Shown here: positions 1 to 64,000 of the stretch, one piece after another
How positions within the stretch are numbered: the first letter of the stretch is position 1
How the letters are laid out: each line of letters begins with the position of its first letter
NCBI GenBank assembly: GCA_030068145.1
Contig: JAPJBO010000091.1
Location: forward strand, 186,001-250,000
DNA: 64,000 bases
Source of the DNA: Diplonema papillatum
Taxonomy: Eukaryota; Euglenozoa; Diplonemea; Diplonemida; Diplonemidae
Direction of reading: 5' to 3'
Notes under the pieces: generated by a model
What the model saw: the letters and a program-made list of their open reading frames with translations, nothing else
Database searches by the model: none
What the model was told of the DNA's origin: nothing
Position numbers and translations under genes: made by a program

Positions 1-32
1 AAACAAAAGGAGATAAAATGCAGATCACATAC

Positions 33-745
33 ATTGTCAGGTGAAGGGTCGCGGATACTGATCGCCGCCTGCTCGAGTAACGCTGCAACGCGTTGCACAC
101 CTTCGTCACGGATACTTTCGACTGGGTACCTTGGCAAAAGTACAGGCTTTCGGTTGTCGGCACCTGCAGTGGCCAAGGTCTCGGACTCCCTGCACCTCAG
201 CACAGAAAGGCCAGCTAAAAGTGCATCATGAGTGACAACATCGTTTTCGGCCAAGTTAGAGTCGTGAAGCAGGGACGAGAGAAGTTCCTCTGCACGTACC
301 CACTTGCGCGATACTAGCAGCGAGCAGAGAACGGCACGTGATGTGCTCTCGAAGAAAGACAAGTCCTCTGTTGAAACCAGCTGGAAGATCTTCTCCCGCA
401 CTATCTCCGCCTCTACCGACGATCCTTCACCCATGCGGCACAGCACCCGCAGCTGTGATGTCAAAAGCATACGCAGCTTCGTGTAGGCATCCGCATCTGC
501 CCATTGCAGTGTTTCAGAAGCGAGAGCAGGCAGCAATGCATTCTTTCCACTCACCCATTCAACTACCTCTGGTCGTGCACACTCTGGGTCAACACACGAC
601 TCAGCGGTGCGATAAGCCGTGAGTGCTCCCCCGTAGTCACCGGCTTCCTCCAGGACAAGACCGCACACGTTCAGTGCACCTGCGTCGTCTGAAAACGCTG
701 CTTGCACCTCACGGGCGCGTATGTCCGTGTCGGGCGGAAGGTCAC
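33..745 (-). CDS. SKI3: SKI3-like exon E (C-terminal TPRs)
   Basis: This 713-nt segment is open in a single minus frame and lacks an ATG start. It begins after aactcctcag (acceptor at 746) with GT, completing the codon left by exon D, and ends CCTGACAAT/GTATGT with a near-ideal donor at 32. The protein reads DLPPDTDIRAREVQAAFSDD followed by ALNVCGLVLEEAGDYGGALT, then AYRTAE. This matches the SKI3 TPR that follows the FWNLLA block (N-LGLVCEA---Y--A---YR-A in plant proteins). Later sequence is helical with Leu-rich repeats and no recognisable motif. The exon ends in phase 0, so the remaining 3' exons lie left of the window. Confidence 0.75.
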
Positions 746-1764
746 CTGAGGAGTTTGGTATTGACAGGAAATGACCGCTTCCCGAATCGTCCGAGGTTCA
801 GAACCTTGTGTTATTGCCATTGCCTGAATATTGAGAAATTGCCTGTTTGAGCGTACATTTATGAAGGTGGGGTGCTACGATTAACTTAGCAAGGCAATTT
901 TACAAGGGAGAATGCAAATCCAGGTAGGCCGCCCAGCTGCCGTATCGCCCCGGCGCGAACGATTCGCGGGCCTCAGCGTCCTGACTCATGGCATCTACGA
1001 CGCTCTGCCACAGGGTGTGCACGTCCCACCCCACCAGCGATGCTGGAGGAGAACTGGCAAGCTCCATCCCCGGGCTGCGGGTCGATCGTCCCACCGGTTC
1101 ATTGCCGCAGGGTATCATGGAATACAATCATGAACACGTCCAAAACGGTCCAAAAAGGCTGCTTGCAGGGATCGATCCCCTGGAAATAGCTTGTTTTTCA
1201 GTGGCTCTGGAAGGACATCCCGTTCTGTGTCATCAAGCATGAGTCGTGGTGAAAAGGAACGCGCGCGCCCTGCAGTAGCAGAGACGAGTGCACAGCACTC
1301 GTAGTCATGGTGTGTGCGGGTATGTGGGCGTGTCCATAGACATTCACATCCCCACATTCGTCGCTATTTGCCTGCACACATGCTTAGATTTGGTGAGGCT
1401 GTGGTCGGGAAAAAAACGTACAGACCCGGAAGAAAAATCACGTTTTACCGGGAAAGAGTGTGTTGGCCCTCAAAAAATGTTTATCCCTCGGGCTTCGCCC
1501 TCGGGCGAAAACAGCCCGAGGGGGAAAAAAAGCACTCTTGTTTAGGGCTGACTATTTTTTTATTTTTGGCTCGCGCTCGGGCACCTCAAAAAAATCTGGG
1601 CGCGCGCGCTAAAAAAAAAACAATAGGGCAGAATATTACACAAAAAAAATAGTTTGACGGACACCTGGCCGCAGTACCATTCGAGCCCTGAGTCCAATCT
1701 TGGGTTGGCATTCACCGTTCTCGGATGCATTTTAAGTTCAACCCCTCAAAATAATCCGAAAACA
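746..1764. other. Left part of intron D/E
   Basis: No host exon is needed here, because exons D and E join in phase. A minus-strand open stretch at 900-1127 looks coding-like but has no known motif. Bases 1097-1245 are an inverted copy of 40848-40980. A G/C-rich stem at about 1492-1531 reads CCTCGGGC...GCCCGAGG and resembles one at about 26395-26428. A copy of the dispersed hairpin motif lies at 1544-1631. Confidence 0.5.
1097..1245 (+). repeat. Dispersed repeat, inverted copy at 40848-40980
   Basis: The sequence from CATTGCCGCAGGGTA to TCTGGAAGGACA reads again, with scattered differences, on the opposite strand at 40848-40980. It includes a short palindrome, CAGGGATCGATCCCCTG. No coding potential is apparent. 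Confidence 0.75.
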
Positions 1765-3026
1765 TACCGACAACGCCAACACGAGTTCACAAAGTATCTA
1801 AAAGACAAGACCAGCAGGCACATGGTACACCGTTGCTGAGGATTTGCTGATGAACAGCGAGTCCACATGGACTTCCCGTGGTTCCCATGAAGCCAACGAG
1901 ATACGTAGAAGCGGACGTGGAGAGAGATCATGGATGTGAAGTTGGCGTCGATGGATCCAGTTTGTGTCTTTTTGCACATGCTCGAGGTTGGCTGTTTGCT
2001 TTGGACCTCTCGATTGCTGAAGGACCTCGCACAGATGCATCCCCAGGGGAAGTGCTCGGGTTTGAAGAAGAGTCGGAGCATGGTTGGGCAACCACCATGG
2101 GTGGCTACAGCCACCGGTGGTTGCCATCCTAGTGGCTGTCGGTGGTTATTCCTCTCCTACGCTGTCGGTAGGGATCCTGCTTTCGCAACAGGGAGAAGAG
2201 TACTCCACTGAAACCTGCGGCATGAATCTGTGCAACGAGTGTCGGCGCTTCCGGCTTCGTGAAGTTCATTGCAGATGCTAGGAAACCGGAAGGAAACAAT
2301 GCGAATAAGCAGTTCCACAGCCTAGAAGGTGCCCACAGTGTGGCAGATGCGTCCAAAAGGATGGGCAAGCTCATTGAGCCCAGTGCCAGCAGTAGTAGGG
2401 CCCATCGTCCCATGACCCCAGATTCCGGGCCAGGTACAGTCTCACAACACAAGGGGTTCTTCTTCGCCCCTCAGCCTCAGTCAATCGCAGTTAGATGGCT
2501 TTTCACACAAACAGAGCACAGGCTCATCCGACTCGCTTGCAAGCAGTTCTCGTTTCCCTACCTTCCTTCCTATGAAGCAGTGTTGCGCCTGTGCAGCCGT
2601 AGTGCTGCACAGGTGCTCCAATGGGCATCGTCTGCACCACACAATTGAAAGTCTTGTGACTTTTCTTGAAGGGTTCTCATTTTCTTGCACGACCGTGCAT
2701 CGTTCAAGGCATAGTTACTTGCCATGCCGAAAACAGCCAGCCCTGGGGCTGCCCCAACTATGGTTGAGATCCCTTTTGGCTGGGCACCTGGTATTGGCCG
2801 CCATTGGAGTCGTGTCTGCAGTTTGCAAGTATTCCCGGGCGGGGACTTTTGCGTCCGAGATGACTCAAAAATTTACGAGTGCCCGAAGTGGTCCAGGTGA
2901 CCCAGAAGTGGCGGAGTCGTCCGAGTTGTCATGTCGACCCTGCACAAACTATTTGTTTTTTCGAGGTTTCGCAAAAATTCGGGCGCGCGCGAGCGCGAGC
3001 CAAAAATAAAAAATAGTCAGCCCTTA
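1758..3026 (+). repeat. 1.27-kb segmental duplication, copy 1
   Basis: This block is nearly identical, inverted, to 22131-23397. Both copies end with the hairpin motif (2946-3026 here). Open frames on both strands are shared by the two copies but have no recognisable domain, so they are not annotated as genes. The right edge coincides exactly with the left target duplication of transposon E1 at 3027. Confidence 0.85.
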
Positions 3027-3429
3027 TGGTGTGGTCGGTGGGCCAGTTCCCCGTAGTTCCCCGTAGTTCAACACGAGGGGGGGGTGTCTTTTTTTTTTTC
3101 GTTTCTTGTTTTTTTGCTGAGTGCTTCAGGGATGCAGCCTTGGGTCCTGGTGAGAATTTCTAAGCTACCTTGCACTTTTGCGGCACAAAATAAGGACAAT
3201 TTCGGGTAATTCGAGCGTCTCAAGATCAGAAACCCCAGGAGACAAGCCACCTAAAATCGGTGAATTTCGGGGGGGAACTCCTTTGTGGCGACCACTTCCC
3301 CTGCAGTCGGCCCTGGTGAAGGTGGGACGGAAGAGCTACAAAGGTGCAGCACTACGGCTCCAACTTGCGCAGAGCGGCCCTGTGCTATGCGTGCCCCGAA
3401 GAGGAACGAATAGGACGAGAAGGAAGGAC

Positions 3430-4740
3430 AGACTGGGAGTCACGGTTTGACAGGTAGTGACAGGATTAGCTGCGGCAAAAAGGAGAGCATATCAGAGGCC
3501 CCGCGCCGGCCGGGTTTCGAAGCGATCGCGGGACCGGAGACCTTCGGAGGAGAGAGGTAGTTCCGGGCGCTGCAGTATTGACTAGCTCGCCGTCGACTTT
3601 GAAGTGTGCACCGGACTGGATCTTCCGGGCAGTGTCGTAGCGACGACGGACGGGACACCGTTGAGCATGCGTGCGAGGGTACTCGGAAAACTTTTACAAA
3701 CCGTCGGGGATGCGCTGGAGCGAAACGGCGACGGACCGCTTTTGCCAGGCAGGAAACTGGAGAAGATAGGGTCGCTGAGAACCGTGGGAGCCCCTCCGTG
3801 CCTCACGGGGTACGAGATGAGGCCGATCTTCCGTGGTAGTACGGAGACGATGGAAGTGCTCGAGACACAGGTGACGACGGCACGAGTTCAGCGGCGAGGC
3901 GCGGGGGATGGATCTTTTCCCGACGTACGGAGGTGGAAGGGCGAAGCGTGCGGCGAGATGGGCGGTGCTAAGGAACACGAAAAGTGGAGTGAGCGGGTGT
4001 GCCATGAGCACCAGAAAATGAAGTGCGGCGTGTGAAAGCGCCGGGGCAAGTCGGCGTGGTGCTGTGAGGTCCACCACAAGGATGACGACGGCCTAGCGGT
4101 GAAGTTCTGCCGGCAACACCGCATGACGCAATGCGCGACGTGTAAGACGATAGCAGAGTGCTGCCGCAACGGACACCTGACCATGGCATGCCGACGTGTG
4201 CACTGCAGCGGCTCGCGGCCTTGCGAAGTCGAAGGCCCAAACTGTGCTGCTGTCGGAAGGGGCACCACCGGGCGGCCTTGGCGAGCGGAGAAGACAGCAA
4301 AGAAGAAGAAGAAGAAGAAGGCGGAGAGCCCCGTGTCTGCACCGAAGGTGGCGAAGAGGGAAAACGCTACCAGAAGCAGCGGGAGAAGATGGGACCGAAA
4401 AGCGGGATACCTCATCGCCACCGAGAGCGAAGGTCGAGAAGACGGCGCCAACGCGAGCGAAGAAGCGGCAATCGGACTCCGCGGCGGAGCCGGTATCAAA
4501 AGGCGCAAAGGACGCATCGAAGCGCAAGCGAAGCAGCCGAGCGGGCAGACGACCCCACAGAAGGCAACACGGTCATCGCCCTAGGGCCTTGAAGAAGCAG
4601 AAATCGACGCGCAACCGATGAACCTGAACGAGCAATCGAAGAAGAAGCGAGGCACCAAACGCGCGCTTGAGCGCGACGATCAAGACGAGCTAAAGAAGCG
4701 AAACCATGACACATCACCTACGAAGAGATAACCGCGACAC
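3430..4740 (+). pseudogene. Non-LTR retrotransposon C-terminal fragment, Cys/His-rich
   Basis: This plus-strand coding remnant is related to the C-terminus of the LINEs at 55.2-64 kb. The shared features, in order, are a segment RPIFRGSTETMEVLETQV (RPRFREAHTGTILEEQV in the LINE), then CHEHQKMKCGV, then CCEVHHKDDD, then FCRQHRMTQCATCKTIAECC, then a Lys/Arg-rich tail. An in-frame TGA at 4033-4035 replaces the second Cys of the C-x2-C pair. The upstream reverse transcriptase is missing, so the copy is 5' truncated. The 3' end is placed near 4740 after the basic tail. Confidence 0.6.
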
Positions 4741-5116
4741 CGGCGATGCAAATTATCGCCACGGATTATTTGCATTCTAACCCAAACTATCAGAGGCAAC
4801 CAGAATGACAGTCAGAATGGCCATGCTGAAGACAAGGTTGCGTTGCAGGAGAAACTGGTGCTTGGCCGAGGATAAGATGGCTATGGCGGCAGGTGCCGCC
4901 TTGCGGCGGTTGGTCGGTGGCCGTGGGGACTGTGTAGTGCCGGGTGTGACTGTGTAGTGCCGGGTGTGTGCGTCTGGTGTTGGACTGCGCCGTCAGCGTA
5001 CTGATTCGCGCTTCGCACTCAGCAGCCCTGTTGCGCCTGCACCGGCGGTCGGGTGAGGTTGCTTTGCACGGAGGTGCCGGGTGTGTTGCCGCCTCAGTCT
5101 TCCGACCCGGCCCGAA
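4741..5116. other. Junction between two convergent LINE fragments
   Basis: This is the noncoding 3' sequence of the plus-strand and minus-strand LINE fragments. It includes a direct duplication of gactgtgtagtgccgggtgt at about 4927-4967. No gene is seen. Confidence 0.4.
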
Positions 5117-6130
5117 CTATGCCCATCCTTCGGCATCCTCGGAGCTTGATCCCTCGAGGTCAAAGGTGTTGTCGACGCCATAGGTTGCTGCTGCCGCCAT
5201 GTTGCCGTCGAGTTCCGGTGTGCCGGGCTCAGGTGGGTCTTCGTAGACCTCGTACTTCGGCACAAGCCCCACGGCCTGAAGGTACGCGAGGGCTGCTTCA
5301 GGGAGCTCGAAGAGCAGCGGCCAAAGCAGCTTGTGCCTTTCCCTGGGTGTCGGCTTTTCCCTTGGTGTGTCCGGGATGGCTTTGTGGACCCGTCTCCACA
5401 TGGTCGCTCTCTCGTCGCCCCCGATTCTGCATTCCAGGAAAAGGTGTGTTAGGGGGCAGATCGGCGTGGCGTCGCAAAGCTGGCATGGGCGGGTTGCTTG
5501 CCTCTCTTCTGCTGCGAGATCCATCCAGTCGTCCCGGTAGCAGTTCCTGAGGAGTTGGTGGTGTCCCGTGCGAAGCTGGCGGATCTCGCGCTCGGCTCGC
5601 CTCGTCAGGTGTGCCGTTTTTGGGACCTTCCGTCCTCGGACCAACTGCGTGTACGGCAGCGGCCCGCCCGGTTGGTACGGGGATTCCCGCATTGAAGCCG
5701 CGTGTAGTGCCTCCCAGGCGTGCTCGCGGTACCGGGCCTTCGCGGTTCCTACCGTCATCGGCGGCTGCGTTTCTTCTCCGGTCTGCGAGACGCCCTGCTT
5801 CGCTAGCCCGTCCGCCTCTTCGTTCCCTGCTAGTCCGCAGTGGCCGTAGACGAATTGGAGTACTGGTGTATACCCCTTCGCAACCAGTTTCTCGAGCGCC
5901 TGCCAGATTCGGACGTTGTCCCGTTCTTGCTGTTTGTGCGGACCTTGGGACAGCACGTTCAGAAGGGAGCTGGAGTCGCTGAGCACCCAGATGTGTCTGC
6001 TGGTAGGCTCTCCTTCGAGTACCTCCCTCTTTCCCAGTTTCAGCTCCAGCGATTCCAGCGCAATTTTCATCGCCACTTGCTCCGCGCGGTAGCTGGTTGC
6101 CCACTTACCGGCCTGACGGCTTAGGCGGGT
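5117..6130 (-). pseudogene. 5'-truncated RNase H-bearing LINE fragment
   Basis: The fragment encodes an RNase H domain followed by a LINE-type zinc knuckle. Visible motifs are SYRAEQVAM (Glu of the active site), VLSDSSSLLNVL (Asp), VYGHCGLAGNEEADGLAK (His and final Asp), then RTGHHQLL and RPCQLC...THLFLEC (C-x2-C...H-x4-C). The first catalytic Asp is missing because the copy is truncated. This layout is typical of I-like and related RNase H LINEs. The ORF starts inside 28S rRNA sequence (MTPMKGT is encoded by 28S), so the open frame crosses a chimeric junction near 6130. It is a different family from the 2A-type LINEs at the right end of the window. Confidence 0.75.
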
Positions 6131-6505
6131 CCCTTTCATCGGCGTCACTGTACTTGTTCGCTATCGGCCTCCGGGAGATATTTAGCCTTAGCAGAGGGAT
6201 ACCTGCCGATTAGCTCAGCATTCCCAAACTGAGCGACTCGTGCTAGCAAGGAGTTAACCAACATGGCTCGTCGAGGAAATACGGGACTCTCACCCTCTGT
6301 GGATACCCCATTCCAGGAGACTTACCTCGACGCCAGTTGTGTCCCCAAGCAGCTTGCGCCACATTCCGGATATCCGTAGAACACCGGTTCAGGCTTGGGC
6401 TCTGCCCTGTTCACTCGCCGTTACTAGGAGCATCGCTGTTGCTTTCTTTTCCTGCGCTGAGTGATATGCATAAGTTTAGCGCGTAGATCTTCAACAGCTG
6501 AGGTC
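6130..6505 (-). rRNA. 28S rRNA 5'-end fragment
   Basis: Minus-strand sequence matches the start of large-subunit rRNA. It runs from CGACCTCAGCTGTTG through TTATGCATATCACTCAGCGC, CTAGTAACGGCGAGTGAAC and CGATAGCGAACAAGTACAGT to GATGAAAGGGAC. It stops abruptly near 6130 where LINE sequence begins. It is a fragment of about 375 nt and cannot give a functional rRNA. Confidence 0.9.
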
Positions 6506-6859
6506 GGTGAGAGTTTCATTCGAACGACCTGTTTTTCCAAAAATCAATCCATGCCTTTGAAGTGTGAACCTCACGAGACTAGACGATTTTTGGAAATCGT
6601 CAGTCGCTCTCATTGAAGATCCATTGATCGAACACCATCCAATTTCATCAAACCTTGCGATTCAACTCCAGAAGATATGCGATGCTCGTTCTCGGACCCA
6701 GGATTTCAAACAGAGCATCGATCGGGTTGAATGATCTTTGCACCGCCACATTCTCGATTCAAACCGATTCAACTCGATCAACAATAATCAGCAAGCCAAT
6801 CACCATCGAATCAAGAGTCGAACGCAGTCTGAGAGATTAGATTTTCAAGCGACACTCAA
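6506..6859 (-). other. ITS2 spacer
   Basis: This is the interval between the 28S start and the 5.8S 3' end, in the expected order and strand. No other feature is visible. Confidence 0.7.
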
Positions 6860-7008
6860 CTGCTGATGGGCATGGGCGAACCCAGCCCGCTAATGCGTTC
6901 GACGACCTGATGAGTCTCATGCTTCTGCAATTCCCATTGACTATCGCGTCTGGCCGCGGTCTTCATCGTTCCCAGAGCCAAGACATCCACCGATAAGTGC
7001 AATTGATG
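6860..7008 (-). rRNA. 5.8S rRNA, divergent
   Basis: The order 18S-ITS-5.8S-ITS-28S and the motifs GATGTCTTGGCTCTGGGAAC, CGATGAAGACCGCGG, GGGAATTGCAGAAG and CGTCGAACGCATTAGCGGGC identify 5.8S. It departs from the usual eukaryotic consensus at many positions (CGATGAAGAACGCAGC and GTGAATTGCAGAATTC are typical). Ends are estimated to within about 10 nt. Confidence 0.82.
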
Positions 7009-7165
7009 TCACCCTCGATCAACCGCAGTTGAGCCGAGGGGAACAGTTGTTTTGCCTTTCCGATTGCTCGGGATTTTCGATTTCCTTCATGACCATGTTT
7101 GAATCCTCGGTTTCCAATCTGTTTGAAAGTCGTTTCCTCATTCCATTCAGAATTGAAATCTTTGG
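7009..7165 (-). other. ITS1 spacer
   Basis: The spacer of about 157 nt lies between the 18S 3' end and 5.8S, on the minus strand. No further feature is visible. Confidence 0.7.
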
Positions 7166-7225
7166 TAATGATCCTGCTGCAGGTTCACCTACAGCAACCT
7201 TGTTACGACTTTTGCTTCCGCGTCT
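7166..7225 (-). rRNA. 18S rRNA 3' end fragment
   Basis: Minus-strand AAGTCGTAACAAGGTTGC followed by GTAGGTGAACCTGCAGCAGG and ATCATTA is the conserved 18S 3' terminus. Sequence farther in (7226 to about 7500) is continuous but I cannot align it to helix 44 with confidence. The fragment ends before any other conserved 18S motif. Confidence 0.88.
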
Positions 7226-7634
7226 CTCCAGCTTTGGACAGACCAGAGAGACAGCGAGTCCTTCTTGTGTGGGGTAGTCACACCTTCGCAGTCCCAGGAC
7301 CTCCACCCACTTGCAAACAGCCGTCGACTGACCTTTCCGGGAAGGGACGAGTTGGAATGCAGATACCATCTCCGGAGAGCTTCCGGTTTCTCCCAGAGTA
7401 GAGGAGCTGAAGCAAACGCCACCTGGGCCTCTGAACGTGATTGCGGATCACCTTCTTGCCCAAACCCAAGAGGGATTCCAAGCAAGAGGAACCGTTTTGG
7501 TCACTCCAAAGCTCCGGGTTTTGCGCCGGTGCGTGGCGTTTGAAAAAATTCCCCTACAAAAAAAAAAGGACACCCCAAGGTCAGTTCCCCGTAGTTCCCC
7601 CGTAGTTCCCCTTGGCTATACCGACCACACCAAG

Positions 7635-7958
7635 CCTTATAGTTATTTTTTGTGGGCCCATTTTTCCCAGGGAACCATTTCACCTTTGAGAATCTGGCCA
7701 CCCAGCCCCGGGTCCACAAACGGCGATAATTCAAATGCAGGCCACCGAGAAGGCTGTTTTGACCGATGCTTACGGATTCGGGTTCAGATGAAACAATGAA
7801 GCCATTTTCGCACTTCGAAAGTTGGAAAACAGTGATGCATCCGACCGAAGATGCCCACAGGTTGGGTGAACGCTTATTTGGGGCCCGGGGCCCGGGGATC
7901 GACCCCGGATATACATGAACCCCTGGGAGGGGGGTTGGTTACAAGTCCGGACACACAC
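7635..7958. other. Intron D/E sequence beside exon D
   Basis: Bases 7645-7712 (gtgggcccattttt...ccacccagcc) resemble 10518-10579. A short GC palindrome (gggcccggggcccgggg) lies near 7880. No gene is seen. Confidence 0.4.
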
Positions 7959-8502
7959 CATATTGCCTCGGCTGGTAAAAGCAGTGGGCCATGAGAGACA
8001 TCAGAGCTGGAGCGGGGGCCTGCGACTGCGTGTATGCCTTCTCGATGGAGCACTTTGCTTCGTGTGTCATGTTGCCGTAAGAAGTCCTGAGCAGCGACAA
8101 TCCTCTTCCGAGCCAGGGCTGCCAAGCCTTTGGCTCTAGTGCTGCCGCTTTATCGAAAGCCATACGCGCTGTATCCGGTTGCCCATACAGAAGCAGAATC
8201 CACCCCAAATTACACCAAGCTGCGAAGCAGCTGGGGTCAAGCTGCAGAGCCCTGTTCACGCACCACAACCGCTTGTTTGGCAGGTCTTCGCCCGACGCAC
8301 AGGCCAGCAAGTTCCAAAACAGGGGCTGCTGTGGTAGGAGCTTCACGGCTTCTCTGCACAGCTTTTCTGCTGTGCTGCGGTCCGCTTCTTGCCCCTCCGG
8401 ATTACTGCTATAGCGAGAGAAGTGCGCACGTGCGAGATCGTATCGTGCATGAGCTGCTGCCGCTGTTCTGCTTGCCTTCTTGGATGGGGACTTTATGCGG
8501 GG
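7959..8502 (-). CDS. SKI3: SKI3-like exon D (best-conserved TPR block)
   Basis: This 544-nt exon starts after aactgacag at 8503 in phase 0, matching the phase-0 end of exon C, and ends CAATATG/GTGTGT at 7958. It contains the clearest SKI3 signature in the window: PLFWNLLACASGEDLPNKRL, then FAAWCNLGWILLLYGQPDTA, then RMAFDKAAALEPKAWQPWLG. The family has W-NALG-, then AWTNLGVLYL, then A-FK-AQSLDPS---CWIG at the same spacing. Two adjacent TPRs of 34 residues are visible. The remaining base G joins GT of exon E to make Gly. A conventional start codon inside the exon is not needed because upstream coding sequence is present. Confidence 0.82.
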
Positions 8503-9153
8503 CTGTCAGTTTAGAAGGTATGTCTTGGACAAGATTCGTATCGTTGGTTGCATATCTGATGCACTTGGCTTTGAAGAACCATGTCGCGACTTCGGCCCCC
8601 CTTGCATCAATATCCATCCAAACTGAGAGTTTAGAAATTCGGCACTTCCCAAATCACCATGAGCTCCATGTGGTTTATTTGTGACGAACCTAGCTTCTTC
8701 GTATCACATGCGGAGAGAGAGAGAGAGAGAGTGGAGAGAACGACAGTCAGGGTTTGGAGGAGGACGCGGCGTGCGTCGGGGCCTGTGAGGAAGCACCGGC
8801 CACCTTGCTAGATAAAACCTGCCTTGGAAGAGGCGCGGGGGTAGGCACCCCTGCGGAGGCCCTCTTCCGTGTGCCTCCACGCGGAAGGAACACTAAGCTT
8901 TTCAAAGGCCGCGGAGGTCAGCGGACCGGAGCTACCGGAGAGGGTGTGTGTGCGTTGTGTGGTAACCTGATACGTGTGTGTGTGCGATGATGTGGGTTTG
9001 CGTGGCAGCCTGATACGTGTGCGTGATGCTCGGTGCCGTGTGCCGTGGGTACCGCCCGCTGCACACGGGGGATTCGTTTGCGACAGAAAAACCTCGGAGG
9101 GAAAAAGACTGCGTGTTTATCCCACTCAAGTAAAAAATATCACGTCAGCATAC
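8503..9153 (-). other. Intron C/D of the SKI3-like gene
   Basis: The 651-bp intron starts GTATGC and ends aactgacag. It contains a (GA)n microsatellite at about 8711-8731 and a TG-rich stretch at about 8946-9030. No other feature is seen. Confidence 0.7.
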
Positions 9154-10093
9154 CATGTTCAAATCAAGCGTTGTCCGAACTTCTTCGAAGGCCGCCACTG
9201 CCTCCGAAAAAAATGAGGAAGTTTCATCTCGGCTGACAAGGTGAGCACACGCGAGTGCAACATCACCTTTCTGCCTCAAGCAGTTAATGTGTCGTCGCCC
9301 ACTTCTAACTGCTTCATCAGCAGCTCGAACTGCTTGAAAGCACAGCCGAGATACCGAAACGGGGAGGGGTGCAGAGAAGTCTCCCTTGGACGAAACATTG
9401 TCAGAGGGCGAAACGTCGGTGGGTACTGCTTGGGAACACGGCGAAGCGTACTTCAGGCGGGCGAGCAGCAGCCTTGCATTGGCAAGAAGGCTCCATGCGG
9501 GCTCAAAATCTACATCGGTTTTCACAAGGTCCGCAGCTAGAGCTGCAGATGCTTCAGTGTTCTGCCTTACACGACTCAAGGTTTCCTGGAGAGAGGGTGT
9601 CATCGTGGGATGAACAGCTTGCTCCTGACACCCGTCCTCCGCCATTTTCAACAGGCACGCTGCCTCGCCATGTTTTGAGGCAACAGTGCGCAGGCGCGCG
9701 TTTTCGTCAGATTCGCACTCGATCTTGTCGGCTTGCAGTACCCGGTACTCTGCGACAGCCATGGAAAACAGCCGCTGACCCTCGTATGCCCTGGCGAGAG
9801 CATACCCCGTAGACCCTGCAGCAGTGGTAGGCGCGCAGTCTCGAAATCGGTGGCAAGTCTGCAAGCACCGCGCAGCATCCTGGTATCTACCGTGTCGCAG
9901 GCTGTGAAACCCCTGCAGTCGGAAGGCCCACAAGTGCCGCAGCACAATGCTCTGCCCACTCGTTGAAGCGGCCTCTGCAGCTGTGGTGATGTGGCTGCAC
10001 GCCTGGTGTAGCTCGCGATGTCGTTGATACACTGACAGCAGAGTACACAAAGACACCCCTGCGTCGGTGTCCAATGGGTTCAGCTGAAGGCAC
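9154..10093 (-). CDS. SKI3: SKI3-like exon C (central TPRs)
   Basis: This 940-nt exon is spliced at ctacacag/G TGC on the 5' side and ends AACATG/GTATGC at 9153. Its first base completes the split codon from exon B and reads on as CLQLNPLDTDAGVSLC. It then encodes TPR pairs including LRHGRYQDAARCLQTCHRF and GYALARAYEGQRLFSMAVAE, matching the SKI3 order of the W-rich repeat, then the LGEAYLSRG-like repeat, then a pAW-L-nA segment (FEPAWSLLANARLLLARL here). The last part, CFQAVRAADEAVRSGRRH followed by DVALACAHL, corresponds to the next SKI3 repeat. The reading frame runs upstream of the acceptor into intron sequence containing a poly-C tract, which is not coding. Confidence 0.75.
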
Positions 10094-10751
10094 CTGTGTA
10101 GTTTCGAGGTGTCCAGAATGGTTGCAAACCCCCGGTGTCGCCTGGCGAAAGGCTGGCGTGTAATCTTGTAACGCTTTGTGCAATCTTGTGTAAAGTTTTT
10201 AGAGTTATATTTCTTGGGGAAACTTGCAAATATATGCGCAGAAAACTGCAACCTTTTGTGACATGCATACGCAAAATGCAGTTTTTTTTGCAAATATATG
10301 GTACGATGCCAAACCCCCCCCAGGCATCTTGTTAAGAACCATCCATCCATCCATCAGCCGGCTGACCCCCCCCCCCCCCCCCCCATAGGCTATTTTCACT
10401 GTGGAGGGGGGAGACGCTACCTGTCACACTCTAAGGTGGTCACCACGGTGGGCGGTCAGAAAAAAAAAATTTTTTTTTTGCCCCAAATACCCCAAATACC
10501 ACACTTTGGAAAATTTTTGTGGGCCCACTTTTGGCAGGGAATTTTGACCATTTCACCTTAGAGAATTTGACCACCCAGCCTCCAAGGCAACTGCACTGTA
10601 GAGGGGGGGGGGGGGTCTGGTTTATCCGGCCATCCGGCCAAAGTGGCTGATCCTTAACAAGAGCGCTGACCCCCCCCCAAGGAAGAGCATTTTATTATAT
10701 GGTACGATGCCAAACCCCCCCCCTTTGCACTAATAAAACCTTTTTTGATGT
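10094..10751. other. Intron B/C with poly-C/poly-G repeats
   Basis: The segment holds a motif TTTGCAAATATATG (about 10212 and 10285), poly-C runs at about 10313, 10364, 10669 and 10714, and a poly-G run near 10604. The texts around 10329-10383 and 10620-10680 (CTTGTTAAG...CAGC...poly-C) partly mirror each other. No gene is seen. Confidence 0.45.
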
Positions 10752-11339
10752 CACCCCATACTGGCCCCGAAACCCCACTTGTGTGGCCCAAAACGGTTCC
10801 CAAACGGTTTTTGGCCGGAGTCGAGGTAAAGGGGTCTCTGAAGGCCCACGAATAGGTGGGCCCCGGAGCGGGCACTCAGTGCGAAGGGGGTGCCCCCAAA
10901 ATGGGGTCATTTTCAAAGCCTCGCCACTTCTCAAGCTAGTCAAACACCTTCTGGCCTCCAGCGGGAAACCCAGACTACACAACGACAAGATCGGCTGTGT
11001 TCCGCTGTAGATAGCCACCAGCGGGTCCTCTTGAAGCCGAAGAATGTTCTCAGGGGTCTCAGACGGCTGAACACAGCCGATCTTGTCGTTTTGAAGTCTG
11101 GGTTTCCCGCTGGAGGCCAGAAAGTGTTTGACTAGCTTGAGTAGTGGCGAGGCCCGAAGATGACCCCATTTTGGGGGGCTCTCCCCCTCGCGCTGAGTGC
11201 CCGCTCCGGGGCCCACCTGGGCCCACCTGGGCCCATTCGTGGGCCTTCGGAGACCCCTTTACCTCGACTCAGCCCGGCAAAAACCGTTTGGGACCCGTTT
11301 TGGGCCATACGGATGGGGGTTCGGGGCCAGTATGGGGTG
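10752..11339. mobile_element. Foldback element, TSD ATGT
   Basis: Two inverted arms of about 270-280 bp start CACCCCATACTGGCCCCG and end at a central segment of about 60-70 bp near 11010-11075. ATGT is present on both sides (10748-10751 and 11340-11343), consistent with a 4-bp target duplication. The arms include matching segments such as CGATCTTGTCGTT and TGGAGGCCAGAA. There is no ORF of interest, so it is probably a non-autonomous inverted-repeat transposon. Confidence 0.75.
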
Positions 11340-11783
11340 ATGTTGTAATTATGAACCAACCAATCTTTGGCGCGTCTATTTCTTGTGCAAAATTGACTTT
11401 GGTGGCCAGATTCAGCTGTTTCATGGCCTTTCATGTAGGAAAGGGTAGCCAACATGCTCTTTTTCTCGTCCTTTTCCGCAATCCTGCGCTTTCTAGCCCA
11501 CTCAAGGATTATCGACATGTATCCTTTCCAACTCAACTCTGAGGCTGGCGGCGTAGACTGAAGGTTTGCTGCTCATCGAAGTGCTTTTTCTACTTATTTG
11601 TGGACTCATCCTCGAACACTAGCTGCAATTGCGCTTCCCAGCTGTGGCTTCTCCCGCCGGATGCCCTCGGCCGCGCTCCTGTGCTGTGGCGGCTTGTGGC
11701 AACTCTTGACCAAGCCAACAAGTTTCTGCTATTTCCAGCTTCTTGTCCAGCTCGTCCGTTTTGATGTACTTCTTCATGATTCC
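11340..11783. other. Intron B/C, nothing recognised
   Basis: No gene, RNA or repeat could be recognised in this interval, apart from its left edge being the foldback target duplication. Confidence 0.4.
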
Positions 11784-12288
11784 TGGGGGGGGGGTCGAAT
11801 ACAAGAGGTACCTCTTGTATTCGGCGTGCTGATCCTGCAATTTTCCCGAAAAAAGAAATAGAAAACAGCACCGCAAACCCGGAACCCGCGGGAACTCCCT
11901 TCTTCTTGGAAGAGACGCACGTAATTTGTGGTCCCGTCTATTTGGCACGGTTCTCTTCATCGGAGCTGAACGCGAGCACATTCGCCGAAAAAGGTCTGCT
12001 ACATGGGCCAGCAAAGAAATGTCACCAACCAGTGGGTCTATTCCCGTCCTTTCCATTGAAAATCTGTGGGTTCCACGCCCGGTGCCCCGCATCTGGCAAA
12101 GACCCACGAACCACGCACATGTTTTTTGGTCCCCGGGTCTATTTTTCACGGTTCTCTGCATCGGGATCAGAAAATCGTCGAAAAGGTCCGTTATGCGGAC
12201 CAAGGAAAAATCCAACCTTTTTCCAGATTTCCAAAATGCCTCTTCTATTCAAGGTACCTCCTGTATTCAACCCCCCCCCCAGTAACTT
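11784..12288. mobile_element. Short TIR element with poly-G ends
   Basis: The left end CTGGGGGGGGGGTCGAATAC and the right end, inverted, CTGGGGGGGGGGTTGAATAC are followed by a GAGGTACCT segment. The left end continues into a perfect palindrome, CGAATACAAGAGG/CCTCTTGTATTCG around 11794-11821. The interior holds two units of the dispersed 'CATCGGAGCTGA' repeat. No clear target duplication is seen, so the exact ends are uncertain. Confidence 0.5.
11921..12200 (+). repeat. Dispersed repeat dimer (CATCGGAGCTGA family), locus 1
   Basis: Two units spaced about 185 bp share GGTCTATTT, CACGGTTCTCTTCATCGG, CGCGAGCA and GAAAAAGGTCTGCTAC. The second unit is more diverged. Related units occur at 18935-19045 (inverted), 19296-19395, 19495-19600, 40965-41060 and 41145-41245. 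Confidence 0.75.
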
Positions 12289-13064
12289 GAGTTTTGACTC
12301 CTTCACCTAAGGCAATGCTTCGACTCCGGCGAACTCCGATGAACGGGGCTCCTTCAAAGACGAATCTGATGCCTACCCTCGACTGTCTGCTCGTTCCAGT
12401 GCCATAGCGCTGTCGTGGCAATAATGTGATACACAAAACCTTACTCGAACTACTCGTCACTTGACACACCGAAGCAAACCCCTATGGAAAAAAAACGATC
12501 GTTTTTTTCACGATCGTTTTTTTTTAGGCCAAAATCACGAATTCTCGTAAACGATCGTTTCCAATCCGTGATATAAGGGAACAAAATTTGTTGTCCCATT
12601 GGGATATAAGGGAACAGAATTTGTGGTCATGACGATTTTTGGGGGACCCCTTTTAAAAAATTTCCCGGGGGTCAAAGTGACTATTCGGGGACGTTTGGTG
12701 CTGTTGAAACAAAAAAAATCCAAATCTGAGGCTGCGTTTACCTCCAAAATGAGGTTCAATTTCTCAAATTTCACTGCCACTTCGGCCCTTGTGGTCATGC
12801 GGCCAGAGGAAGATGAAGCAACCGTCGTAACAAGATTGGCAGCAGGACCAGCACCAGCGATTTCAATTCTGGAAGCAGTCAGCACATGTTTAGCACTGCC
12901 CTACTTCGCATCCGGTTGCGCTGCAGCTTCTTGCATGTTTGCGTGTTTTACGTTACGGATAAATTGGCCGATTTTTTCTCTGCATGAGCCCCGCGTGCTC
13001 GTGCACCCGTATCCTTTTGTACACTCTGCTCAACGACGCCGAGGGCAAAGAGGGAAGGGAAGGG
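12289..13064. other. Intron B/C with CGATCG palindromes
   Basis: Repeats of AAACGATCGTTT occur at 12494-12566. The motif GGGATATAAGGGAACA at about 12600 and a related one at about 12570 recur near 14215 and 21498. No gene is seen. Confidence 0.45.
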
Positions 13065-13740
13065 TAATATTGCATCATCCTGCGTAAAGTCATCTGCACC
13101 ATGATCGACGGAATTCGCTCTCTAAGTACGGAGTCAAGTCTCGTCTGTATACGCGATGCGTTTACCGAAGCCATCGAGCGCCGATACGTTTACTCGCTGA
13201 TCGATGCTACGGCAGTTCCGCAACCCCACTATGCAGTCTGAGTTCAGCCCCGCGCATCTACGCTCACAAGGCAACCCATGATCACTTCGGTGTGAGGGAT
13301 CAGTCCTGACCGAGCCTATTGCCTGCCGGGCGCCTGCTCCGTTGCGGTGTTTGCTTTTCTGACCAATGCGTTCCACGTCTGAAGGGTCCTTGCGTTAAGT
13401 TCGCGCCTTCTGTGGGTATACAGACTTGATCACGACTTTTGGAAACGAAGCTTACTCTTGAGATCCGGTGTGGAGGGCCATTGTTACCTGACAAAACCCA
13501 CTCATGCAGCCTGAGTTCAGCCCCGCGCATCTACGCTCACAAGGCAACCCGTGATCACTTCGGTGTGAGGGATCAGTCCTGACCGAGCCTAATGCCTGCC
13601 GGGCGCCTGCTCCGTTGCGGTGTTTTGAAAACTTGGTAACTTGTGCTCAGCGGTCCTACGAATCATGTTCCACGTCCTGTGATTCGTACTTTCAAACTTA
13701 ATCCATGAATCATGTTCTACCTCCTGTGATTCGTGTGGAC
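13065..13740 (+). repeat. Direct duplication, copy 1
   Basis: The sequence from CATCATCCTGCGTAAAGTCA to TTCTACCTCCTGTGATTCG recurs in the same orientation at 28712-29335 and 29702-29730. Each copy has its own internal repeat of about 100 bp starting TGAGTTCAGCCCCGCGCA (13239 and 13512 here). It is possibly an RNA-like or satellite-like unit; no RNA family was recognised. Confidence 0.8.
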
Positions 13741-13884
13741 TTTTAACAACCTTGTACCTTCCTACAGCAGGACAGGTTCTGCATCTGTTCATTGGGTAGC
13801 TAATTTTGTTCCCGTTCTTCCCTTTGAAAGATACCAAGGACCTAGAAGACCCACCCTTCCTGTTGATCTTGCAGCACCAACCGC

Positions 13885-14205
13885 CCGGCTTGGTCTGGTC
13901 AGGCAGTCCAGGCTGGTCGGACTCTGGGTCAGCCGGACTAGACTGGTCAGGCTCCAGCCTCCAGCCTGCCAGGCTTGTCGGACTGTCTGGTCTGTCCAGG
14001 CTGTCTGGTCAGTCCGGGCTGGTCGGGCTGACTGGTCTGGTCAGGCTGTCCAGGCTGTCAGGTTTGTCCAGGCTGGTTGGACTGACCGGTCTGGTCAGGC
14101 TGTCCAGGCTGTCTGGTCAGTACGGGCTGGTCGGACGGACCTGTCTGGTCAGGCTGTCCAGGCTGTCCAGGCTGGTCGGACTGACTGGTCTGGCCAGGTT
14201 CTGTG
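13885..14205 (+). repeat. CTGGTC/CAGGCTGTCC minisatellite
   Basis: These are degenerate short tandem repeats built from CTGGTCAGGCTGTCCAGGCT and GGCTGGTCGGACTGACTGGT. The unit length is irregular. The repeat stays open in plus frames, which explains the apparent ORFs here. Confidence 0.85.
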
Positions 14206-14259
14206 GTCAACAAATTTTGTTCCCCTATGTCCCCCAATGGGACAACAAATTGTTCCCTT

Positions 14260-14366
14260 AGGGCAGACTATTTTTATTTTTTGATCCGCGTCCCCCGACC
14301 CCTGAAAATTTTCCGCGCGCGCGCGCAAAAAAAAAAAAATAGTTTTTAAAAAAAAAAATAGTTTGG
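14260..14366 (+). repeat. Hairpin motif copy 4
   Basis: AGGGCAGACTATTTTT, then GATCCGCG, a CG-rich core, and AAAAATAGTTTGGC. The two A/T-rich ends are imperfect inverted repeats around the CG core. The adjacent sequence to about 14530 is an inverted copy of 41480-41658. Confidence 0.8.
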
Positions 14367-14678
14367 CAAGTCACCTGGGCTGTGGGTTCCTGTGTGAAGG
14401 TGGCAAGCGGTCGGGCCTGGAGGGTACGCGCCCCTCACTTTGATTATTCGGCGACTTTTTGCACTGGGAAATAACCGTCGTCTGCATGTGCTCAGGCTTT
14501 TTGTTGTACGGAGGGACCAGGTGAGCCTTCAGCGTCGTCCACGACAGTGTGGGGGCTGGCACCGGTGCTGGCCGGTGCCCGGTGCTGAGCACCAGCACCG
14601 GGCACTGCTGCTGGCGGTGCTCTCCGGTGCTGGAAAAATAATTTTGGTTTTAACACCTCAAAAAGCTCAAAAAACCGA
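14367..14678. repeat. Segment duplicated near 41.5 kb, then GGTGCT-rich tract
   Basis: Bases 14367-14530 are the inverted copy of a segment ending at 41658 (shared: CTTTGATT-TTCGGCGACTTT and TCGTCTGCATGTGCTCAGGC). Bases 14555-14635 are GGTGCT/AGCACC-rich and mirror 19620-19720. No gene is seen. Confidence 0.65.
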
Positions 14679-14923
14679 GAATAGTTGAGTTGCAGCTCTT
14701 GACAAAGATAGATGGAAAAAAGAAGGTGCTTTTATTCTTCGCTTTTTCTCACGAACGGGGGGGTCGGTCCTGCTTTTGGCTTTGTAGGTTCTCCCGACTC
14801 CCCTATTCGTGGTCAGCACAAACTCAAGAGGTCTAGTCAACTATTCCCTGCAGTATTGGCATACTTTCAAGAATAGTTGAGTTGCAGCTCTTGACAAAGA
14901 TAGATGGAAAAAAGAAGGTGCTT

Positions 14924-16700
14924 TTATTCTTCGCTTTTTCTCACGAACGGGATTAGGGTCCCTAAGGGCCCCCGCAGATTAGCGAGCTCGTCAATTGTAG
15001 ACTGCGGGACGACAAGGGTATTCGACGGGTGTAAGCCTCGCGTGTATGGGTCCGCCGCCTGCAAATGGGTTGGCACCCATCTGACTCTCAACGTGGCCCC
15101 GTGTCCCTCCAGCAATTTAAACAACTTTGAAAGGAGCACGTTTCCCACGAAGAGTCGACAGTGGCCCTTCAGAATCGCCAGGACTACACCCATGTTATCG
15201 ACCATCATGTCGATTCCGATTCCCGAACCCCTGACCTCGATCGCCAATTCGACGGCCCTGACTACCGCAAGCAGTTCCTTCGAGAAGATACCCTCGAGAT
15301 GGTGAAAAAATCCTGCCTTCACCACACCAGGTCCCACCTCGAGAGCCACGGCCCACATGTCGTCCGAAGCATCGCTCCAACCCACTATCCACTCGCGGCA
15401 CGGTCTAACCGGACGAAACCAGTAATTCGCTCGAATCTCCAGAACCTCCCGCTCGAGCTCCCCGATTTCCTTCAGGGACAGCTCCACGCAGTTATCCCAG
15501 AGCTCGTACCGAACTCCGATCCTACCCGCCAGACGACGGGCAACGTCCATCAAACCTTGCCGTGCGCAGAGTCTCCTCTTCATCGCGAAACACCGCCATG
15601 CGATCCTTCCGAGCCAACCAAACACGGTGCGCGCTGTTATGCGCGGTCCTCTTTCGAACCACGAAAGGTCAAGCGTCTTCACCCACGCCGGATCCATTCT
15701 CACCGAGCCTTCCGTGAGATCGAACTCCATGCCCAGCGCCTTCAGCCTCTGCGTCGGCACCAGGTCTTCCTTCACCTCCAGCCGAGCCTTCTCGATCAGC
15801 GCTCTGAACGCTCGAGCCTTCGCCCAGCACGCCTCCTCTGTCTCCGCGCCAAAGAAAAAATTATCCACCCACGCAAAACCTTGGACCTGATGCGCCAGCA
15901 CAGTCGCGATGCGTTGCGCGATCGCAGGTGCCCAAGACCAGCCCATTGGAAGCTTGCGTAGGACAAAGGATTCAAAACCACCCCGGGACGCTGCAAGATT
16001 CACGCAGAAGAACTGCGACACAGCTCGGTCCATCGGTATTTGGAAGAAAAAGGACCGTGCATCGCATGAGATCACCCACTTCCACGACAGGAGCGCAGCC
16101 ACTGCGTCCTCCAAGCGCGGAAGGCCCATCGGAGGCGGAGGCGCAAACACGTCGTTGATCTTTCGCCCATCAACTATTACGCGCAACCCCCCAGACGATT
16201 TCGGTACGGTAAACACCGGCAACACGAATTGGGCTTCCCGAAGGCTGGTCGGCTGCAGCAGGCCACACGCCTGGAGCACGCTGGCATGTCGCAACATCCT
16301 ACGAGACGTCGAACGGAGCCTCCCCGGCTGATCCTCCCATTCCGGCTTCAACAAAGACCGAAAGACCTCCACCGATCCGATTACCTGCAGCAAACGCGCC
16401 AGCTCGCCCGTCTCATCCAACTCTTCCACAAAGGCAAGGTCGATTGAATTCGATGAGATCGGGGCGATCTCGCCGTCGTAGCAAGGTACAACTGAAGGCT
16501 TCTTTCCGTCCACCGGAAGGGCCCACTCGGGACCCGAGTACCCTTCCTGCCATATGCATCCTTCATCCGCCTCGCGATCCGGCTCCGGCGCCTCCAGCAC
16601 GTCGTCTCCAACGTAATCCGTCCAGAAGGCGAATAGGGGAACAGCACGCCTCGCCCGCCGCAGCCAGCCCTGCGGAAAAGCCGGCCGCCTCAGCAGCACA
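14924..16700 (-). CDS. Reverse transcriptase-RNase H of YR retrotransposon
   Basis: The open frame extends up to 17479, but the part upstream of about 16700 overprints the recombinase and has no domain. The real product starts near the recombinase stop. Motifs numbered from 17479 are: FTVPKSSGGLRVIVDGRKIN (424-442), D473 in SCDARSFFFQIP, KLPMGWSWAPAIAQ (509-521), and WVDN (537-540) where YxDD is expected. RNase H follows: WIVGWSDASDD, SKELLAVVRAVELAI, MMVDNMG and WVPTHLQAADPYTRG. The stop codon lies inside repeat B1. The Asn at the second catalytic Asp is either a lineage variant or a disabling change. Confidence 0.85.
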
Positions 16701-18588
16701 GCCTCTGCGAGATCTGGAGGAGTTCTCGCACATGGCTCAACTCCGCCATCGGAAGATACCGGAGCAGGGCCGACTCCGATGAGTGGCCCGAAAACTGCCG
16801 AATCTCGTTGAGGCCCACTCCTCCCCGCAGTAGCTCCGTTAACGCGCCCCTTCGCAGGGAATGGCACGACAGCTCCGGATTCTCCCGACGCAGCGCCCGT
16901 CCCACGCTTCCGAAGGTCGTCGGAAAGAGCTTCTCTCTTGCACACCCCGCCATCGCCCTCAGCTCCGCCGTCTCCCGCGCCGACAGGGCTATCGCCGACA
17001 GGGCCCCCATGTGAAATGGATCCGACTTCGTGATCCACCATGAGATCTTCGCACCCCCCGGAGTGAACGTCACGTCCTGAGGGCGCAGACGAACTACGTC
17101 GCCTACTCTCGCTCCCGACCTCCATGCCACCAGGACGGCCATCGCCACTGCCCGATCCGTCGACCGACCCACAACAGCGTGAACCTCGGCGCTCGTCGCC
17201 GGAACCGCCTGTTTCGCCGGTTTGTTCGCACCTAAACGCCGCAAGGCCCGACGGAGGTCCTTTATGACGATCGATCCCTGAAGATCGTTGCCAACGCGGC
17301 GTTCCGTTGACACCAACGAGTTGACGTAGGTCAGGGCAGACGGAATCGAAATGTCCCCCCGACGCAACAGCCTCGCGATGAACAGCAGCAACGCAGTCGG
17401 CGTCTCCGTCGGTGACAGAACGTCGAGCATGCGCCGAAACTGCAGGAACCTGCGGTGAACAGATTCCATACCCCGCCAAGTCGAAGGAGCGAGAGCCGCC
17501 TGCATCAGCTCCCTCGCGTCCCCCATCACCAAAGAGAGCTCCTGCCGCTGAAGCAGAGGCTCCTCTTTCCGCGGTCTCCCGAGGCGTGAAACGGAAGAAC
17601 GGAACTCGCGGCTCACGCCCCGCCAGCCCCGCCTCCAGTTTCCCGTCCCAGTGTCCTCATCCCCACAGTAGGAAGCCTTCACTTCCTTCCTTCGCCACCG
17701 CGACTGGACTTTGCCTTCTGAAAAGCGTTCCCGCCTTGCTTCGCCTTCTCCTTCTTGCGACGCATCTTCTCGGCGGCAGCCAGCCCCTTCTTCAGGAAAT
17801 CGGGCGCCTCGTCCTCCTCCCACGCCGTGGCCGCAGCTTCCGCTTCCTGCCACCCGGCCGTCTGCCCGATGCGGACCACTTCCAGACGCCTGAGAACCGC
17901 TTCCGCCACCTTCCGCAAGGCCGTCGAATGCGGTCTCCGTCTCTCCAATCGCCCCCAGGACGATGCCCAACGTCTTGAGGTGGGCCTCGGTCTCGTGGCC
18001 CTGCGCTCCCTTCGCCACCGCGTAGCGGCGCGCCAACTCGCCGTACACAACGGCTCTCTCTTTCCCGTCGAGGGTCGTCCAGGCTTGCGGCTTGAGAGCC
18101 TGCAGGCCCACAGCCAGACCCCCGGGTCCAGCGGACCCGGGGCGCTGGCCGTTTTTTGCCTCGGCCAGCTCAGCTCGTAGGGCCGCCACTTCCTTCCTCA
18201 TCTCCGTGAGAAGAGAGGCCACCCCTGGCTCCTCGGCGGCCGCCTCGCCGTCGGCCGCTTCGCCGTCGGTGTCTTCTTCTCCATCGCTCGACTCCTCCTC
18301 AACCAGTACGCCTTCACGCTTAAGCCACGTCCGGGTGACCTTTTCCTCCCACAGGCTCAACAGCCAGCAAAGATGCCACTGTGCTGCTCTTTGGGGGACG
18401 TCCTCGAAACCCAGCTTCCCTAGCGCCGCGCGCATCTGGCCCGCCCTGTCCGTTGCATCCGCGAACAGCCCTTTCATCTGGACCACTTCCCTCGCGTCCT
18501 TTTCCCAGGATGGGAACCTCAGAACCTTCCCTGTTCCCGTGGCCACGGCCTCAGCCAGGGCTTTCGCGGAGGATTCGTCCAAGGCCAT
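16690..18588 (-). CDS. Gag-like plus tyrosine recombinase ORF
   Basis: This is a 632-residue ORF starting ATGGCCTTGGACG. Residues 1-150 are helical and acidic (EEESSDGEEDTDGE near 98-110), with no zinc knuckle. Residues 230-345 are Gly/Arg-rich. Residues about 350-632 form a tyrosine recombinase: Arg at 494 (AWRSGARVGD), Lys near 521, H576-S-L-R579, His602 (SGHSS) and the nucleophile Tyr611 (LLRYLP). All catalytic positions are present. The enzyme would integrate circular cDNA. The last third overlaps the reverse-transcriptase ORF in another frame, so the downstream protein probably depends on frameshifting or reinitiation. Having the recombinase upstream of the reverse transcriptase is not the usual DIRS order. 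Confidence 0.85.
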   Translation of the reverse strand: MALDESSAKALAEAVATGTGKVLRFPSWEKDAREVVQMKGLFADATDRAGQMRAALGKLGFEDVPQRAAQWHLCWLLSLWEEKVTRTWLKREGVLVEEESSDGEEDTDGEAADGEAAAEEPGVASLLTEMRKEVAALRAELAEAKNGQRPGSAGPGGLAVGLQALKPQAWTTLDGKERAVVYGELARRYAVAKGAQGHETEAHLKTLGIVLGAIGETETAFDGLAEGGGSGSQASGSGPHRADGRVAGSGSCGHGVGGGRGARFPEEGAGCRREDASQEGEGEARRERFSEGKVQSRWRRKEVKASYCGDEDTGTGNWRRGWRGVSREFRSSVSRLGRPRKEEPLLQRQELSLVMGDARELMQAALAPSTWRGMESVHRRFLQFRRMLDVLSPTETPTALLLFIARLLRRGDISIPSALTYVNSLVSTERRVGNDLQGSIVIKDLRRALRRLGANKPAKQAVPATSAEVHAVVGRSTDRAVAMAVLVAWRSGARVGDVVRLRPQDVTFTPGGAKISWWITKSDPFHMGALSAIALSARETAELRAMAGCAREKLFPTTFGSVGRALRRENPELSCHSLRRGALTELLRGGVGLNEIRQFSGHSSESALLRYLPMAELSHVRELLQISQRLCC

Positions 18589-18766
18589 TTCTCAGTGTTT
18601 TTATTATATGGAAAGAAGAAGGTGTTTTTATTCTTCGCTTTTTCTCACGAACGGGGGGGTCGGTCCTGCTTTTGGCTTTGTAGGTTCTCCCGACTCCCCT
18701 ATTCGTGGTCAGCACAAACTCAAGAGGTCTAGTCAACTATTCCCTGCAGTATTGGCATACTTTCAA

Positions 18767-19680
18767 AAAAAAAAAGCGTTGAAATCATCGTTTGGGCCTC
18801 GTTCTCGGGGTTTTGAGCAGAAGTTTTTTGAGTTGCCCCCCCCCCCCCCCCACGCTCCCCCATTGAGTCTGGGTCGCAGTGGGTGCTTCCCCATTACGAC
18901 TGTGGGCCTGGCTCCTGGAAGCCGGTCCACAGTACCAGACCTTTTTCGACGACTTTTTGCTCGAGATCAGCTCCGATGAAGAGATCGGTGGATAATAGAC
19001 CCGGGGGCCAAAGCGTTGGTACGTGGTTCGTCGAGCCAGGGACCGGGACGTGGATCCGCGTGAAAACGGAAATCGTAGAAATCGAAGTTTCCATTTCAGA
19101 TTTCCTGGTTCAAATGCCTGTGCACGTGAAATTATCAATTCCCGCAGGGCGCGTTTTTTGACATTTGACCCCGACGAAACAACACTATTGCGCTGGTAGT
19201 TTTGACCGTTTTGGCGTGATTCTGTGATGCAAAGTTTTGCATTCCGCGGTGTAGTTTTCATGCCTGGTGCCCTGAACATCGGAAAGCCTCAACGAACCAC
19301 GCACATACTATGGGTTCCCTGGGTCCATCTTGCACAAATCTCCTCATCGGAGCTGAACGTGAGCATAAAGTCGACGAGAAAGGTCTGCTCTACGGGCCAG
19401 CAAAACAACGTCACAAAACAGGGGATTTAGCATTGCAAAACTGGCGGGTTCCTTATCCGCCGTAACCCGGTGCTCTTTACCTCGTACGAACCCAAGAAAC
19501 GCGCACATACTATTGGGTCGCCGGATCCATTTCTCACGGCTCTCTTCATCGGAGCTGCTCGCGAGCAAAAACTCGTTGAAAAAGGTCTGCTACGGGGTGG
19601 TTGAAGTAAAATACCAGACCCAGCACCGGAGAGCACCGGAGAGCACCGGCCGGTGCTCTCCGGTGCCAGCACCGGTGCTG
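18767..19680. other. Intron B/C with CATCGGAGCTGA-family units
   Basis: This interval holds one inverted unit (18935-19045) and two direct units (19296-19395 and 19495-19600, about 200 bp apart) of the dispersed repeat. A poly-C run lies at 18837-18851. GGTGCT/AGCACC-rich sequence starts near 19620. No gene is seen. Confidence 0.55.
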
Positions 19681-20660
19681 TGGTGCCAGCCCCCACACTG
19701 TCCACGACAGTGCCGCACTTCTCAAGAACGCGGCCCATGGCGTCCCAGTAGCCGTCGTATTGGGACTCTTTTGACGAGCTTCGGAATGCAACCTCACTGG
19801 GGTGAAATCAGTTGTGAGGAGTTCAGCCAGGTGGCTTTCGGTTGGGGTTCACATCTCCAGTCACGAACATGTACATCGTCTTGAGGATGGTACGCGGAAC
19901 GCCAGATGACTTCCAGACCTCGACGAGTTTCATCCTCATGGCCCTGGTGTGGAACCTTTTCCCCGTCCCGATGCACGACTTGAACGCCTTGACGACATCC
20001 TCCTGTAGGCGGCGGTCGCTCGGTGGCAGCTTGAATACCAAGCGCTTGCCCCCAGCGTTGTATTTGTGTGTGGAGAGATGTTTCTCTTGGGATGTCTGTG
20101 CAGGCCATGGACTCCGTGCAGTACCGGGAGGTTCGGTACGTTGTGAAGCAAAAGTTCCCGTAGCTCGAACACCTGTCAACGCCTTCGACCTGCTGATGAA
20201 AAAGTCCTATCAGGAAGTGGCCAAGACCCTTCTCAAACTTGATGGGCTCCCACTTTCTGTAGCTGTTGCAGTAGTATGAGGGCACCAACAAAGTGATTGC
20301 CCAGCGCCGTACCGCCGACATCCCCCGGTGCACCCTTCAGAACCTGCAAGAACAAGAAAGTAGCCTGAGAAATATGTTGGCCTTGCCGTGGGTCGCAGAG
20401 CTGAGGTATTCTCAGCATCCAAAACTGCAGGAAGTGAGAGATGTGGAGATGTGGTGCCTACCCGTATCGTAACGCAGCAAGCGCAAAACCATCAGCGCAC
20501 TGAGCAACGCAGTGCGGGAGTTCCATCCAGAAACCCTGTTTGCGACTGGGAGCAGTCCATCGTGAAAGCGGAGGGCAATTCGAGCCGTTTTCATTGGACA
20601 CCGTGCCCGGCCTCTCTGACGATCGCCGTGCTCGGTTTAAGCAGATCCAAGGGATAAAGA
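19680..20660 (-). pseudogene. Unclassified repeated coding fragment, copy 1
   Basis: Minus-strand coding-like pieces recur at 39583-40340. One reads VFKLPPSDRRLQEDVVKAFK then RAMRMKLVEVWKSSGVPRTI and LKTMYMFVTGD. Another reads VLKGAPGDVGGTALGNHFVG. The pieces lie in different frames with stops between them, and a possible intron (GGGTAGGCACC...TTCTTGCAG) separates two. The family is not recognised. The parts are conserved at protein level between copies, so they derive from a real, probably transposon-encoded, gene. Confidence 0.45.
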
Positions 20661-21049
20661 CGAGCTTCCCCTTCGGTGTCCTCCTGCTATCAGCCCTAGC
20701 CGACACCACCACATCATCATCATCACACTCGGCAGGCGTCTGGAGGTGACGGATCTGCTGAAACATCTCCATGAAGGACAACGACAGGTCGTTGATCTCA
20801 AGGAGGTGTCGATCCTTCACTCCACCAATCTCAACATCGATGGCGCAAAAACACGGCAGTGTCCCTTCCCTTTGCTTGTGCCCTGTTTTTGCATCAGCAT
20901 GCAACACTCACTTAGTCAAGGTGAAACAGCTGAAGGCTGTACTTTCTCTCACCCGGGAAGGCTCGGCAGGCGGGCGGGTTCTCCGGTTTGTTCTCGGTCG
21001 GTGTCGGGTGTGCTTTGCCGGCGTCACAGCTTTCGTGGTGCTGCAGCAA
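20661..21049. other. Segment between the coding fragment and the 28S piece
   Basis: Bases 20985-21055 recur inverted at about 39500-39570. No gene is recognised. Confidence 0.4.
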
Positions 21050-21178
21050 CAGTTAGTGTGAAAGCATGGTCTAACGATCCTTTGGTCTCGCTTCATGTTC
21101 AAGAGATGAAGCTGGAGGTGACAAAATTACCACAGGGATAACTGGCTTGTGGCAGCCAAGCGTTCATAGCGACGTTCA
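21050..21178 (+). rRNA. 28S rRNA domain V fragment
   Basis: Plus-strand sequence matches the highly conserved peptidyl-transferase region: GTGAAAGCATGGTCTAACGA then TCCTTTGGTCTCGC, ACCACAGGGATAACTGGCTT and CAAGCGTTCATAGCGACG. It stops abruptly on both sides. In the sister copy near 39.5 kb the same flanks are joined by only about 14 unrelated bases. Confidence 0.92.
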
Positions 21179-21462
21179 AAACAAATTAGAGATTCGCAGC
21201 GAGCTTCTAATCCGGCGTTCCGCTGACGTGTCGTTGTTGGCCCCACGAGCGGGGTTTGGTGTTTCCGCAGCCGAAGCGCGGACTTCAGTGACCATCTGGA
21301 GTCCCCCCATGGCACCCTATTGTGCTCTTCCCACAGCAAAAAAGAAATGTGAAAACGGGAAAGAAAAAAAAATTTTTTTTCAACTATTTTTTTTCCACGG
21401 TTTCCCAAAACTTTCCGCGCGCTAGGACGCGGATCAAAAAAAAAAAAAAAAAGTCTGCCCTT
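21179..21462. repeat. Segment duplicated at 37.6/39.3-39.5 kb, E3-empty site
   Basis: The sequence from TCAAAACAAATTAGAGATTC through GTGTTTCCGCAGCCGAAGCG to the hairpin at 21381-21462 is the inverted copy of 39318-39495 plus 37614-37693. Here the site ATAGTTG is uninterrupted, whereas the other copy holds transposon E3 at that point. Confidence 0.85.
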
Positions 21463-22130
21463 ATATCCCAACCAACAAATTTCCAAGGCAATCCTATTGG
21501 GATATAAGGGAACAAAATTTCAAGTGTTGGGATATAAGGGAATTACACCATTTTATTTTACTGCATTTTATTGTATTTTATGTATTTTTCAGGCCCGAAA
21601 ATTTGAAAAATAAAAAACACGTGGTATGGTTCAATTTTGATGGGCTGTTCGGCACTGTCTCCCCACAGTTTAAGCAACTTCAACGGGGGAAACTTTTGTT
21701 TAGAGTGCAAGTTTACACATTTTTAGGGGGAAAACCAAAACAAACCGGTAATAGCCAGTCTGTACATTCCAGCAGAATATCCAGCAGAACACATAAGAAT
21801 CATGTTACATTCACGCAAAGTACTTTTTGCACTTGCGAGCACTGTCCTGTAGGTAAAGCACAGCGCAAAAAGTCATAACAAGATGCCAAGGAAAAACTTG
21901 CTGGGCCCAGGTACTGAATGCGCACAGAGGGAGCCAGCTGAAGCACGGAGTGGCTAGAGAAACGACACAGAGAAACGACGCCTAACTTCCCTGAGCATTT
22001 TCAATAATTAGGCACGAGTAGAATGCTGTGGCACCCTAAAACCAACAGCAGCAAAGGAAATCTACAAAACGGTAACAAAATGTAGCGAGACTTTTGGCCC
22101 AGGGTGCAAACCTGAAGAACTGCTACTGTT
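21463..22130. other. Intron B/C, nothing recognised
   Basis: Apart from two GGGATATAAGGGAA motifs (about 21498 and 21530), no feature was recognised. Confidence 0.4.
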
Positions 22131-23397
22131 AGGGCTGACTAATTTTTATTTTTGGCTCGCGCTCGCGCGCGCCCGAATTTTTGCGAAACCTCGAAAAAAC
22201 AAATAGTTTGTGCAGGGTCGACATGACAACTCGGACGACTCCGCCACTTCTGGGTCACCTGGACCACTTCGGGCACTCGTAAATTTTTGAGTCATCTCGG
22301 ACGCAAAAGTCCCCGCCCGGGAATACTTGCAAACTGCAGACACGACTCCAATGGCGGCCAATACCAGGTGCCCAGCCAAAAGGGATCTCAACCATAGTTG
22401 GGGCAGCCCCAGGGCTGGCTGTTTTCGGCATGGCAAGTAACTATGCCTTGAACGATGCACGGTCGTGCAAGAAAATGAGAACCCTTCAAGAAAAGTCACA
22501 AGACTTTCAATTGTGTGGTGCAGACGATGCCCATTGGAGCACCTGTGCAGCACTACGGCTGCACAGGCGCAACACTGCTTCATAGGAAGGAAGGTAGGGA
22601 AACGAGAACTGCTTGCAAGCGAGTCGGATGAGCCTGTGCTCTGTTTGTGTGAAAAGCCATCTAACTGCGATTGACTGAGGCTGAGGGGCGAAGAAGAACC
22701 CCTTGTGTTGTGAGACTGTACCTGGCCCGGAATCTGGGGTCATGGGACGATGGGCCCTACTACTGCTGGCACTGGGTTCGTGAGCTTGCCCATCCTTTTG
22801 GACGCATCTGCCACACTGTGGGCACCTTCTAGGCTGTGGAACTGCTTATTCGCATTGTTTCCTTCCAGTTTCCTGGCATCTGCAATGAACTTCACGAAGC
22901 CGGGAGCGTCGACACTCGTTGCACAGATTCATGCCGCAGGTTTCAGTGGAGTACTCTTCTCCCTGTTGCGAAAGCAGGATCCCTACCGACAGCGTAGGAG
23001 AGGAATAACCACCGACAGCCACTAGGATGGCAACCACCGGTGGCTGTAGCCACCCATGGCGGTTGCCCAACCATGCTCCGACTCTTCTTCAAACCCGAGC
23101 ACTTCCCCTGGGGATGCATCTGTGCGAGGTCCTTCAGCAATCGAGAGGTCCAAAGCAAGCAGCCAACCTCGAGCATGTGCCAAAGACACAAACTGGATCC
23201 ATCGACGCCAACTTCACATCTGATGATCTCTCTCCACGTCCGCTTCTACGTATCTCGTTCGCTTCATCGGAACCGGGAAGTCCATGTGGACTCGCTGTTC
23301 ATCAGCAAATCCCCAGCAACGGTGTACCATGTGCCTGCTGGTCTTGTCTTTTAGATACTTTGTGAACTCGTGTTGGCGGTGTCGATATGTTTTCTTT
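22131..23397 (-). repeat. 1.27-kb segmental duplication, copy 2
   Basis: This is the inverted partner of 1758-3026, with only scattered substitutions. Its right edge (about 23397) is followed at once by a decayed tyrosine-recombinase coding region. Its left edge is the dispersed hairpin (22131-22210). Confidence 0.85.
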
Positions 23398-24005
23398 CTT
23401 TGATGCCATCCGGACCACGGGCGACTACGGCGCTGCCCTGCAGATTCTGGGCGATTTTGTTACGCTACTCAGAACTTCGAGTATGCGGGCGATCCGGGCG
23501 GAGGACGTCACTCTGAATGGAGGAAGGCTCAGGGTCGAGTGGCGCATGGCGAAGGGCAAAAGGGAATGCATGAGATTATTGACGTTCGAGGCCATAAATT
23601 TGGTGCCTCCGCTTACTCTTTCCGACCGCCGGAGGGAGCACCGTCCTCCATCCGCTCCCAGTCGAGGTGTTCACCCTCCTGAAGCGCTTGGCCGGGTCAA
23701 GTCAGCTCCTGTGCCCCAACTGCGGGTACCGCTCATTCAGGGAGGCACTCTGCGGTACAAGGACAAGGCGGGGTCTCTTCGCCGACAGTAACGGGATGTC
23801 AGCGGGGAGGAGTCCAGGGAGCAGGCTCGCGTACACGACGCACAGCGCCAGGGTAGGTGGTTGCTGCACGCTGCTGAAGGCGGGGACGGGGGTGATGCAG
23901 GTTTGAGAGCTGGGGGACTGGGCGTCGGAGGACATGGTGAGGTTGTACGGAAAGAAGCTCACGCGCGATCCGTATTGCGTGGAGGCGGTCCGGTTTTACA
24001 ACCCG
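23398..24005 (+). pseudogene. Decayed tyrosine recombinase
   Basis: Plus-strand pieces in several frames spell a recombinase core. FVTLLRTSSMRAIRAEDVTL with RVEWRMAKGKRE is the N-terminal Arg-box region. It is followed in another frame by AYTTHSARVGGCCTLLKAGT (H-x-x-R), a TGA stop, then ELGDWASEDMVRLYGKKLT (W and catalytic Tyr region). At least one frameshift and one stop separate the parts. It may be a remnant of a second YR retrotransposon or a Crypton; no reverse transcriptase is seen nearby. Confidence 0.6.
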
Positions 24006-25385
24006 GTGAGCCTAGCTCACTGCTACGCCGCGCCCTCGTGGGTCGGTCCTCCTCGGGATTCGTATGAAGCTCTCTGCGCCCCACCCTTCCCCACTCCCCC
24101 GCAGTGGATCAAGGTTAGTCTCCCTGGCTTGCTGAGCTTGACCGGCGGAGGGAAAATCCCAGAGTCCCGCGAGGCGAATGCGAGCAGCCAGGCATCGTGA
24201 GCCGGCCCGCCGCAGCCAGTTGTGTTAGATTGAAGCCAACTCGGGCCTTCGCCAGTTGAGCTGGAGTCTTGGCTGACTGATTCGGTAGCGAGGAGGACCG
24301 ATCTCCCCAACTGAGGCAGCCACCGGGCAGCCAACTTCGCCGGTCAGTTCGTTCCCAAGGTACCAGCAAGCCAGCTAACGAGAGCTAACCGTGAATGATC
24401 TTTTGATTGGTGTGACATGAATTACACGGATGTTAAATTGGCGGAAGGAGAAGGAACAACGGCTCCGAGTGACTCTCTCCAAGGAGGCAATTTAACCCCT
24501 AGTTAATCCCTCACCAAGCATTGAGTTCTGTAAAGTGCAAAGTGCCATGAAGGCAAGCGAGCACTGTTCACGGGCTAGTGTTACTTTATGACTTCACCGA
24601 GCAGTAGATGGTGTACATACTTCCAGTAGCTTTCACGAGCTTTTTCGGCGTTTTCGTCATGTTCAAGACCCTCCGCGACTGCAGCCTCCCACTCAGGACA
24701 TGCACTGCCGTACTCCTTTTCAAATTCTGCTTGTGTGTAAGCGCAGCCATCAGCAGGATCAATGCGTCTTTGTCGAAACCCTAGTGATTAGTGAATTTGT
24801 GAGTGAGGGAGTTCGCTAAAACTTTGAAACTCCGAGTTGCTGACATTTGTGTCCTTTTGCACCCGATCCCTTGGCGATTTATGCCGCAGTCTTTGGCGAA
24901 ATGATGTGCTTGTTCTGAGCTGAGTCCTGCCAACTTATAGCTTCTATGTCTGCATAGAAGCTAGTAGAGAAGTTACTTCTTGATGAAATGCATGCTCTTG
25001 TCCGAGATATGCGAGGGCTAATCAGAATATTATTGCGGCCAGGTTCTATGAACTGGAACCAAAATCTGGTGAAAGCGATGACTTCAGCAACGGCTTCCAG
25101 CACGCGCCGCGTGTCGACCTCTTCGGCTTCTTTCTGGGCCAGGGCCGCGTCGGACTCCACCTTGCGGAGTTGGACCTGGGTGACGACAAGCTGCCTGTGC
25201 GGTAGCTTGCAAACGGGCACTGTGCCCCGGTTGACCTCATCCTCGAGGATATCAGTCCGAGTAAGTGTCATTTTTTGTTTGTACGTGGGGGAGGATTAGC
25301 TTGCCAATATTGATGGTGAGTGAATATGATCCTTAGGCTAATCTTCTCCCAAACACGCTGCCAGTGTTCTCTTTCGTGTTTAGTT
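24006..25385. other. Intron B/C, one unassigned open segment
   Basis: A minus-strand ATG frame at about 25070-25271 (MTLTRTDILEDEVNRGTVPV then RKVESDAALAQKEAEEVDTR) reads like protein but matches no family I know. It is open to 24879. The rest shows nothing recognisable. Confidence 0.35.
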
Positions 25386-25560
25386 CCACAGTGAAAATAG
25401 CCTGTACTCGTCTAAACTCGTCAATACGAGTTTAGACGAGAATGATACGAGTTTAGACGAGTTTGGCACGAGAATACGAGTCGTTTGGCGAGAATTTGCT
25501 CTGAAAACCGAAATACGAGTTTAGACGAGAATACGACTCATTTGCACAGTATGCCTAGGG
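25386..25560. repeat. ATACGAGTTTAGACGAG cluster
   Basis: Several copies of a motif containing ACGAGTTTAGACGAG lie in direct orientation, and one is inverted next to the first (CTAAACTCGTC/ATACGAGTTTAG), making a palindrome at about 25413-25441. There is no coding meaning. Confidence 0.75.
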
Positions 25561-26120
25561 CTATGATGGCAAGTAAACGGAAACGTTTCCCGTTTCCGTT
25601 TCCGTTTCCATACTTTCAAGGGAGGCTGCTGCAGATTGCAGTGTGTAAGGTGACCACACCTCGGATGGGCGGGGGGAAAAAAAATAGGGGTGTTTCCCAA
25701 CGAGCCAGCCAACAAATTTATCTGTGCAAACGGTGCTGTCTCCGAAGTAGTCCCGGACTGCGCGGTCCTTCTAGTGGTGGCAACAGAGCACTCAGAGAAT
25801 TGGGGAAGTTTCTCAACAAGGTTCGTATGCGCGACAGTCTTTTCGGTTTTGGCTGCAGGTTGACACACCCCCTGTCCGGGCTGCTGCGGGATTTCTCGTC
25901 GGTTTGTGTTTGGCGACTGAACATACAGAACTGGGTCGCTTTTTTGGTAGGCCACCCACCCCCTCTCTTCCCCCACAGGAATCGGGCTGAGGGTTGACTT
26001 CATCAGAAATCACCGCCTCGGATTAGGGCTGTCTATTTTTTATTTTTGGCTCGCGCTCGGGCACCTCAAAAAAATCTGGGCGCGCGCGCTAAAAAAAAAT
26101 AATAGGGCAGAAATTTACAA
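25561..26120. other. Intron B/C with hairpin copy 6
   Basis: GTTTCC repeats lie at about 25585-25610, and hairpin motif copy 6 at 26025-26110. No gene is seen. Confidence 0.45.
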
Positions 26121-26126
26121 AAAAGG

Positions 26127-26540
26127 GGTATTTCCCTTCGAGCCATCAAAACAAATTTAATTCCCTAACAGCCAGCAAAAACAAATTTAATTCCCTAACA
26201 GCCAGCAAAAACAATTGCATTCCCTTACAGCCAGCAAAACAAATTTAATTCCCTTATAGACCTGCATGCTTCATTTCTCAATCCTTTTGGTGGAACGAGG
26301 ACTGGCGAGACTTCACTGATATGCGCGCCTGGCAGCCCGGGAAGATACAGCTTCCGGTAAAAAACAGACGTTTTACCGGTGTAAGGGCCATATTCTTCCG
26401 AGCCTTCGCCCTCGGGAAAGGCTCGGAAAAAAATCATGTCCTCGGGAAAATATGCACCCTTACTTACCGGTAAAAAATGGCTATAATTCCCTTCGAGCCA
26501 GCAAAAACAAATTTAATTCCCTTATAGCCAGCAACAGCAC
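26127..26540 (+). repeat. AACAAATTTAATTCCCTTA short tandem repeats
   Basis: Four to five units of about 33 bp built from GCCAGCAAAAACAAATTTAA and TTCCCTAACA lie at 26127-26260, with one more near 26490-26530. Between them is a stem resembling the one at 1492-1531. Confidence 0.7.
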
Positions 26541-28711
26541 TTTCTTTTTGGAATTTTCACATTTTCCGGATGTAGGCCCTATTTATTTGGGAAACTTACA
26601 AATATATGCGCGATAAACTGCCGAAAAAACTGTGCGCATACGAAACGTATGCGCGAAAAACTGTTTTTTTACAAATATATGCGTGACTATTTCGGGTGTA
26701 TGATGCCAAAAACAACGAGAGGTTCCACAAAGGATGTACCATGCAGGGTCAAAACCTTGTGTCTTTTTGGAAATGGCCAAAAAAAAATTTCCGGAAAAAA
26801 TTGGGGTTTTTGAATTTTAGAAATTTGGAACAAACTCTGCAGTAATTATTGAGAAAGTGCCCCCCCTTCTTTTTCTCCCCCATTTCTTTTTCCTTTTTTC
26901 ATCCCCTAATCCGGTGGGCAGCAGTCAGTTGTGAGACTGGCAGGTGAGCAGTGTCACCTCCCCTAGCGAGCTCTCGGATCAAGCTGCGTCTGATGCAGCT
27001 GTTGTATGGATCGCCTAAATACACTCAGCCGCGCGCATTCATTGCGAAGGTTACTGCTGCGGCCTTCTGGGTGGCAGCTGTGCCGGGAGCGAGATCTGAG
27101 GCCCTGTGATGGCTGAGTGCACACCTAAGCAGGGTTGCATCCTCGTGTTGTAGCCGTGTTGTGTATAAGGCTTCGTGGGGGCCTGGTCAACCACCTCATC
27201 ACTATAGGGCACAAACCTTTCTCGACAGTGATTGGACAGTCGGGATTGCCGGGGGCGGGTCTCCATGAAGAAGAGAATTGTAAAGCAAGACCTGCCCCCT
27301 GCGCCTGCTGTCTCCGGCTGCTTCGGCAGACGACACATACTACTACTACACTACATCCCCTAATCCGTGCCTCGTAACACACAGCCGCCGATCAACACGA
27401 AACCACCCAGAAGAAAAGCCAGGCACCGGGATCTTCCTGACGAGCAACCCGGTGAACTTAATCAAGAGTCGAAGATTAGCGTCGAAACTTCCTGGCTTTT
27501 CACGCCGTAGCAGAACGACCACACCCTACCAATCCCAAGCACCCCCTAAACGCGTTAGGGGACTTCACAAGGTTTCACAACGGAGTGACACAACACCCGA
27601 AACGAGCTGCACCCTCTCACTTTTCTCAACCCCCCGCCATACTCAAGCCTCTACGGTCAACCGGAGACTTTAAAATACCGACCTTCTAATCCACAAATAA
27701 CGCTTGAAAGCGAAGCCACGCAAAGCTCCCGGTGAGTGCGGGGTCGTACAACTGTGCGATTTGCCTACTGTTCGCGAAGAAACCCCCCATTGCAGATAGA
27801 AACAAGCTGGAGTGAAGTGAAGGCGCCATTCCCGCAGGTTCCGGCCTGGACAGCTGCGGAGTACCAGCTGAGCTGTTGAGTGCACCCTGGCTTGCGGATT
27901 ATCCGAAAAAGTAGTGTTTTTTCGTTAAACTGCTTTTTTGTTGCAAAGAAAACGTATTTGTAGTCCGCGAAAAATCCCTGTTTTTTTTTTACAAATATAT
28001 GCGCGAAAAAACTGTTTTTTTTTACAAATATATGCGCGAAAAAACTAAAATTTACAAATATATGCACCGCGCATATATTTGTAAATTTAGTTTTTTCGCG
28101 CATATCCTGGTATATTACCCTATTTATTTTGACCCATTTTGACAAAATTTCCATATTTTGGCCATTTTTTGCCATTTTGGCCGATTTGCCCATAGTTTGG
28201 CCTATTTTGGCCTCTGTTGCCGGGTTTAGACTTTGGCCATTGCCTCCAGATTTTGCTCATAATTTGTAACGTGCATTTCCCTGACAACATTGAAGAAAAC
28301 AATTTCCGACAGGAGTCGCCGTTGACAGGCACTGGTACTGATGACTCCCCAGGAGCAATCAGTATTCTTACTTCATCAATTCCAGCACCATAATCAAACT
28401 CACTGTATAATCAAGGCGCTTCCTTTTGATTCAGAAAGGATTCATTGCGCGAATCCCCTAAGGCACTGTAAAATGTAGGGACAGCCCTATTCCTATTGCA
28501 TGTTCGCGTCTTTCACAATAACCCGGTCGGTTCCTCCATCTGTACGGGCTTGCTTTTGCACGCATGTGTGTATCCTTTTTCAGGGTGTGCTTATCCCTTC
28601 CATCCATCCCGTTGCGTAGTTCGTGAACCATGATTGTTTCGTCAAAGGCGTGCATCCTGGCAGGTATCCCCTGTTTTTTTGGGAGGACAAAGCGGGAAGG
28701 GGGGGGGTATA
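26541..28711. other. Intron B/C, repeat-rich, no gene
   Basis: Motifs TTACAAATATATGCGCGA recur at 26590-26690 and 27985-28065. A long palindrome sits at 28034-28103. Bases 26980-27080 resemble 32366-32490 (GCTCTCGGATCAAGCTGCGT). Bases 27300-27355 resemble 31873-31975. GGCC/ATTTTGGCC-rich sequence spans 28130-28260. No coding region is recognised. Confidence 0.5.
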
Positions 28712-29335
28712 TTCGCATCATCCTGCGTAAAGTCATCTGCACTACGATCAACAGAATTCGCTCTCTAAGTACGGAGTCAAGTCTCGTCTGTATGCGCGAT
28801 GCGGTTTACCGAAGCCATCGAGCGCCACGGCCAGGGATGGATACGTTTACTCGCTGATCGATGCTACGGCAGTACAGCAAACCCACAATGCAGCCTGAGT
28901 TCAGCCCCGCGCACCTAGCGCTCACAAGGCAACGCATGATCACTTCGGTGTGAGGGATCAGTCCTGGCCGAGCCTATTGCCTGCCGTTTGCTTTCTGACC
29001 AATGCGTTCCACGTATGAAGGGTCCTTGCGTTAAGTTCGCGCCTTCTGTGGGTATACAGACTTGATCACGACTTTTGGAAACGAAGCTTACTCTTGAGAT
29101 CTGGTGTGGAGGGCCATCGTTACCTGACAAAACCCACTCATGCAGCCTGAGTTCAGCCCCGCGCATCTAGCGCTCACAAGGCAACCCGTGATCACTTCGG
29201 TGTGAGGGATCAGTCCTGACCGAGCCTAATGCCTGCCGGGCGCCTGCTCCATTGCGGTGTTTTGAAAACTTGGTAACTTTGTGCTCAGCGGTCCTACGCA
29301 TCATGTTCCACGTCCTGTGATTCGTACTTTCAAAC
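28712..29335 (+). repeat. Direct duplication, copy 2
   Basis: This is the same-orientation copy of 13065-13690, including the internal doubled TGAGTTCAGCCCCGCGCA block. Its right part is split by about 370 bp of coding-like sequence; homology resumes at 29702. Confidence 0.8.
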
Positions 29336-29701
29336 ACCCGGCAGGGCGAAAAGCTGAACATTCAAAAGCACAAGCCGGTCATCCGGGTGAAAACGCTGCT
29401 GCGGCAGTACGCCGAGGTACACTTTCAGCACGCGAACAAGTGCCTGCGCACGGAGAAAAAAGCAGTCGAGCATTGCCTGCAGCGCTGCGGTCTCCTCGCG
29501 GGTGTCGTCTACGACGCTGATGACGTAATTAGCGTCTTGCTTGCGAAAGAAGGTATATCTTTTGTGTAAGCACTTGCTTTGTAGGAAATGCTTGAGGAGA
29601 CTGCCAGTTGCGATAGATCAAAGGAGGTAAATGTGCTGTAGCCCACACGAAACGCAGGTAAATCTGGGTTTAGTGGCGGGCGTAAGCGTTCAACAAGTGC
29701 C
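29336..29701 (+). pseudogene. Exon-like insert of unknown origin
   Basis: This stretch interrupts duplication copy 2. Plus-strand bases 29344-29551 read KLNIQKHKPVIRVKTLLRQY, then AEVHFQHANKCLRTEKKAVE and CGLLAGVVYDADDVISVLLA. They are preceded by acccggcag/ and followed by GAAG/GTATAT, as if a spliced exon had been captured. No family is recognised. Confidence 0.4.
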
Positions 29702-29730
29702 ATGCATCATGTTCTACCTCCTGTGATTCG

Positions 29731-31480
29731 TGTGACTTTTAACAATCTTTTCATTTCTTTCTTTCTGCTAAGTACCACCCACATACACCCCTGCTCTTCG
29801 AAAAAAAGAAACAAGGACGGGGGTGCGTGTGGGGCACATACATTTCTTGTTCACCTGGATGAGGTTTCTGGCTAGTACTAGCTCAGTGCACTTCGCTGGG
29901 ATAATTCCCCCGATAAATCGACATAACTGCCAGTAGCAAAGCTAAAATCAAAACATTGTCACTACAAATTGCTTCAGATTACGAGCAAAGAAAAGCAAAT
30001 TTAAGCAAAGAAAAGCAAATTTAAGCAAATTTAAGCAAAGTAGGCATCATACTGAGGAAGCATGCAACAAAGGCAGGAAAAGGCGAACCTGCGGAAACGG
30101 AGCCGGGACTGTGTTGCACGATAGCCGTGCAGGGCGACAAGAATGGCATCGTTGAAGAACAGCCTCGCAATGCTCAACCATTCGTACCGTGTTCCCGGAA
30201 CAGAAGGAGAAGGACGATCGAAACCCCCAACATGACACCAGAAAAGCTGAAGAACGACTCGATGTGAAGGTTCTGACTCTCAGACCTTGGGTCTATGAGG
30301 GCAGGGGGCGTTGGACACGAACAAGGGCACTCGTTCCTCTACTGTCCGGTGGTCATGTTCAAGGAACAGGGGCAGTAGATGCATGTCAACGAGGTGGGAA
30401 CATGGCCGGTCTCAACAAGAGGCCACACCGAACCAGCAGGCGTTCGAAGTCGATGTGCACGCCATAACAAGAGCAGACGGCAAGTAAGGCCAGTGACAAG
30501 GTGCGAGCCGTACCGCAGGCAGGGCTTCGCAAAGCTGCGGCACTGAACGGCAGCCAGGTTTCGTCCTACCCGTAGGCCCGGTGGAAGCAAGGAGTCAGGC
30601 AAGAGAGAAGAACCGTAGAATGAGCGCAGGGACGCTGGGCCGTGCTGTTGAAGAAAGAGTTCAACACCGACACGGGCAACCCAAGGACAGCCAAAAGCCT
30701 ACGGCGGTGAAGTAACGAGCCTCATCCGAGTGTCGGACAAAACCCCTTGCTACAACGACTGTAACACACATGTACAATGCCGGATGCTAGCGTCTGTAAG
30801 AGCATGCGTGACACAGCCGTGTCTTGAAGGTGAGATGGGACCACCAAGCGAATAGCGTTGGAAAGAGCAGAGTGAGCAACCGGAGACTGCGGCGAACCGG
30901 GAGGTAAGACAAACGATTCGAAAAACGACGCTGGGGACGAAACAGCATAGATGAAGCATTGGTGTGTGTTCGTGGTTTGCGCGACAATATGACTCTACTC
31001 AAGGGACACAAGGTACAAAGGGGATGGGATTGTGGTCCACTGTTTCGGCCACGCGCTGTACATTAGACGAAAGGGGTACTTCCCTGCAGAATGTCCCATT
31101 CGCTATGAAGAACAATGCCCGCATGCAACGCTGGTCACCATTCCTGCCGAACTTTGCTTAAATTTGCTTCAACTTTGCTTGAGCAAATTTAAGCAAGTTT
31201 AAGCAAAATTAAGCGAATTACCGCGAATCTGAAGCAAATCTGAAGCAAATCGACTTTGCTTTTTCGGCGGTCACCAACTTTGCTTAAATTTGCTTTGCTT
31301 GTCAACTATGTCTTATACGACAAAATTCGCACGTGTAAAAACTACAAATTCCCATATTATTGCGGTACAGTAACTGCCGACAGTAACAGGTATGTACCCA
31401 ATAGGAACATCCAAACGCACCATTGGAGTGGACATAATGAAGAAATCGTTGCCAACAGTGACATACCAGAAAGGACCCAC
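29731..31480. other. Intron B/C beside exon B
   Basis: Clusters of GCAAATTTAAGCAAAG lie at 29985-30045, and mostly inverted ones at 31150-31300, enclosing about 1.1 kb that may be one element. Bases around 30520-30760 resemble 38535-38870 (GCCGTACC-CAGGCAGG, GGTGAAGTAACG). No intact gene is seen. Confidence 0.45.
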
Positions 31481-31834
31481 TGCTTCGTGCTGCTGTAGCA
31501 GTGTTGAAAATCTGCCTTTGTGTAAAGGCTGCCGTCAGTGTCGGGTCGCTTGTGCTTCGCGTGGTAATAATGTCCTACGAGACAGTGCGCACGAGCTACC
31601 GCATCGTCTAGCTCGATGGCATTCGTGGCACACTTGAAGGACTCTTCGCGGCGCAGAAGTATGTGAAGGACCTCGGCGCGTGTAGTGTAGTACCAAGCCA
31701 GGCCGGGCACCCCCTTGCTCACTTCTCCGCATCGCGAGAGCAGCTTTTCCGACGTCCGAAGCGAGTTCTCGTGCCTGAGTGTGGGTGCGAGCCTTAGTAA
31801 ATTTGAAATCCTAGCATCAAAGTTGAGGGACGAG
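31481..31834 (-). CDS. SKI3: SKI3-like exon B (GHYY TPR segment)
   Basis: This 354-nt exon has no in-frame ATG at its edge and is open between an acceptor (ctagag/CTCG) and a donor (AAGCA/GTGGGT at 31480). It encodes SKI3-like TPR sequence, GLAWYYTTRAEVLHILLRRE, then ARAHCLVGHYY, then DFQHCYSSTKQ. The LGHYY-type segment is conserved in SKI3 proteins just before a Cys-Tyr-x-Lys-Ala helix, which is the spacing seen here across the splice to the next exon. Both flanking introns exceed 21 kb, so the exon is an island in repeat DNA. The downstream ORF continues past the donor into low-quality sequence, which supports splicing here. Confidence 0.7.
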
Positions 31835-32557
31835 CTCTAGGGCAGGCGCCGCTCAGTCTCACAACTGACTGCCCGCTGTCTCCGGCTGCTTCGGCAGATG
31901 GCACACTATTGTGCAGTCTATCGTCATAGATTGTTGCCGCATATCGAGCTCAAACACATACTACTACACGCGGAGACCGATAATTCGGGGAGGGGAATAA
32001 ACGAGGGAAATACTTGAAACGCAGCTACGTGTAAGGCGAGTCATGGGGTGCGGATGTGTTCCGGAGTATGGCGGACAAAGGAGTGATCGTGCAGTGGGGT
32101 CCCGAGGATGTGTCGGCACCTGCCAGGTAGGGGCAGACGCTAGTGGTTCAGGGAGGCGACCCGAAGCGGATTCTGGACGGTGTCCCCGTTGTCAAAGGAA
32201 ACCAGCGCGTGTGTCGACCCAGGCAGTGTCGGCCAACGGGCGAGCGCGGGCACCGCGAGAGTGCCGGAGCCGAAGCCGCGGCCACGGGGCCCACAACCAA
32301 CAGATCGGACGCGTGTCGGGACAAGCGGGTCGACCGGTGAACGTGCATCAGGGATGCCACCTCCTAGCGAGCTCTCGGATCAAGCTGCGTCTAATGCAGC
32401 TGTTGTACGGAACTGTCTTTTATACACTCCAGCTGCACGCGCCTTCATTGCGAAGGTTGCTGCTGCGGCCGCCAGGGCGGCGAGCTCGGGGGCTCTGTGA
32501 TGGCTGAGGCGGAAATGCAACCTTGGGCTGAGAGCCGGAGGGGCGATCAGGGTAAAA
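31835..32557. other. Intron A/B next to exon B
   Basis: The interval contains the second copy of the GCTCTCGGATCAAGCTGCGT segment (32366-32490). Open plus frames here lack recognisable domains. Confidence 0.4.
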
Positions 32558-33959
32558 CATACATGTAACCCCCGACAAATTTGTCGGGGGAAAACGGGGA
32601 AAATCGGGGGTCTGATGGCTCAGCAGAAATCGGGGGGAAATCGGGGGAATCGGGGGAAACTCGGTAAGGAAATCGGGGAAAATGGGTGGAAAATCGGGGG
32701 AAAATCGGGAGAAATTGGGGGGCAATCGGGGGTATTTATAGTTGGACTCTACCTGTCTGCAAGGCAAAGAGATGGGAAAACAAGTGCATACATCGCATTA
32801 TATAACTATTTCGACGTGTTCGAAACTGGGATACTCTCAGAATAATTTTCTCCGGCTATTTCTTACGGGCCATGACACCTACTCACCAAGCCCGACTCCT
32901 CTGAAGATGTCTCATGGCACTCAACCATCTTCTCACGAATCCCACCTGCGACATCGCCGTTCACCATCAGTGCCGCGCGCATTGCGATGATCCCCGGCTT
33001 CAACCGGCGGCGTCTTTTATTCTCTCCGAGTCTGTTCAGTGTACTGAAGGCCGAATCCACGTGTGTGACGGTCGGTGAAAGCTTGAGACACATTTTAGCG
33101 AAGCACTGCAGTGCCGGATGCTCCCCCGTGTAGGATGCCCAATAGTCGTGGGCTGTACGGTGCTTGTCAGCTGCGTAGCACTGCCGGCCCACTGCACAAA
33201 CTGCCCGGACACCTCTTCTGACTCGCGGCAAACAGAACACACATTGCCTCGATAGAGGCACCGTCTGGCTCGCTCAAGGAGGACCATTGCTGGGTGAAGG
33301 AACCGAAGACTGATGAAGATGCCGTAATTCGGGTGCTCTGTATTGGCCAGGGTTCTTCTGGGTATGCATGGCTGACCAGTGCGCCGAAGTCGAACTTCGA
33401 TCGGACAGCTGTGCTCTAGCTGTCGAAGATAACAACATCTCCATCGTAGCCGCCGCCTGTTTAGCCCGTCCTGGATTGTTCTTCAGCAGAAAGCCGTTGG
33501 CCCTCCACCTCGGAAGGCAGCAGGACGGCCCCGCAGAAAGAAGAGTGCTAAAAAGAAGAAGCTGGTGCCTATTGAAGACACGACAAGCGATGAAGAGTCG
33601 GAAGCAGCGCAGCATCAAACCGAAAGCCCGCGCAACTAAAAGCAGCCCGAATGCCAACCGGCGGTTGTCAAGGAAGCGCGGGCGTTGAGCGAAATACTCG
33701 CAAAGCAGCCGCATGAGCTGACCGGGTCGCACAAGACGTGCCCCGCCTAACATTTCTTTTTCCGTTCGTTCGCCATTTCTCAAAAAATCTATTTTCTTTT
33801 CTCAGCCTTTCAATTGGTAGTCATGCCAACGGGCCGAAACAAACTTTTTCCCTGCCGGTGCACTACAGTGAAACCCCCCCGATTTCCCCCGATTTTAAAA
33901 ATCGGGGGGTTTTCAGCCCCCGATTTTCTCCGACAAATTTGCCGGGGGTTACATGTATG
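32558..33959. mobile_element. TIR element enclosing a hAT remnant, TSD GTAAAA
   Basis: Both ends begin CATACATGTAACCCCCG when read inward and continue CAAATTTGTCGG. GTAAAA is present on both sides (32552-32557 and 33960-33965). AATCGGGGG repeats follow the left end, and CCCCCGATTT repeats precede the right end. The interior includes a hAT-like C-terminal coding piece. hAT elements normally make 8-bp duplications, so either two bases have decayed or another transposase moved this element. Confidence 0.6.
32890..33200 (-). pseudogene. hAT transposase C-terminal fragment
   Basis: The minus-strand frame reads YWASYTGEHPALQCFAKMCL, then KLSPTVTHVDSAFSTLNRLG and RRLKPGIIAMRAALMVNGD. This fits the hAT dimerisation region (W--Y----P-L---A---L---P-----S-FS, then RRL). 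Upstream catalytic domains are absent in this interval. Confidence 0.6.
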
Positions 33960-35073
33960 GTAAAAGGTACCCCACAGTGCAGTCGTGAAGGACTGACCGG
34001 GAAGGACCACTCTTGAGTGTGCAGCCGGGGAATGTTTGGCAGAGCAGTGTGGCCTTGCTTGCACCAAAGATTTCGCCGGTAATATTGGCATGCTTATTCC
34101 TCCACTTAGTCATGCTATCACAGCCACACTTTGTTTTGAGCTGTAAAGCTGTCAGAATTTCGGCGGTGCCAAGGTTTCTACAGTGCTTCTACTTCCAGCG
34201 ACAGGGAGAAGCTCAAAAGAGTGCCCCCTCAACGGTACCAGGGCACCGCCTTCTGTAGACGACATAGTTCCTGATTCCGGCTATCTGGACGAAGTGATTC
34301 TGGCTAGTTAGGAGATTTTGTCCACGGAGTCCGATTGCGCCAATTTCGTTTTGGTTTTTGAGTGAGACTTTGGAACAGGACGCGAGCTTCTACTAGTGAG
34401 GTTTGGGCCAAACTCGGTCAAACTCGATCAGCAGTGTGCTTGCTCATGGTGACAACCCAGGCAAAAGAGACCACGAGGTCAAAAAAAAAAGAAGGGGCCA
34501 AGGTTACACCTGCTGTGTCAGCGCTGGTCAGTGTGTCAGCGAGGCCCGCCTACCGACATAATATAGGGAAGAAAAATACGTGCGCTCGGCTAAAGGCCGG
34601 CGCGGGGCGAGACTGGAGGCAGCAGTTATAGTTCGGGAAACAGTAAAGTTCGGGCGAAGCTAATTTCTGGTGAAGCAAAGTTCGGGCGCAACTGAGTTCG
34701 GGCGAAGCTAAGTTCTGAAGCAAAGTTCGGGTTCTGGCGGTGCTGAGTTCGGCGTGTAGCAAGTTTGGCCTGTGATGGCAAGTTCGGCGCCAATACCCGG
34801 GGAGACCCCCGGACCCCCCCGCCTTCGGTTATCGGTTATCGGTATGGTGGATACCTGTCTCGAGTTAGTTCTTGAGAACAGGTGAGGTGGTTCCTTGTGC
34901 CTCCCCGTCGCCATCCTTGGCGCGTTGTTTGTTTTCGTGTTCGGTTTCGTTCTTTGTTTTTACGGTCTCACGTTGTGGTGGGGGGGTTCAGTGAGCTTTT
35001 TACTTTGCCCGCCCTCCCCGACTCCCGGAACTGAACAGAGGGGAAATGGAAATAAGCCTTTTTTGGGGGGGGG
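33960..35073. other. Intron A/B, AAGTTCGGGCG repeats
   Basis: Degenerate repeats of AAGTTCGGGCGAAGCTAAG lie at 34625-34745. No gene is recognised. Confidence 0.4.
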
Positions 35074-35370
35074 TCAACGACAAAACGGGTTCTATATAAC
35101 TGGATTACGACAAAGTGGATTCATAATCCGCTTTGTCGCGACAAACTGGATTATAATCCACTTTGTCGCGACAAAGTGGATTATTAGTGGATGATAATCC
35201 AGTAATAATCCACTTTGTCGCTTTTGATAATCCACTTTGTCGCTTCTGGCAACTGGCATGAATTGTATAGGGGGACCCTTCACAAAAGGTTCCCCACAGG
35301 GAAAGTGACTATTTTGAGTTGTTTGCGTTCATTGAAACCATCGTAAATGAGTTTAGGTCCGTCTTTTAAC
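35074..35370 (+). mobile_element. MITE, CGACAAAGTGGATT family, truncated copy
   Basis: Tandem and inverted copies of GCGACAAAGTGGATTA (stem-forming) are followed by sequence running to GTTTAGGTCCGTC. The block is an inverted copy of the right two-thirds of the element at 47356-47691 and lacks its second terminal repeat. Confidence 0.75.
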
Positions 35371-36049
35371 CGCGAAACGACATCACAAATAATTTTTGCG
35401 CCTCTCGTCCCCAACTTCGTCGCGGCTCAACACAAATTGTGTTGGGGGGACCCTTTCAAAAGATTTCCCCATTTCTTTGAGACTCTCAAACGTGAGAAAT
35501 GGAGCCTTTCGTCTTCACAATTCACGCTGTCGCGCACGGGTCACGGGTACCTGGGGGCCTACAAGACCACAGAGATATATGCAAGGTTCTGAATCCATAT
35601 TTTCCTTCGTAAGAGGGTGCCTTCGATTCGCAGGTGCGAGTACTGAATCCTTATTGTCGTCAACACGGTAACCAACACTGCCATCTTCACTTCACAGCAT
35701 CACTCTTTATCGCCTCTGATCAGCGGAATTGGAATGCTGGAATGGAAGTGCGGACAAGTGCTGAAAGCAAAGGGCGGCAAACCCGAAAATGACTCCGATC
35801 AGTGTACTGTGAATGATGAAAGGAAAGTACGAACGAATGCCAGTACCCACTCTCCAGGCTCACGCGATACAACTGTCAGAATCTCCCCGACGGCAAACGC
35901 GAGTCTCTCTCCAGTTCGGTGCCAGTGAAGCCAAAACGAGCTCTGTTTCCCGCATCTTTGTTCCTCGTTTGATTTAGCTGGTGGTAGTTTGAAGTAGTTA
36001 GGCTCTCTCACAATCTCTTGTTCAAACGTGCATAATATTTTAGGCGTAA
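35371..36049. other. Intron A/B, nothing recognised
   Basis: No gene or repeat was recognised between the MITE and the 30-bp array. Confidence 0.4.
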
Positions 36050-37492
36050 ACTGCTTATATGGCCAGCAATGTTTCAAAATTGCTTAAATGGCCAGCAATG
36101 TTTCCAAAAAGTTGCTTATATGGCCAGCAATGTTTCAGAAAACTGCTTATATGGCCAGCAATGTTTCAGAATTGCTTATATGGCCAGCAATGTTTCAGAA
36201 GTTGCTTATATGGCCAGCAATGGTTCAGAATTGCCTATATGGCCAGCTATGTTTCAGGAAATTGCTTATATGGCCAGCAATGTTTCAAAATTGCTTATAT
36301 GGCCAGCAATGTTTCAAAATTGCTTATATGGCCAGCAATGTTTCAAAATTGCTTATATGGCCAGCAATGTTTCAGAAAACTGCTTATATGGCCAGCAATG
36401 TTTCAGAATTGCTTATATGGCCAGCAATGTTTCAGAATTGCCTATATGGCCAGCTATGTTTCAGGAAATTGCTTATATGGCCAGCAATGTTTCAAAATTG
36501 CTTATATGGCCAGCAATGTTTCAGAAAACTGCTTATATGGCCAGCAATGTTTCAGAATTGCTTATATGGCCAGCAATGTTTCAGAATTGCCTATATGGCC
36601 AGCTATGTTTCAGGAAATTGCTTATATGGCCAGCAATGTTTCAAAATTGCTTATATGGCCAGAAATGTTTCAAAATTGCTTATATGGCCAGCAATGTTTC
36701 AGAAAACTGCTTATATGGCCAGCAATGTTTCAGAACTGCTTATATGGCCAGCAATGTTTCAGAAGTTGCTTATATGGCCAGCAATGTTTCAGAATTGCTT
36801 ATATGGCCAGCAATGGTTCAGAATTGCCTATATGGCCAGCTATGTTTCAGGAAATTGCTTATATGGCCAGCAATGTTTCAAAATTGCTTATATGGCCAGA
36901 AATGTTTCAAAATTGCTTATATGGCCAGCAATGTTTCAGAAGTTGCTTATATGGCCAGCAATGGTTCAGAATTGCCTATATGGCCAGCAATGTTTCAGAA
37001 AACTGCTTATATGGCCAGCAATGTTTCAGAAAATTGCTTATATGGCCAGCAATGTTTCAGAAGTTGCTTATATGGCCAGCAATGTTTCAGAATTGCCTAT
37101 ATGGCCAGCTATGTTTCAGGAAATTGCTTATATGGCCAGCAATGTTTCAAAATTGCTTATATGGCCAGAAATGTTTCAAAATTGCTTATATGGCCAGCAA
37201 TGTTTCAGAAGTTGCTTATATGGCCAGCAATGGTTCAGAATTGCCTATATGGCCAGCAATGTTTCAGAAAACTGCTTATATGGCCAGCAATGTTTCAGAA
37301 AATTGCTTAAATGGCCAGCAATGTTTCAGAAGTTGCTTATATGGCCAGCAATGTTTCAGAATTGCCTATATGGCCAGCTATGTTTCAGGAAATTGCTTAT
37401 ATGGCCAGCAATGTTTCGAAATTGCTTATATGGTCAGCAATGTTTCAGAAAACTGCTTATATGGCCAGCAATGTTTCGATAGTTGCTTATCC
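36050..37492 (+). repeat. ~30-bp minisatellite, about 48 units
   Basis: The unit is GCTTATATGGCCAGCAATGT followed by TTCAGAAAT or a close variant, 29-31 bp. Because the unit is near a multiple of three and rich in sense codons, all three plus frames stay open for over 400 codons, so these ORFs are not evidence of a protein. Related units in the opposite orientation occur at 42767-43079 and 44527-44690. Confidence 0.93.
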
Positions 37493-37613
37493 GGCCAGGG
37501 GTGCTTCTTGGGTATAATTTCTGGGCAAATTTCTTGTGTCACTATTTCTGGCCGAATTTTTGGGTCAGATTTTCCAAAAACTTGGGTCGAACTTTTGGGT
37601 AAATTTTCGGGTT

Positions 37614-37693
37614 AGGGCAGACTATTTTTTTTTTTTTTGATCCGCGTCCTAGCGCGCGGAAAATTTTGGGAAACCGTGGAAAAAAAAATAGTT
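37614..37693 (+). repeat. Hairpin motif copy 7
   Basis: AGGGCAGACTATTTTTT, GATCCGCGTCCTAGCGCGCG, then AAAAAAATAGTT. The last TAGTT is the left target duplication of E3. The other copies are at 1544-1631, 2946-3026(-), 14260-14366, 21381-21462(-), 22131-22210, 26025-26110 and 41659-41764(-). Confidence 0.8.
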
Positions 37694-39312
37694 TGGTGTG
37701 ATCCACCCTGGAGTTTTTCCGGGTTTGTGCCGGGTTTGTGCCGGGTTTGTACCGGGGGGGGGGTCCGGTTTTTTTTATTTTTGTCTCCCCAGCACCCGCT
37801 AGCACCCTTGGTCGCGGAGATTTCAGGCTTCGCGGTGGATTTTGCCACGTTTCATGATCGTCTGGTGCTCGTGGGGGTTTGTCCCGCTCTTTGCGGTCCC
37901 TCGCCCTTCTGTCATGTTCAGCCTACGGGCTTCGGTATCTTGTCGGTTTGAGGCCCCTTCCGTAGCTTGGAAAACAGAAAGAGAAGCAAGCATCTCCATC
38001 GGATCAGAACGAGGGACAGAAGTTCCCACACTCAACCCGCTCGGCTGTGCCATCGGAACAGAAGTCGGCAACAAGCGGTTCGGACGGGCGGTTCCCAGCC
38101 CATCAAGTACAACCGGTTTTCCCTCGCCTAGAAGGTGCTGTCGGATGGCTTAAGATGGCCTGAGCAGACTGCTACCTTTGGTTCCGCATCCTTTCAAACG
38201 GTGGCTGACCAAGCCGCTGTTTGAGCTCTGCAGGGGTTTCGATGCACTCCAAAATGCGGGTACCAACAACCCCGGCAGCTGGGAGGAATGGCTACCGAGC
38301 ATGGGTGCGTGGCGTTCGTGGACGCGCAACTGCGTGCAAACAAGCGTCACGCAATTAGCAGAGACAGGTCACCACTCGTTCTGCAGTGGAGTCAGCATTA
38401 GCTCAATGTGTCGGGAGCAGCAGTTGTCGACTGAAAAGTAAGCACGTACCACGGATGCAGAACATCGATGCAGACGATGAATGCCGCAAATGCAGGCATT
38501 CGAGGCCGTTCTACGATGGCTAGCGAAAGAGCGTGCCGTACCTCAGGCAGGTCGCTCGAAAACGGCGACCCGAAATGGAAGATTCACCCCCAGGAACAAT
38601 ACCTAGCGGAGTGGAAGCGCAGGCAGGCCCGGATAGAAACATGAGGCGACGCAGAAGAGACAGAGGAGCGAAGAAACGGGGCTGCACCAGTGGCAGACCC
38701 GGACGTTGGGGTTAAACAATCGAAGAAGAAGTGTAAGACGAGGAAACACCGACTCGGGCATACCGGCCGAGAACAGCCAATCATGGAACCCAGGGCACAA
38801 GGGAGGCTACGGCGCGGTGGTGAAGTAACGAAGCTCGCTCGCTAGCATCCGGCAAGAGCCAGCATGACACATGAATTTGGAAATGATGCTTCATTTGGAA
38901 ACAGCGAGGGCAGGGGGCTAATCTGCTTGTACTAGGCTCCTCGGTTCCCGTAGTATCGGAGGCAATTGCTGGCTGGTGGTCGGTTGTAGTCCGTTGTCAA
39001 GCACAACCGGGCTTGCCCTCTGGAGGCTTTGGAAAATAGTGGTTCCTGTCTGTCAGGTGTATTCAGCGCTGCAATGGCAAAGCGCTCCGGGTACCTTCTG
39101 CGGTGGACCTACACTTTCGGTGCCGCCTTACATATTTATTGGTGTTGGTTTTTACTCGACAGGACCCTGGTGTAGTCGGTTTAGCTTGATTGCAGGGATC
39201 ACCTGCCATAACCTGAAGGGTGGTGCAAAATAAAAAATCGGACCCCCCTTGAGTTTTTCCGGGTTTGTGCCGGGTTTGTGCCGGGTTTGCACCGGGCATA
39301 TGGATCACACCA
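37694..39312. mobile_element. Non-autonomous TIR transposon E3, TSD TAGTT
   Basis: Ends read inward TGGTGTGATCCA on both sides. The inner block of GGGTTTGTGCC repeats (37724-37755 and 39256-39290) lies in direct orientation at the two ends. Both ends reach GGTCCG plus a T-tract. TAGTT flanks both sides (37689-37693 and 39313-39317). The duplicated segment at 21345-21420 carries the same flanks without E3, giving an empty site. The architecture matches E1 and E2. The interior has open frames (e.g. 38178-38441 plus) but no domain, and no transposase. Confidence 0.82.
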
Positions 39313-39317
39313 TAGTT

Positions 39318-39582
39318 GAAAAAAAAAATATTTTTTCTTTTTTTCTGTGGGAAGGGCACAACAGGGTGCCATGGGGGGACTCCAGATGGTCAGCGCTTCG
39401 GCTGCGGAAACACCAAACCTCGCTCGTGGGGCCGACAACGACACGTCAGCGGAACGCCGGATTAGAAGCTCGCTGTGAATCTCTAATTTGTTTTGACCCC
39501 CTGACGTATCTGTTGCTGCAGCACCACGAAAGCTGTGACGCCGGAAAAAAGCACACCCGACACCGACCGAGGACATCCGTTC
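39318..39582 (-). repeat. Inverted copy of 20985-21345 without 28S
   Basis: Minus-strand sequence matches 20985-21055 joined to 21180-21345. The 28S fragment of the other copy is replaced here by about 14 bases (ATACGTCAGGGGG). Confidence 0.8.
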
Positions 39583-40650
39583 ATCAGGAAGTGGCCAAGA
39601 CCCTTCTCAAACTTGATGGGCTCCCACTTTCTGTGCAGCTGTTGCAGTAGTGTGAGGGCACCAACAAGGTGAATGCCCAGCGCCGTACCGTCGACATCCC
39701 CGGTGCACCCTTCAGAACCTGCAAGAACAAGAAAGTAGCCTGAAAACTGTGGCCTTGCCGTGGGTCGCAGAGCTGCGGTATTCTCAGCATCCACTGCACG
39801 AAACTGCAGGAAGTGAGAGGTGTGGTGTGTACCCGTATCGTCACGCAGCAAGCGCATAACCAACAGCGCACTGAGCAACGCAGTGCGGGAGTTCCATCCA
39901 GAAACTCTGTTTGCTACTGGGAGCAGTCCATCGTGAATGCGGAGGGGTCTTCTTCTTGGGGAGAGCTGGAAGGGCAATTCGCCGAGGCTATTCGAGCCGT
40001 TTTCACTGGACACCGTGCCCGGCCTCTCTGACGATCGCCGTGCTCGGTTCACACCGGGACGGGGAAAAGGTTCCACACCCGGGCCATGAGGATGAAGTTC
40101 GTCGAGGTCTGGAAGTCATCTGGGGTTCCGCGTACCATCCTCAAGACGATGTACATGTTCGCGACTGGGGATGCGAATACCCTGCGAACACCAAACGAAA
40201 GCCACCTGGCTGAACTCCTCACAACTGATTTCACCCCAGTGAGGTTGCATTCCGAAGCTCGTCAAAAGAATCCAAATACGACGGCTACTGGGACGCCATG
40301 GGCCGCGTTCTTGAGAAGTGCGGTACTGTCGTGGGCGAGAGGCGTCATGGAGAAGTATCACGCCTCACGTTTGAGGCCCCCGCAAGCATCCGGCTTCTCA
40401 TGGAAGAAGTGCAGAAGCGGCTTCCGGCCGATGCCCACATCCCGTCCAAAACGTGGGTATGGTACCAGTTCTGGCCGAGTACGCCGAACAGCACGGTTGC
40501 TCCGAGGCAGTCGCAAGGCCCACGACTAGACGCCCACTACTGTCGGTGGCAGCAGCTCTACGCTCAGGCCAGTGTGGCTCCTGCGCCAGCCGCGCCAGGC
40601 CGCGCCAGAAAACCCTGTTTTCTGGCGCGTTTGGCGCGATTGGCGCGCCC
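39583..40650. pseudogene. Unclassified repeated coding fragment, copy 2
   Basis: Bases 39583-40050 are a direct copy of 20207-20640. Bases 40050-40340 are an inverted copy of 19680-19975, so parts have been rearranged. The plus strand from 40075 reads RAMRMKFVEVWKSSGVPRTI, then LKTMYMFATGD, YWDAMGRVLEKCGTVV, RLLMEEVQKRLPADAHIPSK, TWVWYQFWPSTPNS and LDAHYCRWQQLYAQ. The family is not recognised; a transposon-encoded protein is likely. The tail (40585-40650) is TGGCGCG-rich. Confidence 0.5.
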
Positions 40651-41658
40651 TTAGTGTTTTCACCAGGAATTGACAACTTTTTCATTTTGGGTTCATCATC
40701 CGTCCATTTTCTCGGCGATCCCGGCGTGCTTTCCGACAAACTTTTTGTTCGATGAGAAGATCGATGACGAAATCTTCCAGAGAACCTGTTCTCAGAGGGT
40801 GTCAACCTATTCTGGTGCCTTCCCACACCCCCTGTCCTTCCAGAGCCACTGAAAAACAAGCTTTTTGCAGGGGATCGATCCCTGCAAGCAGCCTTTTTGG
40901 ACCGGTTTGGACGTGTTCGCCATGGTAATCCACGGTACCCCGCGGCAATGCAAGGCCGACGAACCACAGGGATCCACTTACGGTTCCGGGTCTATTTGGC
41001 ACCGTTCTCTTCATCCGAGAAAAAAGCGAGCAAAAAGTCGTCGGGAAAAAGTTGCTACGGGAAATTGTCACCTACCTGGGGACGATTCCTGTCCTTCCCG
41101 TGGTAAACCTGCCGCCCGGTGCTCTGCATCTTATGAGGAGTCACGAACCACACACATACGTATGGGTCCCCGAGTCTATTTTGAACCGTTCTCTTCATCG
41201 GAGCTGAGGGCGAGCAAAACGTCGTTGAAAAAGATCTGTTGCGTGGACCAGCGGGAAAATATCACCACAACTTTTGCCCAAACCAGATTCCACTGTTTGT
41301 GCATCGAAAAATGGCCCGGGAAAATTATCAATTCCCCCGAGGACGACTCTTTTTGCCCCGTGCATGTGACGAGGGAGCCTAAATTTCCTTGGGATACAGG
41401 GTGCGCCAAACGCGCCAGGCTTGGCGCGCGCCATGCCACGCCAAACGCGCCAGGCCCCAGGAGCCACACTGCTCAGGCTCACCCGGTCCCTCCTTACAAC
41501 AAAAAGCCTGAGCACATGCAGACGACGGTTATTTCCCAGTGCAAAAAGTCGCCGAAGAATCAAAGTGAGGGGCGCGTACCCCTCCGGGCCCCACCCCCCG
41601 ACCGCTTGCCACCAAGACCACCCCCCTCCACACAGGAGCCCGCAGGCCAGGTGACTTG
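40651..41658. other. Intron A/B with dispersed repeats
   Basis: Bases 40848-40980 are an inverted copy of 1097-1245. Dispersed CATCGGAGCTGA units lie at 40965-41060 and 41145-41245 (about 180 bp apart). GGCGCG-rich sequence spans 41405-41460. Bases 41480-41658 are an inverted copy of 14367-14530. No gene is seen. Confidence 0.6.
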
Positions 41659-41849
41659 CCAAACTATTTTTTTTTTTTAAAAACTATTTTTTTTCGCGCG
41701 CGCGCGCGGAAAATTTTCAGGGGTCGGGGGACGCGGATCAAAAAATAAAAATAGTCTGCCCTTACTTTTGAGTCAAACATTTTGAGCAATATTTGGGTCA
41801 ATTTTTGGCTCGAATTTTGTGCATATTTGGGTCAACAAATTGAAATGCA

Positions 41850-42404
41850 GTCTGACATCAACGGCCTTTGTGGGCAATGAAACCACCAAGGTCCACGAAA
41901 AACATCGTCCAGTTCTCTGTGTCTTCGGCAAATCCGATTGTGGGCGATAGGGACCGTGTTCTCCTCGCCGTCAAACCCGACAGCACAGAACAAGAGCCCT
42001 CCTGTGTGCTTCAGGTGCGCGGCGTCCACGATTACGATCGGACACATATGAGGCAGTGCGGCAACACACGCACCGTGCGCGGCGAAGGCGTACTTGAAGC
42101 GGCCCGCCTTGTCTTCAACCACGCGGCAGGAAGCCGCCGGGTCCTCTTTCTCGACGGACGCAAAGTACGACCGTAGCAGGCCGTATGTATCCTCTCCAGC
42201 AATGCTGTTCTGATCAACAGCTCGCCTGCGGGCCTGAAGTGCCACGTACGTGCTAATGTCGACGGAGAAGTCTGACTTTGCACGCGCCACAATGGCAGCA
42301 GAAGATAACTTTGGCTCCTGGACGAGCCACGGCTGGATGGTGGTAGCCAGCCAGTCAGTTTGCAAGCGCCCCCGAGGCCCACGGAGCCGCTTGCGGCCGA
42401 GCAC
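41850..42404 (-). pseudogene. MULE (Mutator-like) transposase fragment
   Basis: The minus-strand frame reads SYFASVEKEDPAASCRVVED, then GRFKYAFAAHGACVAALPHM and CPIVIVDAAHLKHTGGLLFC, then AVGFDGEENTVPIA. This is the MULE pattern preceding and including the first catalytic Asp (VDaaHLK). A one-base shift near 41937 is needed to continue into GFAEDTENWTMFFVDL, the conserved E-N-W segment, before a stop. The rest of the transposase is absent. TIRs were not recognised. Confidence 0.75.
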
Positions 42405-42766
42405 GTGTGTGCTAGACTCGCACTGATGGTGAACACCCCATCCTCGCTTTCTTATGCCCCCAATTTTGAAACCTATCTTCTGGTGTTTGTTGGCGTGATG
42501 TTTTTTGTGTGGTTTTGAACTCTAATGTTGAAACCTTGTGGCACGACCGTTTTCACTGCGCAAAAGTCTGGTGTGCATCTGAGCTTGCACCTACCGACTG
42601 ACGTTGCTCACTCCACTACAAGCCAAAACCGTGACAAATAATTGACCGCAAATACTACCCAAAAATTGACTCAGAATCACCCAAAATTTTGACCAAGATG
42701 GCACCCCCGGACCAAAATTGCACCCTCGTAAAGAGATATCCAGAATTGGAACCAAAAAGGTCCCCC
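42405..42766. other. Intron A/B, nothing recognised
   Basis: The tail adjoining the array (42640-42766) resembles, inverted, the sequence following the plus-strand array at 37492-37610 (TTTGGGTCA-type words). No gene is seen. Confidence 0.4.
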
Positions 42767-44690
42767 TGGCCATATAAGCAACTTTTGAAACATTGCTGGC
42801 CATATAAGCAATTTTGAAACATTGCTGGCCATGTAAGCAATTTTCTGAAACATTGCTGGCCATATAAGCAGTTTCTGAAACATTGCCACTGGCCATATAA
42901 GCAGTATTGAAACATTGCTGGCCATATAAGCAGTTTTCGAAACATTGCTACTGGCCATATAAGCAGTATTGAAACATTTCTGGCCATATAAGCAGTTTTT
43001 GAAACACTGCTGGCCATATAAGCAGTTTTCTGAAACATTCCTGGCCATACAAGCAGTTTTGAAACATTGCTGGCCATATGGGTCGATTTAAAAAAGGGGG
43101 GGGGGGGTTCACTTCTGGTCGGGTTTTTTGCTTTCCGTTGATGTTCACGCAGCTCAGACACAAGGAATCGTCCCAGAAAGTTGTTTTAGGAGGTATTCTG
43201 ACCATAAACTTGGAGAAGCCATCAACAAAACATGAAAACAGCCCCCAAACTGGTGAATTCACCCTATTTTCAATCACTTTAGGGCACCTGTGGTGTGACT
43301 GCTGTGCAATGCCTTTTTGTCGCCGCACCACCCCAGAACGCCTTGAAAACCCCCCAGAACACTCTGGAAGAACCCCAGAACACCTTGGAAGACCCCCAAA
43401 CCACCTTGGAAGACCCCATACTACCTTTAAAGACCCCCAGAACACCTTGGCAGAACACCTTCAAGGCCCCCAGAGGACATTGGAAAACCCCTGGCGCACA
43501 TTGGCAGACCCTCAAAACACCTTGACAGACCTCTTGAACACCTTGGAACCCCCCAGAACACCTTGGAAACCCCCCAGAACACCTCGGAAACCCCTCAGAA
43601 CACGTTGGAAAGCTCCCAGGATACCCTGAAAGACCACCAGAGCACCTTGGTCGACCCCACCCAACCTTGGAAGACCTGTAGCACACCTTAGAAGTACCCA
43701 GAACACCTTGTCAGAACTCCTTGCTAAGCCCCCAGACACCTTGGAAACCCCGAGAACACCTTGAAACCCCCCAGAATACCTTAGAACCCCCCCAGAACAC
43801 CTTGAAAACCCTCCAGAACACCTTGGACACTCCTCAGAACACCTTGGAAGACCCCCTTACAACCTTGGAAACACCCAGAGCACCTTGGAAAACCCCCCAG
43901 GACACTTTGGAAGACCCCCTGGACACTTTGGAAGACCCTGGACACTTTGGAAGACCCCCGGCACACCTTGGACGACCTTCAGAACACCTCGGAAGGTGTC
44001 CTGGGGGTCTTCCAATGTGTTGTGGGGGGGTTTTCAAGGTGCTCCAGGGGTTCCAAGGTGTTCAAGAGGTCTCGTAAGGTGGTTTGAGCGTCTGCCAACG
44101 TGCGCCAGGGGTTTTTCAGGGGGCTTGAAGGTGTTCTGTCAAGGTGTTCTGGGGGTCTTTCAAGGTAGTTTGGGGTCTTCCAAGGTGGTTTGGGGGTCTT
44201 CCAAGGTGTTCTGGGGTTCTTCCAGAGTGTTCTGGGGGGTTTTCAAGGCATTCTGGGGGTTCTTCCAGTGGAGCAGCGACAAAAAGGCATTGCACAGCAG
44301 TCCCACCACAGGTGCCCCAAAATGATTGAAAATAGGGTGAATTCACCATTTTGGGGGCTGTTTTCATGTTGTGTTGATGGCTTCTCCAAGTTTATAGTCA
44401 GAATACCTCCTAAAACAACTTTCTGGGACGATTCCTTGTGTCTGAGCTGCGTGAACATCAACGGAAAGCAAAAAACCCGACCAGAAGTGAACCCCCCCCC
44501 CCCCCCCCCCTTTTTTAAATCGACCCATATAAGCAATCTTTTGAAATATTGCTGGCCATATAAGCAGTATTTTGAAACATTGCTGGCCATATAAGCAGTT
44601 TTCTGAAACATTGCTGGCCATATAAGCAATTTATGAAACTTTAGTGGCCATATAAGCAGTTTATGATAAGTAGGCTGGCCATATAAGCCA
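42767..44690 (-). repeat. ~30-bp minisatellite, minus orientation, interrupted
   Basis: Units TGGCCATATAAGC...GAAACATTGC lie at 42767-43079 and 44527-44690, split by a foldback element. They are the reverse complement of the 36050-37492 array. Confidence 0.9.
43080..44526. mobile_element. Foldback element, TSD ATAT
   Basis: It begins GGGTCGATTTAAAAAAGG and ends with the reverse complement, with poly-G/poly-C next to each end. ATAT (43076-43079 and 44527-44530) flanks it, and joining the flanks restores an ordinary array unit. The outer arms (about 200 bp each) are unique sequence. The centre is a tandem repeat of AGAACACCTTGGAAGACCCC type, about 24 bp, whose orientation flips near 43990. The left arm is longer than the right. 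There is no protein domain. Confidence 0.85.
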
Positions 44691-45183
44691 TGTTGTCCAA
44701 TATTTTATAGCCTCCATGGTCTCCCTGACCCCCCTCGGAAGGCCCCTGAGGTACCCAAAGGATCCCCTTGTGACCCCCCACAAATGGGCGACAAAGTGGA
44801 TTAGGCGACAAAGTGGATTGGCGACAAAGTGGGTTATACTCCAGTTACCGTATTTCTAAAAACGTTGGCCCCCCTAAAAGTTGGCCGGAAAAAATGTTGG
44901 CCGGAAAAAAAACCTGGCGGTTTTGGGGGGGCGCCAGGTTTATTTCCGGCCAACATTTTTTCCAACCAACATTTTTTTTGGTAAAAGCAAGTTGTACTTA
45001 GCCAGCGTACTAGCTCTGACCTCGACCCCCGAGCCCGGAACTGGTAAACTGGTCTGTATCCAGATTTTGTGCACAGGGGGAGGGCAGACACCCCCGTTCG
45101 GCAACGAATGCCTGCAGAGCGAAGTCGTACCGGATAGCGGTGGCATGGTGGACAAAGAACGAAGAAAGCCATACGCCTGCTAC
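44691..45183. other. MITE fragment and a stem-loop
   Basis: Bases 44787-44835 carry three CGACAAAGTGGRTT words of the MITE family. Bases 44891-44960 form a stem (AAAATGTTGGCCGG/CCGGCCAACATTTTTT and AAACCTGGCG/CGCCAGGTTT). No gene is seen. Confidence 0.6.
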
Positions 45184-46608
45184 GGGAAACAAAGGGACGA
45201 GTGGGCCTACAACAGCGTCAGTGGGAAACAAAGGGACGAGTGGGCCTACAACAGCGTCAGTGGGAAACGAAGGGACGAGTGGGCCAACAACAGCGTCAGT
45301 GGGAAACGAAGGGACGAGTGGGCCTACAACAGCGTCAGTGGGAAACGAAGGGACGAGTGGGCCAACAACAGCGTCAGTGGGAAACGAAGGGACGAGTGGG
45401 CCAACAACAGCGTCAGTGGGAAACGAAGGGACGAGTGGGCCAACAACAGCGTCAGTGGGAAACGAAGGGACGAGTGGGCCAACAACAGCGTCAGTGGGAA
45501 ACGAAGGGACGAGTGGGCCAACAACAGCGTCAGTGGGAAACGAAGGGACGAGTGGGCCAACAACAGCGTCAGTGGGAAACGAAGGGACGAGTGGGCCAAC
45601 AACAGCGTCAGTGGGAAACGAAGGGACGAGTGGGCCTACAACAGCGTCAGTGGGAAACGAAGGGACGAGTGGGCCAACAACAGCGTCAGTGGGAAACGAA
45701 GGGACGAGTGGGCCTACAACAGCGTCAGTGGGAAACGAAGGGACGAGTGGGCCAACAACAGCGTCAGTGGGAAACGAAGGGACGAGTGGGCCAACAACAG
45801 CGTCAGTGGGAAACGAAGGGACGAGTGGGCCAACAACAGCGTCAGTGGGAAACGAAGGGACGAGTGGGCCAACAACAGCGTCAGTGGGAAACGAAGGGAC
45901 GAGTGGGCCTACAACAGCGTCAGTGGGAAACGAAGGGACGAGTGGGCCAACAACAGCGTCAGTGGGAAACGAAGGGACGAGTGGGCCAACAACAGCGTCA
46001 GTGGGAAACGAAGGGACGAGTGGGCCAACAACAGCGTCAGTGGGAAACGAAGGGACGAGTGGGCCAACAACAGCGTCAGTGGGAAACGAAGGGACGAGTG
46101 GGCCAACAACAGCGTCAGTGGGAAACGAAGGGACGAGTGGGCCAACAACAGCGTCAGTGGGCCAACAATAGCGTCGGTGGGAAACGAAGGGACGAGTGGG
46201 CCTACAACAGCGTCAGTGGGAAACGAAGGGACGAGTGGGCCTACAACAGCGTCAGTGGGAAACAAAGGGACGAGTGGGCCTACAACAGCGTCAGTGGGAA
46301 ACGAAGGGACGAGTGGGCCAACAACAGCGTCAGTGGGAAACGAAGGGACGAGTGGGCCAACAACAGCGTCAGTGGGAAACGAAGGGACGAGTGGGCCTAC
46401 AACAGCGTCAGTGGGAAACGAAGGGACGAGTGGGCCAACAACAGCGTCAGTGGGAAACGAAGGGACGAGTGGGCCTACAACAGCGTCAGTGGGAAACGAA
46501 GGGACGAGTGGGCCTACAACAGCGTCAGTGGGAAACGAAGGGACGAGTGGGCCTACAACAGCGTCAGTGGGAAACAAAGGGACGAGTGGGCCTACAACAG
46601 CGTCAGTG
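45184..46608 (+). repeat. 39-bp minisatellite, about 36 units
   Basis: The unit is GGGAAACGAAGGGACGAGTG followed by GGCCAACAACAGCGTCAGT, with C/T-A and A/G variants. One truncated unit sits near 46153-46180. The length (13 codons) keeps all three plus frames and two minus frames open, so the 580-, 539- and 343-codon ORFs are by-products. There are no spacers, so this is not a CRISPR array. It abuts a hAT coding end. Confidence 0.95.
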
Positions 46609-47095
46609 AAGGGCTTGGGTTAGTCATCATATCTTTGCGCATGACCCCCACTTTGTCGACGCACGCTTCATACTCCGGCCACGTGGCGAAGTTCAGTGTT
46701 CTTGGGCTCGCAATCCACGCATTGAGGTACGCCTCCATAGCGCTCCTCGGGATGTCACTGCCACGTTCATACGGGCCATTGAGCCCGAGCATTAGCACGT
46801 CGGTCAGCGTCTGCTCGTGAAGCCTCTTCCTGGCTTTTGTCAACACCCTTTTCATGTTTGAAAAGACACGCTCGACCGATGCTGTCCCCATTGGCAGGAC
46901 AACAGCAATGGCAAACAGATTGTTTGTCTCTGGAAATGCCGTCGAAAGGTTCGATGACTTCAGCAGCCCCAGCATGACCTCTTCCAATGCACCCGGTGGT
47001 TGAACACGGTGGAAGTACACTGTGGTACCCCGTGGTAGCACACTGTGGTACCCCGTGGTGCACGGTGGTAGTACACTGTGGTACCGTGTACACAC
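46592..47095 (-). pseudogene. hAT transposase C-terminal fragment
   Basis: The minus frame reads DLSTAFPETNNLFAIAVVLP-like sequence (LSTAFPETNNLFAIAVVLPM), then GTASVERVFSNMKRVLTKAR and RLHEQTLTDVLMLGLNGP. This is the hAT dimerisation motif (SVERVFS--K----K-R). The frame ends SLTLL-stop, with the stop inside the first 39-bp repeat unit. Catalytic N-terminal parts are not found upstream before E2 begins at 47151. Confidence 0.7.
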
Positions 47096-47355
47096 TGTAG
47101 TAGTACACTGTGGGTAGCCGGTTTCTCCGGGAAAACAATAATAGCTGAGATGGTGTGATCGGTATAACCATGGGGTACTACGGGGGAACTACGGGGAACT
47201 GGCCTTGGGGTGTCCTTTTTTTTTTTGGTGGTTCTTGAGGGGCATAGGTCTCATGTTTCCCTCAGACTGCGGGGGCTTTGGAGTTAGTTAAAGGGTTTGG
47301 GGCTTTTTGGGGGTGTTGGTGGACAGGGGCGCCAGGGGTCTTCAAACCGGCGCGT

Positions 47356-47691
47356 TTAAATTTAGGGAAAACGACAAAGTGGATTCTATATAACTGGATT
47401 ACGACAAAGTGGATTCTAATCCACTTTGTCGCCAATCCACTTTGTCGCCTAATCCACTTTGTCGCCCCGTATGACGGACCTAAGCTCACTTTTGATGGTT
47501 TCAATGAACTCAAACAGCTCAAAATAGTCACTTTCCCTGTGGGAACTTTTTGTGAAAGGGTCCCCCTATATAATTCATGCCGGTTGTCAGAAGCGACAAA
47601 GTGGATTATTACTGGATTATAATCCACTAATAATCCACTTTGTCGTAATCCAGTTATATAGAATCCGTTTTGTCGTTGACCCTAAATTTAA
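47356..47691. mobile_element. MITE, CGACAAAGTGGATT family, complete copy
   Basis: Ends are TTAAATTTAGGG on both sides read inward, then AACGACAAA and TTCTATATAACTGGATTACG. The internal sequence matches 35275-35370 inverted. No coding region. No convincing target duplication was found. Confidence 0.7.
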
Positions 47692-47745
47692 CAGAGAAGC
47701 ATTGCATAATAAAGCTAGACAGCTTTATGAAATGCTTCTCTGTGT
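47692..47745. repeat. Stem-loop beside the MITE
   Basis: CAGAGAAGCATT...TAAAGCT is followed after a 4-base loop by AGCTTTAT...AATGCTTCTCTG, giving a long stem. Role unknown. Confidence 0.65.
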
Positions 47746-47878
47746 TCTAACATCTGCTGCTGTAGCCTAAACGAAATGTGACCCCAATACGATGCAATCG
47801 CCTTACAGGTGACTTTTGCATCCGGAATCTCAAGCGAGCTCGAACTCTAAATAAAGCGCAAATCATCTCTCTCGTAAA

Positions 47879-48832
47879 ATGATCGTTTCCATTGAACTGG
47901 CTACAAAAGAAAGTACCCAAATAAAGGCACGAAACAAAATTCAAAAGCGTAAAATGCAATTCTGTATCGGCGTTACGTTTCACTGCTTTACGAAATATCT
48001 CCAAGTCCGCACGACGGAAGAGCGTGAGGAGAACGACAACAGCGAGACCGAAGAAAGCGACACCATCGACCTGAAGGAAGAAGACATGAAGTACAACGCC
48101 GACTTTATGACTAACGGCTCGCTGCAAACGTTCCACGAGTCCACAATACGGCCGCACCTGCTGGAATGCGGAAACCAGCTTGCAGAAAAGAAAGACGCTC
48201 CTTTCCTTAGGGGGGCTACCGGTGTCGCACGTCGCTGGTTTTATAAGGAGCGCGACGACGAGACGGAAGTGCTCAACGACGCGGGACTACAAAAGGTCGT
48301 CGAAAAGAAGTTGAACCTCCATATAGTGGTCCGTTTGGAGCTGAAAAAGCACTCGGCAAAGCACGTCCGAAAGCACCTGCTAACACACGACGCGGAAGTG
48401 CACGACAACTCATACACATCGCGGGCGGACAGTAGCTCGATGATTACGAACAAGTTGGAGGAGGCGCTGTGTGACAGGTTCGGCAAGGTGGGGCTGAAGT
48501 TCGGACCCTCTTGGGTGCTTTGTATTTGTGGCACAAAGGTCAGCAACCCGCCGGACAGGCTTTCTGACGGGACGTCGTTTGTACGACACGGTTGTCGATG
48601 CCCGAAGTTCGCCAAGAAGCTGTCAAAGAACGCGAAAGCAGACCTAAAAGCTTTCAGAGAAAAAGAAGCTGCTAAAAATAAGAAGAAGGTGGCGGCCAGG
48701 AAGGATCTCACAAGGGGCATGTCCGAACAAGAAAAGGCCAACGCCAAAAAGATGTTTGAAATGGTTGGCTTCAAACGAAAGGCAGACGAGGAAGCAGAGG
48801 TCGAGAACCCACGCAAAGAGGCAAAAATCTAG
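47879..48832 (+). CDS. E2 ORF1, unrecognised 317-aa protein
   Basis: This is an intact ORF from ATG to TAG inside transposon E2. It has an acidic stretch (residues 47-69) and paired Cys motifs LCICG (215, 217) and GCRCP (239, 241) that could bind metal. A Lys/Arg/Glu-rich C-terminus (244-317) suggests nucleic-acid or nuclear association. No domain I can name. It lies upstream of ORF2 on the same strand with 212 bp between. Whether the two are separate genes or joined by splicing is unclear. A DNA-binding accessory protein is a guess from context only. Confidence 0.6.
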   Translation: MIVSIELATKESTQIKARNKIQKRKMQFCIGVTFHCFTKYLQVRTTEEREENDNSETEESDTIDLKEEDMKYNADFMTNGSLQTFHESTIRPHLLECGNQLAEKKDAPFLRGATGVARRWFYKERDDETEVLNDAGLQKVVEKKLNLHIVVRLELKKHSAKHVRKHLLTHDAEVHDNSYTSRADSSSMITNKLEEALCDRFGKVGLKFGPSWVLCICGTKVSNPPDRLSDGTSFVRHGCRCPKFAKKLSKNAKADLKAFREKEAAKNKKKVAARKDLTRGMSEQEKANAKKMFEMVGFKRKADEEAEVENPRKEAKI

Positions 48833-49044
48833 CTTTCTGGTGATAGCCTCCATCGTAAAGGCATTTCTTTTTTTGTGTGTTCCCGACGATCAATTATAGT
48901 TTTTTGTTGTCTCAATTCTCTTTTGTTCTGGATGTCCATTGGAAGCGACGGCCTGTCTATCCGGCGGCAACTCGGGTATTCGACTAGCTGACGAAGAGAA
49001 ATTAACGTTTGTAATGTCGGTGTGTTCAAAACCAATGCAGGGGT

Positions 49045-51405
49045 TTGTTGCAGGAAAAGGAACGAGAGCGAGTCAGGAAAGCCTGGAACAACGGGGAGAT
49101 GAAGATTGACGTTACTTTCGTGAAGCCGTGTGGAATGCGCCATGAAGGTTTTCTCGTCGAGAATGCTGACTGGAACGCTATCGTAGGACTTGCGAAGTCG
49201 GTTGGCTACGCGCTTGCTGGGACATATGTGCGCCTCGCTACCGGCCCCCCTTCAACAGTTTGTCTGGCCGACTGTCCTGTTGTTCTCAGAGAGGACTTGT
49301 GGAAGCTCAGTTGCGGCCATTGCGTGCTTGTACCAGTCCTCGACAAGAATCGCGCTGTGGTGACGGACGGCGGAGGCCTGGCCGACGGAGAACTGCGAGG
49401 TATCGTAGACAGCCTGATGGCGGAAGATGTCAAGATCCGACGCATACCCCGGGTACTCCTCATTATCCAGCGAGTAAAAGTGAGTCGTTTCAGGGTTGAG
49501 CGAGCATGGCAGAGCAACCTGGTTGCGCGTGATATCTCGTTTTTGTGTGCCATCGAAGACAAGGATGTCGCCTTGCAGCACGATAGCACACCTGTTAACG
49601 AGAATTGGCATGCAATCCACTTGACAGCAACTTGGATGCAAGGAACATCACAAAGGCACCATTTCCTGAAGGCGTGCCTTTCAACCGTGCACGATGGCAG
49701 CATGGTGGAAGACGCAGTGACAGAAATCTGTTGCTACTTCTCGTCTCTCACGCAAGAACTTCGAGGGCTTGGCGTTCTCGGCCCTGATGCCTTTTTCGAG
49801 CAAGACCGCTTCTGCTGTATGTTTACGGACCGCGGAGCAGGTGTGGGGGGCCTCAAACAACCCCGGGTATACGAACCAGTGCACAGGTTGCATCGGACGA
49901 TGAGCAGGGTTGTGACCGAGCTCAAGATTGGGAAGGAGATGACGTTCCTGTGTGCAGCAGCGAACGACGTGGCATCTTCACCTGCATTTGCTGTATGGCT
50001 GCGGGAACAGGGCGGCCCGGAGTTGAAAGGTGTGTTGTGGCAGAGGGCGACGACAGGGAGATTCGGAACGTCCTGGGCAGCCGCGTGGTCTCTATCATGC
50101 ACCGTTGGTCAGAAGACCCTATTGGGATGGTACTTGGACTTCCTCGGCAGCTTTGATGAAACGACAGAGTATTCGAAAAAAAAGAAGAATATCGTCATGT
50201 ACCTGACTCCTCGTGGTACCCAGGAGCGCTTCCGTCGAATAGGTTTAGCATTTGAGATCATTGCATATCCGGCGTTGAGGCGAATCTGGCAGTACGCTGG
50301 GGAAGAAGTACTCGACGACGACTTTACTGCCGGCTTTGCCAGCGATTTGATGGCTACCCTGGGTCTCTATTTCACAAAAATTCGAACTGGAAAGGACATT
50401 TTCGGGAATCCGCTGTGGATGGAAAAAGCGAGACGAGGTGTGACATTTCCTACGAAGGCCCCGGAAGTAAAGTTTGTGTGCCAGCGGAACTCCGTTCAGC
50501 AGTTCATTCGGCGTATGAAAGCCCACTTAGACGCGGCTGGCTCTATTGCGAGCTATTACGGAGGTCCCGGCGTGCAGATGCCAACCATTAAACCCATAGA
50601 CGAGGCAACAGATTCAGCTTTCCTGTCTTCTGTTGCCCACAGGTTTGCCTGCGGCATTGTTGCAGAGCTGACCATGTACAGCAAGGCAACAGCGGATACC
50701 CCAAGACCCGTAAAGCTAGGACCGAGTCTCATAGAGGGCACCGTTGGATCCATGAAACGTCACCTGCAACAGCAGACAAACACGCGCATCCGCGATGAAT
50801 GCATCAGGGCAAAGCTATCGAGCACCAACGCTCACCTGAGCATTCACCAGCCCTACCCAAAGACAATTCAGCAATATGCTGCGCAAAGGATAGAAACTAT
50901 CCAGGCGAGGAAAGACCGATGCGGTTTGCTGAAGTTGACCCACTACAAGGCGAAGCAAGTTTCTCATGACGACAGGAAAAAGTGGCAGGCAGAACGCAAT
51001 GACTTCATCAAAAGGATTCCTTGGCGATTCGATGCAGACAGTCATTGGCGAAAGGATGCGCTTGTGCAGCAAGCTGAACGGCGAGGTATCAAGTCCTGCC
51101 AAAACTGGAGCAAAGACAAGCTTGTGTCTGCATGTCAGGAAGCTGATGAGAAGTTGCTTCTTGACGAGCTAAAACAGCACGCCCTTGCCCGAAGCATGCG
51201 ATTCCGGGCTAATGTTGTTGCTGGCAAGTTGCTCCATGACCTGGAACAGAAGGATGCAAAAACCGAAGAACCCGAGGCTTTGCCGCGTCCGAGGTCTCCC
51301 TCCCGGCAGCGAAAGAAGCAACCCCAAGAAGACGAGCCCCCCCTGAAAAAGGTGCGCTTCGAGACAGCTAATAGCGAGGATAGTGAAAGCAGCGAGGAGA
51401 TGTAG
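49045..51405 (+). CDS. E2 ORF2, unrecognised ~780-aa putative transposase
   Basis: The open frame is 786 codons with no break. The first in-frame ATG is at 49099 (MKIDVTFVKP); alternatively an exon begins after gtttgttgcag at 49053. The middle is a compact globular-looking region rich in Trp and aromatic residues (e.g. CCMFTDRGAGVGGLKQPRVY, WAAAWSLSCTVGQKTLLGWY, GPSLIEGTVGSMKRHLQQQT). The C-terminus is basic with an NLS-like PRSPSRQRKKQ and PPLKKVRF, ending in a Ser/Glu tail. I cannot assign a DDE, YR or other catalytic motif with confidence. Its size, nuclear signal and position as the only large protein in a TIR element argue for a transposase. Confidence 0.6.
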   Translation: MLQEKERERVRKAWNNGEMKIDVTFVKPCGMRHEGFLVENADWNAIVGLAKSVGYALAGTYVRLATGPPSTVCLADCPVVLREDLWKLSCGHCVLVPVLDKNRAVVTDGGGLADGELRGIVDSLMAEDVKIRRIPRVLLIIQRVKVSRFRVERAWQSNLVARDISFLCAIEDKDVALQHDSTPVNENWHAIHLTATWMQGTSQRHHFLKACLSTVHDGSMVEDAVTEICCYFSSLTQELRGLGVLGPDAFFEQDRFCCMFTDRGAGVGGLKQPRVYEPVHRLHRTMSRVVTELKIGKEMTFLCAAANDVASSPAFAVWLREQGGPELKGVLWQRATTGRFGTSWAAAWSLSCTVGQKTLLGWYLDFLGSFDETTEYSKKKKNIVMYLTPRGTQERFRRIGLAFEIIAYPALRRIWQYAGEEVLDDDFTAGFASDLMATLGLYFTKIRTGKDIFGNPLWMEKARRGVTFPTKAPEVKFVCQRNSVQQFIRRMKAHLDAAGSIASYYGGPGVQMPTIKPIDEATDSAFLSSVAHRFACGIVAELTMYSKATADTPRPVKLGPSLIEGTVGSMKRHLQQQTNTRIRDECIRAKLSSTNAHLSIHQPYPKTIQQYAAQRIETIQARKDRCGLLKLTHYKAKQVSHDDRKKWQAERNDFIKRIPWRFDADSHWRKDALVQQAERRGIKSCQNWSKDKLVSACQEADEKLLLDELKQHALARSMRFRANVVAGKLLHDLEQKDAKTEEPEALPRPRSPSRQRKKQPQEDEPPLKKVRFETANSEDSESSEEM

Positions 51406-51784
51406 CGCAGAAACGTCACAGGTTTGCAGACTGGGTTATTTCATCAAGATGTTGGAACCGTTTGACCGTCGAGATCCCACAAATTTCGCTTTCCAATTTC
51501 CGGAGGACGTGTGCCGTCTTGTTTTTTGGTCGTTTTATTTTGTTTTTACGCAGTGTCTTCTTCTTCATCCTCTTGGCTTTCCGACCTTCGTGGGCCAAAT
51601 ATCATCAGAATTGTCCACATTGTGTGACAGAAAGGTGCAAAGTCGCTAGGAAGTGCTCGCCAAGATCAAGAATCACAGCCCTGAAGTACTCAGCAAAAAC
51701 TGAAAAAGCAAAAAAAAAAACGACACCCCCCCCCCTGGTTGAACTACGGGGGAACTACGGGGAACTGGCCCACCGACCACACCA

Positions 51785-53473
51785 TGAGATTTTTTTTTGA
51801 CCCAGACCAGTTTCCAGGCCAACTCTGGTCTGGCGACCAGCTGACCCCCCCCAAGCTAGTAGGCTGTACTTAGCAGATTTCACTGCTACACCTAGTCAGG
51901 CAGGGCCCTCACCGGAAGCTGTTCTCCCGCGCTACAGGGATAGCGCAAGGGTTTGCTGGGATCGCCGACGGCTTAGATACACGGGCCGTCATGATCGCCA
52001 TCACCAACGACTTCTTACCTCCAGGGCCACCCCAAGCCACCCCCAAAAGCACGTCCAAGTGGAGCTTTGGTCTTGAAGAGTAAGAGTGGGAATCCAGTTG
52101 AGGAGCCACATTGTTGCCGAACTTACCGTGATGATGCTCATGGTCGACTCGAGTTTCGTCGGCTCTGCAGCTTTTTGCCACGGTGGAAGGACCCGCCAGC
52201 GACTGCGCCCGACCTCGCTCCCGCGAGCGATTACGTTGATCGATCAAAAAATATTGCATGCCTAATACTCTCCAGGGAAAAGACTTGCGATAAGGGGTAC
52301 TATGGACCTACGGAAGTGGCCGGTACCACGTGGGTTGCTGCCACCTCCAGTCAAAAAGTTCTGGACTTGGCTTCTGGGAGGAGCACCCCGGATCCAACAG
52401 CGGCTGTGCAGCACACTCAACATATCAAAGAGGAACTTCTTCCTTTGTCCTACTCTCGCGTTCCTACCAACATGTTGCACAAGCGTACGCCATGCCCCAA
52501 CTGTGTTGTGCGCCAAGACAGCTGCGAACAGAGAAGGATGCATAAACCGGGACATGTCAGACGTTCATCAAAGACACGACTCCGCAAGCCTCATGTCCGG
52601 GTACCGAGTAGGGACGGCGAGCAATTTTAGCATCACAAAGAAAGCCGGATGTTGGCTTTGGGCTGCGTTCCAGGGGAGGTGGATGGTGTGCGCGAAGGTT
52701 ACAGCCGTCCTGGATGTGCATGGAGCAGAACTCCAACCGTGGCTCATGCCACTATCGCCAGATAGTCGTTGTTAGTTTAGATTACCGGGTGTTGCCCAGT
52801 ACTGAGTCTACAACGTAGGGGGAAAAGGATGTGCATCCAGACAGCACCAATCCATTAACAGATTCCGTTTCATTTGTGTACAAGAGGCGAACTAACAGAA
52901 ATCCAATCACTGGGTAACTTTGTAGGAGAAATAACAGAAATATCCAATCACTGAGTGAGCTCTATTATCTAGTCCAAAAACAATACACTTTTTCATAGAC
53001 AAAAGCCGGGTTGGCTATTCACATTGCATGTTCATAGGACCGCCAGTCTCGAAAAAATCAAAAGAAATGCGTGTGGGTGTGGAAATCAACACGTGGAGCG
53101 TAAGCCCTGCCCCGACTAGGCTAGGCCCGCAGTGCTGGCTGCATACGTGCAAACGTTTGCGCAAACGTTTGCGTTTGCGTTGTGCAGATCTGGCAGAGCC
53201 GTCTGCAAACGTTTGCAAACAGCAACAGTGCAGTGCGTGTCGAGGCTATTTTTTTTTGCCGTGCGTTGCGCTGAAAGAGTTTCTCACGTTGCGACTATTC
53301 GAAAGGAAAAGCTGGGACTGACAGATGATTGTCGTAATCTAACTGACAGTCAGCAGTCTGCGTCTGCAACTTTTCAAAAATCGTCTGCAGACGGCAACAC
53401 TGGGCTCCGGAAGGTTTTTGCAGCCAAACATTTAGTGACAAAGATGTTGGTAAACAGGGGAGAAGGACGGTAC
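51785..53473. other. Intron A/B beside exon A
   Basis: Minus-strand open segments at 52262-52555 and 51909-52259, and a third frame above 52560 (SGFLCDAKIARRPYSVPGHE), look coding-like but broken. They may be a decayed transposase of unknown type. GCAAACGTTTGC palindromes lie at 53145-53220. No intact gene is seen. Confidence 0.35.
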
Positions 53474-54085
53474 CTCCCGACGACCAGCTGAAGCTTCGCC
53501 TGAGTGTGCAACATGGCCAAGGCCGCCGGCAGAGGCACGTTCGACAGCGGCATCGCTTCGTCGAGTTCGATGTCGTCTCTCAGTCCATCCCGCATTGCTT
53601 CGTCCATCACCGCCTTGCAGTCATCCGAAGGTGTCGCCAGACATACCTCGTTAGCCAACACAGATCGGACAATCGCCTTTTCCACTTTGTCAGACCCCAA
53701 CGCATCTTCAAACCACTTCACGCACGCTCGTACAGCAGCCACCGCTTTCTTCTTTCTGCCTAGCATCGCGTGTGCCAGCGTCCGCACAGCTGTGAGCCTG
53801 GTTGCCCAACGGTGAGCCCTACTTTTCAAGAGAGTTCGCGTGGTCACTCTGTATTCCACTGCGGCTAAGGCGTGCTCAGCTGTCTGAGCAGCGAGGTCCA
53901 GGTCGTTCAAGCGGAAGAGTGTCACAGCGAGGGCGCAATGTCCATGCAACTCTATTGTGTTGTCGGCGACACCACGTGTCAGTGACGCTACGGCTACTCT
54001 CAGGTCGTTCCTCGCTTCGGGTGGTAAGTGCAGGAGCTGGTCTCGGAAACATCCCGAGTACACGTTGTACAAAGTGCTGCCGTAC
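53474..54085 (-). CDS. SKI3: SKI3-like exon A (N-terminal TPRs)
   Basis: This 612-nt open exon encodes helical TPR-like sequence, e.g. HGHCALAVTLFRLNDLDLAA followed by a paired helix with RTLAHAMLGRKKKAVAAV. The proposed acceptor is accacag before GTACGG. The donor is GGGAG/GTACCG at 53473, leaving two bases of a codon. Those two bases join in phase to the exon at 31834 and make a Ser codon. Reading continues past the donor for about 30 codons, so the ORF end is not the exon end. An alternative acceptor about 30 nt upstream (cccag/GTTTAC) keeps the same frame. No initiator ATG is present, so earlier exons must exist. Placement in the N-terminal third of SKI3 rests on order and TPR pattern, not on clear identity. 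Confidence 0.6.
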
Positions 54086-55216
54086 CTGTGGTGTGTTGAA
54101 AGTATGCAAGTCGTAAACCTGGGCTTCCGACCGACTGCAACTTTGCTTGTGCGTCTTGCAAATGTGTGCCTAGACGGAACTATTTTGGACCGGAATTGTT
54201 TTTGGACGGTCTCTCTGATTTAAGAAGTCTTTCCGGTCCTGAATTATTCTAGCGGTGCGTTCATAGGGCAGGGCGGCTGGGTGAGGCGGCCTACCGCTGG
54301 ATACGCAGTCGGCCCGAAGGTCTTCACGTGGATGTGAGCGACTGCAGCCAAGAAAGTCAAGAGGAAGGAAAAGGAACGTGCCGGGACGCGAGAGATTCAA
54401 GAGCTAAGACGGATGATGTTTTGTTTTTTTGTTTGTGCGCTAGCGGAACTCACCTGCTTTGGTAAGTTTCATGTAGTACGCTGCCAACTACTAATCTTTA
54501 GTACCAACAATGCATTGTTAACACAAAAACATTTCGGGGATCCTGCAAAAAGCGTTACATGAACCACATGATAGCCACGTGATCGCCCGTCACCACGCTG
54601 GTATCCCAAAGATCGTGTTTCGATGTACAACCCTCTTCAGAGCCAGCCAATCATACGTTCAGTGTATTGTCCTAGCTCTACAGGGTGTCAGGGAGTGAGT
54701 CTCGGAGGAAGTCCCTTTTTCTTCCCTGTAACTTGAAACGAAGATCAACTTCCCTGCTGGTTCTGTGTTGATTGCGACGGGGGAAATCGTGTGCCAGACA
54801 CCCCTCGGTGTGCCAAGCCACTTTTACCATATTCCGACGAGCTGGACATAAATGTACGGGTTATTCGGGGTTTGTTCCTTTGGTGCTTAGGATATGCGCC
54901 GGGGGTACCAAAAAGTCTCAAGAAATATGGAATGGACCGATTTGTGACTCTTCCCATTGCCGCTCTCGGACGCCAATAAATCGTCACCTATGACGGCATG
55001 CCCATGTGACCCTGTCACCAATAGGGATAAGTTTCAGAAGAAGAGATGTGAAAACGGGGTTTTGCCTAGAGGCTTTTCGTGTTATTTTGCAAATGCTTTG
55101 AGCTATCTTTGTGTCTGTGCTTTCAGTCGTCTTCTTCACCATGGTTAAGTGCGCAAATGGTGTCAGCCGAAGCTGGTAAAGCTTCGGCGCCGCCCAGGTT
55201 CTATTTGTTTAGCATT
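54086..55216. other. Upstream intron or flank, nothing firm
   Basis: A near-ideal minus-strand splice donor (AAGCAG/GTGAGT at 54453) could end a very short exon whose last two bases would fit exon A in phase, but no convincing exon body is seen. The rest is unassigned. Confidence 0.3.
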
Positions 55217-55269
55217 CTTTTAAGTACATGAACCACATGGACTAACATGCACTGTGTCGCCGCTTAAGG

Positions 55270-56843
55270 TTACTTTATGACGTCGTCACCTGTCATTGCG
55301 TCGTCAAGGTCGAGTACTTGTGGCGCCAGGGGCGCTGGGCTTTCTTGCGGTTCTGGAGATTGCGTGGAGGGGCACAGGTGCGGACAGGCTTGCACGTTTT
55401 TCACTCTCGAGGGCACTGGAGTGCTTAAGGACGTCGAACATTTCTGGTAGCTGTTTGCTTTAAGGGCCTTCCTCTTTCTTCGTTGCACCACTGACTCGGG
55501 TGTGGTCGCCTTCGCCTTCTTCCGCTTGCGGCCGGCGATCGGGCTCTCCTTCGGGGTGCCGAGCACCCTCTTTTTCAACGCTGGTCGTTCGCCGGTCCCT
55601 GGCGTTGGTGGCGGCCTCTTGGCTGCCCGTCCGGTCGTCGCCGTCTTCTGCTTCGCTACGGCGGGCGGCGCCTGCGCCGCGCGCTTTCCCGCCGGCGTTT
55701 CTCGTTGTACGCCCACCTGGGTGGGTGAGAGGGGTCTCTTCTTCTTTTTGCTGTGTCCGGGGGTTGCCGGGGCGTTCGGTTCGTTGGGTTGGTGGTGGCC
55801 GCGGCGGCAGCACGCTGCCGGTCTCCTCTGCGTCAACGTAGGGAGCCTCCTGCATTCTTGGCAGGTTCCTCTGCCATGCGTGCGGCAGGCATGATGCCCG
55901 CTGCGGCAGCACGCCGCCGCCGTCTTGCACTCGCCGCACTTCGTCGTGCTGTGCTCCACGCACACGGCGATCGGCTGCCCATCGTCAGCGTGGTGATGGT
56001 GCCGACAGCACATCTCTACCGTGGGTACGTCCCTTCGGACGAGTGCTCGGCACGCCTCACACTTCCCCTTGTGGTGAGGTGACGAGTGCTTTCTCTACTC
56101 CGACACCCGGCATATGCACGGGGTCGGGGTGCAGCTGTGGTGGGACAGGCAGGGCCCACCTCGCCGCTCTCTCGGCCGGCCGTCCAGTCCGGGTACGTCG
56201 GGCACTGCGTCCCTACATCGCTTCCCTTCACCTGCTCTTCGAGGATCGTCCCCGTGTGTGCCTCGCGAAAGCGGGGCCTGGGCCGCACCCCCGATATCCC
56301 GGAGATGCCCATGAACGACAGCGACGTCGTCGGGCATACTCTCTCGCCTCTCTCGCAACTCCCCAGCCCTTGCTGTGTCGCCAGCTTGTCCAACGCGCTC
56401 ATCATGCAGCGCAGGACGTTTCCTCGCTCCCTCACCCCCTTCGGTGCATTCTCGTGCAGCGGTATGCTGAGGCCTGAAAAGAGTTCAAAGTCGATGGCAA
56501 GCTCTAGCATTGACGCCTGCCCGTTCTCGGTCCACTCCATGTCTGACAGCCACGCTACCAACGCATAAAACGTCGGTAGTCCCCAGGCCTTGTTCCGCTC
56601 CCACGCCCATGCCGGGGCAATCCGCGCAAAGGGGTGGTCGAGCTTCTCGGCAGGCATCGCATCCGCTCTCGACCAGGGGGTCGTGGGGTTCCTGGCTACC
56701 CAGCCTCGTGCTTCGAGCCCTGCCCGTTCCGCAAGGATTTCAGCCATCATCTCCTGGAGCCGCCTCGAGAAGTGGGCATTCTCGGGTACTACCACTCCGT
56801 GTTCCAGCGTGCATCTGGGCCAGTCGGCCCGGTTGGCTGCCAT
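55270..56843 (-). pseudogene. LINE copy 1 C-terminal region, B-box-like modules
   Basis: Two frames continue the LINE protein after frameshifts. The first (56843-56016) is a helical region ending in RPRFREAHTGTILEEQV. The second (56013-55270) carries Cys/His modules: MCCRHHHH, then VCVEHSTTKCGECKTAAACC with RSGHH, then CRTHGRGTCQECRRLPTL with ACCRRGHH. A long Lys/Arg/Pro tail and DLDDAMTGDDVIK follow. The modules resemble B-box zinc fingers in spacing (C-x2-H-x4-C-x2-C...CC-x2-H-H). A deletion near 56085 breaks the first module. Confidence 0.75.
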
Positions 56844-56951
56844 CAGCTCGGCATGTGCCTCTCGTCGCCGTATGTGCGAGCACGCTCCGCAGTCCCAAAA
56901 TACGTGTTTCTCGTCCTCGGTATCGCCGCTTCCACAGTGGGCGCCTGCGGC

Positions 56952-59122
56952 TCAGCTCCGGCCTGCCTCATGCGACGTGAACTCAGCCGTGTTCACTCCT
57001 CCCGCCAACGCTACACGTATAAGCCTCGCGGTGTGCGCGGGACATTCACGCATCCTCCAGAAGGAGTTCGTCCGCTCCAGGTCAGCCCTCTGCACACCCT
57101 CGAATCCCGGCCGCCTCGCTACTAGACGGGACCACGTCTTCGCCCTCAAATCCGCCCTCACCTCATGCCCCCTCTTCGAGGGTGTCGAGGCTATCGGGTC
57201 AAACATTGTACCATTCCTCAGCGTGCGAGACAGGGGCCCTGGTCCCCATACGTGTCCACACTCCTCCATGCTCCTCATCGCCAGCCCAACTGGCCCCAGG
57301 GGTAGGTCCCCCTCGGCGTACCTTCCCCGGATGCTCTCCATCAGAGGCAGAAGTCGTGGCAACCTCTCGCACGCCGCGTAGAACGCCGTCGTCACCCTAT
57401 ATGCTAGGCATGTACTGGGGTCCGTCAGGTGGCCCTTCTCCTGAAAGTTTAGGACCATCTCCCTCGCGCGCTTTGGGTTGGACCCACCCCAGATCAGTCC
57501 CATCACCGACGTCGTCAGCCGTTTCATTGCCACCTTCGACACCGGCGCGAAAGAGCAGCCTGACAGCGCCGCCGGTAGCACATTCGACTGTACAATTCGG
57601 ACCCGCTTCTCGTACCGGAACGGCGCATGGCGGAGGCCTTCCGCCAGGGCAGCCGCCTTCTCCACCCTCTCCGAGTCGGACCTTTCTGTCCTATTCTTCG
57701 CCGTCGAGACTAGGACCCCCAGGCACGTGACAGATTTGCCAAACCGCAGCAGCGCATCCACGCTGCGGAGTCTGAGCGTCGACTGATGCTTACGTCTCGT
57801 CGAGAAAGCGACCGTTTTCTGGAGGTTTAGCTCCATTCCGGTGAGTGTGCAGAACTCGTCTACTACGTCCACCCCCTTTTGCAGGGCGGCCTCCGACAGC
57901 CTGGATAGCAGCGTGGCATCGTCTGCGTACGACTTTGGGCTCACCCCCTCCGCTTCTTTCTTGACCGCCTTCATCACTACCGACAGCAGGGCATTGATGA
58001 GGATGACGGACACAGGGCACCCTTGAAGGATACCATTGGTCACACTAAACTCCCTGCCCACCCCTAGAGGCAGCTTGAAGCGTCTCGCGAGCAGTCTGTA
58101 GATCGCCCTCAGCGGCTTGAGAACCCGATTGTGCAACCCTAAGTCACCGGCCAGGCGCAGCACTATCTCTCGCGGGACCATGTCGAAACATTTCCGGAAG
58201 TCCAGCGCCACCCCGTAGAGCGGCTCTCCATCTAGCAAGGCGTCCTCCATCTCGAGCCCTATCTCCATCAGGACGTCCTCGATACGGTGACCCGGTCGAA
58301 AGCCCTTCTGTCCTTCTTCGATCCACTTCTCCTGCCACAGGACTATGTCCGCAAGCCTGCGGCACGCCCATAGGCGGTACACAGCGGACGTGACGGTTAT
58401 TGGCCTCGTGTGCAGCGGGTCTTGGCTCTCATCCTTCGGCACCATCGACACCAGGGCAGTTGTCATGCTCGCCGGCCAAACCCCAGTCACTTCGACCAGG
58501 TTCATGACATCCGCTAGCGCATTCAGCAGGGGAAGCGGCAACTCCCGCAGTTCAGCCATGCGCCAGCCATCCACGCCTGACGCGCTTCTCTTCGGCTTCT
58601 TCCTTAGCAGAGTCCGCAGCTCCTCCCCCGTGATCGTTCCGGGTTCCATCAAGTGTGTGTCGATGTGCTCCTGGAACCGATCCCGAAACGGACCGTACTC
58701 CGGCTCTGGCCGGTCCTTGTACTTACGCAGGATAGCGTCCCACGCAGTGTGCAACACCTCGTCCATCTCGTCCACATTTTCAGTCATCTTCGCTCCGGTG
58801 CGCAACATTCCCGACGGCTCAGCGCGACCGGCGCAGACGGTCGCTAGACATCGTCTGCTCGCGTCCGCCCTCTCGTTCAGCTTGTCTCGGTACTTCGTAA
58901 ACCTGGCCGCAGATCCTTCTCTTCCGAGCCTACTCGTCTCTTCCCGCAACGCTGTGAGCAGCTGCTTCGCCTTCTCATGATCCGGAACCCCCCCTGCGCC
59001 TTGGTCGCCCACCACGCTTGTGCCAGCCGCTTGCAGTTCTGCCAGCAGAGGGATACCATGTGGAACAGCTTCCGGCCCGCGACGTTGCGCGAGGTAGCTG
59101 CAGATGCGTTCCATCCGGTGGA
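56952..59122 (-). pseudogene. LINE copy 1 reverse transcriptase
   Basis: A long open frame encodes a non-LTR reverse transcriptase. GVDGWRMAELRELPLP opens the domain (about residue 186 from 59132). It is followed by GFRPGHRIEDVLMEIGLEME, D311 in VALDFRKCFDMVP, GILQGCPVSVILINALL and SYADDATLLSR (YADD at 402-405), all intact. After the thumb region the frame is broken near 56971 by a small deletion relative to copy 2, which also removes two residues of the CCHC knuckle. The reverse transcriptase would prime cDNA at nicked target DNA. Confidence 0.85.
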
Positions 59123-59190
59123 TGTTTAGCATTGAGTTATTTTAAGTACATGAACCACATGGATTAGCATGCACTGCCTTGAAAGTCAGG

Positions 59191-60168
59191 TTATCGGATG
59201 ACGTCGTCACCTGCCACTACTGGCGTTTCCCGTTGTACGCCCACCTGGGTGGGTGAGGAGGGCCTCTTTTTCTTGTTGCGTCCGGGGGTTGACTGGATGT
59301 TCGGCTTGGTGGACTGGTGGTGGCCGCGGCTCGCCGGTCGCCTCTGCGTCAGCGTAGGGAGCCTTTTGCACTCTTGGCAGGTTCCTCTGCCATGCATGCG
59401 GCAGGCATGATGCCCGCTGCGGCAACACGCCGCCGCCGTCTTGCACTCGCCGCACTTCGTCGTGCTGTGCTCTGTGCACACCGCGATCGGCTGCTCATCG
59501 TCCGCGTGGTGATGGTGCCGGCAGCACATCTCTACCGTGGGAGCGTCCCTTCGGACGAGTGTACTGCACGCCTCACACTTCCCTTTGTGATGGGTCGCGC
59601 ACGTGACGAGTGCCTTCTCTATACCGACACCCGGCATATGCACGGGGTCTGGGTGCAGTTGTGGTGGGCCACACCTCGCCACTCTCCCGATCGTCCAGTC
59701 AGGGTACGTCGGGCACTGCGTCCCTACATCGCTTCCTTTCACTTGTTCCTCAAGTATCGTCCCCGTGTGTGCCTCGCGAAAGCGTGGCCTGGGCCGTACA
59801 CCCGATATCCCCGAGATGCCCATGAACGACAGCGACGTCGTCGGGCACACCCTCTCCCCTCTCATGCAGCTTCCCAGCCCTTGCTGTGCCGCCAGCTTGT
59901 CCAACGCGCTCATCATGCAGCGCAGGACGTTTCCCCGTTCTCTCACCCCCTTCGGCGCATTCCCGTGCAGCGGCATGCTGAGGCCCGAGAAGAGTTCAAA
60001 GTCGATCGCAAGCTCCAGCATTGACGCCTGCCCGTTCTCGGTCCATTGCATGTCCGACAGCCACGCTACCAACGCATAAAACGTCGGTAGTCCCCAGGTC
60101 TTGTTCCGCTCCCACGTCCATGCCGGGGCAATCCGCGCGAAGGGGTGGTCAAATTTCTCGGCAGGCAT
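59191..60168 (-). pseudogene. LINE copy 2 C-terminal B-box-like region
   Basis: The frame reads through three Cys/His modules: VTCATHHKGKCEACSTLVRR...CCRHHHH, then CTEHSTTKCGECKTAAACCR with SGHH, then CRMHGRGTCQECKRLPTL with RRGHHQ. It ends after a short basic tail (GVQRETPVVAGDDVIR) that lacks about 140 residues found in copy 1. The first module is complete here. The modules may bind nucleic acid or protein; that is inference. Confidence 0.75.
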
Positions 60169-62300
60169 CGCATTCGCTCTCGACCAGGGGGTCGTGGGGT
60201 TCCTGGCCAGTGCTTCGAGCCCGCCCGTTCCGCAAGGATTTCAGCCATCATCTCCTGGAGCCGCCTCGAGAATTGGGCATTCTCGGGTACTACCACTCCG
60301 TGTTCCAGCGTGCATCTGGGCCAGTCGGCCCGGTTGGCTGCCATCAGCTCGGCATGTGCCTCTCGTCGCCGTATGTGCGAGTACGCTCCGCAGTCCCAGA
60401 ATACGTGTTTCTCGTCCTCGGTGTCGCCGCTTCCACAGTGCTTGCAGCTGGGCGCCTGCGGCTCAGCTCCGGCCTGCCTCATCCGCGACGTGTACTCAGC
60501 CGTGTTCACCCCCCCCGCCAACGCTACACGTATAAGCCTCGCGGTGTGCGCGGGACATTCACGCATCCTCCAGAAGGAGTTCGTCCGCTCCAGGTCGGCT
60601 CTCTGTATGCCCTCAAATCCCGGCCGCCTCGCCACCAGTCGGGACCACGTCTTCGCCCTCAAGTCCGCCCTAACTTCATGTCCCCTCTTCGAAGGTGCCG
60701 AGGTTAACGGGTCATATGTTGCACCATTCCTCAGCGTGCGAGACAGGGGCCCGGGTCCCCATACGTGTCCACACTCCTCCATGCTCCTCATCGCCAGTCC
60801 AACTGGCCCCAGGGGTAGGTCCCCCTCGGCGTATCTTCCCCGGATGCTCTCCATCAGAGGCAGCAGTCGTGGCAACCTCTCGCACGCCGCGTAAAACGCT
60901 GTCGTCACCCTATATGCTAGGCATGTACCGGGATCCGTCAGGTGGCCCTTCTCCTGAAAGTTTAGGACCATCTCCCTCGCGCGCTTCGGGTTGGATCCAC
61001 CCCAGATCAGTCCCATCACCGACGTCGTCAGCCGTTTCATCGCCACCTTCGACACCGGTGCGAAAGAGCAGCCCGACAGCGCCGCCGGTAGCACATTCGA
61101 CTGCACAATCCGGATCCGCTTTTCGTACCGGAACGGCGCATGGCGGAGGCCTTCCGCCAGGGCAGCCGCCTTCTCCACCCTCTCCGAGTCGGACCTTTCC
61201 GTCCTATTCTTCGCCGTCGAGACTAGGACCCCGAGGCACGTGACGGATTTGCTAAACCGCAGCAGCGCATCCACACTGCGGAGTTTGAGCGTCGACTGGT
61301 GCCTACGTCTCGTCGAGAACGCGACCGTCTTCTGGAGGTTTAGCTCCATCCCGGTGAGTGTGCAGAACTCGTCTACTACATCCACTCCCTTTTGCAGGGC
61401 GGCCTCCGACAACCTGGCAGCAGTGTGGCGTCGTCCGCGTATGACTTTGGACTCACACCCTCCGCTTCTTTCTTGACCGCTTTCATCACTATCGACAGCA
61501 AGGCATTGATGAGTATAACGGATACAGGGCATCCTTGAAGGATACCGTTGGTCACACTGAAATCCCTGCCCACCCCTAACGGTAGCTTGAAGCGTCTCGC
61601 GAGCAGTCTGTAGATAGCCCTCAGCGGCTTGAGAACCCGATTGTGCAATCCCAAGTCCTCGGCTAAGCGCAGCACTATCTCTCGCGGAACCATGTCGAAG
61701 CATTTCCGGAAGTCCAGCGCCACACCGTAGAGCGGCTCCCCGTCTAACAAGGCGTCCTCCATCTCAAGCCCAATTTCCATCAAGACGTCCTCGATCCGGT
61801 GACCCGGTCGAAAGCCCCTCTGTCCTTCTTCGATCCATTCCTCTTGCCATAGAACTATGTCCGCCAGCCTGCGGCAGGCCCATAGGCGGTACACGGCGGA
61901 TGTGACGGTTATCGGTCTTGTGTGCAGCGGGTCTTGACTCTCGTCTTTCGGCACCATCGACACCAGCGCAGTTGTCATGCTTGCCAGTTGCTTCGACCAG
62001 GTTCATGACGTCTGCAAGTGCATTCAGCAGGGGGAGCGGCAACTCCCGCAGTTCAGCCATACGCCAGCCATCCACACCTGACGCGCTTTTCTTCGGCTTC
62101 TTCCTCAGCAGAATTCGCAGCTCCTCCCCCGTGATTGTTCCGGCTTCCATCATATGTGGGCCGATGTGATCCTGGAACCGATCCCGAAACTCCGGCTCTG
62201 GCCCGTCCTTGTACTTACGCAGGATAGGGTCCCACGCAGTGTTCAGCGCCTCGTCCATCTCGTCAACATTTGCCGTCACCCCCGCCCCCGTTTGCAGCAC
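60066..62300 (-). pseudogene. LINE copy 2 reverse transcriptase and CCHC knuckle
   Basis: Three overlapping frames together cover the domain. 62300-61990 has SASGVDGWRMAELRELPLPL, 61978-61420 has ALDFRKCFDMVP to YADDATLL, and 61420-60066 has the thumb. Frameshifts lie near 61980 (small deletion after NLVEATG) and 61420. The CCHC knuckle, lost in copy 1, is present: SCKHCGSGDTEDEKHVFWDC (C-x2-C-x8-H-x4-C). Confidence 0.82.
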
Positions 62301-63110
62301 CCCCCGACGGCTCAGCTCGTCCGGCGCTGATGGTTGTCAGACATCGTCTGCTCGCATCGGCCCTCTCGTTCAGCTTGTCTCGGTACTGGGTAAACCTGGC
62401 CGCCGATCCTTCCCTTCCGAGCCTGCTCGTCTCTTCCCGCAATGCCGTGAGAAGCTGCTTCGCCTCCTCATGATCCGGGAATCCTTCTGTCCCCTGGCCA
62501 TCTTTCATGCACGCCTGTGCCAGCCGCCTGCTGTTCTGCCAGCAGCGGGATACCTCATGCGGAACTGCCTCCGGCCCGCGTCGTTGCGCAAGGTAGCTGC
62601 AGATGCGTTCCATCCTGTGGATGGCTTTCCGGAGCCGTAGCTGCCTGCTGTTCGCCGCCCCCGACCCGTCGCTCGCAGTGCTTGCTGTGATGCAGACTCT
62701 TTTAGGCGACGTCTTTATCCCCCGGCCGGTACTTCTTCCCCTTTCTTCCGCAAGGATTCCGAAGGCGTCCTGCAAGTACTGCTCACTGACTCGTGACCAC
62801 TCGAGCCAGGCTTCCTCCACTCGCTGTGCTGCCAGCCGTTCTGCGAAATCGGAGTTGGCCAGTCTCTGTACGGCTTCCCTGTAGGCTTCTGTGTCCGAGA
62901 GGCCCCACTTGGTAGGTCCCCCCTCCGTAGAGATTTCCCGCGGTACTTTAAATCGCCACACGATTTGGCGCAGCGCCGCAATGTCCAGGGTCATTGTCAC
63001 GAGCCGGTGTCCCGGCACGTTCACCGCGGTGGTGACGCATTGGCGGAAAGCTCCCGTCGTTATTCGGTTGAGGAGTATGCGGTCGATCCTCGTGCCCGAT
63101 GTCCGGGCGC
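62263..63110 (-). pseudogene. LINE copy 2: endonuclease end and linker
   Basis: The frame RIDRILLNRITTGAFRQCVT, then NVPGHRLVTMTLDIAAL is the C-terminal part of an APE endonuclease (the SDH motif appears as PGH here). A helical linker follows with HRMERICSYLAQRRGPEAVP, shared with copy 1. The frame breaks near 62263-62300 before the reverse transcriptase. Confidence 0.7.
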
Positions 63111-63214
63111 TGGTAAAGGTCGGTGGTGGTGGTGTGTCACCGGTACGCGCATGGTGCAGTTCCGCTGCGTCGAACCATCCATTCCTTAGTGCCTTCCGCT
63201 GTTCAGGTCTCCCA

Positions 63215-63991
63215 TCACCATTGTGGGGACGTCACCGAGGCTATCCGCCGCTGCGAAGAGGATCTTCTCCAGCATGTCCTCACGCTCCTCGCTCTCTGCC
63301 CTCCCGTTTCCGGAAGGGCAGTAGACATTGAACACGTGCACGAACGTGGTATCGGTCTCAGTACTAGAGTGGAGAGCCCTCCGTTCGCGGCGTTCATCGT
63401 CGAGCGACTACCGGAGTTTCTACAGAGTCTTCCGGGTGGTGGCAGACCCCAGTGGCAGCACCATTTCCGCAGGTATTCCTCCGCCTGCGCCCGTTTGCAC
63501 GGAAGGAGTGTCACCTCCTGGCAGCAGAGAAGATCTGCTTCCACCGCGTCGGCCGCTGGGAGATACTGTAGTAGGTTGGTTACGTTTAACGTCGCGAACC
63601 TCATCTCCGCGCGGCCGGGACCAGGGTTCTGTTCGACGTCCCCAGCGGTTATCAGCTGCTGTCTTGCTGATTCTTTGATTGATTGTGGAGTTCTTTGGTG
63701 ATGAAGCAAAAGTGTCCGTGGCGCGGGGCTGGACTGATGTTGGGGGGGTGCAGTAGATGCCTGAGGGCTGGGCGGGGGGGGTATGGGTGTTTCTTGCGGG
63801 GTGTCCCGGCCTTGCAAACTTTGGGAGGCGGCCTCGCGCACGGCCCTGTAGGTCAGCGAGACGCGGTCGCGTGCGACATCATCGGGACGAACCCCGTGTG
63901 TCCACAGGTTCCTGGCCTCGCCTTCCATGTGGCACAGTGTGCCGACCGGCAGAGGGGTCCTCACTCTCCGGCTCCCCCTCTCCCATTCCAT
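63215..63991 (-). pseudogene. LINE copy 2: 2A-like motif and APE endonuclease N-terminus
   Basis: Residues 117-125 of this frame are GDVEQNPGP (63617-63643), the consensus of 2A ribosome-skipping peptides (D-V/I-E-x-N-P-G-P). The APE-type endonuclease begins just after it: MRFATLNVTNLLQYLPAADA then DLLCCQEVTLLP, matching the first strand and the catalytic Glu. The upstream 115 residues are Pro/Gln-rich. A frameshift follows near NAANGGLSTLVLRPI. 2A motifs at this position are known from some non-LTR elements, where they separate an N-terminal peptide from the enzyme. Confidence 0.78.
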
Positions 63992-64000
63992 GACCGTGTC

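Follow-up and report, generated by a model that had tools for sequence, protein, structure and literature searches.

Diplonema papillatum harbors a transposon with terminal inverted repeats (TIRs), here termed E2, which has spread recently to some hundred near-identical copies and is probably an autonomous DDE transposon moved by its own second open reading frame (ORF2). The copy described here spans 4,634 bp (positions 47151-51784) of the window, i.e. the whole 64,000-nt stretch analysed, which corresponds to positions 186001-250000 of contig C91; the genome searched comprised 271 Mb. Judged by sequence, the E2 group is a fair candidate for a new superfamily under the Repbase rule, by which PSI-BLAST should not bring together the transposases of two distinct superfamilies (PMC4455052), the sequence searches having covered Pfam, NCBIfam, PDB and a large protein database.

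Comprising six families, one of which has about 90 intact near-identical copies, the lineage may well still be mobile and is a strong candidate in this respect. If E2 is indeed still mobile, it would represent a source of genome plasticity and possibly a mutagenesis tool in a model species. Among marine protists, diplonemids rank with the most abundant groups. The published assembly of D. papillatum amounts to 280.3 Mb, which agrees with the 271 Mb searched here, and in the excerpted parts of its report TATE, MULE and Helitron are named as sources of DNA-transposon ORFs, a rigorous survey being deferred (PMC10161547). The titles and abstract openings retrieved in literature searches contained no description of the E2 element. 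The features of the window copy are compiled in Table 1.

Table 1. Sequence features of the E2 copy and its flanking target site duplications (TSDs), in window coordinates
Feature	Position	Strand	Basis
Left TSD copy, TGAGA	47146..47150	.	Other copies carry different 5-mers
Left 12-bp TIR, TGGTGTGATCGG	47151..47162	+	Terminal 25 bp at 385 genomic sites, reversed control 0
Left subterminal 28-bp repeat, orientation as right one	47177..47204	+	100% identity
Inner inverted repeat, left arm (GGGGTGTCC and T-tract)	47207..47234	+	86% complementary
Internal hairpin with CGACAAAGTGGATTA repeats; arms of 60 bp, 93% complementary	47356..47691	.	Repeat analysis
ORF1, 292 aa, putative accessory protein, zinc-finger-like	47954..48832	+	Homologous ORF1 in three divergent families
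TTTGTTGCAG, plausible splice or spliced-leader acceptor	49044..49053	+	About 45 nt before ORF2 start; inference
ORF2, 768 aa, predicted DDE transposase	49099..51405	+	Aligned start, triad, predicted fold
Candidate first catalytic Asp codon (D162, HDST)	49582..49584	+	D in 6/6 covering rows
Candidate second catalytic Asp codon (D244, TDRG)	49828..49830	+	D in 6/6 covering rows
Candidate catalytic Glu codon (E546, LIEGTVGSMKR)	50734..50736	+	E in 6/6 covering rows
Inner inverted repeat, right arm	51702..51729	-	86% complementary to left arm
Right subterminal 28-bp repeat	51743..51770	+	100% identity to left copy
Right TIR, CCGACCACACCA	51773..51784	-	Sequence and copy comparison
Right TSD copy, TGAGA	51785..51789	.	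Sequence

The two open reading frames

The first-pass annotation had described two long undamaged ORFs of 317 and about 780 aa; both are intact, while the lengths are corrected by the aligned start methionines. ORF1 measures 317 aa if counted from the first ATG at 47879 and is assigned its shorter length because its start Met aligns in four families, and ORF2 would reach 786 aa if counted from the first ATG/TTG. A single cis-spliced gene, suggested by the seeming lack of an ATG in ORF2 and the acceptor-like TTTGTTGCAG, was dropped, since the start Met of ORF2 is likewise aligned in four families, which makes a separate gene more likely. From host biology, as excerpted from PMC10161547, we infer that ORF1 and ORF2 may be expressed as separate mRNAs via spliced-leader trans-splicing.

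Queried by blastp, ORF1 of E2 retrieved its counterparts in L045 (E 4e-19), L041 (E 3e-13) and L043 (E 2e-12), and the alignment of these homologues contains the invariant residues C190, C192, H212 and C216 in a C-x-C...H-x3-C arrangement. Despite this C-C-H-C motif, Pfam yielded no BED match for ORF1, nor did it yield a Myb/SANT match.

In ORF2, a search for a conserved DDE/D triad among homologues, as proposed in the first-pass annotation, revealed two aspartates and one glutamate, each invariant in all six covering rows (residues 190, 272 and 574 in stop-to-stop numbering), and the lysine seven residues past the candidate Glu is equally invariant (6/6). The second Asp and the Glu are separated by 302-323 residues in five rows, a segment that is mostly helical in the structural model. 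An initial model built from 7 rows was poor (pLDDT 54); in the ORF2 model, the mean pLDDT of 10-residue blocks is 61-85 over residues 161-260 and below 50 around the Glu. The predicted fold is that of a DDE transposase with a helical insertion, with the hAT transposase Hermes as its nearest structural neighbor, followed by the IS256-type ISCth4, and integrases were also matched structurally. In addition, the model suggests a ubiquitin-like beta-grasp domain at the N-terminus and a SAP-like segment at the C-terminus.

Related families in the same genome

Five further families were detected in the genome, represented by L041/L042, L043, L044/L045/L046, L054/L047 and L056. ORF2 of the first three shares 34-38% identity with that of E2, while the fifth family (L054 and L047) is 33% identical to E2 and up to 39% to the others. 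The sixth, L056, shares 20% identity with the top row of alignment A4; a search with the fifth family retrieved it at E 9e-5, and profile A1 matched it in two segments at 2.6e-17 and 2.1e-6, these being single-target E-values. Its protein matched DIPPA_07811 of D. papillatum (458 residues) with 100% identity, the match extending across 76% of the 594 residues read. A candidate ORF1 of this sixth family was rejected, as the upstream stretch (L057) belongs to another repeat, which has inverted ends of 48 bp.

The six copies L041-L046 all begin with TGGTGTGRTC and end with CACACCA. Copies of the ORFs lacking such ends, which would have spoken against the proposed element, were not encountered among these six divergent copies with flanks from three families. 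An exact 5-bp TSD flanks three of them (L041, L042 and L044) and none of L043, L045 and L046. Each of the three families has an ORF1 homologue upstream. Some copies are incomplete: L042 and L044 have a broken ORF1, and L041 has a right end that intrudes on its ORF2 frame. Comparison of L042 with L043 shows constraint on the ORF2 frame; closely related pairs, at 3 to 6 codon differences, offer too few changes for a judgment.

Beyond the host genome, the search of a database of 5.8 billion proteins, in which the best 7995 word-sharing candidates were scored per search, returned no match to proteins of the ORF2 group except the D. papillatum protein. No relatives emerged from viral contigs, where 41 pattern matches in one search left none confirmed and another search gave none, or from GTDB genomes, where none of 20 pattern matches was confirmed.

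Affiliation of the predicted ORF2 transposase

The initial statement that neither protein matches a known transposase superfamily in sequence was upheld. The ORF2 proteins scanned gave no Pfam match to a known transposase family at E <= 10, a negative limited by the HMMER filters, which drop most matches above about 0.1, and ORF2 had no NCBIfam or PDB sequence match; together with the protein searches, these sources contained no significant hit of ORF2 to a described transposase family. The HMM and structure searches called for at the outset gave different pictures, the former without any family and the latter with Hermes and ISCth4 as nearest neighbors. The suggestion of a candidate new superfamily is a fair one under the Repbase rule, but ORF2 does not look unrelated to every known transposase, its predicted fold resembling that of Hermes and ISCth4. 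The chances that the E2 group forms a lineage outside both hAT and IS256/MULE are about even. A more specific reading, somewhat less than evenly probable, is that of a new DDE superfamily, so far with a diplonemid as its single known host, whose hAT-like transposase is accompanied by a separately encoded, conserved and zinc-finger-like ORF1 that replaces the BED finger. If this two-protein reading is true, a hAT-like transposase can work with a DNA-binding finger in trans.

Alternatively, ORF2 could be a very diverged hAT transposase close to hAT5, with its 5-bp TSDs, and E2 hence a new family of an old superfamily, which is possible though on balance doubtful. Hermes heads the structural list and a hAT protein heads the matches among viral models; moreover, the order D, D, ExxH, RF (cf. 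W319 of Hermes), insertion, E fits the hAT plan of Kat1/Hermes as excerpted from PMC4763223, with ExxH in all six covering rows at the place of the hAT CxxH. Against this, neither the hAT dimerisation region or related models, nor a BED finger, nor any other transposase model was recognised in ORF2 by Pfam at E <= 10. The same library detected the hAT remnant adjoining E2 (PF05699, E 2.8e-5), and the silence of ORF2 is therefore meaningful for hAT. The ends of E2, TGGTGTG, likewise speak against hAT. By eye, the Glu region of ORF2, LGPSLIEGTVGSMKRHL, is in register with MGTASVERVFSNMKRVL of the neighboring remnant. This likeness favors hAT as a lead only, and an assignment by sequence from it was abandoned, as the new-family profiles score the remnant at -3 to -5 bits, under the best of 2000 shuffled sequences.

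That ORF2 belongs to the IS256/MULE-type transposases instead of hAT is unlikely. In the Foldseek search of PDB, the four best matches are all ISCth4 (best E 1.5e-3), in a list that is also filled by chains that are neither transposases nor integrases, Argonautes first among these, and ISCth4 superposes at lower rmsd than Hermes (5.5 A over 243 residues). On the sequence side, Pfam at E <= 10 found no MULE or Transposase_mut in ORF2. The CMCT-type combination of C(2)C and H(3-4)H between the second D and the E is absent from four of the five rows spanning both, L056 alone carrying one of each motif.

Probable autonomy of E2

The assignment of E2 as an autonomous element moved by ORF2 draws on the copies, their ends and TSDs, the joint occurrence of ORF1 and ORF2 homologues in four families and the D/D/E residues, all of which are observed, and on a fold that is predicted. 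It is very improbable that E2 is instead a passenger whose ORFs are cargo or domesticated genes and which is moved by an unrelated transposase acting in trans. The activity of E2 is a candidate reading, and giant elements with only non-transposase-like genes are reported from Ectocarpus in the excerpt of PMC12477816, but the homologues of both ORFs stay together between like ends in four families, and ORF2 combines a transposase triad with a predicted transposase fold.

Element limits, copy number and recent spread

The 12-bp ends of E2 are complementary at 11 of 12 positions. When 12-bp TIRs with <=1 mismatch, a 5-bp TSD and ends 4-5.3 kb apart were required, three such pairs were found in the window, one of them E2, and one in five block-shuffled windows together; taken alone, the TIR and TSD of E2 are near chance level. 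E2 is certain as an element because of its genome-wide copies, not because of these marks alone: homology among the copies begins and stops exactly at the E2 ends, while flanks and TSDs differ between them. Of the eight full copies with sequence on either side (L001-L008, the window copy being L001), seven have an exact 5-bp TSD; the exception is L005, with ATTTT displaced by one base. The 12-bp ends and TGAGA duplication proposed earlier are thus confirmed, and E2 displays TIRs and a constant-length TSD at unrelated sites, as expected of class II TIR elements with DDE/D cut-and-paste transposition. A chance pairing of TIR and TSD in a repeat of other limits, to which the rate of ~0.2 pairings per shuffled window and the two further pairs in the window might point, is effectively refuted by these coinciding boundaries.

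A DNA search, in which the best 32 of 1445 candidates were evaluated, gave 31 full-length copies, including that of the window, and one truncated where its contig stops. Apart from the window copy, all full-length copies (30) measure 4,656 bp, and in L002 and L008, which were fully aligned, the length difference is a 22-bp gap in the internal hairpin, accompanied by one substitution. A 100-residue piece of ORF2 was at least 99% identical in 113 of the best 150 of 180 candidates, 92 of these 113 places having an unbroken 796-codon frame, and with the whole ORF2 the best 57 places, the highest-scoring being evaluated first, were each 100% identical. ORF2 DNA is identical to the window copy in 38/38 rows of the best-scoring loci L001-L038, two of which (L001 and L012) are the window copy itself, while ORF1 DNA differs from it in L013 and L018; the lower-scoring L039 has two differences in ORF2. 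The count of about a hundred near-identical copies and the alignment of their ends and TSDs supply what the first-pass annotation had asked for, and its claim of intact ORFs and recent activity is borne out by ~90 intact near-identical copies. By plain inference, E2 appears to have been active recently, with present-day movement as a candidate reading.

The left terminal 25 bp occur with <=3 mismatches at the 385 genomic sites, as against none for the backwards-read pattern, and are exact in 94 of the 100 end sites listed. Since these sites outnumber the coding copies counted, some end-bearing places in the genome are probably devoid of the ORF2 coding piece.

Two features near the ends of E2 are absent from the first-pass annotation, namely a direct repeat of 28 bp, identical in both copies, and the inner inverted repeat. 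Existence of the internal hairpin as a free MITE is unproven, as all 40 scored candidates (the best 40 of 511) lie within E2 copies by position.

Insertion sites

The flanks were surveyed at 37 loci, L012 being omitted as a duplicate of L001, and 33 right flanks were obtained, those of L015, L016, L021 and L026 missing. At each of positions 10-16 past the right end, T accounts for 20 to 28 of the 33 letters. TTTT occurs within +6..+25 in 24 of the 33 flanks, where 5000 random draws made from these flanks gave 3.2 on average and never more than 10, and AAAA in none of them, compared with a mean of 3.9. Shared repeats connect the insertion sites of L019/L022/L033, L005/L027 and L002/L020/L032, and the 33 flanks are therefore not 33 independent events. 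In the eight left flanks, A makes up 56% at -25..-8, as against 25%; the T-tract on the right and the A-rich left side, the latter seen in only 8 copies, suggest a symmetric target. The flanks also suggest that integration, with its stagger of 5 bp, may take place where an A-rich stretch lies on one side and a T-tract on the other.

L019, L022, L033 and L039 abut the apparent center of one 90-bp palindrome, and the two flanks of one copy showed higher complementarity than flanks exchanged between copies (mean 12.25 vs 10.5, p ~0.013; 3000 permutations, n=8). A palindromic target was nevertheless dropped: the joined empty site matched the 40 scored candidates over at most 55 of 90 bases and never as a whole. 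These candidates are single arms or little more, and at these loci E2 therefore adjoins the end of a repeat. Of the target features, the T-tract (33 right flanks) and the A-rich left side (8 left flanks) are retained.

Proposed mechanism of transposition

In the proposed mechanism, ORF2 would act as an RNase H-fold DDE transposase, with D162, D244 and E546 as putative catalytic residues and a mostly helical insertion of ~300 residues between the second Asp and the Glu, an arrangement also found in enzymes of the hAT and IS256/MULE types. This transposase would recognise the TGGTGTGRTC termini together with the subterminal repeats, excise the element and link its 3' ends to the target with a 5-bp stagger, which would create the 5-bp duplications. 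Sites with a T-tract 5-13 bp outside the duplicated 5 bp would be preferred. ORF1, which is conserved, would assist it, in all probability as a DNA-binding protein of the zinc-finger kind. E2 and the five other families may be viewed as a superfamily-level lineage of hAT-like kind.

Comparison with known transposons

Several known systems share individual traits with E2. In Harbinger (PHIS), whose TSD and ends are unlike those of E2 and whose Myb/SANT domain has no Pfam match in ORF1, some lineages combine a transposase with a DNA-binding partner (Nuwa: Myb/SANT), and Transib and the wider CMCT group have TSDs of 2-5 bp, a range that includes the 5 bp of E2 (both as excerpted from PMC12730594). 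IS256 (ISCth4) and MULE transposases resemble ORF2 in the DDE residues and the predicted helical insertion, ISCth4 being the second-best fold by Z and the best by Foldseek, whereas E2 is set apart by the lack of a Pfam match, its 5-bp TSD and its two-gene organisation. From hAT, E2 differs by the lack of a sequence match and of a BED finger, by its separate conserved ORF1, its TGGTGTG ends, the predicted N-terminal beta-grasp domain and a TSD of 5 bp instead of the usual 8 bp; according to the same excerpt, TSDs of 5, 6 and 7 bp occur in hAT5, hAT6 and hAT7, and 5 bp in hAT5 only (PMC12730594). On the other hand, ORF2 appears to share with Hermes and Kat1 the DDE plan, the large insertion between the second D and the E, an aromatic residue after an Arg in this insertion and an ExxH where hAT has CxxH, and Hermes is the best structural match of the ORF2 model.

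Repeats and remnants around E2

The left end of E2 is immediately adjoined by a C-terminal piece of a hAT transposase, and at 47020-47120, between this remnant and the element, lie GTGGTACCCCGTGGTA-like tandem repeats. Further to the left, a long tandem array with a short unit occupies 44878-46820 and translates as GNEGTSGPTTASV or GKRRDEWANNSVS, depending on the frame; the large frames within it look like repeat artefacts. Where the window is richer in GC, at 14927-17656 (-) and 56955-63231 (-), it holds further long frames of 322-910 codons.

Variation among E2 copies and a very divergent family

The internal hairpin of E2 is 22 bp shorter in the window than in the full copies L002 and L008. 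In another copy, L040, some 4.5 kb of foreign sequence separates base 74 of the E2 copy from base 84.

For L056, which is related to E2 by ORF2, at least 10 genomic places score equally, 9 of which lie within a 727-codon frame, and a matching protein in NCBI is the hypothetical protein DIPPA_07811. Upstream of the L056 frame lies a different repeat, roughly 1.7 kb long and with inverted ends of 48 bp (L057:440-2132), partial copies of which are numerous.

Features in the window (plain coordinates) and on other contigs of the same genome (G000)
Feature	Coordinates	Strand	Remarks
hAT transposase, C-terminal piece	46595-47188	-	PF05699, E 2.8e-5
E2 internal hairpin	47356-47691		CGACAAAGTGGATTA repeats, both orientations
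L040, E2 copy	G000:C487:108600-114500		
L056	G000:C2:165500-167600		sixth family, very divergent
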